From Candidatus Hydrogenedentota bacterium (GTDB lineage: Bacteria; Hydrogenedentota; Hydrogenedentia; Hydrogenedentales; CAITNO01), in the NCBI GenBank assembly GCA_012730105.1, contig JAAYBJ010000079.1, forward strand, positions 1 to 51,731: a stretch of DNA of 51,731 nt. The letters are read 5' to 3'. Shown in pieces: positions 1-51,731 of this stretch. The stretch's first letter is position 1, and each line of letters starts with the position of its first letter. The notes under the pieces are model-generated. The model saw only the letters and a program-made list of their open reading frames with translations, made no database searches and was not told the DNA's origin. The position numbers were made by a program, and so were the translations under genes.

Positions 1-32
1 AATGGGCATTCATTGCAGCGGGACGAATCTGG

Positions 33-102
33 ATTCCGGTCTTTTTCGCGTTGTACAGTACCGTTCTTCGATGCTGGCCAAAGGCCGCGAAAAAACCGGA
101 AT
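33..102. repeat. Inverted repeat, 17 bp arms
   Basis: Positions 33-50 and 86-102 are reverse complements over 17 bases with one bulged base (core ATTCCGGT...TTTTTCGCG), separated by 35 bases. The arms carry A/T runs but no terminal T-tract. Role unknown; it could be a stable RNA stem or a palindromic repeat element. Confidence 0.6.
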
Positions 103-360
103 GACGCGGCTTAAGGTTGTTTATAGTGAAACGAAAAAATACGTTGATACGGGCGTGCTCCATGTGTTTCTTTCTGACTGAGATACTGCGTTTTGGTTGC
201 GCCGAAAGCGCCACTTCTTCCGGGCGAAGTCCCGGACGAAGCGTAGGCACTTGCGGTCCTTACACGAACAAACGATCAAGACTTGCTCTTTCCGGGAACA
301 CCGCTTTTCCTATTACCTTGACACAAGCCATAAGCCGTAAAAAACCGTTAGAAACCCGCA

Positions 361-414
361 GCGGTAAAAACGGTTAAGACGGCGGCTCCGTTTAAGCCGT
401 CTAACCGTTTCCGC
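361..414 (-). terminator. Stem-loop, possible terminator of the M28 peptidase gene
   Basis: Positions 361-383 and 396-414 pair with only small bulges (inner arms 369-383 and 396-409) around a 12-base loop. Read on the minus strand the inner stem runs into a T5 tract (CCGTTTTTACC), as in an intrinsic terminator for the gene ending at 538. The stem is 120 bases past the stop, so an independent repeat element is also possible. Confidence 0.45.
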
Positions 415-438
415 AAGGTTTCTTACGAGGTAATGGGT

Positions 439-482
439 CTCCTACTACTACTAGTAAATCCTTATAGGTTTGGTAGTAGGAG
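439..482. repeat. Hairpin-forming inverted repeat
   Basis: CTCCTACTAC at 439-448 is the exact reverse complement of 473-482. Extra A-T and G-T pairs bring the stem to about 12 bp around a 20-base loop. There is no T-tract on either side, so it is not a typical intrinsic terminator. Confidence 0.55.
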
Positions 483-537
483 GAGGGTTGTTGAACCGGC
501 ATCGTGAGGGATTCTATAGCCTCGCTACATCCCCCGT

Positions 538-2820
538 TTAGAAGGTCTGGGTGCAGATGGAGTAGGTATGGTTGCTGGGCAGCAGGTAGCGCCGTTCCAG
601 CACGCGGTTGGGCTGGACCATGAAGTGGTCGGGGCGGGGCACAAAGCCGGGTATGCCCGGCAATTCCCAGGAGACTTCCCGAATGTGGAACCGGATGGGC
701 GTGCCCGGGTCGGTTTCGAGTTCGAGTTCGCCGTTTTTGGAGGAAAGCGTTTCGAAACGGATGTCCCAATTTTTCTCCGCACCCTCGATTTCATGGCCGA
801 AGGCCTTCGCGCGGTACACGGGGACATCGGATTCAAGTCGGATATGGATTTCCTGGGCGTCTCTCGGGGAATCCACGAGGAACTTGAGCAGACGCCGTCC
901 GTTCTCAACCCGTTCCTCCAGCAGGGTGAGAACCTTTCCGTCGAAAGGCGGCATCGGGGCGGGCCCCCTGCGGTATCGCGGGCCATAGTCCCTGCCGGTA
1001 AATTCCGCTAGGGACACCCGCTCCCCGCTTTTCGGGAAGTAGTTGCGGGTCCATTCGTCGAGCTGCACATCGCTGCTGACCCACCAGGCCTCGCCGGTGT
1101 CGAAATTCACGGCGTAAGAGAGACAGTTCTGGCGCGGCCGCGCCCCGCTTGGCGTATTGGTAAGGCAGGCCAGGGTAAACACCAGCGCACCCGCAAGGGT
1201 GATGGCCAGGCCGGCCCCCAGGTGGATTCGGGCGGGCACCAGGGAACATTGCGGCAGCAGCATGGCCACTACCAGCAGTACGGCCAGGAGCAGCACCGGC
1301 GCCAAGAGGGCGGTGAGGGCATAACTGAACATGACAAAGGAGGGCGTCAACAAGGCCACGGCGGGTAGAACGGTCACGGCGGCCAGCAGGAGCAGCCGGT
1401 CCGAGGGGTGTTCCCGGTCCTCGGAGAGGCACAATACCAACAAGCCGAGTGATCCGAAGACCAGGGGCCATGCGGCCCCGTAAGAACCGTAGGGGGCGAA
1501 GTATTGAAACGCAACAAGTATCGCCAGCCACCAGGCCAGGGTTCCCGCGAGAAGATTCTGCGGACGAATCCGCCGACGCAGCACGAATGCCAGCAACACA
1601 AAGACCCCTATGCCGAATAGGATCATGCCCGCGGAGAGGGAGTCATTCCGGTACAACGCGTGTTCCTTGAACACATAGTAGACCATCACCGACAGGGGAG
1701 CGGTCACCGCCAGTGAAATAACGGCGGTCAGGGGGTAAAGGCCCAGGGCGCCAAGGATTCCAGAGACGGTCAGGCGGCGCCGGATCAGTCCGAAGAGCAG
1801 CACTGCCGCGAATAGCGCAGCAGCGGCAAGGGTTATGGGCAGGCCCCAAGAACCCGGATACACGACCATATGCGAACCGATGGTATTGAAGTAGATCGCA
1901 TTGGGCGCCCGGCACTCCTGAAGGGAAATACCGCCCAGTTGGCGGGCGAGTCCAAGGATGTATTCCCCGTGATGCTGCACACTGGCCAGGCTTACATTCT
2001 CCGGATTGTCGAGCTTGGTGTGGTAGTGGGCGAAGTCGTCGATATAGGCGATATTGAGTCCCGGGAAACCCTCGCGCTTGTACGCGCCAAAGTCGCTCCC
2101 GAAGGGCATGCGGTCGTAGAAGTCGAACATGATGGAGGTCGCCCGGGGCTTGGATTCGGATTGGGCCAGTTGCCGGATGACGAACCCATTATCCTGGCCG
2201 GTTTCAAACATGAGCGCAGGGCCTGACGTGCCGCGCGTTTCCAATCCGAGCACGGCGCGAACGTCCGCGAACCAGGGATGGCGCATGCATAAACCGGGGC
2301 CGCCGCCGCCACGCTCCTCCTCGTCGACAAAACAGAAAATGATATCATTCATTAAAGGCGGGCCGGCTTTCAACGCCCGGATCGATTCCAGCATGGCGGC
2401 AATGCCGCTGATGTCATCTGCCGCACCGGGCCCATACGGCGTCGAATCGAAATGCGCATCCACGGCGAAGGCGCCCGTGGAGGCGATGCCGGGCAGCCGG
2501 GCCAGAATGGCCCCATTGTGCTGTATCCCCCGGCCGTTGCGCTCTAGCTGACGCTCCACCGTCATTTCCACCCCCATCTCCTCTAGGGTCCCGGCAATAT
2601 AATCGTACACCAGTTCATTGGCGCGGGACCCGGCCGGGTGCGGTTCCACGGCTGTCGCCTGTATGTGTTTCAGGGCGCGATAGGCTGAAAATGCCTCCGG
2701 AGGCGCGTCTGCGGGCAACGGCCAAGGCGCCAGGGACATCCACCATGCGAACACCGCGACTGTCAGCACTGTTCCAAAAATCAGGGCCGCCAGGCGGCCG
2801 TTCGAACGTGATTCGGTCAT
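538..2820 (-). CDS. M28-family membrane zinc metallopeptidase (ERMP1/Fxna-like layout)
   Basis: A 760-residue protein with an N-terminal membrane anchor (about residues 11-31), an M28 aminopeptidase domain (about 45-300), then eight or so hydrophobic helices and a C-terminal soluble domain. The M28 co-catalytic zinc set is visible: H123/D125 in AHFDS, D135/D136 in GAADDISG, the E167/E168 pair in DEEE, E194 in LETRG, and H265 or H267 in AHYHT. The peptidase-plus-polytopic-membrane layout resembles eukaryotic ER metallopeptidase 1 and bacterial M28 relatives. Family knowledge predicts removal of N-terminal residues from peptides; the peptidase domain probably faces the periplasm. The start is supported by AAAGGAG ten bases upstream. 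No close partner gene; it is transcribed alone. Confidence 0.85.
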   Translation of the reverse strand: MTESRSNGRLAALIFGTVLTVAVFAWWMSLAPWPLPADAPPEAFSAYRALKHIQATAVEPHPAGSRANELVYDYIAGTLEEMGVEMTVERQLERNGRGIQHNGAILARLPGIASTGAFAVDAHFDSTPYGPGAADDISGIAAMLESIRALKAGPPLMNDIIFCFVDEEERGGGGPGLCMRHPWFADVRAVLGLETRGTSGPALMFETGQDNGFVIRQLAQSESKPRATSIMFDFYDRMPFGSDFGAYKREGFPGLNIAYIDDFAHYHTKLDNPENVSLASVQHHGEYILGLARQLGGISLQECRAPNAIYFNTIGSHMVVYPGSWGLPITLAAAALFAAVLLFGLIRRRLTVSGILGALGLYPLTAVISLAVTAPLSVMVYYVFKEHALYRNDSLSAGMILFGIGVFVLLAFVLRRRIRPQNLLAGTLAWWLAILVAFQYFAPYGSYGAAWPLVFGSLGLLVLCLSEDREHPSDRLLLLAAVTVLPAVALLTPSFVMFSYALTALLAPVLLLAVLLVVAMLLPQCSLVPARIHLGAGLAITLAGALVFTLACLTNTPSGARPRQNCLSYAVNFDTGEAWWVSSDVQLDEWTRNYFPKSGERVSLAEFTGRDYGPRYRRGPAPMPPFDGKVLTLLEERVENGRRLLKFLVDSPRDAQEIHIRLESDVPVYRAKAFGHEIEGAEKNWDIRFETLSSKNGELELETDPGTPIRFHIREVSWELPGIPGFVPRPDHFMVQPNRVLERRYLLPSNHTYSICTQTF

Positions 2821-3249
2821 GATGATACGCTCCTTTGCCGGGCAAAAAGAGAAGCACCCGCGATCTGCGGCATTAAGGTTTCCGGCAATATAAAGAAAAA
2901 GTCATTGAAACCCGCTAAGAATTCCTGTTTCAGGAACAGCGGACTTCGACACACCGCCCAATTTGACCCCGTCCGGGTAACTTCCGGTTTCAACAAAGAC
3001 CGTATGGCTGCGTAGAAGACTCTACTTTTCCTCAATCCTCTTTACCCGAGAGATAGCGTGATTGCCTCCGTTCCCGGTATTCCTTCTGGGCGCGCGGCGG
3101 TACAAAGTAAAATCGGGTCGGGGGCCGGAGTGGTTACCGTATCCCAACCCGATAAAACGCTATCGATGACTGCACATCGGCAGCGGGCGGCTACCGCGCA
3201 CCCTGCACCCGATACGCTATTTATAGCTGCTGGTCCTGGCCCGACAGGA
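2821..3249. other. Intergenic region between the FGE-like giant gene and the M28 gene
   Basis: About 430 bases without a supported gene. It contains the terminator of the giant gene (3105-3153) and must carry the promoter of the M28 gene near 2830-3050, though I could not pick a convincing -35/-10 pair. The frames that cross it (for example 3058-4587 on +) are antisense shadows of the giant gene. Confidence 0.6.
3105..3153 (-). terminator. Intrinsic terminator of the FGE-like giant gene
   Basis: On the minus strand, about 100 bases past the stop at 3250, an 11-bp stem (3143-3153 with 3112-3122, one mismatch) is followed by TTTTACTTT. Its place just 3' of the final variable-region-like segment also matches where DGR target genes often carry a GC-rich hairpin. 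Confidence 0.6.
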
Positions 3250-6200
3250 TTACGGAACTGCAACCAGCCGAAACCCGTAGTTGGTGCCCCGACCGCCCGC
3301 CGTGTAGCCGCTCCGAAACGCCGAGCGGCAGTAACTGGCGTCGCTACCCCAGCTGCCGCCCCGGACTATCCGGATCGCGGCCCTGGGCGTATCCATCCAC
3401 GCGCTCCCATCCGCCGGGGCGCCGGTGTAGCCATCGTGATAGTCGTCTTCACACCACTCGAACACGTTGCCGCTCATGTCGTAGAGCCCAAAGGTGTTCG
3501 CCGTCTTGCCGCCTACGGGATTGGTCGCGCCCGTGCTATACCAGGCATAGGCGCCGATCTCCGTATAGCCTGGATCGTCGCCCCAGTAGAACCGCGTCTG
3601 CGTGTCCGCCCGGCACGCGTACTCCCACTCTGCCTCGCTGGGCAGCCGCACGGTCAGCGGTCCCTGGCCGCTGCTTACCAGGTGCGCGTTCAGGGACGTG
3701 TTGAAATCTTGCACATCGTCCCAGGAAATGTTGTAGGCAGGATACGTGTTGCCCAGCCCCCACCCGCTGGACGGCGCCGCGCCCGGCCATGCGCCGCGCA
3801 CTGCCAGCCACTGTTGTTGCGTCACCTCGTATTTGCCCATCCAGAACCCGTACGCCAGTGTGACATCGTGCTGCGGGTCCTCACTCGATACGCTATCCAC
3901 TTCGCCCGGATAGCGGCCCATCTGGAAACTCCCGGAAGGCACCCACACCAGTTCGAGCGGCACATCCCCGGGAAGGGTAACGGTCCGCCCCGTCAATTCG
4001 ATGGTGTCGCTCACCGTCGCGGATTCCCCGCCCGCGAAACGCACCTTGAAATAGATGGTCTTCGTGCCGCCTTCACCCGAAGAAAGCGAGAAGGATGGCG
4101 CCGTATCGTAAGGTTGCCAGATTGCACCGCTGAAATCCGAAAACTCGCTCGCCATGTATTCCGTTGGCGCGCCCCAGCAGGTGTTGTTCAGCGTCACCGT
4201 CGGCAGCGTGGTGGTCGCATCGCCGTTGTTAATAGCAAACGACGTCATTCCCACCGACGGTTCCGACTTGGCAAGCCGGAACCCGAAGCTTCGGTTCATG
4301 TCCGTCGGATTGGAGGTCATTCGTTTCGCGGAACGGCTATAGTCGTGCGCGGCGAGGTAGGAACCGCCCCGAACGACGCGGCTCGAGCCTGTAGCAGGCC
4401 CCGTTGGATTCGTCATGGCTCCGCCGCTGTAGTAGGTGTTCGAGAACCGGTCGTGGCACATTTCCGAAACATTGCCGCTCATGTCATACGCCCCGACCGG
4501 GCTGGGGCTGTCCACCGTGGCCACGCTGCCGTTCGGACTGACATTGACCCCGTTAAACCACCCTGCGGGCGAGGTGTAGGGATCTGACGTCAAGCCCAGC
4601 GGATTGACGAAGCTTGGATTATGGTCGATGTAGTTCGCCCGGTCCTTACCGGTCAGCGTATCGCTGATAAAACTGTAGATCCAATGCTTTCCGCCTCCGG
4701 CGGACTCCCAGGCTGCCGCCCGTTCCCACTCCGCCTCCGTCGGCAACCGATAGCCGCCCGGTGTCGCGGGCGCTATCGTCAACGGCCACTCCGGCGAATT
4801 CATGTCGTAACACGGCGTCAGCCCCTGCCACTCGCTCAGCCAGTTGCAGAACGCTACCGCGCCGTACCAGCTCAAATGGACCATCGGGTGCGTGTCCATG
4901 GCGTAGATCGTCGTGCCCGGCAACCCCACACTGGTCTTGCTGGTAAACACACCGCCGGAATACTGGATGTGGTACGTGGACGAGAATGCCCCAATCACAT
5001 ATCGGCTGTCAGCCGTTCCGCCGGCGTAAATGAAGCCCAAACCCGTCCAAGGCGTCCCGGCAACATCCGTATACAGATACCCTTTCGCTTTCGCCCAGTT
5101 CAAGACATCGCAATACTCCTTGTTCGTCACTTCGTATTTTCCGATCTGGTAGGCTCCCAGCGTTACCTCGTGCTGCGGGAGTTCGTCGGCGGTGCCGTAC
5201 AACGCGTCATCACCGGACGCGGTACGCCCCATCGTGAAGGTCCCCGTGCCCACCGATACCGTGTCCGGCAACACGAAGATCGTGTCACTGGCGACTTCGG
5301 ACTCCTGGCCGTCCGCACCGCGCAGCTTGAAGTACACCATCCGGCCTCCGACGCCGAAGGACAGCGTAAAACTGGGCGCCGTTCCATAGGGCTGCCAAGT
5401 GGCGCCACTGAAATCCAAAGACTCGCTTGCCATGTATTCCGTCGGGCGGTTCGTGGCCGTATTGTCCAGCGTGACCAGCAAATCGGTCGTCGTGGCCGCA
5501 CCGCCATTGATGGCCAAAGACAGCACCTTGGTCGGCAAAGCGGCGAGGCGGAACCCGATGGTGTTGTACCGAAGATCCGGCGCGGAGTAGGACCGAAATG
5601 CCGAACGGCAGGTCCAGGCGTTACTGATACAGCTGCCGCCCCGGCGCATCCGGTACTCAGCCCGCGGCGAGTCCATCCACGGGCTTCCGTCGTTCGGGAC
5701 GCCGGTGTAGCTCGAATGATAGTCGTCTTCGCACCACTCATAAACGTTGCCGCTAATGTCGTACAACCCAAAGGCGTTTCCTGTCTTGCCGCCCACCGGC
5801 TTGCTGCCGTTCGGGCTGTTGTTCCCGCAATACCACATGTAGTCCGTGCGGTTGCCCGGCAATACGCCCGCTGCGCAATCCGTACACAAACCGTCACAGC
5901 CCAGGGAATCACCGAAATAGAATCGCGTGGCCGTGCCTGCCCGGCACGCATACTCCCATTCCGCCTCGCTCGGCAGCCGCACCGTTAATGGTCCCTGCCC
6001 GCTGCTCACAATGTGCGTGTTCAACGACGTGATGAAATTCTTCGTATCGTTCCACGAGACGTTGTACGCGGGATACGTATTGCCCAGTCCGTAGGTGGAG
6101 GACGGCGCCGCGCCCGGCCAGGAACCTTGCACCGCCAGCCACTGCTGCTGCGTGATCTCATACTTGCCCATCCAGAACCCATACAATAGCGTGACCGGAT

Positions 6201-9200
6201 GCTGCGGGTCTTCTTCCGCGTAGCTGTTCGCCTCGCCTGGATAGCGGCCCATCTGGAAACTGCCCGCAGGCACCCACACCAATTCGAGCGGCACATCGCC
6301 GGGAAGGGTGATGGTTCGCCAGGGTAGGTTGATGGTATCGCTCACCGGCGCAGATTCCCCTCCCGCGTTGCGTACTTTGAAATAGACGATCTTCGTGCCG
6401 CCTTCGGCGGAAGAAAGGGTAAAGGTTGGCGCCGTATCGTAAGGTTCCCAAATCGTGTCGCTGAAATCGGGCGACTCGCTCGCCATGTACTCCGTCGGGC
6501 TGTTCGTGGCCGTGTTGTCCAGCGTTACCACCGGATCGGCCGTCGCGGCTGCACCGCCGTTGAGGACGAAAGACACGACCTGGGTCGGCACCGCGGCGAT
6601 ACGGAGCCCAAGGTGATAGCCCGAATTGCCTGGCCCCCAGGTGTACCGATAGGCCGATCGGCATCTAGAAGCGTAGTAGCTCCACTCGCCTCCCCGGTAC
6701 ACCCGGGTAACGCCCCGAGGCGAATCCACCCATGCACTGCCATCCGACGGCGCACCAAGGTAGTCATAATGGCCGTCATCTTCGCACCACTCGTACACGT
6801 TGCCGCTCATGTCATACAGACCAAAGGCGTTGGGTAGTTTTCCGCCCACGGGCTTGCTTCCCCCCGGGCTGTTGTTGCCGCAGTACCACATGTAGTCCGT
6901 GCGGTTGCCCGGCAGCATGTCCGCTGCACAATCCGTACATAAGCCGTCGCAGCCCAACGAGTCACCAAAATAGAAGCGCGTGGTCGTTCCCGCCCGGGCG
7001 GCATACTCCCACTCGGCTTCACTGGGCAGCCGTACCGTCAACGGCCCCTGGCCGCTGCTCACAATATGGGCGTTAAGCGATGTGACGAAACCGCTGGCAG
7101 CGTACCACGAGACGTAATACACCGGATAGGTATCGCCCATTCCATTTGATGAATACGGCGGCAACCCCGGCCAGGACCCTTGTACCGCGAACCACTGCTG
7201 TTGTGTGATCTCGTACTTGCCCATCCAGAATCCGTACGGCATCGTCACCGGATGCTGCGGGTCTTCTCTATTACTACTGTCCGCCTCGCCCGGATACCGG
7301 CCCATCATGAAGGTCCCGCCAGGTACCCACACCAGTTCGAGGGGCACATCCCCGGGAAGGGTAATGGTCTGTCCCGTCAACTCGATGGTGTCGCTGACCG
7401 GCACCGATTCGCCTCCAGTATTGCGCACCTTGAAGTACACCGTCTTCGTGCCGCCTTCGGCGGAAGAAAGCGTGAAGGTCGGCGCCGTATCGTAGGATTG
7501 CCAGCTGGCCCCGCTGAAATCGGGCGACTCGCTGGCCATGTATTCCGTCGGCGCCCCTACGCACGTGTTGTTCAGCGTCACCACGGGATCCGCCGTTGTA
7601 GTCGCGCCATTGTTGATCGCAAAGGAAGTTACGTTGAAAGATGCGGCCAGCCGGAACCCGATCATGTCGGTTCGAAGATGCGGCAGGTAATAGTAACGAA
7701 AAGCCGAGCGGCAATTCTTAGCCGCGTACCACCAGGCGCCACCCCTGATCGTCCGGTACGAGGCCCTTGGGGAGTTAATCCAAGCGCCCCCGTCTGCCGG
7801 TGCGCCCGTGTAACTCGTGTGGTAGTCGTCATCGCACCACTCCCACATGTTGCCACTCATGTCATACAACCCAAACGCATTCACTATCTTGCTGCCCACG
7901 GGCTTGCAGCCCATCGGGCTGTTGTTGCCGTTGTACCACGCGTACATCCCCATCGCTGTATAGGTCAAATCGTCGCCCCAGTAGAAGCGGGTCTGCGTTC
8001 CTGCCCGGCATGCATACTCCCACTCTGCCTCGCTGGGCAGACGCACCGTCAATGGTCCTTGTCCGCTGCTTACAATATGCGCGTTCAGCGACGTGATGAA
8101 ATCCTTCGCGTCGTTCCATGAAATCCAATAGGCGGGATAGGTGTCGCCAATCCCGTAGGTAGCGGATGGCGCGAATTGCGGCCACGAACCGCGCACCGCC
8201 AGCCACTGTTGCTGCGTGATCTCGTACTTGCCCATCCAGAAGCCATACGCCAGCATCACCGGATGCTGCGGGTCTTCATTCGAAGCGCCGTCCAGTTCGC
8301 CCGGATAGCGGCCCATCTGGTAAGTGCCCGAAGGCACCCATACCAGATCGAGCGGTACATCGCCGGGAAGCAGGATGGTCCGCTCTTCAACCAGATTTAT
8401 GGTGTCGCTGATGGGTGCCGATTCACCCGCCGCATTGCGCACCTTGAAATACACTGTCTTCGTGCCGCCTTCGGCGGAGGAGAGCGTGAAGGTAGGCGCT
8501 GTGCCATAGGCCTGCCAGGTTGCGCCGCTGAAATCGCTCGCTTCGCTCGCCATGAATTCCGTTGCCCGGTTGTCGGTCGTATTATCCAGGGTCACCACCG
8601 GATCCGCCGTCGTGGACGCCCCCCCGTTGATGGCAAAGTCCGTCACCGTCGGAGGGAGATCCGCAGCCAGCCTGAACCCGATAAAATAACCCCGAGCGCT
8701 CGCCACGCCGGCTAACCGAGCCGCCGAGCGGCAACCGCTGGAAGAACCGTAAGCGCCGCCCCGGAAAAACCGGCTCTCGGCCCGCGGGGAGTCAATCCAC
8801 GCGCTCCCGTCCGCGGGCGCCCCGGTGTAACTCCAATGCACATCGTCTTCACACCATTCTTGCACGTTGCCGCTCATGTCGTGCAGACCAAAGGCATTCG
8901 GCAGTTTCCCGCCCACGGGCTTGGTGCCGCTCGGGCTGTTGTTGCTGTAACACCACGCATAGGTCCCAATCTCTGTGTAGGTCAGATCGTCGCCCCAGTA
9001 GAAGCGCGTCTGTGTGCTCGCCCGGCAGGAATACTCCCACTCCGCCTCACTGGGCAGCCTCAGTGCCAACGGTCCCTGGCCACTGCTCACAATATGCGCG
9101 TTCAGGGTTGTGATGAAATTCTTCGCATCATTCCAAGAAACAAAATAGGCGGGATAGGTGTCGCCGATCCCGTAGGTAGCGGATGGCGCGAATTGCGGCC

Positions 9201-9664
9201 ACGAACCGCGCACCGCCAGCCATTGCTGCTGCGTCAACTCGTACTTGCCCATCCAGAACCCGTACGCCAGCGTCACAGGATGCTGCGGGTCTTCAATATC
9301 AGAACTCTCCGCTTCGCCCGGATACCGTCCCATCTGATAACTGCCCGAAGGCACCCACACCAGATCGAGCGGTACATCGCCGGGAAGCAGGATGGTCCGC
9401 TCTTCAACCAGAGTTATGGTGTCGCTGATTGGCGCCGATTCACCCGCCGCGTTGCGTATCTTGAAGTATACCGTCTTCGTGCCGCCTTCGACCGAAGAAA
9501 GCGTGAAGGTGGGCGCCGTTTCATACGGCTGCCAGGTCGCGCCGCTGAAATCGCTTTCCTCGCTGGCCATGTATTCCGTCGGGCTGTTCATCGCGGTGTT
9601 GTCCAGCGTCACCACCGGGTCTGCTGTCGTGACCGCGTCGTTGTTGATTGTGAAGGATGCCACT
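3250..9664 (-). repeat. Six tandem coding repeats (Ig-like + FGE-like modules)
   Basis: Approximate unit borders on the plus axis: unit 1 9664-8644, unit 2 8643-7631, unit 3 7630-6581, unit 4 6580-5528, unit 5 5527-4248, unit 6 4247-3250. Units 1-4 and 6 share long near-identical stretches in DNA as well as protein (for example the GDVPL, MGKYE.TQQQW and VSSGQGPL segments), which implies recent duplication or ongoing gene conversion. Unit 5 lacks these stretches and has a longer insert with YEVTNKEYCDVLNWAK. Assembly of such a region from short reads is error-prone. Confidence 0.9.
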
Positions 9665-10017
9665 TCAGGTATTACAACCCCATCATCCGCCGTAATCAGC
9701 ACCTGCGCGTTCGGCAGGTCTTCCTCGGGATAGTCGGCGCGGATATCCCACACGATGTGGTAGCCGGTGCCTGTGGTTACGCCGGAAAGATCACCGACGA
9801 CCGACGTGACGGGATGCATAAAGCCGTCCGCGCCGCCGTCCTTGGACAGGGATACGGTAATGGCGCAGGGACCGTTCGGCGCATCAAGATCGTAGTAGAT
9901 GTCCACTTGCGTGGAAGTGGCATTGGGCACTTGGGTCATGGTGACGTTGGAGACCGTAGGGGCCTGGGCGAAAGCCCAGGAGCACGCCAGCGTCAGCACG
10001 ACAAACAAGAAGAACAT
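3250..10017 (-). CDS. Secreted protein with six tandem Ig-like + FGE/SUMF1-like modules
   Basis: A 2,255-residue protein if started at 10017, where a fresh signal peptide begins (MFFLFVVLTLACSWAFAQ). In frame it is continuous with the upstream gene (see 10018-10914). After a domain of about 100 residues containing YYDLD and HIVWD come six units of about 335-425 residues. Each unit has an Ig-like linker (TEYMASE, GGTKTVYFKVRN) and an FGE-sulfatase domain (VWVP.G.F.MGRYPGE, W..GKYE.T, RLP.EAEWE, FGLYDMSGN..EWC, RGG...CRSA.R...GFR). The cysteine pair of catalytic formylglycine-generating enzymes is not present in the expected form; only the Cys of CRSA remains, so I infer a binding or structural role using the C-type-lectin fold. 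Units 1-4 and 6 are close copies; unit 5 is longer and divergent. Confidence 0.88.
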   Translation of the reverse strand: MFFLFVVLTLACSWAFAQAPTVSNVTMTQVPNATSTQVDIYYDLDAPNGPCAITVSLSKDGGADGFMHPVTSVVGDLSGVTTGTGYHIVWDIRADYPEEDLPNAQVLITADDGVVIPEVASFTINNDAVTTADPVVTLDNTAMNSPTEYMASEESDFSGATWQPYETAPTFTLSSVEGGTKTVYFKIRNAAGESAPISDTITLVEERTILLPGDVPLDLVWVPSGSYQMGRYPGEAESSDIEDPQHPVTLAYGFWMGKYELTQQQWLAVRGSWPQFAPSATYGIGDTYPAYFVSWNDAKNFITTLNAHIVSSGQGPLALRLPSEAEWEYSCRASTQTRFYWGDDLTYTEIGTYAWCYSNNSPSGTKPVGGKLPNAFGLHDMSGNVQEWCEDDVHWSYTGAPADGSAWIDSPRAESRFFRGGAYGSSSGCRSAARLAGVASARGYFIGFRLAADLPPTVTDFAINGGASTTADPVVTLDNTTDNRATEFMASEASDFSGATWQAYGTAPTFTLSSAEGGTKTVYFKVRNAAGESAPISDTINLVEERTILLPGDVPLDLVWVPSGTYQMGRYPGELDGASNEDPQHPVMLAYGFWMGKYEITQQQWLAVRGSWPQFAPSATYGIGDTYPAYWISWNDAKDFITSLNAHIVSSGQGPLTVRLPSEAEWEYACRAGTQTRFYWGDDLTYTAMGMYAWYNGNNSPMGCKPVGSKIVNAFGLYDMSGNMWEWCDDDYHTSYTGAPADGGAWINSPRASYRTIRGGAWWYAAKNCRSAFRYYYLPHLRTDMIGFRLAASFNVTSFAINNGATTTADPVVTLNNTCVGAPTEYMASESPDFSGASWQSYDTAPTFTLSSAEGGTKTVYFKVRNTGGESVPVSDTIELTGQTITLPGDVPLELVWVPGGTFMMGRYPGEADSSNREDPQHPVTMPYGFWMGKYEITQQQWFAVQGSWPGLPPYSSNGMGDTYPVYYVSWYAASGFVTSLNAHIVSSGQGPLTVRLPSEAEWEYAARAGTTTRFYFGDSLGCDGLCTDCAADMLPGNRTDYMWYCGNNSPGGSKPVGGKLPNAFGLYDMSGNVYEWCEDDGHYDYLGAPSDGSAWVDSPRGVTRVYRGGEWSYYASRCRSAYRYTWGPGNSGYHLGLRIAAVPTQVVSFVLNGGAAATADPVVTLDNTATNSPTEYMASESPDFSDTIWEPYDTAPTFTLSSAEGGTKIVYFKVRNAGGESAPVSDTINLPWRTITLPGDVPLELVWVPAGSFQMGRYPGEANSYAEEDPQHPVTLLYGFWMGKYEITQQQWLAVQGSWPGAAPSSTYGLGNTYPAYNVSWNDTKNFITSLNTHIVSSGQGPLTVRLPSEAEWEYACRAGTATRFYFGDSLGCDGLCTDCAAGVLPGNRTDYMWYCGNNSPNGSKPVGGKTGNAFGLYDISGNVYEWCEDDYHSSYTGVPNDGSPWMDSPRAEYRMRRGGSCISNAWTCRSAFRSYSAPDLRYNTIGFRLAALPTKVLSLAINGGAATTTDLLVTLDNTATNRPTEYMASESLDFSGATWQPYGTAPSFTLSFGVGGRMVYFKLRGADGQESEVASDTIFVLPDTVSVGTGTFTMGRTASGDDALYGTADELPQHEVTLGAYQIGKYEVTNKEYCDVLNWAKAKGYLYTDVAGTPWTGLGFIYAGGTADSRYVIGAFSSTYHIQYSGGVFTSKTSVGLPGTTIYAMDTHPMVHLSWYGAVAFCNWLSEWQGLTPCYDMNSPEWPLTIAPATPGGYRLPTEAEWERAAAWESAGGGKHWIYSFISDTLTGKDRANYIDHNPSFVNPLGLTSDPYTSPAGWFNGVNVSPNGSVATVDSPSPVGAYDMSGNVSEMCHDRFSNTYYSGGAMTNPTGPATGSSRVVRGGSYLAAHDYSRSAKRMTSNPTDMNRSFGFRLAKSEPSVGMTSFAINNGDATTTLPTVTLNNTCWGAPTEYMASEFSDFSGAIWQPYDTAPSFSLSSGEGGTKTIYFKVRFAGGESATVSDTIELTGRTVTLPGDVPLELVWVPSGSFQMGRYPGEVDSVSSEDPQHDVTLAYGFWMGKYEVTQQQWLAVRGAWPGAAPSSGWGLGNTYPAYNISWDDVQDFNTSLNAHLVSSGQGPLTVRLPSEAEWEYACRADTQTRFYWGDDPGYTEIGAYAWYSTGATNPVGGKTANTFGLYDMSGNVFEWCEDDYHDGYTGAPADGSAWMDTPRAAIRIVRGGSWGSDASYCRSAFRSGYTAGGRGTNYGFRLVAVP
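3253..8778 (-). other. Six DGR variable-region-like segments, one at the end of each FGE-like module
   Basis: Approximate positions: 8680-8778, 7655-7750, 6597-6705, 5547-5652, 4265-4380 and 3253-3364. Each encodes a fixed frame RGG(7-8 residues)CRSA.R(about 7)R....GFR with nearly unrelated residues between (unit 5 has S for C). In units 1, 2, 3, 4 and 6 the codon after CRSA is gct, ttt, tat, ttt, ttt. The site four residues after the next Arg is gtg, ctg, ggg, gcg, acg. The site three further is gct, ctt, aat, ctt, ggt. Third bases are constant while first and second bases vary. The scaffold matches the lectin-fold variable regions of known DGR target proteins. No template repeat or reverse transcriptase is in the window. 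Confidence 0.55.
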
Positions 10018-10052
10018 CCCCCGGCGCTCCGCGCCACCCCCTTCAAAGGGGG
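10018..10052. repeat. REP-like double hairpin at the junction of two fused genes
   Basis: Two adjacent palindromes: CCCCC-TTCAAA-GGGGG at 10037-10052 and GGCGC-TCC-GCGCC at 10023-10035, flanked by C5 at 10018-10022. On the minus strand this abuts the ATG at 10017. The two-hairpin layout is typical of repetitive extragenic palindromes that lie between genes; here it is translated. Confidence 0.7.
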
Positions 10053-10914
10053 ACCTGGCGGCGCTTAATCCGGTAGTTCCACCCGTCCTTGCGGTCCATA
10101 CGGTCCATTCCGTCCATACCCTGGCGCCGCCAAGACGCCGCCGCCACAGTAACACCAAACCCAACATCAGCAGCAGTGCTGCCGCCCAGGGCCAACCCCA
10201 CAGCGAAAGGCCGGGTTCCGCTTCTACAATCTCCAGCAACGCAGTATTGCTCAGGGTTCCAATATTACCCGCCAGGTCCGCACCGGAAATGTGAATCACC
10301 GCCATGCCCAGCGGATCGCTTTCCTGCACTTCATATTCGAAGATATACCCTTCCGCCTTACCGTAGGGCGCGGTGGCCGGATGTCCGTTTATAGTCACTT
10401 CCGGATCAGTTTGAAGCGTTTCGGATACGGCAAAGGTAATCGTAACTTTCTCGCCCAACCCCGCTTTGGGCGGCATCACCATCAGGTCACTGAATACCGG
10501 CGCCGCGCCCATGCCCGCACAGGACGCACTGTTCGCCGCAGGGTCAATAGGATTACCAAAGGCATCCTGCACGCCTGACACCGTAAGCGTGAGCGAAACG
10601 CCGTCGCGCATTTCGCCAGCCGCCCAGTCAAGGGTGAAGACCGACGGACCACCTGACACGCCTGTGGGCGACGGGACCAGTGTACCCGCACCCAGGCCTG
10701 ACACTACATAATTATTCGGAGTAGTGCCGCCTGGAGCAAGCATGGTTTCGCTGAAGCTCGCCGAAAGGCTTTTATCCGTAATCGACGACACCGATTGCAA
10801 CGCGGGCGATACTGTCTCCAAGGGTGTCACCGCCGAAGTACCGCTGCCCGTCAGCGCTGTCGCTGTAAAAGAAAAACACACCATTAGCCCACTCATGAAA
10901 ATTTTAAATAGCAT
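10018..10914 (-). CDS. Secreted Ig-like protein with PEP-CTERM-like tail, fused in frame to the FGE-like gene
   Basis: The first 299 codons of a single 2,554-codon frame. It has a strong ribosome site (AAAGGAGG, six bases before ATG at 10914), a signal peptide (about residues 1-21), a SwmB/Big-like domain (about 30-125: NNYVVSG, LTVSGVQDAFGNP) and a second Ig-like domain (about 138-230). Residues 232-263 form a sorting-type tail: EPGLSLWGW, a hydrophobic helix, then WRRR. A protein should end about here, but no stop follows. Instead the frame runs through residues 264-299, whose DNA is 9-base repeats plus a palindrome, into a second signal peptide at residue 300. Whether the cell makes one fused protein or two cannot be told from sequence. 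A lost stop codon or an insertion is the likely cause. Confidence 0.7.
10078..10116. repeat. Short tandem 9-base repeats
   Basis: On the minus strand four units read TGGACGGAA, TGGACCGTA, TGGACCGCA, AGGACGGGT. They encode the WT-x triplets WTE, WTV, WTA and RTG. This is intergenic-type simple repeat DNA included in the open frame between the PEP-CTERM-like tail and the next signal peptide. Confidence 0.7.
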
Positions 10915-11015
10915 GATTCCCCTCCTTTGAATTTTGCCAATAGTAATAATAGGTGCTTGTGATTTATTCAGAAAAGTATTTTATCACCTTAGAGGAGAAT
11001 ATATATGTAGCGGAA

Positions 11016-11039
11016 TTCCCGGACAGACGTGTCCGGGAA
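11016..11039. repeat. Perfect 10-bp hairpin in the leader of the giant gene
   Basis: TTCCCGGACA (11016-11025) and TGTCCGGGAA (11030-11039) pair perfectly around the loop GACG. It lies about 100 bases upstream of the start at 10914. Without a T-tract it is more likely a regulatory stem, operator or repeat than a terminator. Confidence 0.55.
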
Positions 11040-11182
11040 AACCCCCACAGCTGTCAAAGTAGATACTTGCTTTCTCAGGTTTTCGGCGCTCTGGTTATAC
11101 TCCGCATTTTTGCTCACTTTAACAGAATGACTTAGGTGCACAGACAACGTCCCTGCAAGAAACAGGTCTCCGTGTAAATTAC

Positions 11183-11226
11183 TCCAATAGAAATCGGCGG
11201 ACATTCGCACGTGAATGTCCGCCGAT
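11183..11226 (-). terminator. Terminator of xylA
   Basis: Twenty bases past the xylA stop, a perfect 14-bp stem (11213-11226 with 11193-11206, loop of six bases) is followed on the minus strand by TTTCTATT. The T-tract is imperfect but the stem is very strong. Confidence 0.65.
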
Positions 11227-11246
11227 GATGTCAATGTGCCTCAGTT

Positions 11247-12563
11247 TCAGCAGAGGTAATCGTTCAGGATATTTTCCAGCAGTTCCTGTCGGCCGCTGAC
11301 GAGTTTGGGCTCGCCTTTCTTGAGCGTGTAGGCCGCGAGTTCCTCGAAACCGACCTTGCCCTGTTCGATCTGCTTGCCGATGCCCGCGTCCCAGCCGGCG
11401 TAGCGCTGCTTGATGAACTTGGAGAAGGCCTTGTCCTTGTGCAGTTGCGCAGCGATCTTGAGGCCCCGGGCGAAGCAGTCCATGGCGCCCACGTGGGCGT
11501 GGAAGAGGTCGACCGGATCGACGGACTGGCGCCGGATGTGGGCATCAAAGTTGAGGCCGCCCGTGGTGAAGCCGCCCGCCTTCAGGATGGAATACATGGT
11601 CAAGGTGGTGTCGTACAAATCGGTGGGGAACTGGTCCGTGTCCCAGCCGAGCAGCATGTCGCCCCGATTCGCGTCAACGGAGCCGAAAATGCCATTCGCG
11701 GCGGCGAATTCGATTTCATGCATGAGCGTGTGGCCGGCCAGCGTGGCGTGGTTCGCCTCCAGGTTCATCTTGAAAATCTTGTCGAGCTTGTAGCGTTGCA
11801 GGAAGGCGTAACAGCTGGCCGCGTCGAAGTCATACTGGTGCTTGGTGGGTTCCTTCGGCTTGGGCTCGATGTAGAACTGGCCTTTGAACTTGATCTTCTT
11901 CGCGTAGTCCACAGCCATGTTCAGGAACAGGCCGAGGTGGTCGAGTTCGCGGCCCATGTCGGTGTTCAGCAGGGTTTCATAGCCTTCGCGGCCGCCCCAG
12001 AACACATAGCCGCCGCCGTCCAGGTACTTGGTCACTTCCAGGGCCTTCTTCACCTTGGTCGCGGCGAAGGCGAATACGTCCGGGGAAGGGTTCGTGGAGG
12101 CGCCCGACATGAAGCGGGGATGGGAAAAGAGGTTACAGGTGCCCCACAAAAGGCTGATGCCCGTGTCCTGCTGCATCTTCTTCGCCAGTTTCACGATATG
12201 GTCGAGGTTCTTATTCGTTTCCGCCAGCGTTTCCGCTTCGGGGGCGACATCAGTGTCATGGAAGGCCCAGAATTTCACACCGAGTTTCGTGAAGAATTCG
12301 AAGGCGGCCTCCAAGGTCTGTTCGGCAACCTTCAGGGGGCTGTCGGCCTCGTTGTAGGCACGCTTCATGGTGGGCACGCCGAACATGTCCGCACCACCGC
12401 TCTTGAAGGTGTGCCAGTAACACACGGCAAAGCGCATGTGATCGGCCATGGTTTTGCCCAGCACTTTCTGCTTCGGGTTATAATGCTTGAAGGCGAGGGG
12501 ATTTTTGGAATCCGGACCTTCATAGGCGATGGGCTTGGAAACTTCCGGAAAATAAACGGTCAT
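11247..12563 (-). CDS. xylA: Xylose isomerase
   Basis: A 438-residue cytoplasmic enzyme interconverting D-xylose and D-xylulose (and glucose/fructose), full length for class II XylA. The catalytic pair H102/D105 lies in FHDTDV. Other family motifs are WGGREGYETLLNTD, IEPKPKEPTKHQYD, EANHATLAGH and VDANRGDMLLGWDTDQFP, which carry the metal ligands. The start is fixed by AAGGAG six bases before ATG. It is monocistronic, with its own terminator and a leader hairpin at 12597-12616. No xylulokinase or xylose transporter is adjacent, so its physiological sugar is open. Confidence 0.97.
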   Translation of the reverse strand: MTVYFPEVSKPIAYEGPDSKNPLAFKHYNPKQKVLGKTMADHMRFAVCYWHTFKSGGADMFGVPTMKRAYNEADSPLKVAEQTLEAAFEFFTKLGVKFWAFHDTDVAPEAETLAETNKNLDHIVKLAKKMQQDTGISLLWGTCNLFSHPRFMSGASTNPSPDVFAFAATKVKKALEVTKYLDGGGYVFWGGREGYETLLNTDMGRELDHLGLFLNMAVDYAKKIKFKGQFYIEPKPKEPTKHQYDFDAASCYAFLQRYKLDKIFKMNLEANHATLAGHTLMHEIEFAAANGIFGSVDANRGDMLLGWDTDQFPTDLYDTTLTMYSILKAGGFTTGGLNFDAHIRRQSVDPVDLFHAHVGAMDCFARGLKIAAQLHKDKAFSKFIKQRYAGWDAGIGKQIEQGKVGFEELAAYTLKKGEPKLVSGRQELLENILNDYLC

Positions 12564-13095
12564 GATGTTCTCCTTACGTTGGATACGGATTTATAGGCGC
12601 CACGGGACCGTGGCGCACCCCTGAATCACAATACTCTTAAAAGACTGAATTCGCTTAGGCAAAAGGATACAGGAGGCAAGGGGGCATTTTCCAGCGCCGG
12701 TTGTCGCGGGTTACACCAAGGGTTTGCATCCGCTTTATTTGTTTTAAACCTTGATGAACGGGATACATGGGATAAGGCCATGATATTCCGTAACCGCTCA
12801 AAGTGTCGGCACTGTGGTGCGGGCCGCTCCAAGTTGATCACCTGAGCTCTCGAAATAGCCCGGCACTATTTTTTCGTCGGGGCATCGGAAAGAAAGCGTG
12901 GTTTATCGATACCGTTCATCCTGTTCCCCCATGCTACCCTTTTTCTGCTTTCCCCACGACAACAAATGTTCTTTCTTGTTTTCGCCTTCATGTTCGTATA
13001 AGGCCAGGCAGCAGAAAGAAACGAATTCATTCACATTGAAAAGGCCCGCCACAGCCATGCTGTGACGGGCCGAAACAATACCTGCGCTCTTTAAA
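12564..13095. other. Intergenic region upstream of xylA
   Basis: About 530 bases without a supported gene. It contains a 9-bp inverted repeat (GCGCCACGG/CCGTGGCGC at 12597-12605 and 12608-12616) in the xylA leader and the terminator of the next gene (13036-13071). Nothing else stands out. Confidence 0.6.
13036..13071 (-). terminator. Intrinsic terminator of the InlB-repeat/PASTA gene
   Basis: On the minus strand, 25 bases past the stop at 13096, a 12-base stem with one mismatch (13060-13071 with 13043-13054, loop of five) is followed by TTTTC. Confidence 0.8.
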
Positions 13096-14355
13096 TCAAC
13101 TCAAGGATTCCACCCCGAACACAGTGGCCAGCAGAAGGCCGACCACGGCCAGGATGCCCAGGAAAAGATTGCCCCAGTCCTTGAGATCAAAGGAGTCGCA
13201 TGCGGTGAGACAATCGCCCTCGGAAATGACCAGGCTTACCGGATACCCCGATACAGCGGTGGCGCCAGCGGCGGGATTCTGCCGGATCACCGCCCCTGCG
13301 GGAACCTGATTATTGCATTTGTAACTCACCGCGCCAAGAGTCAGGCCGGCCGCTGCTATTTGCGCGGTGGCGCCTTCCAACGTTTGCAATACCACATCGG
13401 GCACGGTGACATTGACCACCTCTTCACCTTCAACAGATTCCCCTTCGCCCTCACCTTCCCCTTCCCCTTCGCCTTCGTCTTCGCCTTCGCCTTCATCCTC
13501 CCCTTCAGCTTCGCCCTCTGTCGACTCCCCTTCGTCGGCTTCCCCTTCAGCGGCTTCACCCTCCGCGGGCGCTTCACCCTCGACCATTTCGCCCTCCGCA
13601 TCCTTTACCGCAAAGTGGGCCGTAACGGAAATATTCTTCTTCACATTGGTGTCCTGGCGCGGATTATCGGTAAGCCCGTCGCCCCATACGACAAAGAGAT
13701 ACCCTGTATTCGCTTCCGCACTGACCGGCAACCCGCTCCCCCCGTGGTTGACCACTTGTGCCGCCGGACCTTCGATCATGCCGCCCGGTCCGGCACTGTA
13801 ATTCAGAATATAGGTGTTGATCGTGAAATTCGCTTTAACATCGATGTTCTCCGTGACATTTATATCCGTTCTTGGATTATCCGTTAACGCATCACTCCAC
13901 ACGGAAAAGCTAAACCCCTCTTTCGCAACAGCCGCGACCTCGCTTCCATCCCCGCCATGCTCCACGGTCTGCGGCGTCTGGCCGAAGATGGTCCCCCCAC
14001 CGCCGGCGCTGTACGACAAGGTATAAATATTGACGGCAAAATTCGCGGTAACACTGATATTGGCGGTCACGTTGATATCGGTCCTCGGATTATCCGTAAC
14101 GCCGTCGCTCCATCCGGCGAAATGATAGCCGTCATTGGCCACAGCCGTGACCGGCTGGCCATTGCCGCCGGAGGAGGACACAGTCTGAGCAACCAGACCT
14201 TCCAGCACCCCATTTTCGCCCGCAAGGTAGATCAGAGCAAAGTCGGCCTTTTCTAGGCCGGTCTCATCGGTGGCCATGGCTTCCGGACCCGCCGGCACCA
14301 TGGCGAGGGCTGTCAACAAAACCAGCATGACTTTTCCGTAAAGGGGGGTATACAT
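13096..14355 (-). CDS. Secreted InlB-repeat/PASTA protein with C-terminal membrane tail (small paralog)
   Basis: A 419-residue surface protein started at 14355, where AAAGGAG sits nine bases upstream; an in-frame ATG at 14388 lacks this site. It has a signal peptide ending near PEAMA. Three InlB_B/'bacterial repeat' units of about 70 residues follow (LxYSAGxxG, VxxGGxGxxVxAxAxxGYxFxxWSD, TDNPRTDxNV). Then come a Glu-Gly-rich spacer of about 70 residues, a PASTA-like domain (VPDVVLQTLEGATAQIAAAG, VPAGAVIRQNPAAG) and a tail: two Cys (CLTACDSF), DWGNLFLGILAV, a hydrophobic helix. The larger gene upstream (14786-17830) has the same order and tail. The acidic spacer probably spans the envelope. 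Function unknown; adhesion or matrix role inferred. Confidence 0.8.
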   Translation of the reverse strand: MYTPLYGKVMLVLLTALAMVPAGPEAMATDETGLEKADFALIYLAGENGVLEGLVAQTVSSSGGNGQPVTAVANDGYHFAGWSDGVTDNPRTDINVTANISVTANFAVNIYTLSYSAGGGGTIFGQTPQTVEHGGDGSEVAAVAKEGFSFSVWSDALTDNPRTDINVTENIDVKANFTINTYILNYSAGPGGMIEGPAAQVVNHGGSGLPVSAEANTGYLFVVWGDGLTDNPRQDTNVKKNISVTAHFAVKDAEGEMVEGEAPAEGEAAEGEADEGESTEGEAEGEDEGEGEDEGEGEGEGEGEGESVEGEEVVNVTVPDVVLQTLEGATAQIAAAGLTLGAVSYKCNNQVPAGAVIRQNPAAGATAVSGYPVSLVISEGDCLTACDSFDLKDWGNLFLGILAVVGLLLATVFGVESLS

Positions 14356-14785
14356 AATCGGCAGCTCCTTTTCAGCAGTACGATTCACGGATGATAACCG
14401 TGCGCGCAGATATCACCTAGTTATGCCTCCCCGGGGAGGATCACGGGAAAGGATTTCCGGGGCAACCCTCCTGACCGGTCGGCAAGGATTTCTTCATCAT
14501 ACAAGACAACGGGAAGCCTATCGGCTACATCCCATCAAAAAACACGGATGCGGGCCTTCCAAGGCTACCCTCCTTGGGATAGTAGGGAAGATTAACCCGC
14601 CGATTCAACTTCTTTTTGTCATTTTTACATTATGAAATATAATACTAAATAATAAAATCACCCTGGTTCACTCCAAGATATCTTCAGGTTTTATACGACC
14701 TGCACGCGAATAGTTCCCGTCCGTGGCCTGTAAAAAGCATTGCGGCCTGCCGCTTCAGTAAAGGGGCAGGCCGCATGTAAACAGG
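14356..14785. other. Long, possibly structured leader of the small InlB-repeat/PASTA gene
   Basis: About 430 bases. From 14640 to 14700 it is A/T-rich and promoter-like for the minus strand (TATTATTTAGTATTATATTT). From there to the start is about 280 bases of GC-rich DNA with several short inverted repeats (14426-14439 palindrome CCTCCCCGGGGAGG; 14559-14564 with 14572-14577). I compared it by memory with c-di-GMP-I, cobalamin and ykkC riboswitches and found no match. The terminator of the next gene lies at 14732-14775. Confidence 0.4.
14732..14775 (-). terminator. Intrinsic terminator of the beta-helix/InlB-repeat gene
   Basis: TGCGGCCTGCC (14741-14751) pairs perfectly with 14765-14775 around a 13-base loop. 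On the minus strand a T5 tract follows four bases later. It lies just past the stop at 14786. Confidence 0.75.
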
Positions 14786-17700
14786 TTATTTCGGAAATCC
14801 GCCGCCGCCACCAAGGGCGAACAGGCTGATCACGAGCAGTACAATGACAGCGAGGAGGCCCAGGAACAGGTCGCCCCAGTTGAACGAACAGAAGGCACCG
14901 CAGGAGCAGGGGCACTCGCCGGTGGAAACGACCAGGTCGACCGGCGCGAGAGGCTCTACAATGGTTCCCGCGACAGGGGCTTGCTCAATCACAGCGCCTT
15001 CAGGAACCTCGTCGCTGCATTCCTGGTAAATGTTGCCCACCACCAGGCCCGCATCGGTTATGCGGCGTCCGGCCTCTTCCAGGGTCAGGAGCACCACGTC
15101 AGGCGCCAGGAGGATATCTTCTCCCTCGCCTTCACCCTCGACCGGGTCTTGCGCAAAATGAGCGATGACAGCGATGTCGCCCGTCACGTTGGCATCGGTT
15201 CTCGGATTAGCAGTTATACCGTCGTTCCATTGCACGAAGTGGTATCCTGCCGCAGGGATCGCGGTTACCGCTTCACCACTGGCGCCATGGGCCACTGTCT
15301 GTGGTGAAGGCCCGGACACGGAGCCGTTCAGACCGGCTGTATACGTCAGGGTGTACTGGTTTATGGCGAAATTCGCCGTCACACGGATATCACCGGTGAT
15401 GTTCGCGTCAGTTCTCGGATTGGCCGTGCCACCGTCACTCCAATCTACAAAATGATAGCCCTCCGCTGGTACGGCGGTCACCGCCTCACCGCTGCCGCCA
15501 TAGGGCACGGTTTGCGGCGAAGGTCCGGAGAGGGTTCCATTTTCACCGGCACCGTAAGTTAAGGTGTAGGTATTGATGGCAAAGTTCGCGGTCACGGCTA
15601 TCGGACCCGTCACTGCGATATCCGTCCTCGGGTTGGCTGTGCCAGCGTCGCTCCAGTCCACGAAATGGTAACCGGTGGCGGGTATTGCGGTCACCGGCTG
15701 TCCATCGCCGCCGTGAGCCACCTCCTGCGGTGAAAGGCCATCGACCGAACCGTTCGGACCGGCCGTGTAAGTCAGCACATAGACGTTGATGGCGAAATTC
15801 GCCGTCACCGACACGGGGCCGGTGACATTCGCATCGGTGCGCGGGTTGTCGGTGCGGCTGTCGCTCCAGTCCACAAAATGGTAGCCGTACTCGGGCACGG
15901 CGGTAACCGGCGCGCCGTTGCTGCCATGGTTCACCTCCTGGGGTGAGGGCCCTTCAATTGCGCCGTTCGGACCCGCCGCGTAAGTCAGCGTATAGGTGTT
16001 AAGTTCAAAGAGGGCGGTGACGGTGAGATCCTCGAAAACATCCACATCGGTCCTGGGATTGTTCGTCAGGCCGTCACTCCAGCGCAGGAAGTGATATCCT
16101 TCGGCGGGAACAGCCGTTACAGCAGTGCCGTCATAACTATAAAACACGGTCTGTTCCGCATCGCCCTCGATGGCGCCGCCCTCGCCCGCCAGGTAGGTCA
16201 GCGTGTAGGACCCGTAAATAACCGTGTTGTCCGTACTAGTGGATGCGCCATTAAGGTTTCCGGCGGCATCCTGACAGACGCCGGCCACGATATTGGCGAT
16301 GACCGTACCGGGATTAGCCATACCTGTGACAGCAACGTCATACACGGCACCCGATCCCGTGACCGTGCCCATACCGGCCCCGGCCGTGCCGCTCAACGAC
16401 ACATCGCCTGTTTCAAAACCCATGATAGGCTCGCTGAAAACCACCGTGAACAGGACAGGACTGTCATTCGTGGGATCCGCCTGCGCCTCCGCCTGGTCAA
16501 TCGTCACTGTCGGCGGTGTGGTATCCATTTCATAAGCGCCCATGTCGTGGCCGCCGCCCTGGGGCCTGGCGACACCGAGGATATCCGAGCCCGGCGCCCC
16601 TGTGGCGGTGCCCGCGTCCAGGCAGGGAGATCCTTCCCGCAGACTCACGATGCCCGCCACATCCGTAAACAGGGGGTCGGCATCGATATTGCCTTCCCCG
16701 GCATAGCCGCCCTCAATGCAACTGAAGGTAATAACCGGCGTGCCGCCGTCCACATCCGCTTTTCCCGGGGTTTCCATCTCCACGTTGCCCCATATAATGC
16801 AGTTGGTCACCACCGGCGAGGCGCTCTGACTGAACAGGCCGCCGCCGAAAAGAACCGCCGTATTTTTATAAATGGTGCAATTGGTCACGACAGGCGCATT
16901 CCGGTTGCTGTACAAGCCGCCGCCGTAACCGGTTTCGGCCAGATTGTCCAAAAAAATGCAATTGGTCACCACCGGCGAAGCGAAGTTATTGTACATGCCG
17001 CCGCCGTCATCAAAAGCGGTGTTCTTGGTGAACTCACAATTGGCAACGATGGTATTGACGTTGCTGTTGTACATGCCGCCGCCATCCTCGGTGGCCATGT
17101 TCTGGATGAAGGCGCAATTGGTAACGATCACCGTGCCTTCACTGTTGTACATGCCCCCGCCATAATCGGCATAGCCCCGTATAATCAAAAAGCCGTCGAT
17201 CCGGGCGGCGTCCGCCCCGACAACCCCCCGTCGTTGATCATTGGCAAAAAGCATGGTGATGTTGCCTCTCCAATCCCGCTGTTCCCGGACGGTTTCCGTG
17301 CCCGCGAAACCGCCATAGACCGCCACGCCCGCTTTGAGGGTCAGGACCGCGCTGGCCTCGCTGGTATAGACTCCCGCGGCAACCCACACTTCATCGCCGG
17401 CCTGCGCCTGATCGACCATGGCCTGAAGATTGCCCGCGTTTTCCCAGGAACTGCCGTCGCCCGTCCCGCTTAGTTTCACGAAATATACGGTCCCCGCAGG
17501 AGCATCGTCCGCCGACCCCACAGAAAAGTTCGCGATCACAGCCAGCGGCGCGTCACCGGCGGTATCCAAACGGACCGCAGCGGTCGAACCGTCACTCCAG
17601 TCCACGAAGCGATATCCCGGGACGGGTATGGCGACCACCGCCGTGCCGTCCGCACCGGGCAGGACAGACTGACGGATCGCGCCCAGGATATAGCCCCCCG

Positions 17701-17830
17701 GCCCGGCGCTATAGGTCAAGGCAACGGGATCTATTTTATCCTGTGCCCCGGCATATCCCGGCACCGCAAGGCCTGTCGCGATCACAGCAACAAGCAACAT
17801 CCCTGTGAAGACGGATTTTAACGCATACAT
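14786..17830 (-). CDS. Secreted parallel beta-helix/InlB-repeat/PASTA protein with C-terminal membrane tail
   Basis: A 1,014-residue surface protein. AAGGAG nine bases upstream fixes the start. Order: signal peptide (about 1-29); one InlB-type repeat (37-105); a right-handed beta-helix (about 115-440) with repeated GGGMYN/GGGLYS and VTNCxFxxN turns and ending LGVARPQGGGHDMGAYE, the layout of 'choice-of-anchor' pectate-lyase-fold proteins; a Big-like domain (about 445-540: TPPTVTIDQ, FSEPIMGFETGDV); five tandem InlB-type repeats of about 70 residues (LTYxAGxNG, GYHFVDWSD, NPRTDxNVTGxIxVTANFAIN); a short EGEGEGE spacer; a PASTA-like domain; Cys-rich CPCSCGAFC; and the tail NWGDLFLGLLAV plus a hydrophobic helix. 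The five repeats are very alike in DNA. A polysaccharide-binding or adhesin role is inferred; no catalytic residues were recognised. Confidence 0.85.
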   Translation of the reverse strand: MYALKSVFTGMLLVAVIATGLAVPGYAGAQDKIDPVALTYSAGPGGYILGAIRQSVLPGADGTAVVAIPVPGYRFVDWSDGSTAAVRLDTAGDAPLAVIANFSVGSADDAPAGTVYFVKLSGTGDGSSWENAGNLQAMVDQAQAGDEVWVAAGVYTSEASAVLTLKAGVAVYGGFAGTETVREQRDWRGNITMLFANDQRRGVVGADAARIDGFLIIRGYADYGGGMYNSEGTVIVTNCAFIQNMATEDGGGMYNSNVNTIVANCEFTKNTAFDDGGGMYNNFASPVVTNCIFLDNLAETGYGGGLYSNRNAPVVTNCTIYKNTAVLFGGGLFSQSASPVVTNCIIWGNVEMETPGKADVDGGTPVITFSCIEGGYAGEGNIDADPLFTDVAGIVSLREGSPCLDAGTATGAPGSDILGVARPQGGGHDMGAYEMDTTPPTVTIDQAEAQADPTNDSPVLFTVVFSEPIMGFETGDVSLSGTAGAGMGTVTGSGAVYDVAVTGMANPGTVIANIVAGVCQDAAGNLNGASTSTDNTVIYGSYTLTYLAGEGGAIEGDAEQTVFYSYDGTAVTAVPAEGYHFLRWSDGLTNNPRTDVDVFEDLTVTALFELNTYTLTYAAGPNGAIEGPSPQEVNHGSNGAPVTAVPEYGYHFVDWSDSRTDNPRTDANVTGPVSVTANFAINVYVLTYTAGPNGSVDGLSPQEVAHGGDGQPVTAIPATGYHFVDWSDAGTANPRTDIAVTGPIAVTANFAINTYTLTYGAGENGTLSGPSPQTVPYGGSGEAVTAVPAEGYHFVDWSDGGTANPRTDANITGDIRVTANFAINQYTLTYTAGLNGSVSGPSPQTVAHGASGEAVTAIPAAGYHFVQWNDGITANPRTDANVTGDIAVIAHFAQDPVEGEGEGEDILLAPDVVLLTLEEAGRRITDAGLVVGNIYQECSDEVPEGAVIEQAPVAGTIVEPLAPVDLVVSTGECPCSCGAFCSFNWGDLFLGLLAVIVLLVISLFALGGGGGFPK
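15150..16230 (-). repeat. Five tandem coding repeats of about 210 bases
   Basis: The InlB-type units of the beta-helix protein are near-copies of one another (GYHFVDWSD, NPRTDANVTG, VTANFAIN). Unit number could easily vary by recombination between strains. Confidence 0.8.
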
Positions 17831-17917
17831 GACACGACACTCCTTGGTTATCTGTTGGCACTCTTGATTAACGATGGGAATAGCAGGCGCTCGCTATCGG
17901 GCACCCCGCCAGACAAA

Positions 17918-17933
17918 ACACAGTATATTGTGT
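17918..17933. promoter_or_regulatory. Near-palindromic site, possible operator
   Basis: ACACAGTATATTGTGT matches its own reverse complement at 14 of 16 bases and sits about 90 bases upstream of the beta-helix gene start. A dimeric regulator site is possible; no partner regulator is visible nearby. Confidence 0.3.
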
Positions 17934-18264
17934 ATGGAGACACAACATGCCACATCTTATTGTTATAAGAAGTATACCTCCTTATGCAGAAAAAGGCAAC
18001 ATTTTTGTTTTTCTGCCGGGGAGGGAGGGGTGGGCAGCATCGCAGTCAGGGGGAATTATGAGGCTTGCTGAACCTGAAACCGACAGTGGATGCCTGTTAA
18101 AAATAGGGACAAAAACTTATGGGACATAAAAAATACACCCATCAGGTGCAGGCCCACAGTCTTTTGGATCCTTATGGCGTCTTGGTTTAGTAATTTATCG
18201 CCCCCCAGGGCCTATAAAAAACAAGAAGTTTGGCATGTTGTTCACGCTTTTGTGAGATCTAGGT

Positions 18265-18380
18265 TTATGGCTCGTGTTTCGTAATCGTTCATCGTAGTCG
18301 TGTTTCGTAATCGAATTCCTGTTGTACCTTCTTCGATTACGAGTACGAGATGCGAGCACGAGTTACGAGCACGAATATTA
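18265..18380. repeat. Degenerate 'attacgag/cacgag' repeat with inverted arms
   Basis: CGTAATCGAA (18306-18315) and TTCGATTACG (18332-18341) are perfect inverted arms. Upstream, CGTGTTTCGTAATCG occurs twice (18273-18287 and 18299-18313). Downstream runs a chain of TACGAG/GCACGAG hexamer-like units to about 18374. This is intergenic simple-sequence DNA of unknown role. Confidence 0.6.
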
Positions 18381-18390
18381 TGAGGCGTTG

Positions 18391-18485
18391 GGTTGCGGGC
18401 ACAGCCCGCGTTGGAAATAGTCCCAAATCCAACCGCTGGTTTTACGCCTGAATGGCTTGGGGTTGTGGGCAACGCCCACATTGGA
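18391..18485. repeat. Two copies of a REP-like hairpin unit
   Basis: GGTTGCGGGC-ACA-GCCCGC...TTGGA (18391-18415) and GGTTGTGGGC-AAC-GCCCAC...TTGGA (18461-18485) are the same unit 70 bases apart. Compensatory changes (GCGGGC/GCCCGC versus GTGGGC/GCCCAC) keep the stem, which suggests the structure is maintained. Confidence 0.65.
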
Positions 18486-18489
18486 CTTT

Positions 18490-18717
18490 CTAACGTGCAA
18501 GTTTCCGCGTTTGCTCCGCCAATTTGAGCAGTCCGAGAAGCGCCTCGTTAACCGCCTCCGATGTGGGAAACGCCTTGGCTACTTCCGGACGAAGCAATAC
18601 GAGATTCGTGCCCTTTTGATAAGTGGCATGATACTTCCCGCGGACTCCTTTTCCCAAGTCTTCACGACGATATTCCGGACGAAGTTCGTCACTGTCAACG
18701 GACTTATCCTTCTTCAT
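18490..18717 (-). CDS. Antitoxin partner of the BrnT-type toxin
   Basis: A 75-residue protein started at 18717 (MKKDKSVDSDEL), with GGAAG just upstream; the longer frame to 18825 only overlaps the toxin. The pattern RPEYRREDLGKGVRGKYH, GTNLVLLRPEVAKAFPTSEAVNEAL is typical of small proteins encoded next to DUF497/BrnT toxins. It overlaps the toxin stop by 14 bases, implying translational coupling. By family analogy it would neutralise the toxin and help repress the pair. Confidence 0.8.
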   Translation of the reverse strand: MKKDKSVDSDELRPEYRREDLGKGVRGKYHATYQKGTNLVLLRPEVAKAFPTSEAVNEALLGLLKLAEQTRKLAR

Positions 18718-18976
18718 ATATCTTCCTTTCGGCGCGGGTGGCACGTCGCGCGCTGATGATCCGTATTCGGTTTTCCCGTTCCGCAAAAGAGACAACGAGC
18801 AAGATACCCGACTGAGAAATGCCAAAGGCTAGAAAGCGATGTTCCCTGACCGAATGCATCGGGTCATTAAACGTGATGGCAAGGGCATCGCCAAAAACAG
18901 AGGAGGCTTCTTCGAAACTAACGTCATGCTTGCGAAAGTTGGCGGCAGCTTTGTCTCTATCCCATTCGAATTCCAT
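18704..18976 (-). CDS. BrnT/DUF497-family ribonuclease toxin
   Basis: A 90-residue protein with the full family pattern: FEWDRDKAAANFRKHDVSFEEA at the N-terminus (a shorter part is diagnostic), VREHRFLAFGIS, LLVVSFAERENRIRIISARRATRAERKIYE at the end. Family members are RelE-fold RNases that block translation. It precedes the antitoxin gene, the usual BrnTA order. A GGAGG motif lies only one base before this ATG, so the exact start is less certain. Confidence 0.85.
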   Translation of the reverse strand: MEFEWDRDKAAANFRKHDVSFEEASSVFGDALAITFNDPMHSVREHRFLAFGISQSGILLVVSFAERENRIRIISARRATRAERKIYEEG

Positions 18977-19214
18977 GCCTCCATTATAGACGGAAGATTA
19001 CAAAACATTCCAGCCAATTACAAAAACTCCCAGCCAGAAAGACGACCGGAATATTGGAAACTTGGGAACAGCATTATGCCGGTCTACAGGACTCAACAAG
19101 AAAATGTGCGCCTGCCAACCGCCACTAAACTGGCGGGCTATCATCAATCTTCCCTGCGGGACTCAAGTTATGGAATGCCGGAAAGGGTTGACGTTGCATG
19201 ATACAAGTATCGGC

Positions 19215-20681
19215 CTATTCCATACTTCCGGTGACAGCGAGATTTACGGCGCGGTAGGCGCCGTCATAGATGCCGAGATCACGCAGGCGCCTGATTTGGC
19301 AGCAATAGAGGGAGAGCAGGTCGTCTTCGCGCAACAGGAGATCCAGCACCTGCAAGGTCTGCGCGGTGCCGCGGCATTCAGCGGTGCCGTCGCCGAGTTC
19401 GGCAGCGCGGATGGCGCCCCAGGCCTCGTGGCCGCCCACGCGTTCGAGCAGCAGTTTGGGGATGGGATAAAAAGCGAGTTCGCTGGGCTTGGTTACCAGG
19501 ATATCGGCAACGCGCATCAGCATGTTGGTGGTATACACGGCGATGTAGGGATTCTTGCTGAGGAACACATGCAGGCCGCCAGCGGGCCCGGCAGCGGCTT
19601 CGCCGATAAATGCCTGGGTCTCCTCCCAGTCGAAATGGGACTGGGCAATATCCGTGAATCCAGGAATTCTGGCATTAAACTTATCCAGGGCGTTCTGATG
19701 GTCTCCGCAATTGAGGAACAACGCCACTTCCTTCTTTCTCAACCCGGGCATCAAATGCTCGATAAGGGTAAGGAGCAATTCCTGCTGCGCGCCCGCGCCA
19801 CCAATGGAGATGAGTAGCCGGCGCGGTGCCCCGGCGCGCATCCGCTCCAGCCGGGCGCCGCAATCAGCATCAATATTCGAGACCAGTTCATGATCCACAT
19901 AATTCCCCGTCAGAAACAGCTGATCTTCCGGTATCCCCTGGTTCCCGGGTTCCGGCGCGCCCAGATCGCGGAGGGTGCGGAAGATAAAATAGGCGGACGG
20001 CGACTGTACCGTGTGCAGGGCGCCGGGCGCCAGATGGAAGCCCAAGGGGCAGTTGTCCGGCACGACATTGACCACCCGCTTCAACCCCGCGTGCAATGCG
20101 CCCTGCGCCGTCCAGGGATGGGTGCCCAGATAGGGCGTTTCCGGAGGAATGGCGCGGTGGGTGTCCGCGAAAATGGCCGAAGCCTCCATGATGGGATAAT
20201 TTTTCTCAAGGGGCTTGTACCATTTGCCGAACATGGGATCCCACAACAGTTTGTTGAACAGTTTGGATTTCTGGGAGAGGCGGGACCCCAGGGAATACCA
20301 CTTGTCCAGATCGTGGATCATGCGCGCGCCCGCAGAGTCAAAACCCAGCAGATCGAACCAGTAGGGAGTGTATCCTTTTGACCGGGCGGCGGAAGCAAGG
20401 GCCATACCGATGCGGTAATGCCCGTAGCCCATGCGGATGGTGCCGACGAAAACGGCCTTGCCGTAGTCGATATCCTCGCCTTCCGCGCCTGAGAACACCT
20501 CCTTGAGTCCGATGAGGGGACCGACGGGGGCGTTGTCCCGGGCGAAGAGCGGATAGGCCGCATCAGCGTGGGCGCCGTATTTCTTTTCGTATTTCTTCCG
20601 GGTGCGCGCGGCCTTTTTCAGGGTCTTTTCGCTAATGGGAACACCATACACGTTTTTTGGGGAAGAAAGGTCATTGGACAT
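19215..20681 (-). CDS. Probable GT-B-type glycosyltransferase, family uncertain
   Basis: A 488-residue protein (started at 20681; the 23 extra upstream codons look non-coding). The N-terminal half has a Rossmann-like segment GTIRMGYGHYRIGMALASAA (about residues 80-99), reminiscent of MGDG-synthase/GT28-type enzymes where a Gly-rich HG-like loop binds the acceptor. The C-terminal half has LLISIGGAGAQQELL and ADILVTKPSELAFYPIP, like the nucleotide-sugar half of GT-B proteins. No signal peptide is visible. It lies 139 bases downstream of the WaaF-like operon on the same strand, so an envelope glycan or glycolipid role is inferred. I cannot name its substrate; an uncharacterised DUF family is equally possible. 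Confidence 0.5.
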   Translation of the reverse strand: MSNDLSSPKNVYGVPISEKTLKKAARTRKKYEKKYGAHADAAYPLFARDNAPVGPLIGLKEVFSGAEGEDIDYGKAVFVGTIRMGYGHYRIGMALASAARSKGYTPYWFDLLGFDSAGARMIHDLDKWYSLGSRLSQKSKLFNKLLWDPMFGKWYKPLEKNYPIMEASAIFADTHRAIPPETPYLGTHPWTAQGALHAGLKRVVNVVPDNCPLGFHLAPGALHTVQSPSAYFIFRTLRDLGAPEPGNQGIPEDQLFLTGNYVDHELVSNIDADCGARLERMRAGAPRRLLISIGGAGAQQELLLTLIEHLMPGLRKKEVALFLNCGDHQNALDKFNARIPGFTDIAQSHFDWEETQAFIGEAAAGPAGGLHVFLSKNPYIAVYTTNMLMRVADILVTKPSELAFYPIPKLLLERVGGHEAWGAIRAAELGDGTAECRGTAQTLQVLDLLLREDDLLSLYCCQIRRLRDLGIYDGAYRAVNLAVTGSME

Positions 20682-20820
20682 GACAAAAAGCGGTCTCCAT
20701 GGGTAATAGACTGGGACGGCGGCACAACATTTTCTGACCACGAAACACACGAAAATGTATGAAAAACACCTTGGTTACGGTGATGCAGCGCGGTGTCTCA
20801 TGCGGCCACACGCGGCCGCG

Positions 20821-21087
20821 TTAAAATATCCGCTCAATATTACGTGGCGCGACCGGGTTATCGAGATCCGCGGAACCGTCGGGATTCAGGCCCATTTCGA
20901 GTTCTTCTTTGCCGGACTCATATTCCTCAATGGAAATGTTGCCGATGATGGACACGCGCAACCGTGTTCCGGCGCTGATGAAAGAGACGCCCGTTCCCTG
21001 GGCCAGCGTTTCCGGCGCCGCGTCCGACTTCCATTTTTTCGCCGCGCGCCCGCCCGACCACATGGTAATCACATATACGGTTTTCAT
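20821..21087 (-). CDS. Small conserved-looking hypothetical protein
   Basis: An 88-residue protein (MKTVYVITMWSGGRAAKKWK...). Its start overlaps the stop of the WaaF-like gene by ATGA, so it is probably translationally coupled and part of that operon. No signal peptide, membrane segment or known motif is seen; the middle has a beta-rich pattern (TRLRVSIIGNISIEEYE) and the end is acidic. Function unknown. Confidence 0.6.
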   Translation of the reverse strand: MKTVYVITMWSGGRAAKKWKSDAAPETLAQGTGVSFISAGTRLRVSIIGNISIEEYESGKEELEMGLNPDGSADLDNPVAPRNIERIF

Positions 21088-22130
21088 GAGACAGTTCCCT
21101 GTGGATTCGACAACAGCGCCATGGCCGCCTCAACGACTTGCGCCGGGGGTATTTCACGCATGCACCGGTGGTGTTCAAGGGGACAAACAGGCTTCTGGCA
21201 GGGGCTGCATTCGAGGTCCAGCCGGATTACGGCGCCCTTTTCGTAGGGCCCGTCCGTATAGAGGGGCGAGGTGGGCCCCATAATGCAGACGACAGGCTTG
21301 TTGAAGGCGACCGCGACATGCCGGGGTCCGCTGTCATTGCAGATCAGCAGATCGCACTGCGAAAGAAGGGCCTTCATGGCGCCGATGCCGGCGATCTCCG
21401 GGGGAATTTCCATGAACCGGGTTTGCGTATGGCTTGTCACGGCCGCACGGGTATCCGCTTCCTCCGGCCCTGTTAGCAGGACAAAACGCGCCCCGGTCTG
21501 TTTCGCCAGGATATCCACGGTCTCCGCGAAAGCTTCAGGCATCCACCGTTTGCTGGGACCGAAGGCGGCCCCGGGCGCAACGGCAATCAGCGGCCCTTCA
21601 CCGGCGAGGACGGGTTTCAGCGTCTCCAGGACGGCCGGATTGACCCCCAGTTCCAGACCGGCGCCGTCATCTTCCGCGCCGATCACGCGCACCAGGTCCA
21701 AATATTCGTGGGTCATATAGACCGGCGTAATGCGCCCGTCTTCCATATGCGGCGCCAGGCTCCTGGTCAACAACGGCGCCCGCCCGTCGCGAGCATAGCC
21801 GATTCTGTGTCCGCTCTTGATAAACCACGCCAGCAGGGCCGACCGGAACGAATGGGGAAAGACCACGGTGAGATCGCGGCCGGCGGGCGCGAGCAGCTTC
21901 GCCTGGCGCATAAGCGGCAGGAGCGAGGATTTCGGGAGCAACCGGAACAGGCCGTCTATCCAGGGAAGGTCTTCCAGCAGATCGCAACAGGCCGGGTTGG
22001 CGGCCACCGTAAGGACGGCGTTCGGGAACTTGCGGCGCAACGCGCGCAGCGCGGGCGTGCACATGGCCGTATCGCCCAGCCAGTTCGGCGCCAGCGCCAG
22101 CACAGATTTGACTTCTTCAGCAACGTCCAT
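21084..22130 (-). CDS. waaF: ADP-heptose:LPS heptosyltransferase, WaaF-like (GT9)
   Basis: A 348-residue GT9 enzyme, the usual length. WaaF hallmarks are the N-terminal LALAPNWLGDTAMCTPAL, the central VAPGAAFGPSKRWMPE, LICNDSGPRHVAVAF in the sugar-nucleotide site, GPTSPLYTDGPY, and the late Cys cluster CSPCQKPVCPLEHHRCM. It would add the second heptose to the LPS inner core at the cytoplasmic face, so the organism probably makes a heptose-containing LPS. It lies 15 bases after the coiled-coil gene and overlaps the next small gene by four bases. The ribosome site is weak, consistent with coupling. Confidence 0.92.
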   Translation of the reverse strand: MDVAEEVKSVLALAPNWLGDTAMCTPALRALRRKFPNAVLTVAANPACCDLLEDLPWIDGLFRLLPKSSLLPLMRQAKLLAPAGRDLTVVFPHSFRSALLAWFIKSGHRIGYARDGRAPLLTRSLAPHMEDGRITPVYMTHEYLDLVRVIGAEDDGAGLELGVNPAVLETLKPVLAGEGPLIAVAPGAAFGPSKRWMPEAFAETVDILAKQTGARFVLLTGPEEADTRAAVTSHTQTRFMEIPPEIAGIGAMKALLSQCDLLICNDSGPRHVAVAFNKPVVCIMGPTSPLYTDGPYEKGAVIRLDLECSPCQKPVCPLEHHRCMREIPPAQVVEAAMALLSNPQGTVS

Positions 22131-22145
22131 GCGTTTAGCGGCCTG

Positions 22146-22889
22146 TCATGTGGTTACGGTGTCATCGGAAAAGGCCCTTGAGTCGGGCGCGTCCGATGGT
22201 TCCGCACCGACACTCTCCTGAACAGGATCCTGCATCGTCCCGTCCGGGGAAAAGCAATCCGCGTTCCCAGCGTCTCCGGGCTTGACCCCTTGAATGCCTG
22301 CGTCTCTCCCGTTCAAAGACATCCCGGAACCACCCTCTTCCTCAAGCCCGGCACCCCATTTCGTCTCTCCAACTTCCTGAGGGGAGACAGCACTTTCCTC
22401 AGCGACCCCACCTTCCGGCAAGGAAACCGCCGGGAAAATTTCCCGGGCGGGATCCTCAGCGGCGCCACCCGGCACATTTCCCGCCTGTTCGCGATTCAGG
22501 GCTTCCAGGCGTTCCGCCTCGGCTCGTGCACGCGCCTCCGCTTCCACGCGCGCCACCGCAAGGGCCAGTGCTTCCGCCTCGGCCCGTGCCTTGGCCTCGG
22601 CCCGGGCGCGCACATCCGCTTGTCGCGCTTCCTCGACCAAGGGCCGCCACGCCTCTTCCGTTTCTTCCAGATAAGCCGTCAAGCCGGAGGCCACATATTC
22701 CCGGTTAAACTGGTTTTTCGCCTTGAAGGTTGACCGCCAGGTATCGCGCCTGACGATGCCAAACACGGAAGGCCGCTGCAGCAGATAGGCGTCCACCGCG
22801 GCATGCAGATTGCCTTTCCCGTAATGCCACACGAAATCGGCCAGCGGGGTGTTGTCCCCGTATGTAGTCCAGAATTCTAAAGGTTCCAT
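22146..22889 (-). CDS. Hypothetical protein with Ala/Arg/Glu-rich coiled coil
   Basis: A 247-residue protein, first gene of the WaaF operon. Residues 1-95 form a compact aromatic-rich domain (LEFWTTYGDN, DFVWHYGKGN, YLEETEEAWRPL). About 85-135 is a long charged helix built of RAEAxARAEAEA units, a predicted coiled coil. The remainder is low-complexity, rich in Gly, Glu and Pro, probably disordered. No signal peptide. I do not recognise the family. The operon position suggests an envelope-related scaffold, but this is only association. Confidence 0.6.
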   Translation of the reverse strand: MEPLEFWTTYGDNTPLADFVWHYGKGNLHAAVDAYLLQRPSVFGIVRRDTWRSTFKAKNQFNREYVASGLTAYLEETEEAWRPLVEEARQADVRARAEAKARAEAEALALAVARVEAEARARAEAERLEALNREQAGNVPGGAAEDPAREIFPAVSLPEGGVAEESAVSPQEVGETKWGAGLEEEGGSGMSLNGRDAGIQGVKPGDAGNADCFSPDGTMQDPVQESVGAEPSDAPDSRAFSDDTVTT

Positions 22890-23060
22890 GGGCCTATTGT
22901 AACAAAAGCGGACCCCTATTTCAGCATGCCCGCAAGAAAGAAACTACGAGAAGACCTAAGGTGGACGTTACCCGGCGGTTTGGTGCTGGATTGGGCATTG
23001 TGGCATACTTTCCTCCGGACGTTGCAGCGGGAAATCCTGAGGATTACAGTAAGTAAAGTT

Positions 23061-23081
23061 ATGGAGCCGCACCGGGGATGA
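23061..23081 (+). other. Six-codon ORF coupled to the exosortase-like start
   Basis: ATG at 23061 opens a frame of six codons (MEPHRG) whose TGA overlaps the downstream ATG as ATGA (23078-23081). The exosortase-like start itself has no clear ribosome site, so coupling through this mini-frame is possible, though chance is not excluded. Confidence 0.25.
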
Positions 23082-24580
23082 ATGATATACACGATAAAGG
23101 GCCCACACCGGAAGACGAGGCGCGGTTTAAACATGAAAACCGCCGGCGTATCGCGCGTTTTGTGGGGGTGTTTGTCGTAACGACGCTGGTGCTTCTGACC
23201 TCCTACCGCTACACCATTCACACACGTATCAATGACTGGTACCTGTTCCAGGCGGCCAGACATACTATGCTTGCCCTCGATCAAATCGGACACGCCGAAC
23301 TCGAACCGCCGCATTACGGCCGTTTCGAGCCCCGGAAAACCCGCGCCTCCATCGCCGCCTGGACCGAAGGCCGCGACGGCCCCACGGAAGAGGAGATCGC
23401 CACAGCCTCGCCGGAGCCTCTCAGCCCTTGGGAACGCTGGTCCTACCGGGCACTTGAAGCACGGCGCGGCAGCACGCCCAGGGTCAACGGGCCGCGCGTA
23501 TATTTTGTGCTGCGCCAAGGCATAGCTACCCGGATAGACGCCCTTCAGGGGCAGCTGTACGGATTGGAAGAAGATTCGCGCATCGACACGGCGGAGAAAG
23601 AACGCCGCGCGGAGGCCTTACGCGATGAAATGAAGGCGCTCCGCGAACAGCAACAGGCGGCGCGCGCGGGAGGCGACGGGGCGGTCAAGGACACCTCCCT
23701 CACCTTCCCGTTTATCCTCATCCCGGAATGCGGCGCCATCGAGATCATGGCTATTTTCCTCGCGGCGGTGCTCGCCTTTCCGACCCTGTGGCGCAAACGC
23801 CTGATCGGGCTCGCGGCGGGCCTACCCGTCATGTACGGCGTCAACATACTGCGACTCACCGTACTCGCCATCATCGGCGCCGTGGACACAAGCCGCGAAT
23901 GGTTCAATTTCGCCCATGAATATGTCTGGCAGGCGATCTACATCATCTTTGTCGTGGCCGTCTGGCTGCTCTGGGTGGAATACATTGTAAACCGGGTCCA
24001 TATCGTAACTAAGAAGAAAACCTGGGGCCTTCCGGGCTTCTGCCTGAGATTCCTGGCCTATATCATCGTACTGGTCATACTGTGGTGGCTGCTGCTGCCC
24101 GCTTATGGCCAACTGCTGCTCCAGGTCACGGGAATAACGCTACGCCACCTGCTCGGGGTGGCCATCGAAGCGGGGCGCGTGGAAGCGTCGGGGATGCTGA
24201 ATACGGGCACCAAAATTGTGTTCACCATCGCCGGTCACGAACGCAGCATGCATATCGCGCTGCTGGCGACCAATGTGCCGCCCTATGTCGCGCTGGTGCT
24301 GGCGACCGTGGGACTGGCGCTGCGCCGCCGTATCCGCATTCTGCTCTACGGATGCGGGATTCTCTGCGGGTTCCACGCCCTGTTTATTATTGTCGCCCTT
24401 CGCTTCCAGGACATCCTGCTGAAAGCCAGTGAAATTCCCACGGCGATCATCCTGTTCTTCCTTACGCTGCCGTTTATGCTCTGGATTGTCTTCGCGTACT
24501 GGGACCGCATCCTGTCCACACGACAGGACAGGCCTGATTCAACACCAAAGGACACCCCGGCGGAAACGGAACATCAATAA
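23078..24580 (+). CDS. Exosortase/archaeosortase-family membrane protein with extra C-terminal domain
   Basis: A 500-residue polytopic protein. One N-terminal helix (about 27-43) and a periplasmic-type soluble segment with a coiled coil (about 160-195) precede the exosortase core. The proposed catalytic triad is visible in order: C218 in IPECGAIEIMA, R259 in VNILRLTVL, H280 in NFAHEYVWQ. Exosortases are thought to cleave PEP-CTERM-type tails and transfer the protein to an acceptor. After the core come further helices and a soluble insert (about 345-400), ending with four or five more helices, so it is longer than simple exosortases. No EpsH-type exopolysaccharide cluster is adjacent. Tails in this window (residues 232-263 of the gene at 10914; WG.LFLG tails at 13096 and 14786) are candidate substrates, by inference. 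Confidence 0.75.
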   Translation: MNDIHDKGPTPEDEARFKHENRRRIARFVGVFVVTTLVLLTSYRYTIHTRINDWYLFQAARHTMLALDQIGHAELEPPHYGRFEPRKTRASIAAWTEGRDGPTEEEIATASPEPLSPWERWSYRALEARRGSTPRVNGPRVYFVLRQGIATRIDALQGQLYGLEEDSRIDTAEKERRAEALRDEMKALREQQQAARAGGDGAVKDTSLTFPFILIPECGAIEIMAIFLAAVLAFPTLWRKRLIGLAAGLPVMYGVNILRLTVLAIIGAVDTSREWFNFAHEYVWQAIYIIFVVAVWLLWVEYIVNRVHIVTKKKTWGLPGFCLRFLAYIIVLVILWWLLLPAYGQLLLQVTGITLRHLLGVAIEAGRVEASGMLNTGTKIVFTIAGHERSMHIALLATNVPPYVALVLATVGLALRRRIRILLYGCGILCGFHALFIIVALRFQDILLKASEIPTAIILFFLTLPFMLWIVFAYWDRILSTRQDRPDSTPKDTPAETEHQ

Positions 24581-24632
24581 CCACTCCTCGAGGTTCCTGT
24601 AAAGCATTCATTAAGAAAGGATGCCTTCCCCC

Positions 24633-26417
24633 ATGAAACCGATTGTGCTCGTTCTGCTCCTGGCAGGTTTTGCCGCGGCTGCGGCGCCGGTTGATTTTTA
24701 TGTGTCCACCGAAGGCGATGACGGCCAATCCGGAACCTTTGAAGCGCCCTTTGCCACAGTGCAACGCGCCCAGTCCGCCGTGCGCGACCGCCTCGCGCAG
24801 GGTGAAGACGCCGATATCACGGTGTACCTCCGGGACGGCCTCTACGCCCTGGAGGCGCCGCTCCACTTTACTGCGGCCGACTGCGGCCAACAGACCGTAA
24901 CTTACAAAGCCTATCAAAATGAGACGCCCATACTGAGCGGCGGCAGGCCCATCACGGGCTGGCAACCCGGGGACGGCGGCCAATGGACGGCAACGCTCCC
25001 GGAGGCCCTTTCGGGCGCCTGGCCTTTTCGACAGTTGTTCAAGGACGATACACGCCTGCCCCGGGGACGCTTCCCGAACGGGGACGCCCTGATGCGCGTG
25101 GCAATCGTCGATGACGCCGTCACGGGGATCAAACTACATGAAACGCTTCCCGTGGCGTTAACCGCCGAAGATAATGCGGAACTGGTGGTCTACCAGAATT
25201 GGTCCATCACCCGTGTACCGATCGTTTCCGGGGAAGGCGCATCCCTACGCGTCAGCCATCCGGCGGGTTGGATAGGTCACGGCAGCATGACCACCACCAG
25301 CCCGGACAAACCCTGTTACGTGGAAAACGCCGCAGCCTTTGTGGACGCGCCGGGCGAGTGGCACCTCGACAAGCAAACCGGCACGCTGATCTACCAGGCC
25401 GCCCCTGGGGAAGACCCCAACCAGGCGCGTTTCATCGCGCCAAAGTTGGAACTCCTCCTCAAGGTGGAAGGCAAAGCGGGCGCACCGGTGAAAAACCTGC
25501 GCTTTGAAGGGTTGACCTTCTCCCACGCGGAATGGCCGCTGCCCGAATTCGGCTACATAGGCGTTCAGGCCGGGCATCACGGCACCTCCATGAATGAACC
25601 CGCCCACGTGCTTCCGGGCGCGTTGCAGTTCACCCATGCCGAGGGATGCGTGCTTGCCCGTTGCGCAGTGGTTCATACGGGGGCATCAGGTGTTGTGCTG
25701 GGCGCGGGATGCAAAAACAACCGAGTCGAATATTGCAGCCTGTCAGACATCGGCGGCAACGGTGTCATGGTGGGGTGGCGGGGCTCCTCGCTTGCCGGCG
25801 CCGGCACGCTGGTCGGAGACGGATCCCTTTCGTCGGACTGGGCGTCACCGGACCTGGTTCCGATGCGCAACACGGTCGCCGATTGTACGGTGACCTCCTG
25901 CGGCGCCGTCAACCGGGGCTGCGTGGGTGTTTTTGACGCTTTCTGCGACGGCACGCGCATCAGCCACAACCATATCTTCAACATGCCCTACACGGGCATC
26001 TCCATCGGATTTCGCTGGGACTCGACCGAAACCTCACAGCGCAACTGTACGGTGGAAAACAACCATATCCACGATGTCATGAAGGTACTTGCCGACGGCG
26101 GCGCCATTTACACCCTCGGCCTTCAGCCGGGAACCGTGCTTCGGGGCAACCTGCTTTACGATGTACATCGCAGTTCCTTTGCCCATGGCGGCGCGCCAAA
26201 CAACGGCATTTTTTTTGACGAGGGCAGCAAAGGCTTCCTGGTGGAAGACAACATCATCCACAACACCTCGGGAGAACCCATCCGTTTCAACCAGACCGGA
26301 CCGGAAAACCTCACGTTCAACAACAACGCCTTTGGCGTAGCCCCGGAAGATCCCGCGTTTCCCAAAGCAAGGGCCGCCGAAGCGGGCCCCCGGCAACAGG
26401 ATGAAACAAAATCGTAA
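24633..26417 (+). CDS. Secreted right-handed beta-helix protein, GH141-like
   Basis: 594 residues from the ATG at 24633, which opens a clean signal peptide (MKPIVLVLLLAGFAAAAAP); an ATG four codons earlier touches the ribosome site. The N-terminus is typical of GH141-like proteins: DFYVSTEGDDGQSGTFEAPF, TVYLRDGLYAL, VTYKAYQNETPILSGGRPI. Then FRQLFKDDTRLPRGRFPN and a long parallel beta-helix (LRFEGLTFSHAEW, RVEYCSLSDIGGNGVMVG, RISHNHIFNMPYTGIS, CTVENNHIHD, FLVEDNIIHN). Characterised GH141 members include alpha-L-fucosidase and xylanase activities, so a plant or algal glycan substrate is plausible, but the catalytic acids cannot be assigned by eye. It starts 52 bases after the exosortase-like gene. 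Confidence 0.75.
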   Translation: MKPIVLVLLLAGFAAAAAPVDFYVSTEGDDGQSGTFEAPFATVQRAQSAVRDRLAQGEDADITVYLRDGLYALEAPLHFTAADCGQQTVTYKAYQNETPILSGGRPITGWQPGDGGQWTATLPEALSGAWPFRQLFKDDTRLPRGRFPNGDALMRVAIVDDAVTGIKLHETLPVALTAEDNAELVVYQNWSITRVPIVSGEGASLRVSHPAGWIGHGSMTTTSPDKPCYVENAAAFVDAPGEWHLDKQTGTLIYQAAPGEDPNQARFIAPKLELLLKVEGKAGAPVKNLRFEGLTFSHAEWPLPEFGYIGVQAGHHGTSMNEPAHVLPGALQFTHAEGCVLARCAVVHTGASGVVLGAGCKNNRVEYCSLSDIGGNGVMVGWRGSSLAGAGTLVGDGSLSSDWASPDLVPMRNTVADCTVTSCGAVNRGCVGVFDAFCDGTRISHNHIFNMPYTGISIGFRWDSTETSQRNCTVENNHIHDVMKVLADGGAIYTLGLQPGTVLRGNLLYDVHRSSFAHGGAPNNGIFFDEGSKGFLVEDNIIHNTSGEPIRFNQTGPENLTFNNNAFGVAPEDPAFPKARAAEAGPRQQDETKS

Positions 26418-26632
26418 AACATCACTTGAACCGGCTTTGGTTGCGGATGCCCCCCGCAATGGGAAATAATCTGTTACTTTTCAACAACAAGCATGTTGTT
26501 CGAGCTTCCGTGCGCGTACAAGACATCGCCCCAAAGGCGGCACGCTGCTATTCGTTTCCAACAGGAAAAAGTCATACTCTCGGCGAGCAGCCGCGCCCGT
26601 GTTGCCACTATTTTTTATAAAGGAGATCTTTT

Positions 26633-27889
26633 ATGGGTTCCTGTTTTACCCTGTCGTCGGAGCAGGCCCGCGCGTTGCGCGAGACCTACGGCACCCCCGT
26701 GTATGTTTACAATGAGGCTACGCTGGAAACGCTGGCCGCCGAAGTACTCGCGTTCCCGAACGCCTATGGGCTGACCGCCCGATTCGCCATGAAGGCGCTG
26801 CCCACGGCGGCCGTGCTGCAGGTTTTCGACCAGGCCGGACTGCGCCTGGACGCCAGCAGCGGTTACGAAGCGGAACGCGCCCTTCGCGCCGGCATTGACC
26901 CGTCAAAAATTCAGATTACCTCTCAGCAGCTTCCCTGGAACCTGAAGGAACTGGTGGAACAGGGATGCCTGTTCAATGCCTGTTCCCTGCGCCAGTTGGA
27001 GATGTACGGCCAACTGTTCCCGGGCGCGGAAGTATGCGTGCGCATCAATCCCGGACTCGGTTCCGGGCACAGCAACCGCACCAATGTGGGCGGCGTCTCC
27101 TCCAGTTTCGGCATCTGGCACGCTTATATCGACCGGGTCACGGAAACGGCTGCACGTTATGATCTGCGCATCACGGGAATGCACACCCATATCGGATCCG
27201 GCGCAGATCCCGAAGTCTGGCTGCGCTGCGCCCGAATGTCACTTGAAATCGCCTCCCGATTCCCCGAGGCGACACGGCTCAGTTTGGGCGGCGGCTTCAA
27301 ACCGGCCCGTATGGACTATGAAGACGGCGCTGACCTGCAGGCCATCGGCTCGCGGCTCGTCCCGGAGTTTCAAGCCTTCGCCGAAAAACACGGCCGGAAA
27401 CTGCGGTTGGAAATCGAGCCGGGCGCCTTCCTCACCGCCACTGCCGGTGTACTGATCTGCTCGGTCATCGACATTGTGGACACGGGGAAGGAAGGCTATA
27501 CCTTTATCAAAACCGACACAGGCATGAATGACATCCTGCGCCCGGCCCTGTACGGCGCACAGCATCCCATCACCTTACTTCCCGAAACCCCGCGCGATGA
27601 CACGGAACAGGAATACCTGATCGTCGGCCACTGCTGCGAGAGCGGCGATATCCTCTCGCCCGAGCCGAGCAACCCGGAGGGGCTGAAGACACGCATCCTC
27701 AAACGCGCCGAGGTAGGCGATATTCTTATTATCGGCGGCGCGGGCGCCTATTGCGCGAGCATGTCGGCGAAGAATTACAACAGTTTCCCCGAAGCACCCG
27801 AAGTGCTACTGGCAAAAGACGGCACCCTGAGGCTGATCCGCCGCGGGCAAACCTTGGAACAGATGGTGGAGAACGAAATTCTTCTCTGA
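26633..27889 (+). CDS. lysA: Diaminopimelate decarboxylase-type PLP enzyme
   Basis: A 418-residue fold-type III PLP decarboxylase of LysA length. K54 in RFAMKALP would bind PLP. MHTHIGSG (183-190), SLGGGF (217-222) and IEPGAF (261-266) bind cofactor phosphate and substrate; HCCESGD (333-339) holds the catalytic Cys and specificity loop; GAYCASMSAKNYNSFP (371-386) is the C-terminal signature. It would convert meso-diaminopimelate to L-lysine in the cytoplasm. AAAGGAG seven bases before ATG gives a firm start. The spacing of ALP after the PLP lysine and the SSSFG loop differ slightly from E. coli LysA; ornithine/arginine or carboxynorspermidine decarboxylases are less likely alternatives. Confidence 0.88.
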   Translation: MGSCFTLSSEQARALRETYGTPVYVYNEATLETLAAEVLAFPNAYGLTARFAMKALPTAAVLQVFDQAGLRLDASSGYEAERALRAGIDPSKIQITSQQLPWNLKELVEQGCLFNACSLRQLEMYGQLFPGAEVCVRINPGLGSGHSNRTNVGGVSSSFGIWHAYIDRVTETAARYDLRITGMHTHIGSGADPEVWLRCARMSLEIASRFPEATRLSLGGGFKPARMDYEDGADLQAIGSRLVPEFQAFAEKHGRKLRLEIEPGAFLTATAGVLICSVIDIVDTGKEGYTFIKTDTGMNDILRPALYGAQHPITLLPETPRDDTEQEYLIVGHCCESGDILSPEPSNPEGLKTRILKRAEVGDILIIGGAGAYCASMSAKNYNSFPEAPEVLLAKDGTLRLIRRGQTLEQMVENEILL

Positions 27890-27925
27890 CACAACATTTC
27901 TATTTGGTTGGGCGGTTACAGGCCG

Positions 27926-27964
27926 GTCGGACAGTATCAGACACCGTCGGACGTATCGGACAGT
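27926..27964. repeat. Decameric tandem repeat GTCGGACAGT-type
   Basis: Four units: GTCGGACAGT, ATCAGACACC, GTCGGACGT (one base short), ATCGGACAGT. The same unit type recurs at 48362-48411, so this is a dispersed intergenic repeat. Confidence 0.65.
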
Positions 27965-28016
27965 TTCGCCCACATGTCCTTATTATTTCCTGGCTTCCCA
28001 CGCGTCCCAATAGACA

Positions 28017-28050
28017 TCGCCGGCACGCCTCTTAAAGGACATGCCGGCGA
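28017..28050. terminator. Hairpin between convergent genes, possible bidirectional terminator
   Basis: TCGCCGGCA (28017-28025) and TGCCGGCGA (28042-28050) pair perfectly. It lies between the ends of lysA (+) and the fucose-isomerase-like gene (-). T-tracts are weak on both sides, so its efficiency as a terminator is uncertain. Confidence 0.45.
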
Positions 28051-28080
28051 CATAATTGCTGGTGGAAGCGATACCTTATT

Positions 28081-29676
28081 CTATTTCTTCTTGAGCGCCT
28101 TTCCGGCATCGCCGCCGACGCGGGTTTTGATGCCGAGATGCTTGCAGAGGGCCAGCAGTTCCTGGAGGATGTCGCCGTAACCGACCACGATATGGTTGGA
28201 CATGTGCGACGCCATCAGTTCGTTACGGCCGTAGCCGGGAATATAGGCGTTGGCAATGGGCCATTGCGGGTCGGTGGCCTGGAGGCGCCGCTGCACTTCG
28301 GCTTCCGGCAATTCCAGCATTTCGCCCGTGCCGCAATCCATGCCGATTTCGTTGTAGGCTTCATAGAAGCGCGCCCAGGTGAAGACACCCGGCTTGCATA
28401 CACCGGAGCAGGTGCCGCCCCCGAGGGGGAAATACCCGGAGGGCTGGCGGTTGATGTGGGTCTTCTTCCAGCCGCCGAAATGGGCGGGCGGCGCGCCGCC
28501 GGAAATCATGAGCACCCAGACGAATTTGCCGTCATATTCGCCGCCCCAGCGCACGTCGTGCAGGGTCGTTTCGGCCGGCATCTTTTTCGCCATGTAGATT
28601 TCTTTCATCAGGAGCTGGGGCACGCCTGCGCCGATGTCGCCCTCGTTGAAATGTGGGATGACCTCTCCGGGCATCACCGCCTGCTTGGTGTCGGGATCCT
28701 TGACCATGGGGCGGTCAGTGTTGTTCAGCATGCCCTCTATCAGGTCGGACGCGGGCACGCAGCGAACCAGTCCGTACTGGTAGGGAATGCCGATGGCGCT
28801 CAGGCCGTACCGGGCCACGAAACGGCAGGCGGCGGCGTACATTTTCATCTGGCTAAGCACCTGGTCGTATACAAGTTCCTTGAACTTGTTCGTGCCCCAA
28901 TGAAAATTGGCGCCCTTGCGAATGAGATAATCCAGGTATTTTTGGGCTTCCTCGTCGCTGACCAGGTTCATTTCCGCGACCAGGTCGCTCTGGTTCAGGT
29001 ACTCGATGGGCATGCCGACCGCGCCCAGTTTCGCCGGGTCCATGACCGCGTTCATCATACCCATGCAGCCGGGGTCAAACTGGCCCATAATGCGCCGTTC
29101 CCGCCTGATCCGCTCCGCCAGTTCCTTGCCGATGGCCTCGGCGCCGGAGGAAAGCTTCACCTGCCTGCCGTCGGTCAGGTGGGCCATGGAATGCTTGATC
29201 TGGCCGGTCTTCAGCCACGTCGCGAGATTTTCCATGAAAAATGGATCGCTGGCGAAACTCTCGCTCCAGAGGCGGGAATGTTTCACATTCAGCCGGTCCA
29301 AGCTCGCGGAATGGTTGAGTAACGCCACCAGCCCGGGAAAGGTGCCATCGAAGTTGGCCAGCAGCAGAACAGGCCCGCGGTGGGTCTGCAGCGGGCCGGT
29401 GATGTGATGGGCATAGGCCCAGATGTTGAGCACAATGATGACCGGCGCGTCGGGGTCGATCTTCGAAAACGCTTCCGTGCCTTCGCACTGCCGGCTCAAA
29501 AACCCGTGCTTGCGTTTCTTGTCAAACTTGGGCAGGGCTTCTGAGTCGAACCCAAGCTTCTTAAGGGCGTTCCGCACCTGCTTCAGGGTCTTTTCCTGGA
29601 GCGGCCAGCCATTCAGGCAGGCCGGCTGGCGCAAATCGCCGTTCGATACCAGATATACTTTTTTTGCGGTAGTCAT
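28081..29676 (-). CDS. L-fucose isomerase-like protein
   Basis: A 531-residue cytoplasmic protein with the L-fucose/L-arabinose isomerase-like layout: an N-terminal Rossmann-like domain (VYLVSNGDLR, VIIVLNIWAYAHHITG, VLLLANFDGTFPGLVALLN), a central domain (IMGQFDPGCMGMMNAVMD, GMPIEYLNQSDLVAEM) and a C-terminal barrel-like domain (WVLMISGGAPPAHFGGW, PLGGGTCSGVCKPGVFTWARFYE, MASHMSNHIVVGYGD). It is shorter than E. coli FucI (about 590). The start has AGGGAG eight bases upstream. It could isomerise a deoxy- or pentose sugar released by enzymes such as the GH141-like neighbour, but metal ligands were not assigned, and family members with other roles exist. Confidence 0.65.
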   Translation of the reverse strand: MTTAKKVYLVSNGDLRQPACLNGWPLQEKTLKQVRNALKKLGFDSEALPKFDKKRKHGFLSRQCEGTEAFSKIDPDAPVIIVLNIWAYAHHITGPLQTHRGPVLLLANFDGTFPGLVALLNHSASLDRLNVKHSRLWSESFASDPFFMENLATWLKTGQIKHSMAHLTDGRQVKLSSGAEAIGKELAERIRRERRIMGQFDPGCMGMMNAVMDPAKLGAVGMPIEYLNQSDLVAEMNLVSDEEAQKYLDYLIRKGANFHWGTNKFKELVYDQVLSQMKMYAAACRFVARYGLSAIGIPYQYGLVRCVPASDLIEGMLNNTDRPMVKDPDTKQAVMPGEVIPHFNEGDIGAGVPQLLMKEIYMAKKMPAETTLHDVRWGGEYDGKFVWVLMISGGAPPAHFGGWKKTHINRQPSGYFPLGGGTCSGVCKPGVFTWARFYEAYNEIGMDCGTGEMLELPEAEVQRRLQATDPQWPIANAYIPGYGRNELMASHMSNHIVVGYGDILQELLALCKHLGIKTRVGGDAGKALKKK

Positions 29677-29861
29677 AGATGCATCTCCCTAATGGTTATT
29701 GAACAGAGGACTGTTGCCAATTGTATGATTTATCGGCACGGACATGCAATATTTGGAGGTCGGAACGGAGGGGCCGCCCGGCCGGAGCAGGCATATTTTG
29801 ATTCACCCGGATGTTTGTCGTATAAAGGGGAATCAGCGGACCCTGAAAGACAGGTTATGGG

Positions 29862-31934
29862 ATGAGAGAAGCATTCGCCAAGTTAATCAAACGTCTCAAG
29901 AAGTCCTACAAGCCCGAGGACCTTGACGTGGTGCGCCATGCCTACCGGGTGGCGAATGAGGCCCATCAGAAGCAGCTGCGCGCGTCCGGCGAGCCCTACA
30001 TCATGCACAGCATCGAGGTGGCCACGATCCTGGCCGGACTGGGCCTGGACCCGGTGACCTGCGCCGCAGCCCTGCTGCATGACGTTGTGGAGGACACCAA
30101 ACACAAGATTCCCACGATCCGCAAGGAATTCGGGGACGACATCGCGCAAATCGTGGACGGGGTCACCAAAATCAGCAGCCTGAGTTTTCCGGACAATGAC
30201 AAGGATCGGGAGGAACAACAGGCCCAGAACATCCGCAAGATGCTGGTGGCGACGGCGCAGGATCTGCGGGTCATCATGATCAAACTGGCCGACCGCCTGC
30301 ATAATATGCGGACCCTGAAGTACCTGGAATCCGCAGACCGGATACGCATCTCCCGCGAGACGCTGGACATTTACGCGCCCCTTGCGAACCGGCTTGGCAT
30401 TTCACGCTGGAAATGGGAGTTGGAGGACCACGCATTCCATTTCCTGATGCCGGACGTCTATAAAAACATTTCCCGCCTGGTCGCCATGAAGCGGCATGAA
30501 CGGGAGGCCTACCTGGAAAAGACCATCACCTTTCTTGAACCGCGCCTGCTGGAGGCGGAAGTCGTCGCCCGGGTTATCGGCCGGCCCAAGCACCTGTACA
30601 GCATCTACGAGAAAATGTCGCGCCAGGGCAAGGACTTCTCCCAGGTCATGGACGTGCTGGGCATACGCATCATCACCCAGACCGACGCGGGGTGTTATAA
30701 CGCGCTGGGCGTGGTACACAGCCTGTGGACGCCGATACCCGGTCGGCTCAAAGACTATATCGCCATGCCCAAGTTAAATATGTACCAGGCGATCCACACG
30801 ACGGTCATGCGCGAGAACGGACTGCCCATGGAGGTGCAGATACGTTCGGAACAGATGGATTTCATCGCCCGGGAAGGCATTGCCGCGCACTGGCGGTACA
30901 AGGAGGGAGAATCAGGCCGGGACGACAAACTGGACACCCAGCTCACCTGGCTGCAGAAGATGTACGACTGGCTCAAGGATGCCGGCAGCCAGGACAACCT
31001 GATGGAAAGCATGCGCCAGGACTTCTCCTCGGCCAACATTTACGTGTTCACGCCCCGGGGCGAGGTCAAAGAACTGCCGCAGGGCGCGACCCCGCTGGAC
31101 TTCGCCTATCTGATCCACTCGCACATCGGCCACCACTGCATCGGCGCGCGGGTCAACGGCAAGATTGTGCCCATCCGCTACAACCTGCAGATGGGCGATT
31201 CGATTGAGATTCTCACCTCGAAAAACCAGGAACCCCATTTCGACTGGATCGATTTCGTGGTCACGGGAAGGGCGCGCACCCGGATCCGCCAGCGCCTGCG
31301 CGAACTGGGGGAAATCGCCCCCGTCGAAGAAACGAAAGCGCCGGTCCGGCCCAGGCAATACCATGTGTCCCCCAAAACGCCGCCGCCACCGGTCGTACGC
31401 GAGGTGGACGAGGCGACCCGGCGCAAACTGGTGCGGGTGCAAGGGCTCAAGGGCATGCAGGTGCAGTTCGCCAAGTGCTGCAACCCCATGCCGGGCCACA
31501 CCATCGTGGGCTATGTCACGCGCACGCCGGGCATATCCATTCATCGCGCCGAGTGCAAAAGCTTCGCCCGTTCCGCCCGGGATCATTCCCGCGTCGTGCA
31601 GGCCTCCTGGGAAGGCGAGGGCCAGATGCTCGCCAAGATACGGCTGGTCACCCGCAACCGCCCCAACCTGCTCGCCGACATCACGAACGCCCTGCGCCCG
31701 CTGAATATCGACATCCTCAACGCCCAGTTCGGTCCCGGGGAGGATGTAAACAACCATTTTGACTTTCAGTTCGAAGCCGCCGACGAAGGCAACATCGAGC
31801 AGGTCGCCAAGACCGTGGCGCGCGTGCCGGGCGTCTTTGATGTCATTCACCTCGGGGTGCAAAAACCCCAACCCGAAGAGACCCCGAGCCATGCCAAAAA
31901 TCCGGCCAAAAAACGTTTCAAAGAAGCCGGATGA
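29862..31934 (+). CDS. Bifunctional (p)ppGpp synthetase/hydrolase, RelA/SpoT family
   Basis: A 690-residue long RSH protein in standard order. The HD hydrolase domain has H49 in YIMHSIEVA and H73-D74 in LLHDVVEDT, so hydrolase residues are retained. The synthetase domain (about 235-345) has [50 protein letters not shown] and AHWRYKEG. Then TGS (about 392-465: [18 protein letters not shown]), a zinc-finger-like region ([17 protein letters not shown]) and a C-terminal ACT domain ([18 protein letters not shown]). It would make and degrade the alarmone in response to stalled ribosomes or other stress. Its last 44 bases overlap uvrB in another frame. Confidence 0.95.
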
Positions 31935-33933
31935 GGACGGCCTGTTCACCCTGGTCTCCACGTATGAACCCGCCGGAGACCAGCCTGACGCCATTGACGC
32001 CCTGGCACGGGGCGTGAACGAAGGGCTGCCGCACCAGGTGTTGCTCGGCGTCACCGGGTCAGGGAAAACTTTCACTATCGCCAATGTCATCGCCCGGGTC
32101 AACCGCCCCATCCTGGTGCTCGCGCACAACAAGATTCTGGCCGCGCAATTGTACGGCGAATTCAAGAGCCTGTTCCCGGACAATGCCGTGGAGTATTTCG
32201 TCAGCTATTATGACTACTACCAGCCCGAGGCCTACATCCCCTCCACGGATACCTATATTGAAAAAGACTCCGCCATCAACGAGGAAATCGACAAGATGCG
32301 CCACGCCGCGACCCGCGCCGTGCTGACCCGGCGCGACTGTATCGTGGTGGCAAGCGTGTCTTGCATCTACGGCATCGGCTCGCCCCAGGCATACCTTTCT
32401 TTGCGCGTTTCCCTCGAAACCGGCATGGCTTTCCCACGGGACACGCTCCTGCGAAACCTGGTCACCATGCAGTACACGCGCAGCGACGTTGATTTTCACC
32501 GGGGCGCCTTCCGCGTGCGCGGCGACATCGTGGACGTCTTTCCCGCCTACGAGGCGGACCGGGCCGTACGCATCGAATTTTTCGGAGACGAGGTTGAACA
32601 ACTCAGCGAAATAGACCCGCTGCGGGGCATCGTCATCCGCAAACTGCGGCGTACGGATATCTTTCCGGGATCCCACTATGTCGCGGAGGCGGGCACGATG
32701 CAACGCGCCCTGGGCGCCATCCGCGCGGAATTGGGGACAAGACTGGACGAACTGCGCGGCAGAAACGAGGAACTGTATGCGCAGCGGCTGGAACAGCGCA
32801 CCAACTACGACCTCGAAATGCTCGAGGAACTGGGGTACTGTTCCGGCATCGAGAATTACTCGCGACACCTGGACGGCCGCAAACCGGGCGAACCGCCCCA
32901 TACCCTGCTCACCTACTTCCCGAAGGATTTCCTGCTGGTCGTGGACGAAAGCCACATGTCCATTCCCCAGGTCGGCGCCATGTTCCGGGGGGACCGGTCC
33001 CGGAAAGACAAACTGGTCGAGTACGGGTTCCGCCTGCCTTGCGCCCGCGACAACCGCCCCCTCACCTTCGAGGAATTCGAGGCGCGGCTGAACCAGGTCA
33101 TCTACATCAGCGCCACGCCGGCCGCGTGGGAACTTAAAAAGAGCGAGGGCGTCATCGTGGAGCAGGTGGTACGGCCGACCGGACTCGTGGATCCGGAAGT
33201 CGAGGTGCGGCCCATCGCCAACCAGGTGGACGACCTGCTTCACGAGGCGCGGGCGCGCGCGGAACGGGGCGAGCGAACGCTGATAACCACGCTGACCAAG
33301 CGCATGGCCGAAGACCTGACGGAGTACTACCGCGATCTCGGCCTGCGCGTGCGGTACATGCATTCCGATGTGGAAACCCTGGAACGTATCGAACTCGTGC
33401 GCCAGCTGCGGCAGGGCGACTATGACGCCCTTGTGGGCATCAACCTTCTGCGCGAGGGACTCGATCTGCCGGAGGTTTCCCTGGTCGCCATCCTGGACGC
33501 TGACAAGGAGGGTTACCTGCGCTCGGAAACCAGCCTGATCCAGACCTGCGGCAGGGCCGCGCGCCACCTCCACGGGCGGGTGATCATGTACGCCGACACC
33601 ATCACAGGCGCCATGAAGCGCGCCATGGACGAAATGAACCGGCGCCGTAAAAAGCAGCTGGCCTACAACAAAAAACACGGCATCACGGCGCGTTCCATCC
33701 AAAAGGCCGTGCCCGACCTGCTCGGCAACCTGTGCGAGCGGGATTATGTAACCCTCGCCAAGGCGGCGGAAACACCCGACGTTTACGTTTCCGACGAGGA
33801 TTTCAACAAGACCATCACTAAACTGCGCAAGCAGATGAAAGATGCCGCCGCCCGCCTGGAGTTTGAACAGGCCGCCCAATACCGCGACCGCCTGCTCGAA
33901 CTCGAGCGCCGAAAAGTGGAACTTGGGTTATAG
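31891..33933 (+). CDS. uvrB: Excinuclease ABC subunit B
   Basis: A 680-residue UvrB. The start at 31891 ([10 protein letters not shown]) is chosen because family similarity begins just after it; the longer frame from 31759 is a shadow of relA/spoT. Motifs: Walker A GVTGSGKT (53-60), beta-hairpin [24 protein letters not shown] (Walker B), [40 protein letters not shown] and a C-terminal UVR motif ([15 protein letters not shown]). It is the damage-verifying helicase-like subunit of nucleotide excision repair, working with UvrA and UvrC. It starts inside the end of the RelA/SpoT gene, so the two are probably cotranscribed and coupled. Confidence 0.97.
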
Positions 33934-34190
33934 CCACAGTTTGCAGTCGCAATTTGAACAAACGGGCGTTGCGTAATTCGAAAACGGCAGCTGGTTTTGG
34001 AAAGCGTTTTCTTAACCTAAGGGACTTAAAGGGCATAAAGAAGGACAAGGACTCTCGCACATATCTTGGTTTGTGCATCATCTGTTTTTTCTTACTTTTT
34101 ATCCTTTATTTATGCAGGCTTTTCATGTTTCAACTGCTATTTTGAGATTCACGACCTGATCCATAATCCCATTCATAATCCCCTTCAAGC

Positions 34191-34219
34191 TTGACATGCG
34201 TCATGGTATCACATATAAT
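34191..34219 (+). promoter_or_regulatory. Consensus sigma-70-type promoter of the PIN toxin gene
   Basis: TTGACA (34191-34196), a 17-base spacer and TATAAT (34214-34219): a perfect consensus. The expected transcription start, about seven bases past the -10 box, falls at or next to the ATG at 34226, so the transcript may be leaderless. Confidence 0.75.
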
Positions 34220-34224
34220 ACCAT
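34203..34224. promoter_or_regulatory. Inverted repeat over the -10 box, likely autoregulatory operator
   Basis: ATGGTAT (34203-34209) and ATACCAT (34218-34224) are perfect inverted arms eight bases apart, bracketing the TATAAT box. An RHH-type antitoxin such as the one encoded downstream would be a natural binder. Confidence 0.6.
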
Positions 34225-34225
34225 T

Positions 34226-34654
34226 ATGATCCAGCCAAGGATAGTAATTGATACTAATGTCTTAGTCTCGGCATTGCGCAGCAAGCACGGGGCATCATAC
34301 CAGTTACTGATGCAGATGGACAGCGGTTTATATATCCCTTCTGTTTCTGTTCCCCTGGTTTTGGAGTACGAATACGCAGCCAAAAAACTGGTTGGAAATA
34401 CACGTTTGTCAGAACAGGATGTGGACGCCGTTATTGACTATCTCTGCGCTCAAGCAAAGCTTACGGAAATTTATTATCTTTGGCGACCTTTATTAAAGGA
34501 TCCTAAAGATGACATGGTTCTGGAGGTGGCGGTAGCATCGGGCTGCAACCATATTGTAACTTTCAACACAAAAGATTTCATAGGCGCAGAAAGTTTTGGC
34601 ATCAAAATTGTCACACCACAACTATTTCTGGCTGAGATAGGAGCAAAACCATGA
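34226..34654 (+). CDS. PIN-domain ribonuclease toxin
   Basis: A 142-residue protein started at 34226 (MIQPRIVIDTNVLVSALRS), just past the promoter; an upstream in-frame ATG at 34196 lies inside the promoter. PIN hallmarks: first acidic residue in VIDTNVL (D9), a central Glu in LVLEYEYAAKKL, and late acidic residues in DPKDDMVLEVAVASG followed by HIVTFNTKDF. This is the COG1569-type 'toxin component, PIN family'. Such toxins cut RNA in a Mg-dependent way. The antitoxin follows with a four-base overlap. Base composition is clearly more AT-rich than uvrB, suggesting acquisition. Confidence 0.88.
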   Translation: MIQPRIVIDTNVLVSALRSKHGASYQLLMQMDSGLYIPSVSVPLVLEYEYAAKKLVGNTRLSEQDVDAVIDYLCAQAKLTEIYYLWRPLLKDPKDDMVLEVAVASGCNHIVTFNTKDFIGAESFGIKIVTPQLFLAEIGAKP

Positions 34655-34887
34655 GCACCATCAGTCTTCGTTTACCTGACTCCCTGCATGAACATATTCG
34701 AAAGGTGGCCGAACAGGAAAATATCTCCATAAACCAACTTGCCACCTTGGCCATAGCGGAGAAAATTTCCGCGCTGGAAACCGCTGATTATCTTCTTAAT
34801 CGCGTGTCAAAAGCGGACAAGAAAAAATTTCTACGGGCAATGGCAAAAGTAGCAGATACAGTCCCTGAAAAGCACGACGCTCTGTGA
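34651..34887 (+). CDS. Ribbon-helix-helix antitoxin of the PIN pair
   Basis: A 78-residue protein. The N-terminus TISLRLPDSLHEHIRKVAEQENISINQLATLAIAEKIS (only the strand TISLRLP and helices are diagnostic) is a classic Arc/CopG/HicB-like RHH fold for DNA binding as a dimer. The C-terminal tail (YLLNRVSKADKKKFLRAM) would wrap the toxin. Its ATG overlaps the toxin stop (ATGA) and has AGGAG seven bases upstream, giving stronger translation than the toxin. It likely represses the 34191 promoter. Confidence 0.85.
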   Translation: MSTISLRLPDSLHEHIRKVAEQENISINQLATLAIAEKISALETADYLLNRVSKADKKKFLRAMAKVADTVPEKHDAL

Positions 34888-35258
34888 TGGTATGTTCCAC
34901 ACAGAAAATGGCCCTGAGATATTCATTGAGCAAAAAATGGAACTGCCTCCGACGCGCACGAACGCTATAAGCATTGCATGTGCCCCTGAACCGCGCCGAT
35001 GGCTGTCCCAACTTTTTTGCGGACCCGACACCTCAGTCCGACAAAACGGAACAGTGCCGTTGCACTACTGCTCCTTGCTTTCCATTATTTTTTCTATCCC
35101 TTGGGTCTGATAGGTATTCATTGTTCTTCGTTTGCCGCCCCCCTAGTGCTTGAATATGCACGGTAGTAATGGTACTATTTTCAAAACAGGTAGTAGTATC
35201 GAAATGCGTCATTTTTTATGGCATGCGGGAAAACCCGGAAATAAATGGGAGAAAGTTT
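34888..35258. other. Intergenic region between the PIN pair and the thiolase gene
   Basis: About 370 bases without a gene. It contains a plausible thiolase promoter at 35150-35178. The frames inside have no family resemblance or ribosome site. Confidence 0.55.
35150..35178 (+). promoter_or_regulatory. Possible promoter of the thiolase gene
   Basis: TTGAAT (35150-35155), a 17-base spacer and TACTAT (35173-35178), each 4 of 6 to consensus, about 80 bases upstream of the start at 35259. Confidence 0.35.
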
Positions 35259-36437
35259 ATGAGAAACGTAGTGGTTGCATCGGCGGTGCGTACGGCTATC
35301 GGGACCTTTGGCGGCACTCTTAAAGACATACCTTCGATTGACTTGATGGGCATGATCGTGCGCGAGGCCGTCAAACGCGCGGGAGTCGCCCCGGAATCCG
35401 TGGGTGACGTGATAGTAGGCCAGTGCATGCAGCGGACGGATGAATCCCCGTCAGGCCGTCTGGCGGCGCTGAAGGCGGGCCTGCCCATCGAGGTGCCCGG
35501 GCTGACGATTCACCGTAACTGCGCTTCCGCCATGCAAGCCGTCATCTACGCCGCACAGCAGATCATGCTGGGCGACATGGACGTGGTGGTCGCGGGCGGC
35601 GTGGAAGTCATGAGCCGGGTGCCGTATGTGCTGAAGGACGCCCGCTGGGGCAAACGCCTGCAGCACGGGGTCATGTCCGACGGCATCTGGGACGGCCTTA
35701 CGGACCCCTATTGCGGGTTGATCATGGGCCTTACCGCCGAAAACCTCGCGGAGAAATATTCCATTTCCCGTCAGGAACAGGACGAAGTGGCCGTGCGCTC
35801 CCATAACAACGCCGAAAATGCCACACTAACAGGGAAATTTAAAGAAGAAATCATGCCGGTGGAAATCCCACAAAGGAAAGGGAACCCGATTGTGTTCGAC
35901 AAGGACGAGCACTTCCGGCCCGGCATGACCATGGACCAGCTAACGAAGTTAAAGCCTTCCTTCAAGCCGGACGGCACGGTCACGGCAGGAAACGCGTCCG
36001 GCATCAATGACGCCGCGGCCGCGCTGGTGCTGGTGGCAGAGGAGAAAGCAAAAGACCTGGGAGTCACACCCATTGCCCGGCTCGTGGGACACGGTCTGGG
36101 TGCCGTTGAACCGGAGCTGATGGGCTACGGTCCGGTACCGGCCACGCGCCAGGCGCTGCAGCGCACGGGCCTGAAGCTGGAAGACATGGAGCTGATCGAG
36201 CTCAATGAGGCCTTTGCGGCCCAGTACCTGGCTTGCGAAAAACTACTCGGACTGAGCCGGGACATCACCAATGTGAACGGCTCCGGCATCGCGCTGGGTC
36301 ACCCGGTCGGCTGCACCGGCGCCCGCATCATCGTGTCCCTGCTGCATGAGATGAAGCGTCGCGGCAACCGCCTCGGTCTCGCCACCCTCTGTGTCGGCGG
36401 CGGCATGGGCCAGGCATCCATCTGGGAAATGTGCTGA
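35259..36437 (+). CDS. Acetyl-CoA C-acetyltransferase (thiolase II)
   Basis: A 392-residue thiolase from 35259, where GGGAG lies seven bases upstream; the 30 extra codons to 35169 look non-coding. Catalytic residues are at canonical places: C88 in HRNCASAMQ, H348 in LGHPVGCTGAR, C378 in TLCVGGGMG, and NEAFAAQ for the oxyanion site. The length and GHPVG...GGGMG end fit biosynthetic acetoacetyl-CoA thiolases (AtoB/PhaA/ThlA type) that condense two acetyl-CoA, or act in degradation. No hydroxybutyryl-CoA dehydrogenase or PHA gene is adjacent, so the pathway is open. Confidence 0.93.
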   Translation: MRNVVVASAVRTAIGTFGGTLKDIPSIDLMGMIVREAVKRAGVAPESVGDVIVGQCMQRTDESPSGRLAALKAGLPIEVPGLTIHRNCASAMQAVIYAAQQIMLGDMDVVVAGGVEVMSRVPYVLKDARWGKRLQHGVMSDGIWDGLTDPYCGLIMGLTAENLAEKYSISRQEQDEVAVRSHNNAENATLTGKFKEEIMPVEIPQRKGNPIVFDKDEHFRPGMTMDQLTKLKPSFKPDGTVTAGNASGINDAAAALVLVAEEKAKDLGVTPIARLVGHGLGAVEPELMGYGPVPATRQALQRTGLKLEDMELIELNEAFAAQYLACEKLLGLSRDITNVNGSGIALGHPVGCTGARIIVSLLHEMKRRGNRLGLATLCVGGGMGQASIWEMC

Positions 36438-36462
36438 TCCGCACCGGTCTTACCAGAGTTCT

Positions 36463-39400
36463 TTATTGAACGTGCACAACGAAGGTATAAATTTCTTTTC
36501 CCCGCTTGACCTTGATGATATAAGGGTTTGAACCCTCGGTCAGCTCGGCGATTTCGAGGATGCTTTTGTCACCGCCAATGTCATATTCATTGACGGCGAT
36601 CACAATATCCCCGTCCTTAAAACCCGCTTGGGCCAGGAGAGCGATCTTTTCCGGATACTCCGCGCGGATACCGACAATTTTGCCGTCCTCATAACAGGGC
36701 TGGGGATTCAGTGTTGCCAGAATTTCTCCATAGTTCTCCCGCCATTCCCTGAGCACATGATCTTTGTGGACCGTGATATCTATGGTGCGAGGATCTTTGG
36801 AAGCGGTATCGCTGCCGATACCAGGGGATTCTTCCGACCGGTTAATCAACACCGATAATGGCGGTGCATCGTGAGGAAAGCAGTATCGCATATTTTCAGG
36901 TAGTGTGACGTCTTCGCAATCGAGAACAGCCTTGAAATCAACGTTCCAGCGTCCCTCAATTTTCAGAAGCAGCTCATGCCGGCCTGGCATCAATACCACG
37001 GCTTGCCCGGCATCCGTGTTTTGCTCTCTCTGCCTGGTCCTGCTTGTAACATCCTGACCGTCCAGCCATGCTTTCCCATTTTCCCACAATTCGATATGAG
37101 GAAAAACAGGTATTTCATGTGCAATTTCAAAACAGGTATAGGCGTAAAACAAACTATTGGCTATGTTGGGATACAGGCTGGCAAGTTCCACGTTATTGAA
37201 CACATTGGGGCATCTGTAATGTTGCCAGACCACGGGCCCGAACTTACCCGTAAAGTCGGTGCGTGCCAACAAGTCGGGTGTCCAGGCGTTTTCTATGATT
37301 TCACAACCCCGGGAATCAAAGGGACCGATTAGGAGCCATTCGCGCAACTGATTCGGATCGCGAAAACCCGCGAGAAACTGTTCTTGAAAAGCGGGTATCG
37401 AAAACATACAGGATTCGCGCCTGAGCAGTGTTCCTTCCCCGTCCAGGAAGAGTAGGCCCGGAAGTACGGTAACGCCGTATTTTGTCACAAGTTCAGGATG
37501 CTCAGCCGCACTCAAGGTAGCCAGAACATAATATGAGAGCAGTTGTTCCCTTATGACGGGATGGCTGTACACTCCTTCTCGAAGATGCCGCATAGCCTCC
37601 GAATCGGGAATCGTAACATTTATAAGAACGGGTTTACCGGTAGTTTTGGATTCAGCGAGGGCGGTATCCAGCGACGCATGCCAAGGAAGTTGTTTCCAGT
37701 CCTCCGGCTTCCAGGCAAGCATGGCCTCTATCAACCGGACATCCTCATTTTCCCGCCATTCGGGCGATTCACGAAGCATCCCCAACGCCTCATAAACAAT
37801 CGCGTCCGCCTTGCGGTGCGCCAAATGGTACGCAAGTATCTTACAAGCCTCCTGTAAATCGTTGTTTTCCATCCTGCGGGCAAGGGCCAAAACAAATTTT
37901 GGGGCCACCAGCGGCTCACTTCTTATTTGTGAAGGCAGTTTTTTCGCCAGATCGAGAGCTTCTTTTTCTCGTCCAAGTTCCAAGAGAATGGCCAGTTTGG
38001 CCGCCTGAAAATCTGCTTCCTCGGGATAACGTGACAATCCCTTTTCACACGCGAGAAGGGCCGACCTGAGGAAACACTTGTCTGTAATCGCCCATCTTTT
38101 TATTCGATTCATGAGTTCCTGATACCCCTCCGGCAGGGCCCGCCACAGTTTTTGACCGGACAGGGACGGATCGGACTTTCCAGATTCATACTCATTGACA
38201 CAGGCCAGCAGATGGGCCGGATTGTACAAAACGCCGTGAACGGAGCAGCAAGGCGCCTTCTCCTCCTCAGATAAATGATACGAACCTCCCCCTGGGCACG
38301 AGGCGCCGGAAAGCAGGCTGGATAAGACATGATCCGGGTTACCCGTCCCGGAAGCCTGGTCTTCAATAAGATGCATGCGATGCTGACAGATTCCCCACAG
38401 GGGTGCATTCTGTTCCTGGTAAGTTTTTACTGCTTCCATCTGTTCATCGACGGAAACACACGCATTCCCGGGCAACTCCGAATCGCGCCAGGGAAACGCA
38501 CGGAGAAGCAGCGTTTGCTCCTTGCCGCCCACCGCGAGAACCTGGTCATCTCCCGAAAAGCGGACAAAGCGTATTCCGCCGTTGAACAAGGGTTCATTCA
38601 GCAATTGCACTGCCCGGCCGGTGTCCCAGAGCGACAGGACACCCGCTTCGTCGCCCACGGCGAGGCGGGACCCGTCACCGTTAAAAGCCGCCGCTGTTAT
38701 GCTGTGGCTAAACATGCCGAACTCCAACGGGGTATTCCCTTCCTTCCTGCCAACAATACACAGACTGTTAACGCCTGAAGTAACCGCGATCCTCTCCCCG
38801 CGAGCATCGAACCAGCATTTATTGGGATGGTTATCCGTCTGCTTTGGAATTGTCCGGTAACCTATCTCGTAACCTTCAGGTATGCTGTAATATATCACCC
38901 GGCCAAGGGCCGTTACCGCCAGCAAGGCCTCATCCGGCGAAAATGCCATAGCGGAAGCCGCGAAATTCCATGACTCATCGCGGGAATACAGCCGTATTAT
39001 CGAAGATTCCTTTCCGTTTTGCGCATCATATACATAAATAACGGCCGTCTGGGCGAAAATATCCGGCGCCATCAAGGCAATCCATTTGCCGCCGGGGCTG
39101 AAAGCCACCGGAGAAGATGTGAAATTATATTTGGGGAATTCTACAAGCGTTTGTTTGGCGTCCACATCGTAAAGCAAAAGCCCTGCGTCTGTCTCAAGCA
39201 GCGCCCGCCCCCCCCCGGGACTTAACAGGGCATCACTGGATGCCGGTCCCAGCGGATATTCCTCGCCGTTCGGGTTTGCGCTTGCCAGATTCCAGTCCCC
39301 GACGCGCCCGTCCGCTGAAATCCCGCGAATCACCTCGTTCCCGGGGAGCATGGCAACACTTGATATCCCCGATGCCTTCAATCGTTCCACGGCGTCGGGA

Positions 39401-41910
39401 GCGTTCGTTTTCCAAATTTTAATGTCCGACTCGGTAATGGAAAAAAGCATTTCGCCATCGGGAGAGAAGGCGAGAGAGATTACCGCGTCTTCATGACCTT
39501 CCAGGCAATGCAGCAGGCTTCCGGAGAGGGCATCATACAAATAAATACGCTGCGCCATACCTGCCGCGATATATCGCCCGCACGGGGACAAGGCCAGGCC
39601 GCCGGCCCCGCTGCCGGGACACCTGAAACGGCACCGTTCTTCACCGGTTAAGGGATCTCCCACCCAGACGGAACCGTCTTCCCCAAAAGCCGCTGCCACC
39701 TGCGGCACGCCCTCGGTATCGGTAACGGCGGGAGAAATCGCGAGGGCGACAACGTCGGTCCCGTTCGGCTGAACCTCCCAGAGGGGGGCATCCGTCGCGG
39801 GTATCCAGGCCGTTATTTTTCCCTGGGCCGAACCCGTAACCAGCACGTCCTTTCCAGGGACAAAATCCAGCGCCGTCAGGTCGTTTGCGGCCTTTCGTGA
39901 TATCAACGCGCCTGAGCCGGTATCACGGAAGGAAAGAGTACCCCTGTTCGTGCTGTGCGTTTCAGCCTCGGCGGTTATCGCGGCGAGACAGGCGCCGTTA
40001 TGGCTTAACCGGGCCTGTATCAAGGCGATCTCATCAAATCCGCAGCGACGAATCCCCTTGTTCAGATCATAGACGGCAATCGTTTCAGGAGATTCCCGTA
40101 CGACCAGGGTTGAATCATCCGGGCTGAAACTGAAGCTCCAGAGCCAATGGTTCAACAGGGTAAATTTGAGGTGTTCAGACATGTCCTCCGCACGAAACAA
40201 TGTCGCATGGCTTTTCTCGCGTTCAAGCCACCATGTTCCGGACGGGCTAATACACACCTGGTAATCTTTTCTCAGCGACGACCTGTAGACCTTCCTTTCT
40301 TCCCGCGTCATGCTGTCATAAAGGGAAAAATCGGAGGAAACGTTTTCTGTAATGACCCGGCCGTGCTTGAGATCAATGATGTACCCGCTTCGTGCCGCGA
40401 CCCGGTTCCAGTTAAGCCTTTGATTAAACGAGCGAAAATCGCGGTTACACAGGAACTCCAACCGCCCCCATTCCCAGTTGTAAAGTTCTCTCGGGCATTC
40501 AGCCAGCAGCCGGCGCGCCCGATCAAAATATCCTTCTTTGATATTGCTGGCCGCGAGCGCAATCTGGGCATGATAAAGGGCCTGAGTGGATTCTTTTCTG
40601 GCGCTTTCCGCTTCACGACGCGCCACTCCTTCCTGCTGCAGCGCATGAAGCGCCTCTTTGCGCGCCGTGTTGGCCGCATCACGCTGCATCGTCACCTGTA
40701 CATATGAAACGGCCATGATACCGAGCAGGAGGGCTATGACGGCCGCAGCAGCCGCCAGGCGGCCTTTGTAGCGTGAAACAAAGAGACGAACCTGTTCCGA
40801 AAAACGATAATCATAGGCTTCAACCAAGGCGCCCGACAGGAACCTGTTCACATCTTCCGAAAGGCGTATCGCGGAGGCATATCGATTTTGCGGCTCCTTT
40901 TGCATGGCCCGGTTGCAAATGGCAACCACAGCGCGCGGCGCCCGGGGTTCGTACACCCCGACGGGCACGGGCTCTTCCTGCGTCACTTTCAGCACCGCTT
41001 CCTGGATGGTAGAAAAAGTGTAGGGCGTCTTGCCGGTAATAATTTTGTAGAGGATTACTCCAAGGGCATACACATCCGTGCGTTCGCCTATGTTCGCAAT
41101 GTCTCCCCGGGCCTGTTCAGGCGCCATATACAGCGGTGTTCCGAGCACAGTGCCCGGCATGGTGGCCTCTGAAGGGAATTCACCGGACAGCCCCGTTCCT
41201 ACCATTTCTCCCCCGACAAAAGACGCGTGGGCGTCGTCCTGCCCAAGTTTACGGGCCAATCCCCAGTCCAAAATTACCGTCTCCCCGTATTCCCCGATCA
41301 TGATATTGGAAGGCTTCAGGTCGCGATGAATCACACCGCGGCTATGGGCATAGGCAACAGCCTGGCACAAATTAATAAAATGGGGTAACAACGAAAGACG
41401 TTCTCGAAGGGAAGCCGCTTCCTGAATTGATTGCGCAAGGGTCTTTCCACGGACAATTTTCATGGTGTAATAGGGCGTGCCGTCGGTGCGGCAGCCAAGT
41501 TCATACACGGGAACTATGGAAGGATGCTCCAAGCCGCCGGTAATGCGCGCCTCCTGGAGAAACCGTTGCAGCCGTGGATGGCCAGCGTCACCCGAAGTCG
41601 AGTCCCCCGCAACACTTTCAGCAGCCGCGGATTGCTCCGGCAGAAGTTCCTTTATAATGACGTCACGGGCCAATACGGTGTCAAAAGCGATCAGGATACG
41701 GCCCATCCCCCCCCGCGCATATTCCTTTGAACCCACATAGCGCCCCTCGGTTTCCTGAACCATCAAGAACCGGCTTGTTTCATGGCCGGTACTTTCGGGC
41801 GGCGGGGCGCCTCCTTCCCCGCACGCCTTCCCCCGCAACAGGCCAGGCTCCCCGCTAAAGCAGGTATCCGCATGAATGGAGCAAAACTCTTCCCCTTCCT
41901 TATTCTCCAT
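36463..41910 (-). CDS. Giant Ser/Thr protein kinase: kinase, TM helix, WD40-like propellers, TPR, thioredoxin-like, PDZ
   Basis: An 1,815-residue protein, start backed by AGGAG eight bases upstream. Residues 1-45 are Cys/Gly-rich. The kinase (about 57-360) has GGMG (67-70), K87 in VIIKELL, HRDLKPSN (195-202), DWG (215-217, replacing DFG) and GTPLYMAPEQ (257-266), so it looks active. A membrane helix (about 385-405) and a short coiled coil (RKEALHALQQEGVARREAE) follow. About 495-1150 is WD40/YVTN-type repeat (LALSPCGRYIAAG, SLAFSPDGEMLFS, FSPGGKWIALM, FNGDGSRLAVGDEAG). Then a Cys-containing segment (1150-1235), TPR-like helices (1273-1330), a thioredoxin-like domain lacking CxxC (1400-1525), a beta-rich domain (1525-1690) and a C-terminal PDZ-like domain (1720-1815). 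Cytoplasmic kinase and periplasmic sensor are inferred. It lies 254 bases downstream of the Clp-like gene. Confidence 0.87.
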   Translation of the reverse strand: MENKEGEEFCSIHADTCFSGEPGLLRGKACGEGGAPPPESTGHETSRFLMVQETEGRYVGSKEYARGGMGRILIAFDTVLARDVIIKELLPEQSAAAESVAGDSTSGDAGHPRLQRFLQEARITGGLEHPSIVPVYELGCRTDGTPYYTMKIVRGKTLAQSIQEAASLRERLSLLPHFINLCQAVAYAHSRGVIHRDLKPSNIMIGEYGETVILDWGLARKLGQDDAHASFVGGEMVGTGLSGEFPSEATMPGTVLGTPLYMAPEQARGDIANIGERTDVYALGVILYKIITGKTPYTFSTIQEAVLKVTQEEPVPVGVYEPRAPRAVVAICNRAMQKEPQNRYASAIRLSEDVNRFLSGALVEAYDYRFSEQVRLFVSRYKGRLAAAAAVIALLLGIMAVSYVQVTMQRDAANTARKEALHALQQEGVARREAESARKESTQALYHAQIALAASNIKEGYFDRARRLLAECPRELYNWEWGRLEFLCNRDFRSFNQRLNWNRVAARSGYIIDLKHGRVITENVSSDFSLYDSMTREERKVYRSSLRKDYQVCISPSGTWWLEREKSHATLFRAEDMSEHLKFTLLNHWLWSFSFSPDDSTLVVRESPETIAVYDLNKGIRRCGFDEIALIQARLSHNGACLAAITAEAETHSTNRGTLSFRDTGSGALISRKAANDLTALDFVPGKDVLVTGSAQGKITAWIPATDAPLWEVQPNGTDVVALAISPAVTDTEGVPQVAAAFGEDGSVWVGDPLTGEERCRFRCPGSGAGGLALSPCGRYIAAGMAQRIYLYDALSGSLLHCLEGHEDAVISLAFSPDGEMLFSITESDIKIWKTNAPDAVERLKASGISSVAMLPGNEVIRGISADGRVGDWNLASANPNGEEYPLGPASSDALLSPGGGRALLETDAGLLLYDVDAKQTLVEFPKYNFTSSPVAFSPGGKWIALMAPDIFAQTAVIYVYDAQNGKESSIIRLYSRDESWNFAASAMAFSPDEALLAVTALGRVIYYSIPEGYEIGYRTIPKQTDNHPNKCWFDARGERIAVTSGVNSLCIVGRKEGNTPLEFGMFSHSITAAAFNGDGSRLAVGDEAGVLSLWDTGRAVQLLNEPLFNGGIRFVRFSGDDQVLAVGGKEQTLLLRAFPWRDSELPGNACVSVDEQMEAVKTYQEQNAPLWGICQHRMHLIEDQASGTGNPDHVLSSLLSGASCPGGGSYHLSEEEKAPCCSVHGVLYNPAHLLACVNEYESGKSDPSLSGQKLWRALPEGYQELMNRIKRWAITDKCFLRSALLACEKGLSRYPEEADFQAAKLAILLELGREKEALDLAKKLPSQIRSEPLVAPKFVLALARRMENNDLQEACKILAYHLAHRKADAIVYEALGMLRESPEWRENEDVRLIEAMLAWKPEDWKQLPWHASLDTALAESKTTGKPVLINVTIPDSEAMRHLREGVYSHPVIREQLLSYYVLATLSAAEHPELVTKYGVTVLPGLLFLDGEGTLLRRESCMFSIPAFQEQFLAGFRDPNQLREWLLIGPFDSRGCEIIENAWTPDLLARTDFTGKFGPVVWQHYRCPNVFNNVELASLYPNIANSLFYAYTCFEIAHEIPVFPHIELWENGKAWLDGQDVTSRTRQREQNTDAGQAVVLMPGRHELLLKIEGRWNVDFKAVLDCEDVTLPENMRYCFPHDAPPLSVLINRSEESPGIGSDTASKDPRTIDITVHKDHVLREWRENYGEILATLNPQPCYEDGKIVGIRAEYPEKIALLAQAGFKDGDIVIAVNEYDIGGDKSILEIAELTEGSNPYIIKVKRGKEIYTFVVHVQ

Positions 41911-42164
41911 AGGGCCTTCTCCTAACTAACACTTCGATACTTATCCCGTCCTTGAAAGTCATTTCTTTCAGGCGGCAATTCATTTATGTAAACCCGATGC
42001 TCCGTTTGAGGCCTGATGAATATCTTTCAAACGTACAATGCCGGACTACCGGGAAAACCGATCGCGCACCAGATGAAATCCGGTTCCGCTTCGTCTGTCG
42101 CCGGTGGCATCCCTTCGTTACCCGACAGGCAGTAAACCCGCCCTTCCGGCGGATAATCGTAGTA

Positions 42165-44054
42165 TCAAGCCGATGTATCGGAAATATTTACCCTGATACC
42201 CTCGCCTTCTCCCATGACAGTGATAACACTCCCAAAGCCCGCAGGCCCTTCCCGGACCAAGTTCCGGACGGGCTTAAATACAACTTTCTCCAACTTCTCG
42301 TTCATGCCTTCAAGGCCCCATTCCCGGCTGTAACAAAGTTTAGATAACACGGCATAAACACTTCCCTGAACGTGCAGGTGCACTCCCAGCGGACGCAGTT
42401 CCTTATAAAATTCCTGCATGGCATGCTGCAGAACAGCGAGAACAGATTCCTGGGTCAACGGTTCCAACGTTACATGGACCGGAATCGCTTCGCAAAGCCT
42501 TCTTCCCAGGCTGGAGCCAAAAGTGGCAACCAGGGCATCATCCGCGTTTTGATCTGTATTGACTGTCAGAATCATAAGGCATTTCCGCAACTCGAGCCGC
42601 TGGCCGCGATTATCCCGAATACAGCCACTTTGCACGCCCCGGAGGAGTTCTTCAATGAAAAATGAAGACCCGTTTTCAATACCGTCAAATGTCACAATAG
42701 CCAGCGGCGTGTCGCGGACCACCTGGGCAAACACACCGCTGCCAAGGTCACCGCCAAAATCCTGCGCCGTTCCGAAAAACCGTTCCACCCCGCCTTTGCC
42801 CGCGTAATCCGCCATGTTAAAATGAACAAAGTCGTCGAGATTCCCGAGCAGTTGCCGGGCAAGGACCCGCGCCGCGCGGAGTTTTCCAACACCGCGATGC
42901 CCGGCGAGTAAAATGACCCCTGCAGGCCGACCGCGGCCGCCGAAATTTAACCGCAGTTGCGTGACGGCGGCGGCGATCGCTTTTATGGCAGCCCCCTGGC
43001 TGATAATATGTCTGCCGAGACGCTCCTCGAGTTTCAGTTGCCACCGGTCCGCTTCCGCGGTATCAATATCTATGGCGGTTATCTCACTGACAGCACGCTT
43101 GACATCATGGCTGCCCACCTTTATTCCCAAGAGATGCATGGTCGCATCATCCAGCCATTCAGGCGGACAGGATTCGCGCATGGCAATTTTACGCCGATAC
43201 CGGTTGCAGGCCTGACCTATGACCTCGACCGCCTTTCCCGGGAATTCCTCCCGTGGCAGATACTGCTGCGCAAGTTGAACGGCGCTTGCCAGGGCCTGCC
43301 CGCTGACTTTGACCCCATACATCTTTTCAAACATTCCCCGGAGTCCCGTCATTATCTGCAAGGTTGTCTGTGCATCCGGAGGGGCCAGTTCGAGGACAAC
43401 AGACCGGCTTATCCATTTAGGCACCAGAGTTCTCAGTTCTTTGAATGTCTCTCCAGTCATGGTGACGACGCATTGCATCTGTCCAGAGTCAATAAGGCTG
43501 AACAGCTGGCTTGCGGGACATATTTTCTTTATGCCCTCCAGCAACAACGCCCCGAAATCATCCAGAAAAACGACTACATCACCCTGTTCATTGCATAAAT
43601 TTACAAGCGCTTTCAGGCGAACCGGTATCCTTTCATGATGCCCCTCAAGAACACCCGGATACACCTGAAGCAGTTTTGGGCGGATTCCGTAAGAAAGCCC
43701 TGCTTCCCCCAACAGAACCGTCGCGGCGCCATAGATAAGATTGGTTTTGCCCACGCCATCGGGGCCTGTAACAATGATATCTGGCTTCTTATCACTGCAA
43801 ATGACTTTTAACAAGTTGTCTATCTCGGCATCCCGGCAAAGGGTTGGCTCAAGGAGCCCCCTGCTGGCGGCCGCCTGTAAGTCTCTTAAAAACAAATGCA
43901 ATTCATTTGCAGCGGGCTTTTCGCCCGGTTCATCGGCCCTATTGGCGGCCTGACGCCGATATCCCGGAAGTACGGGCGGAACATTTCGCCCGCAAAACCG
44001 ACAGACTACTGCTTTGACATCAATCACAGAACGGCATGCGGGGCAATGACGCAT
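42165..44054 (-). CDS. Zinc-ribbon Clp-like double AAA+ protein with altered motifs
   Basis: 629 residues from 44054, where GGAGG lies five bases upstream; ATGs at 44081 and 44231 are in frame, but the extra residues are not family-like. An N-terminal zinc ribbon (C4, C7, C18, C21: CPACRS...CRFCG) replaces the Clp N-domain. AAA-1 has Walker A GPDGVGKTN and a Walker B ending LDDF rather than the usual DE, then a ClpB-like LPREEFPGKAVEVIGQA. The D1-D2 linker (VSEITAIDIDTAEADRW, ERLGRHIISQGAAIKAIAAA) and AAA-2 (GHRGVGKLRAARVLARQLLG, HFNMADYAGKGGVERFFG, Walker B VTFDGIE) are plainly ClpA/B-derived. In AAA-2 the usual Thr after Lys is Leu and the catalytic Glu is Gly, so D2 is probably hydrolysis-dead. 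There is no ClpB middle coiled coil. A remodelling or scaffold role with the adjacent kinase is inferred. Confidence 0.8.
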   Translation of the reverse strand: MRHCPACRSVIDVKAVVCRFCGRNVPPVLPGYRRQAANRADEPGEKPAANELHLFLRDLQAAASRGLLEPTLCRDAEIDNLLKVICSDKKPDIIVTGPDGVGKTNLIYGAATVLLGEAGLSYGIRPKLLQVYPGVLEGHHERIPVRLKALVNLCNEQGDVVVFLDDFGALLLEGIKKICPASQLFSLIDSGQMQCVVTMTGETFKELRTLVPKWISRSVVLELAPPDAQTTLQIMTGLRGMFEKMYGVKVSGQALASAVQLAQQYLPREEFPGKAVEVIGQACNRYRRKIAMRESCPPEWLDDATMHLLGIKVGSHDVKRAVSEITAIDIDTAEADRWQLKLEERLGRHIISQGAAIKAIAAAVTQLRLNFGGRGRPAGVILLAGHRGVGKLRAARVLARQLLGNLDDFVHFNMADYAGKGGVERFFGTAQDFGGDLGSGVFAQVVRDTPLAIVTFDGIENGSSFFIEELLRGVQSGCIRDNRGQRLELRKCLMILTVNTDQNADDALVATFGSSLGRRLCEAIPVHVTLEPLTQESVLAVLQHAMQEFYKELRPLGVHLHVQGSVYAVLSKLCYSREWGLEGMNEKLEKVVFKPVRNLVREGPAGFGSVITVMGEGEGIRVNISDTSA

Positions 44055-44363
44055 GGTTGCCTCCCGATGATCTCCCTCCATGATAACCGATACTCCTCTT
44101 TTGACAAATGGTTTTAGCAGATTCCCATGTTTTAACCGCCGTATTTCTATTCTATCGCAAATCCGCCCGTCTTCATTATTTTTATTTATAGATGGCGTGA
44201 ATGTCAAATAAAAATACGCATAAACTGACATGGCTCTTGAAAGTTTTTATAGATTGAAGCCAAATAAACGATCCGCCAGACGCTAACGCGATCAAGAAAC
44301 CACCTGCAATTCCCACAAGATCAGAATATCTGAATTTGGTGTGATTTGATAAAGGAACAATGT
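44055..44363. other. Intergenic region between the pseudopilin and Clp-like genes
   Basis: About 310 AT-richer bases. It should carry the promoter of the Clp-like gene; no clear -35/-10 pair or terminator was identified. An in-frame upstream extension of the Clp-like frame (to 44231) covers part of it but is not protein-like. Confidence 0.5.
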
Positions 44364-45290
44364 TTAAAACCCGTCGAAGGGCTTTCCGTAGCGGCCGAGG
44401 GTGTAGGCGCTGTCCTTTGTCATGGGAAACCTGGCGTTGGGGTAGGTAAGAAATTCGACGTGCCCGTCCAGGTAAAGTACGTTACCGCCGCCCGGGATGT
44501 GGGAAAAGTCTTTGGGATTGGCGGAGACGTGATCCCACATAAGTGGAATGGTGGTGTAGGTATCCTTGACGGCGGCGGCGCTGTGGACATCCGTAATGAG
44601 AAAACGTTCGATGCCCTCCCGCAGGCGATAGATTATATTGCCGTTGCCGGCCTGGGTGCCCGCGAACGTTTCTGAGACCTCAAAGTCCCCGTCACTTGCT
44701 GCGCCCTGAGTGTCAATGTTGGCTTGGGCAAGTTCTCCCCACGGTGTCTCATGGAATTCAGCCTCACTGTGTCGTCCGTAGCTGTCCGTGCCCACAGTGC
44801 CCACCAAGGGGCCGAGAATGTTTACGTCCTCAGTGATCACCCAACCGGTGTAATGATAGGGCTCCTGTCCGATTTCTTCCGGCTGGATGATGCCGTCACC
44901 GTTGCCTTTCATGCCGTCATAGCGTTCCACAATGTCCCGGGTCGCCGACCAGGAGGGGCACCAGATGACATTGATATCCGAGATATACTCCGGAATCATG
45001 GAACGACCGTCAAACATCATTTCCGCGCTGAGGTTGCCATAGATATTCCGGATCTGACGATGGGGATAATAATTTCCCCGTGTTTCGTCGGCATACAGTT
45101 TCAGAGCGATGCCAAGTTGCTTCAGATTACTTTGGCAACTCTTGCGCCGTGCGGCTTCGCGGGCACGGGATAACGCCGGCAAAAGAATGGCGGCCAGAAT
45201 GCCGATGATGGCAATCACCACCAGTAGTTCAATGAGTGTAAAGCCCCGGCGTGTCCCAGGCGGCGGAAGAGTTTGGATTTGAATTGTCAT
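44364..45290 (-). CDS. DUF1559/type II secretion-type pseudopilin
   Basis: 308 residues from 45290 ([16 protein letters not shown]). The prepilin signature [20 protein letters not shown] follows a short basic leader, with the predicted peptidase cut after Gly and Glu at +5. The C-terminal region has PHRQIRN, an Asp/Gly-rich stretch ([18 protein letters not shown]) and the [20 protein letters not shown] signature typical of DUF1559/'H-X9-DG' proteins, which are expanded in Planctomycetes, Lentisphaerae and Hydrogenedentes. It would be processed and assembled at the inner membrane, or act as a surface fibre subunit. No secretion machinery gene is adjacent. There is no good ribosome site; a longer frame reaches 45377 but is less likely. 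Confidence 0.88.
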
Positions 45291-45475
45291 AGCGTGTTTT
45301 CGTTCATAGTGTGTTTTTGAATTGCCGCAATCAGGGAGAAGATTATTGTACGTTGTTAGCGTTTTAGCGTGCCGCAAGAACGATGTGCATCAGGCACACT
45401 GAAGTGTGAACAACATACTTTAAAAACATCCACAGTCAATCTCCAAGTTGAATGAAAAAAAACGAAACAATCGGC

Positions 45476-48268
45476 TTATCTCGGCGTGTGGCCTGCGGGA
45501 CCATTCTGCCCGTAGGGGTCCGTATCCAGAAAATGCTGATTGTCGATGGGCTCCCGAACTTCCAAAGCACGCCAGTTGAATTCCGCATCAAAAGGATCCA
45601 GGGCTTTCTGGGGATCAAAAATTTCCGCGTTGACGGGCAAAGCGTTATAGGGCTCCGCATTGTCGGGCGTGGTGGTGAACATGTCGGACAAATCGCTGGC
45701 AAAGCCGTCATACTGGTTCAGCGCGGGCAGCCCCAGGATAAGAAACATGGTCTTCAGGATGCTGGACATGCTGGTATGCCGGCTGGACACGTAATCACGC
45801 CGGGCATAAGGGCTGATTACCAGGCAGATGGAGCGGTGGGCGTCCACGGAATCGCGGTAACCCTGTGCGTCATCTTCCGTCACGAATATGGCGCAGTCCT
45901 TCCAGTAGGGACCATTGCTGATGAGTTCCACCAGGCGTCCCAGGGCAAGGTCATTATCGCTCATGTACGAGCCCCAGAAGGGATACCCGGCCTCAGGACG
46001 TTCGCCCGCACCGTGATCGTTGGGCAGCATCAGGGTAATCACATCCGGAAAGGGCTCCTTGCCCGAAAGCCAGCGTTCGTTATATTCACGCTCGAACTGC
46101 TCGAAGCGAAACTGGTCGGGGATATCGGTGTTGTACGTGGCATACTGCCTCGACGTATTTTCAAAGAGTGGCTTTGGCATGGGATAATTGATAGTGAGAC
46201 GGATACCGGTATCATGGTATTCCTGCTCCTCGTCCTGGGGCTTGAACTCAAAGCCTAGCCCGAAGTTGCGGAAACGGACGCCGTTTCGGTCAAAATGCTC
46301 CCAAATGGCGCCGCCTTCGTTGTAATCCTCGGGATACACCGCGCCCGAGGATCCGATAAAGGCATGGTTGCCCGGCCCCATTCCCCCGGCATTCTCGCCG
46401 ATACGGCATTCCATGAACTCATTGGGATACACGCCGACCAGCCAGCGGTGGCCGTCCACGGAATGGTCCGAATCGCAATAGTAGTTGTCACTCATGGAAA
46501 AGCGTTTCGCCAGCGCCAGGTGATTGGGCATCAGGACCACATCCTTCACCGTACTGGTATTGTCCTTGTTGGACACGTCGATGGGTTTGCCCAGCCGGCA
46601 CACTTCGGCGTCGCCCCGGCCCTTCGGCCAGGCACCGTATACCTCGTCATAGGTGCGGTTTTCCTTGGTAACATAGATAATGTGTTTAATGGGGCTTTCC
46701 CAGGCTTTTGGCGCGGGCGGCACGGGATTTCCCTTCTCCCGTGCATCTTCTGCATAGGGGTATAACGCGACATTGTTGGCGACGGTTTCCGCCGTCAACG
46801 CGTCCAGCGCTTCCGGGGAATCCGGTACATCCGTGATCACCACGTAACCGCGCATCAAATCGCCGATGCCGGTAGGATCGCCCGGCACATGGTTTGGCCC
46901 GTCGTTGGGGCCAGAACCGAGTCCTTTCGCGCAGGACACATAGAGTTTTTTACCGTCGGGGGACACCGCCAGTTTGCTGGGGAACCACGCCGTAGGGATA
47001 TGACCCAACACCTTGCCTTCTTTCACATCGATCACACCGACGGCATTAATCCCGGCCTCGGCGACATACAGCGTTTGAAGATCCGGCGACAGGGCAAGGC
47101 CGAAGGGAATCATGCCGCGAAGCCGCGCGGCGGCAGGATGAAAATCGAGGTCGATATCCTCCACGCGCTCGCCCGTGCGCGCGTCAATGACCGTAATGCT
47201 GTCGTTGCTGCCGTTGGACACAAAGACGAAGTCCTCCGTCGCGGCCAGAGAGTTGGGGCTGCTCCCGCCGACCGCCGGGAATTCCTCTAATTTTTCACCC
47301 ACGAGATGGCCCGTCTTGGTTTTGGCAATTACGCGTTCTTCGCCCCGCGTGGCAATGTCCACCGTCCACACGGACATGGCGCGCGGATCGTTCGGATCCC
47401 CGAGACCGGGAACAAGCACGTCTTCCTTTTCATCTTCATCGGATTGGATGACAACGCCTTCCTCAGCTTCTTTGGACGGCACGCCGAAAGGCGGGAAGGG
47501 AATTTTGGCCATGCGCCCTGATCTTTTTTTCATAAAGGCGTATTCATACATGCCGACATTGGCGACATAGGCCCGCGCGCCGTCAGGAGAAAGGGTAATC
47601 CCAAAAGGATAGCGGCCTACGGGGACTGAATGGATCACCTTTTGTTTCGCGATGTCGATAATAAGCAGGCGGAAATTCGACTGGTCCACGGCATAGATCA
47701 GGGACCCGTCGTGGGACAGGCGCAAGTCACCCACATAGCCAAAACGGTAGCGCTTCCCCTCGCTTTCATGGTCGCAGGAAATGCGAAATACCCGTTCCAG
47801 CGTGGCAAGATTAAACGCCATGATGCTCCAGTCGTCACCGCCGGCCACATAGACGACATCCGAGGTGGGGGAAACCGCCAGGCCCATGAAAACAGCGTCG
47901 AGAATTCCCTCTTCATTCTTGCCGCCGACAGTTGTGTGCACAGGAGCAGCGGGATCGGCCAGGTCCAGAATGGACAGCTGGGGCCCGCCACTGCAGGCCG
48001 TAACCAGCCAGCGACCGTCAGGGCTCAGCGTCAGCCCATAGGGATGGGGCTGCACCCGGAACAACTGTCCACGCGGGGTGATCTTCCGGCCGTTAGGCAG
48101 GATGGTCTCCCCTTGCGGATTTAATTCCACATAGCGTTCCCCGGCAGGCGCCCGCAACAATAACATCGCCGCAGGATCATCCGTTGCCGGAGCATTCTCA
48201 GCATAAGCCGTCGTAATCATGCTGGCCAGAAATAATACAAAAGCGATTCTTGCAAAAAGGTGATTCAT
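45476..48268 (-). CDS. Secreted YncE-type propeller + phosphoesterase fusion (paralog A)
   Basis: 930 residues from 48268, with GGAG nine bases upstream and a signal peptide ending near TTAYA. The first 500 residues form a YVTN/YncE-like beta-propeller (HPYGLTLSPDGRWLVTA, YPFGITLSPDGARAYVAN, PSKLAVSPDGKKLYVS). The C-terminal half is a PF04185-type phosphoesterase (acid phosphatase/phospholipase C-like): HIIYVTKENRTYDEVYG, SDNYYCDSDHSVDGHRW, LPNDHG, YMSDNDLALGRLVE, TEDDAQGYRDSVDAHRS, where N, D, H and E residues bind metals. It presumably acts on a phosphate ester outside the cytoplasm; the substrate is unknown. The divergent neighbour is a paralog in the same order. Confidence 0.87.
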   Translation of the reverse strand: MNHLFARIAFVLFLASMITTAYAENAPATDDPAAMLLLRAPAGERYVELNPQGETILPNGRKITPRGQLFRVQPHPYGLTLSPDGRWLVTACSGGPQLSILDLADPAAPVHTTVGGKNEEGILDAVFMGLAVSPTSDVVYVAGGDDWSIMAFNLATLERVFRISCDHESEGKRYRFGYVGDLRLSHDGSLIYAVDQSNFRLLIIDIAKQKVIHSVPVGRYPFGITLSPDGARAYVANVGMYEYAFMKKRSGRMAKIPFPPFGVPSKEAEEGVVIQSDEDEKEDVLVPGLGDPNDPRAMSVWTVDIATRGEERVIAKTKTGHLVGEKLEEFPAVGGSSPNSLAATEDFVFVSNGSNDSITVIDARTGERVEDIDLDFHPAAARLRGMIPFGLALSPDLQTLYVAEAGINAVGVIDVKEGKVLGHIPTAWFPSKLAVSPDGKKLYVSCAKGLGSGPNDGPNHVPGDPTGIGDLMRGYVVITDVPDSPEALDALTAETVANNVALYPYAEDAREKGNPVPPAPKAWESPIKHIIYVTKENRTYDEVYGAWPKGRGDAEVCRLGKPIDVSNKDNTSTVKDVVLMPNHLALAKRFSMSDNYYCDSDHSVDGHRWLVGVYPNEFMECRIGENAGGMGPGNHAFIGSSGAVYPEDYNEGGAIWEHFDRNGVRFRNFGLGFEFKPQDEEQEYHDTGIRLTINYPMPKPLFENTSRQYATYNTDIPDQFRFEQFEREYNERWLSGKEPFPDVITLMLPNDHGAGERPEAGYPFWGSYMSDNDLALGRLVELISNGPYWKDCAIFVTEDDAQGYRDSVDAHRSICLVISPYARRDYVSSRHTSMSSILKTMFLILGLPALNQYDGFASDLSDMFTTTPDNAEPYNALPVNAEIFDPQKALDPFDAEFNWRALEVREPIDNQHFLDTDPYGQNGPAGHTPR

Positions 48269-48491
48269 GAAAACAATCTCCAGAGGTGAAACAGAAAACC
48301 AAGTATCATGAGGTAGTGTACACAATATGCCGGGGTGGGTTGAAGGGCAAATGACGTTTTAGTCAGACAACGTCAGACTATGTCGGACAGTGTCGGACTA
48401 TGTCAGACCTTTTGTTTTTCGCAGGGTATAGGGGTACACTCTTTTTATTGGAATATGTATGACCCTGGTTTCTTTTAGAACGGAGGTACCC
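48269..48491. promoter_or_regulatory. Shared divergent promoter region of the two propeller-phosphoesterases
   Basis: A 223-base gap between two divergently transcribed paralogs, holding five decameric repeats (48362-48411) in the middle. Both promoters must lie here; A/T-rich DNA at 48412-48465 probably serves the plus-strand gene. Confidence 0.45.
48362..48411. repeat. Five tandem decamers GTCRGAC-type
   Basis: Units: GTCAGACAAC, GTCAGACTAT, GTCGGACAGT, GTCGGACTAT, GTCAGACCTT. The fixed core GTC(A/G)GAC recurs every ten bases, about one helical turn, and matches the repeat at 27926-27964. Confidence 0.8.
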
Positions 48492-51146
48492 ATGCGTTTA
48501 TTTCATGTAGTGTTGCCAATACTCCTTGCCGCCGCGCTGATTACGGGTTGCGTTTCTGATTCCTATGAACGGTCCATCGCGCGGTCCGTAGCCTCGGGCC
48601 CGGAGGATTTCCTCCGGAAAGCCGTGGTCGGCCCGCAGGATGACGGCACCTTTGTCGTCGCCACAACCCAGGCGATCGCGCCCGCAGGCGTATCCGTGGC
48701 CTTTCCTGGACGTCCCACGGATCTCGCGGTAAGCCCGGACGGGGCCACGCTCGCGGTAAAAACCACCGGGCGGGCGTCAGCGTCCGCCAAGAACGCGGAC
48801 ATCGTCTTTATCGATCTGGCAAGCCGGGAAATCATCCAGATGCTCGAATTGCCTTCGGGCCAGAACAGTTTTCATAGCCTGGTCTGGAGCGGCGACGGCC
48901 AAACACTTTGGACCACGGACGCGACGAATTCCTTGCGGTCGGCCTGCCGGGACGCGGCCGGCACCATGGAATGGCGCGACGCTGTCGTCCTGCCGGGGAC
49001 AAGCGGTAAGAACCCTTCCGCGCCGGGCGGCCTGTGCCTCGACGAGGAACGCAACCGGGTGTATGTAGCGCTGAGCCGGAACAACACCATCGGCATCGTC
49101 AATCTTGAAACCAAGTCCCTGGACGCCGAGATTCCCGTGGGCATCGCCCCTTACACGGCCCTTCAGTCTGACAACAAACTGTATGTGTCGAACTGGGGCG
49201 GGCGCAGGCCCGCGGAAGGCGACAAAACGGGGCCCACAGCGGGCAGCCAGGCCGTGGTCGACCCGGAGACGGGCATCGCCTCGACAGGCACGGTATCCGT
49301 CATTGACCTTGCTTCCGGTACTGTTACAACGGAAATCGAGATGGGCCTGCATCCGAGCGGCATGGCCCTGTCCCCGGACGGGACGCGCCTCTATGTGGCC
49401 AACGCGAACAGCGACACCGTTTCCGTCATAGAGACCGCGACCGACACAGTCGCGCAAACACTTGGCGCCAAGCCGATGGAACGCCTGCCCTTCGGCAGCG
49501 CGCCGAATGCACTCTGCGTGTCTCCCGACGGGACGACCCTCTACATCGCGAACGGAGGCAACAACCTGCTCGGCGTCCTGGACCTGGCCTCAGGAAAGAT
49601 GCGCGGCCTGATACCGACCGGCTGGTACCCGGGCGCGGTGGAAACAACCAACGATGGAAACATGATCTGTGTGGCCAACATCAAGGGGCTCGGCACACAC
49701 AATACGGAAGCGAACATCCAACGTAAGGAGCAGATGGCCGGCAAGGGCTGGCACGGGTACAACAGCCATGACTACATGGGCTCCGTGAATTTCATTCCAA
49801 CACCGGACGCGGAGGAACTTCAGGAACACACCTACCGCGCGGCCTGCAACATGCGGCTGCCCTTGATGGCGGAGGTCATGAACCTGCCCCGGGCCGAGCG
49901 CAAAGCGGTGCCCGTGCCCACACGGCCGGGCGAAGTGTCGGTTTTCAAGCACGTTCTTTACATTATCAAGGAGAACCGGACCTATGACCAGGTGTTCGGC
50001 GACATGCCGCAGGGCAACGGCGACCCTTCACTTTGCATGTTCGGCCGGGAAGTCACGCCCAACCACCACGCCCTGGCCGAGGAATTCGTGCTGCTGGATA
50101 ATTTCTACTGCAACGGAGTGCTCAGCGCCGACGGACACCAGTGGACCAACGAGGGTTATGTGACCGACTATTTGGAAAAGAGCTTTGGCGGCTGGCCCCG
50201 CAGTTATCCCTATGAGGGGGACGACACGCTGGCCTTCGCCTCTTCCGGCTTCATCTGGGACCATGTGTTGTGCAAGGGACACACCTTTCGCGACTACGGG
50301 GAATTCGTGCGCGCCCAGATCACACCCAATGAAGCGACCTGGACGGATATTTATAACGACTATTTGAACGGAACGAATACCGTGCAGATTCGCGCCACCT
50401 CCCCCCTGCACACACTCGAACCTTACTTGTGCCCAACCTACGTGGGTTTCCCCGGAAAAGTACAGGACGTTTACCGCGCCCGGGAATTCATCAAGGAACT
50501 CCACGCGGCCGAAGCGACAGGCGAATGGTATGACTTCATGATCATGCTGCTGCCCAACGACCACACGACCGGCACGCGCGAGGGCTACCCGACGCCGGCC
50601 GCCATGGTCGCGGACAACGACCTCGCCCTCGGACAAATTGTGGAGGCGGTGAGCAACAGCCCCTTCTGGCCTGAAACGGTCATCTTCGTAGTCGAGGACG
50701 ATCCCCAGGCGGGTCTGGACCATGTGGACAGCCACCGGACCGTCGCCTTCTGCATCAGCCCCTACACCCGGCGCGGCGTGGTGGACAGCACCCAGTACAA
50801 CCAGACCGGCATGCTGCGGACCATGGAACTGATTTTCGGCCTTGCGCCCATGAACCAGCTAACCATGGCCTCCAACCCGATGACCCCCTGCTTTCAGGAA
50901 GCGCCGGATTTTACCCCGTACAAGGCTAGGCCCAACGAGATTCCGCTGGACCAGATGAACCAGAATATCGCCCAGCTGCGCGGCAAGGCGCGCTACTACG
51001 CGAAAAAATGCATGGAACTGCCCCTGGACGATATCGACATGGCCGATGAGGGTTCGTTTAACCGCATCCTCTGGCACGCCGTGAAAGGCGTGAATACGCC
51101 CTACCCAAAGTTGAAGCCGCGCGGCACCGCCCGAGTGACATCGTAA
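48492..51146 (+). CDS. Lipoprotein YncE-type propeller + phosphoesterase fusion (paralog B)
   Basis: 884 residues from 48492 (GGAGG four to five bases upstream). A lipobox LITGC puts the lipidated Cys at residue 20, so it is a membrane lipoprotein, unlike paralog A. The N-terminal half is a YVTN/YncE propeller (PTDLAVSPDGATLAVKT, HPSGMALSPDGTRLYVAN, PNALCVSPDGTTLYIANGG). The C-terminal half is a PF04185-type phosphoesterase: VLYIIKENRTYDQVFGDMP, LDNFYCNGVLSADGHQW, LPNDHTTGTREG, VADNDLALGQIVEA, VEDDPQAGLDHVDSHRT. The metal-ligand pattern is complete as far as can be judged. It is divergent from paralog A and shares its upstream region; the next plus-strand gene starts 148 bases on. Confidence 0.87.
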   Translation: MRLFHVVLPILLAAALITGCVSDSYERSIARSVASGPEDFLRKAVVGPQDDGTFVVATTQAIAPAGVSVAFPGRPTDLAVSPDGATLAVKTTGRASASAKNADIVFIDLASREIIQMLELPSGQNSFHSLVWSGDGQTLWTTDATNSLRSACRDAAGTMEWRDAVVLPGTSGKNPSAPGGLCLDEERNRVYVALSRNNTIGIVNLETKSLDAEIPVGIAPYTALQSDNKLYVSNWGGRRPAEGDKTGPTAGSQAVVDPETGIASTGTVSVIDLASGTVTTEIEMGLHPSGMALSPDGTRLYVANANSDTVSVIETATDTVAQTLGAKPMERLPFGSAPNALCVSPDGTTLYIANGGNNLLGVLDLASGKMRGLIPTGWYPGAVETTNDGNMICVANIKGLGTHNTEANIQRKEQMAGKGWHGYNSHDYMGSVNFIPTPDAEELQEHTYRAACNMRLPLMAEVMNLPRAERKAVPVPTRPGEVSVFKHVLYIIKENRTYDQVFGDMPQGNGDPSLCMFGREVTPNHHALAEEFVLLDNFYCNGVLSADGHQWTNEGYVTDYLEKSFGGWPRSYPYEGDDTLAFASSGFIWDHVLCKGHTFRDYGEFVRAQITPNEATWTDIYNDYLNGTNTVQIRATSPLHTLEPYLCPTYVGFPGKVQDVYRAREFIKELHAAEATGEWYDFMIMLLPNDHTTGTREGYPTPAAMVADNDLALGQIVEAVSNSPFWPETVIFVVEDDPQAGLDHVDSHRTVAFCISPYTRRGVVDSTQYNQTGMLRTMELIFGLAPMNQLTMASNPMTPCFQEAPDFTPYKARPNEIPLDQMNQNIAQLRGKARYYAKKCMELPLDDIDMADEGSFNRILWHAVKGVNTPYPKLKPRGTARVTS

Positions 51147-51294
51147 TAAATGAAGGCCGTCCCACCGGAGGTCATTCGTAGGCCGGCGGCAGATTTTGAT
51201 TTGACCACAGGATCGTTATAATTATGGGACGCACTTTGTAGCCCCCTGCATGATAGTAACCTTTTCAGCATACAACATAACGGAGTAGTGAAAG

Positions 51295-51731
51295 ATGCGA
51301 AACAATTTCATGGGACGACGGGAGTTTCTAAAAAAGACGGCGGCAATATCCGTGATGGCCGGTATCGCCGGGAAAGCGGTCGGAGAGGCCGCGCCGAGCG
51401 CTTACAAAAAGGCGTTGCAAATCGGCATGCTGCCCGGCAAACTTTCCGATGCCGACAAATTCAAACTAGCCAAAGATTGTGGTTTCTGCGGCATCGAAGG
51501 ATCGCCGATACCCGATTTGGATGCCGCCAAGCGGCTGGGCGAACTGGCCCAGGCCGCCGGCACGCCCATTCACTCGATCGTGTACGGCGGTTGGGACGCG
51601 CCCTTTTCGGACCCGGACCCCGCTGTGATCGAAAAGGGAATTAATGGCATGACCAACGCCTTGCATTGCGCCAAGGCCTACGGCGCTGACACGGTACTCC
51701 TGGTGCCGATGGTAGTCAATGACAAGGCCAC
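51295..51731 (+). CDS. Tat-exported sugar isomerase/epimerase-like TIM-barrel protein (cut by window end)
   Basis: An ATG at 51295 with GGAG nine bases upstream opens a frame to the window end, 145 full codons. It begins MRNNFMGRREFLKKTAA, a twin-arginine signal (RREFLK), then a short hydrophobic stretch to about residue 32. The mature part (ALQIGMLPGKLSDADKFKLA, CGFCGIEGSP, AGTPIHSIVYGGWDAPFSDP, HCAKAYGADTVLLVPMVV) matches the N-terminal half of xylose-isomerase-like/IolE-type TIM barrels, with family motifs for the first three strands. Metal ligands lie further on and are not covered. Exported isomerase-like proteins of this type are common in Planctomycetes-like genomes; substrate unknown. 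Confidence 0.8.
   Translation, partial: MRNNFMGRREFLKKTAAISVMAGIAGKAVGEAAPSAYKKALQIGMLPGKLSDADKFKLAKDCGFCGIEGSPIPDLDAAKRLGELAQAAGTPIHSIVYGGWDAPFSDPDPAVIEKGINGMTNALHCAKAYGADTVLLVPMVVNDKA

Follow-up and report, generated by a model that had tools for sequence, protein, structure and literature searches.

The window, that is, the whole stretch of 51,731 nucleotides that was analysed, is the entire contig C23 of a host assembly of 5.63 Mb in 343 contigs (98% complete). It encodes a long exported protein with six tandem modules, each of which ends in residues that vary from module to module. The question raised by this locus is whether these segments were written by a diversity-generating retroelement (DGR) and, in that case, whether they are still being rewritten.

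The array protein and its modules

The PF03781 (FGE-sulfatase) profile matched six stretches of the 2554-aa protein above the gathering score (878 bits), and every module closes with the scaffold RGG..CRSA..GFR, with the variable residues in between; in unit 5 the CRSA element is SRSA. Units 1–4 and 6 are of one type and unit 5 is of a longer FGE (formylglycine-generating enzyme) type. The original prediction had placed six segments of constant scaffold and variable residues at the module ends, and its coordinates were correct (Table 1). Around positions 9930-10210 (about residues 235-325 of the array ORF) the Ig-like part ends in a membrane helix resembling a sorting signal (PLWGWPWAAALLLMLGLVLLWRRR-like), and a second stretch resembling a signal peptide (MFFLFVVLTLACSWAFAQ) lies in frame after the helix, a layout that is similar in the relatives. 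Two repeat proteins in the neighbourhood of the array, at 13096-17830 of the window, carry PASTA domains and repeats of the InlB-B type.

Table 1. Array ORF of the window, its six variable segments, and one type of sister-genome template.
Feature	Position	Strand	Description
Array ORF	3250..10914	(-)	2554 aa, exported; Ig-like part at the N-terminus, followed by six FGE-sulfatase/C-type-lectin modules with linkers between them
Unit 1 variable segment	8671..8763	(-)	RGGAYGSSSGCRSAARLAGVASARGYFIGFR; residues as in G002
Unit 2 variable segment	7651..7746	(-)	3′ template-matching block kept over 21 nt; 16 non-A mismatches with the best template, which is background level
Unit 3 variable segment	6601..6696	(-)	Non-A mismatches at background level; residues as in G026
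Unit 4 variable segment	5548..5643	(-)	Internal; compared with the G003:C7 template
Unit 5 variable segment	4276..4371	(-)	Long FGE module type; without clear template
Unit 6 variable segment	3268..3363	(-)	C-terminal; 18/29 template A sites changed
G003:C35-type template			AACAACAACGCCAGGAACTGCCGGTCGGCGTATCGGAACAACAACACGCCGGACAATCGG

By profile and model matches, the C-type-lectin/FGE fold that bears the variable segment is present in the array modules. The AlphaFold2 model of unit 6 had a mean pLDDT of 77.5 (about 56-84 within the variable segment), and its best fold matches were PvdO and TvpA (PDB 2Y3C), a DGR variable protein from Treponema denticola with the same fold as the array modules (unit 6 versus TvpA: Foldseek E 2e-14, phmmer E 6.5e-22). 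Fold and module sequence are also common to the formylglycine-generating enzyme/PvdO family (PF03781) and the array, but the column of the catalytic Cys336 of FGE is variable in the array modules. When unit 4 was aligned with human FGE, this column held a Ser, located among the variable residues, and the catalytic cysteine pair was absent. Considering that the Cys336 column falls inside the variable residues, this alignment makes it unlikely that the modules are formylglycine-generating enzymes.

The proposal of a DGR was based on codons that differ in their first two bases and keep the third. Our recount gave the same figure, 31 of 35 agreeing third bases, for seven sites (columns 16, 18, 19, 20, 21, 24, and 26 after RGG), which had, however, been picked after the fact. 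Over the whole variable segment of units 1, 2, 3, 4, and 6, the third base was kept in 50% of the codons with a change in the first or second base, compared with 45% for the module bodies, and the ratio of first/second- to third-base changes was 1.02, against a median of 0.41 and a maximum of 1.00 in body blocks. The third-base signal obtained from the window units is present but weak and could come from selection; being too weak to decide (50% versus 45%), these statistics were set aside as proof of a DGR. The template codons that had been deduced, AAY and AAG, were partly wrong: the matching templates described below read ACG at the supposed AAG site and TAT at the site following CRSA.

DGR cassettes in the host and matching templates in sister genomes

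The host genome contains four RVT_1 reverse transcriptases (RTs), all with the DGR-type motif GNLTSQ, two Avd equivalogs above the cut-off (in C68 and C316), a weaker bAvd match in C16, and three N-rich templates of FGE C-termini (C68, C316, and C178). The RTs and Avd genes are on contigs other than the window and are paired with other templates. In the complete cassette of C68, target and template differ at 22 adenines and at no other base. None of the three host templates fits the window units, which showed 15-28 mismatches at template positions other than adenine (non-A mismatches); the lowest counts were those of unit 6 (15) and unit 4 (16), and assignment of the units to C68, C316, or C178 was ruled out by these values. 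A BLAST search of the host assembly with a template guessed from the units as query returned no closer one. The remote machinery that the original prediction had assumed as the alternative to a past DGR does exist in this genome, and the genome search that it proposed returned both RTs and templates, but none of them matches the window units and a template differing from these only at adenines was not found. A cassette could be missing from the 343-contig assembly. Since no host template fits, the link with a DGR leans on templates of other genomes.

Among the host FGE loci found, the C316 and C178 templates (loci L036 and L037) have no intact cognate target; none came to ≤13% non-A mismatch. 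The C316 cassette also has an IS200-like (Y1) transposase ORF between Avd and RT (L036:3466-4071(+)), and another such ORF lies beside the array of genome G026 (L104:3919-4524(-)); these transposases might aid the movement of DGR modules.

Templates fitting the window units were found in the sister genomes at G003:C7, G003:C35, G002:C251, and CALHGX010000068.1, and they encode 22 residues, [DG], and 12 further residues. CALHGX010000068.1 carries a full cassette with its matching template. The template of G002, a genome of the same genus, has 124 nt identical to that of G003:C35 and sits at a contig end, so such cassettes are easily cut by assembly. The stand-alone cassettes of CALHGX010000068.1, G003:C7, and G003:C35 are near the window units in module sequence and template scaffold, and the targets of CALHGX010000068.1 and G003:C7 have 81% amino acid identity to unit 4. 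Unlike the window array, the sister stand-alone targets with a found variable region (VR) have a single C-terminal VR and match their template perfectly at non-A sites.

Compared with the G003:C7 template, unit 4 was changed at 17 of 29 A sites and at 5 of 67 non-A sites (p=2e-7); for unit 6 and its sister-genome template the values were 18/29 and 6/67 (p=1e-7). Unit 4 of the G002 array behaved similarly, with 19 A and 5 non-A mismatches. Taking as non-A fraction the lowest value across 19 templates, units 4 and 6 had 7% and 9%, whereas units 1, 2, 3, and 5 had 24-29%, which is the level of general FGE homologues; 21 segments of distant FGE homologues were mostly at 23-57%, with 3 of the 21 at 9-12%, and six cognate template-target pairs had no non-A mismatches at all. 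The hypergeometric p overstates certainty because the template adenines fall in codons that are free to vary in the family, and values as low as p=1e-6 were also given by FGE homologues whose non-A mismatch is high, so that p by itself was dropped as proof of a DGR. The real evidence for units 4 and 6 is their low non-A count and not the p-values. At the level of these alignments, both units show adenine bias against sister-genome templates, while units 1, 2, 3, and 5 may be FGE paralogues of the ordinary kind. DGR writing is thereby supported for the two units that differ mostly at adenines (17/5 and 18/6); the remaining four lack a clear adenine fingerprint.

Relatives of the array and age of the segments

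A tandem relative, G036:C136 (1642 aa, three modules, two of the segments internal), shows fresh adenine bias. Against sister-genome templates its A/non-A mismatches were 13/2, 15/0, and 14/1, and its modules kept the third base in 39 of 39 changed variable codons, in comparison with 41 of 57 in the bodies; third-base mismatch was lower inside the segment than outside it for two of the three pairs (p=0.012, 0.046, and 0.42). These segments may have been written in place or at a time when each module was terminal. The G036 assembly did not yield a template matching this array. In G060:C27 (1600 aa) the terminal segment had 19 A and 0 non-A mismatches against a template on another contig, and the internal segments were eroded (16-18 non-A mismatches).

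The neighbours of the window array, an M28 peptidase gene and xylA, were not found beside the arrays of G002, G026, and G036, and synteny was therefore dropped as a mark of vertical descent. Sequence identity is mosaic. Taking both observations into account, modules or whole arrays appear to move. The array of G026 (L104, G026:C9) is closely related to that of the window, with unit 3 about 97% identical in DNA; G026 belongs to another family and gave no RVT_1 match. A transfer of array sequence between the family of the window lineage and that of G026 is probable.

Concerning the age of the segments, third-base mismatches against the stand-alone DGR target G003:C406 were 4/32 in the segment and 97/215 in the body for unit 6 (p=2e-4), and 6/32 and 83/206 for unit 4 (p=0.013); in units 1-3 the third bases were not better matched in the segment than in the body when compared with a stand-alone DGR target. 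When relatives were compared at the variable sites, as the original prediction had suggested, some units were identical and others had changed mainly inside the segment. In G002 the residues of units 1 and 2 are unchanged, and the DNA around them is about 97-100% identical. This identity of several units between species does not speak for current DGR activity. Against G026, base-1/2 differences were found in 12 of 24 segment codons and 3 of 54 flank codons of unit 1, and in 11 of 25 and 1 of 52 of unit 5, with no significant third-base excess in either; judged from these codons, this is localised diversification, by a DGR or by selection. A 22-nt 3′ block common to the cognate template-target pairs (IMH-like; ATCGGGTTCCGSYTGGCCGCAG) is kept over 21 nt in unit 2, and its longest exact run in the other units is 5-13 nt.

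Origin of the array and comparison with known systems

We consider it probable that the locus is an array of DGR-target modules, partly fossil, which makes up a multivalent exported binding protein, with units 4 and 6 written by a DGR and the rest eroded, older, or derived from other templates. The array would have arisen as FGE-fold modules of the DGR-diversified kind were duplicated and recombined. The DGR reverse transcriptase and Avd would copy the template RNA with randomised adenines, and the cDNA would then take the place of the homologous variable segment in an FGE module. In units 4 and 6 the segments would have been written from a template of the sister-genome type and would later have gained ordinary substitutions, and units 1, 2, 3, and 5 may be of greater age, may have eroded, or may stem from templates that the searches did not return. 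The writing presumably took place in trans or before the modules entered the array. As matching machinery was found only in related genomes, the array looks largely relic, and in the host genome it is now probably a relic for the greater part and not a set of six live hypervariable sites. Its protein would bind variable ligands outside the cytoplasm.

It is unlikely that the modules are ordinary FGE-fold paralogues whose surface loops diverged by diversifying selection and intermodule recombination, with no DGR involved. Third-base retention among the window units barely above that of the module body, the position of units 1, 2, 3, and 5 within the range of general FGE homologues at non-A sites, and the fact that positive selection also yields an excess of first- and second-base change would all be consistent with such paralogues. 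Nevertheless, the 5-6 non-A mismatches of units 4 and 6 are under those of nearly all distant FGE homologues, their third bases are more conserved in the segment than in the body, and closely similar modules are the stand-alone targets adjoining RT and template in sister genomes.

We assign little probability to the possibility that a trans-acting DGR of the host still writes all six segments and that its cassette was missed by the fragmented assembly. The four DGR RTs of the host, the contig-end position of the matching template in the same-genus G002, and the published trans action on several VRs per protein (PMC10907252) favour it, but the window units carry 5-19 non-A mismatches where cognate targets have none, units 1-3 are unchanged between species with flanks about 97-100% identical, five of the six units have a degraded 3′ block, and a 98% complete genome yielded no matching RT or template. 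It is very improbable that only the C-terminal module was ever written, with tandem duplication shifting written modules inward, where they froze and eroded. Roux et al. attribute the C-terminal location of VRs to cis elements required downstream for retrohoming (PMC8144416), and G060:C27, with its fresh terminal and eroded internal segments, agrees with such a process; against it, internal and terminal units are equally fresh in G036:C136 (2, 0, and 1 non-A), window unit 4 is internal yet less eroded than most, and the units do not become steadily more eroded on the way to the N-terminus.

In Treponema denticola, FGE-type DGR targets reportedly have one C-terminal VR each. Such targets have been left over in strains without a cassette, and 19 of the 21 changes of a leftover target relative to the template of another strain type were at adenines (PMC4891356). 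Proteins with several VR-bearing CLec domains, as in the window array, are known from DGR 4 and DGR 5 of Thiohalocapsa PB-PSB1, with three tandem domains in the target (Dore et al. 2024, PMC10907252). At non-A sites these VRs agree throughout with the template of another locus, DGR 2, so they were probably diversified in trans; the DGR 5 target is probably secreted (PMC10907252). The PB-PSB1 target differs in its vWA domain, its conflict system, and its perfect non-A match, whereas the window array has six modules of two FGE types and no perfect template. The scan of its neighbourhood, which covered few genes, gave no recognisable conflict system. In the window protein the VR-bearing domains do not each match a template at non-A sites; G036:C136 comes near to this, with 2, 0, and 1 mismatches to templates of other genomes. 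Given these three tandem domains and an already published set of 31 DGRs in which a single ORF holds several VRs (PMC6642488), the claim that several internal VRs are unprecedented was too strong. We found no description in the literature of six variable modules in one protein of this kind, and none of DGRs in Hydrogenedentes/Hydrogenedentota, where one unrelated retroelement paper was retrieved.

The array extends tandem DGR targets to six modules and two FGE module types in one protein, and to what related genomes indicate to be Candidatus Hydrogenedentota. There is a small chance that it is a working record of past binding specificities, in which DGR-written modules persist through tandem duplication and pass from lineage to lineage, with internal sites that are sometimes still writable, as in G036:C136; if this were true, one exported protein would show several fixed generations of DGR-made binding sites. 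The array family, from fresh (G036:C136) to eroded (the window), is a testbed for whether DGRs can write internal coding sites, which bears on the view that C-terminal VRs reflect the need for a downstream cis element (PMC8144416).
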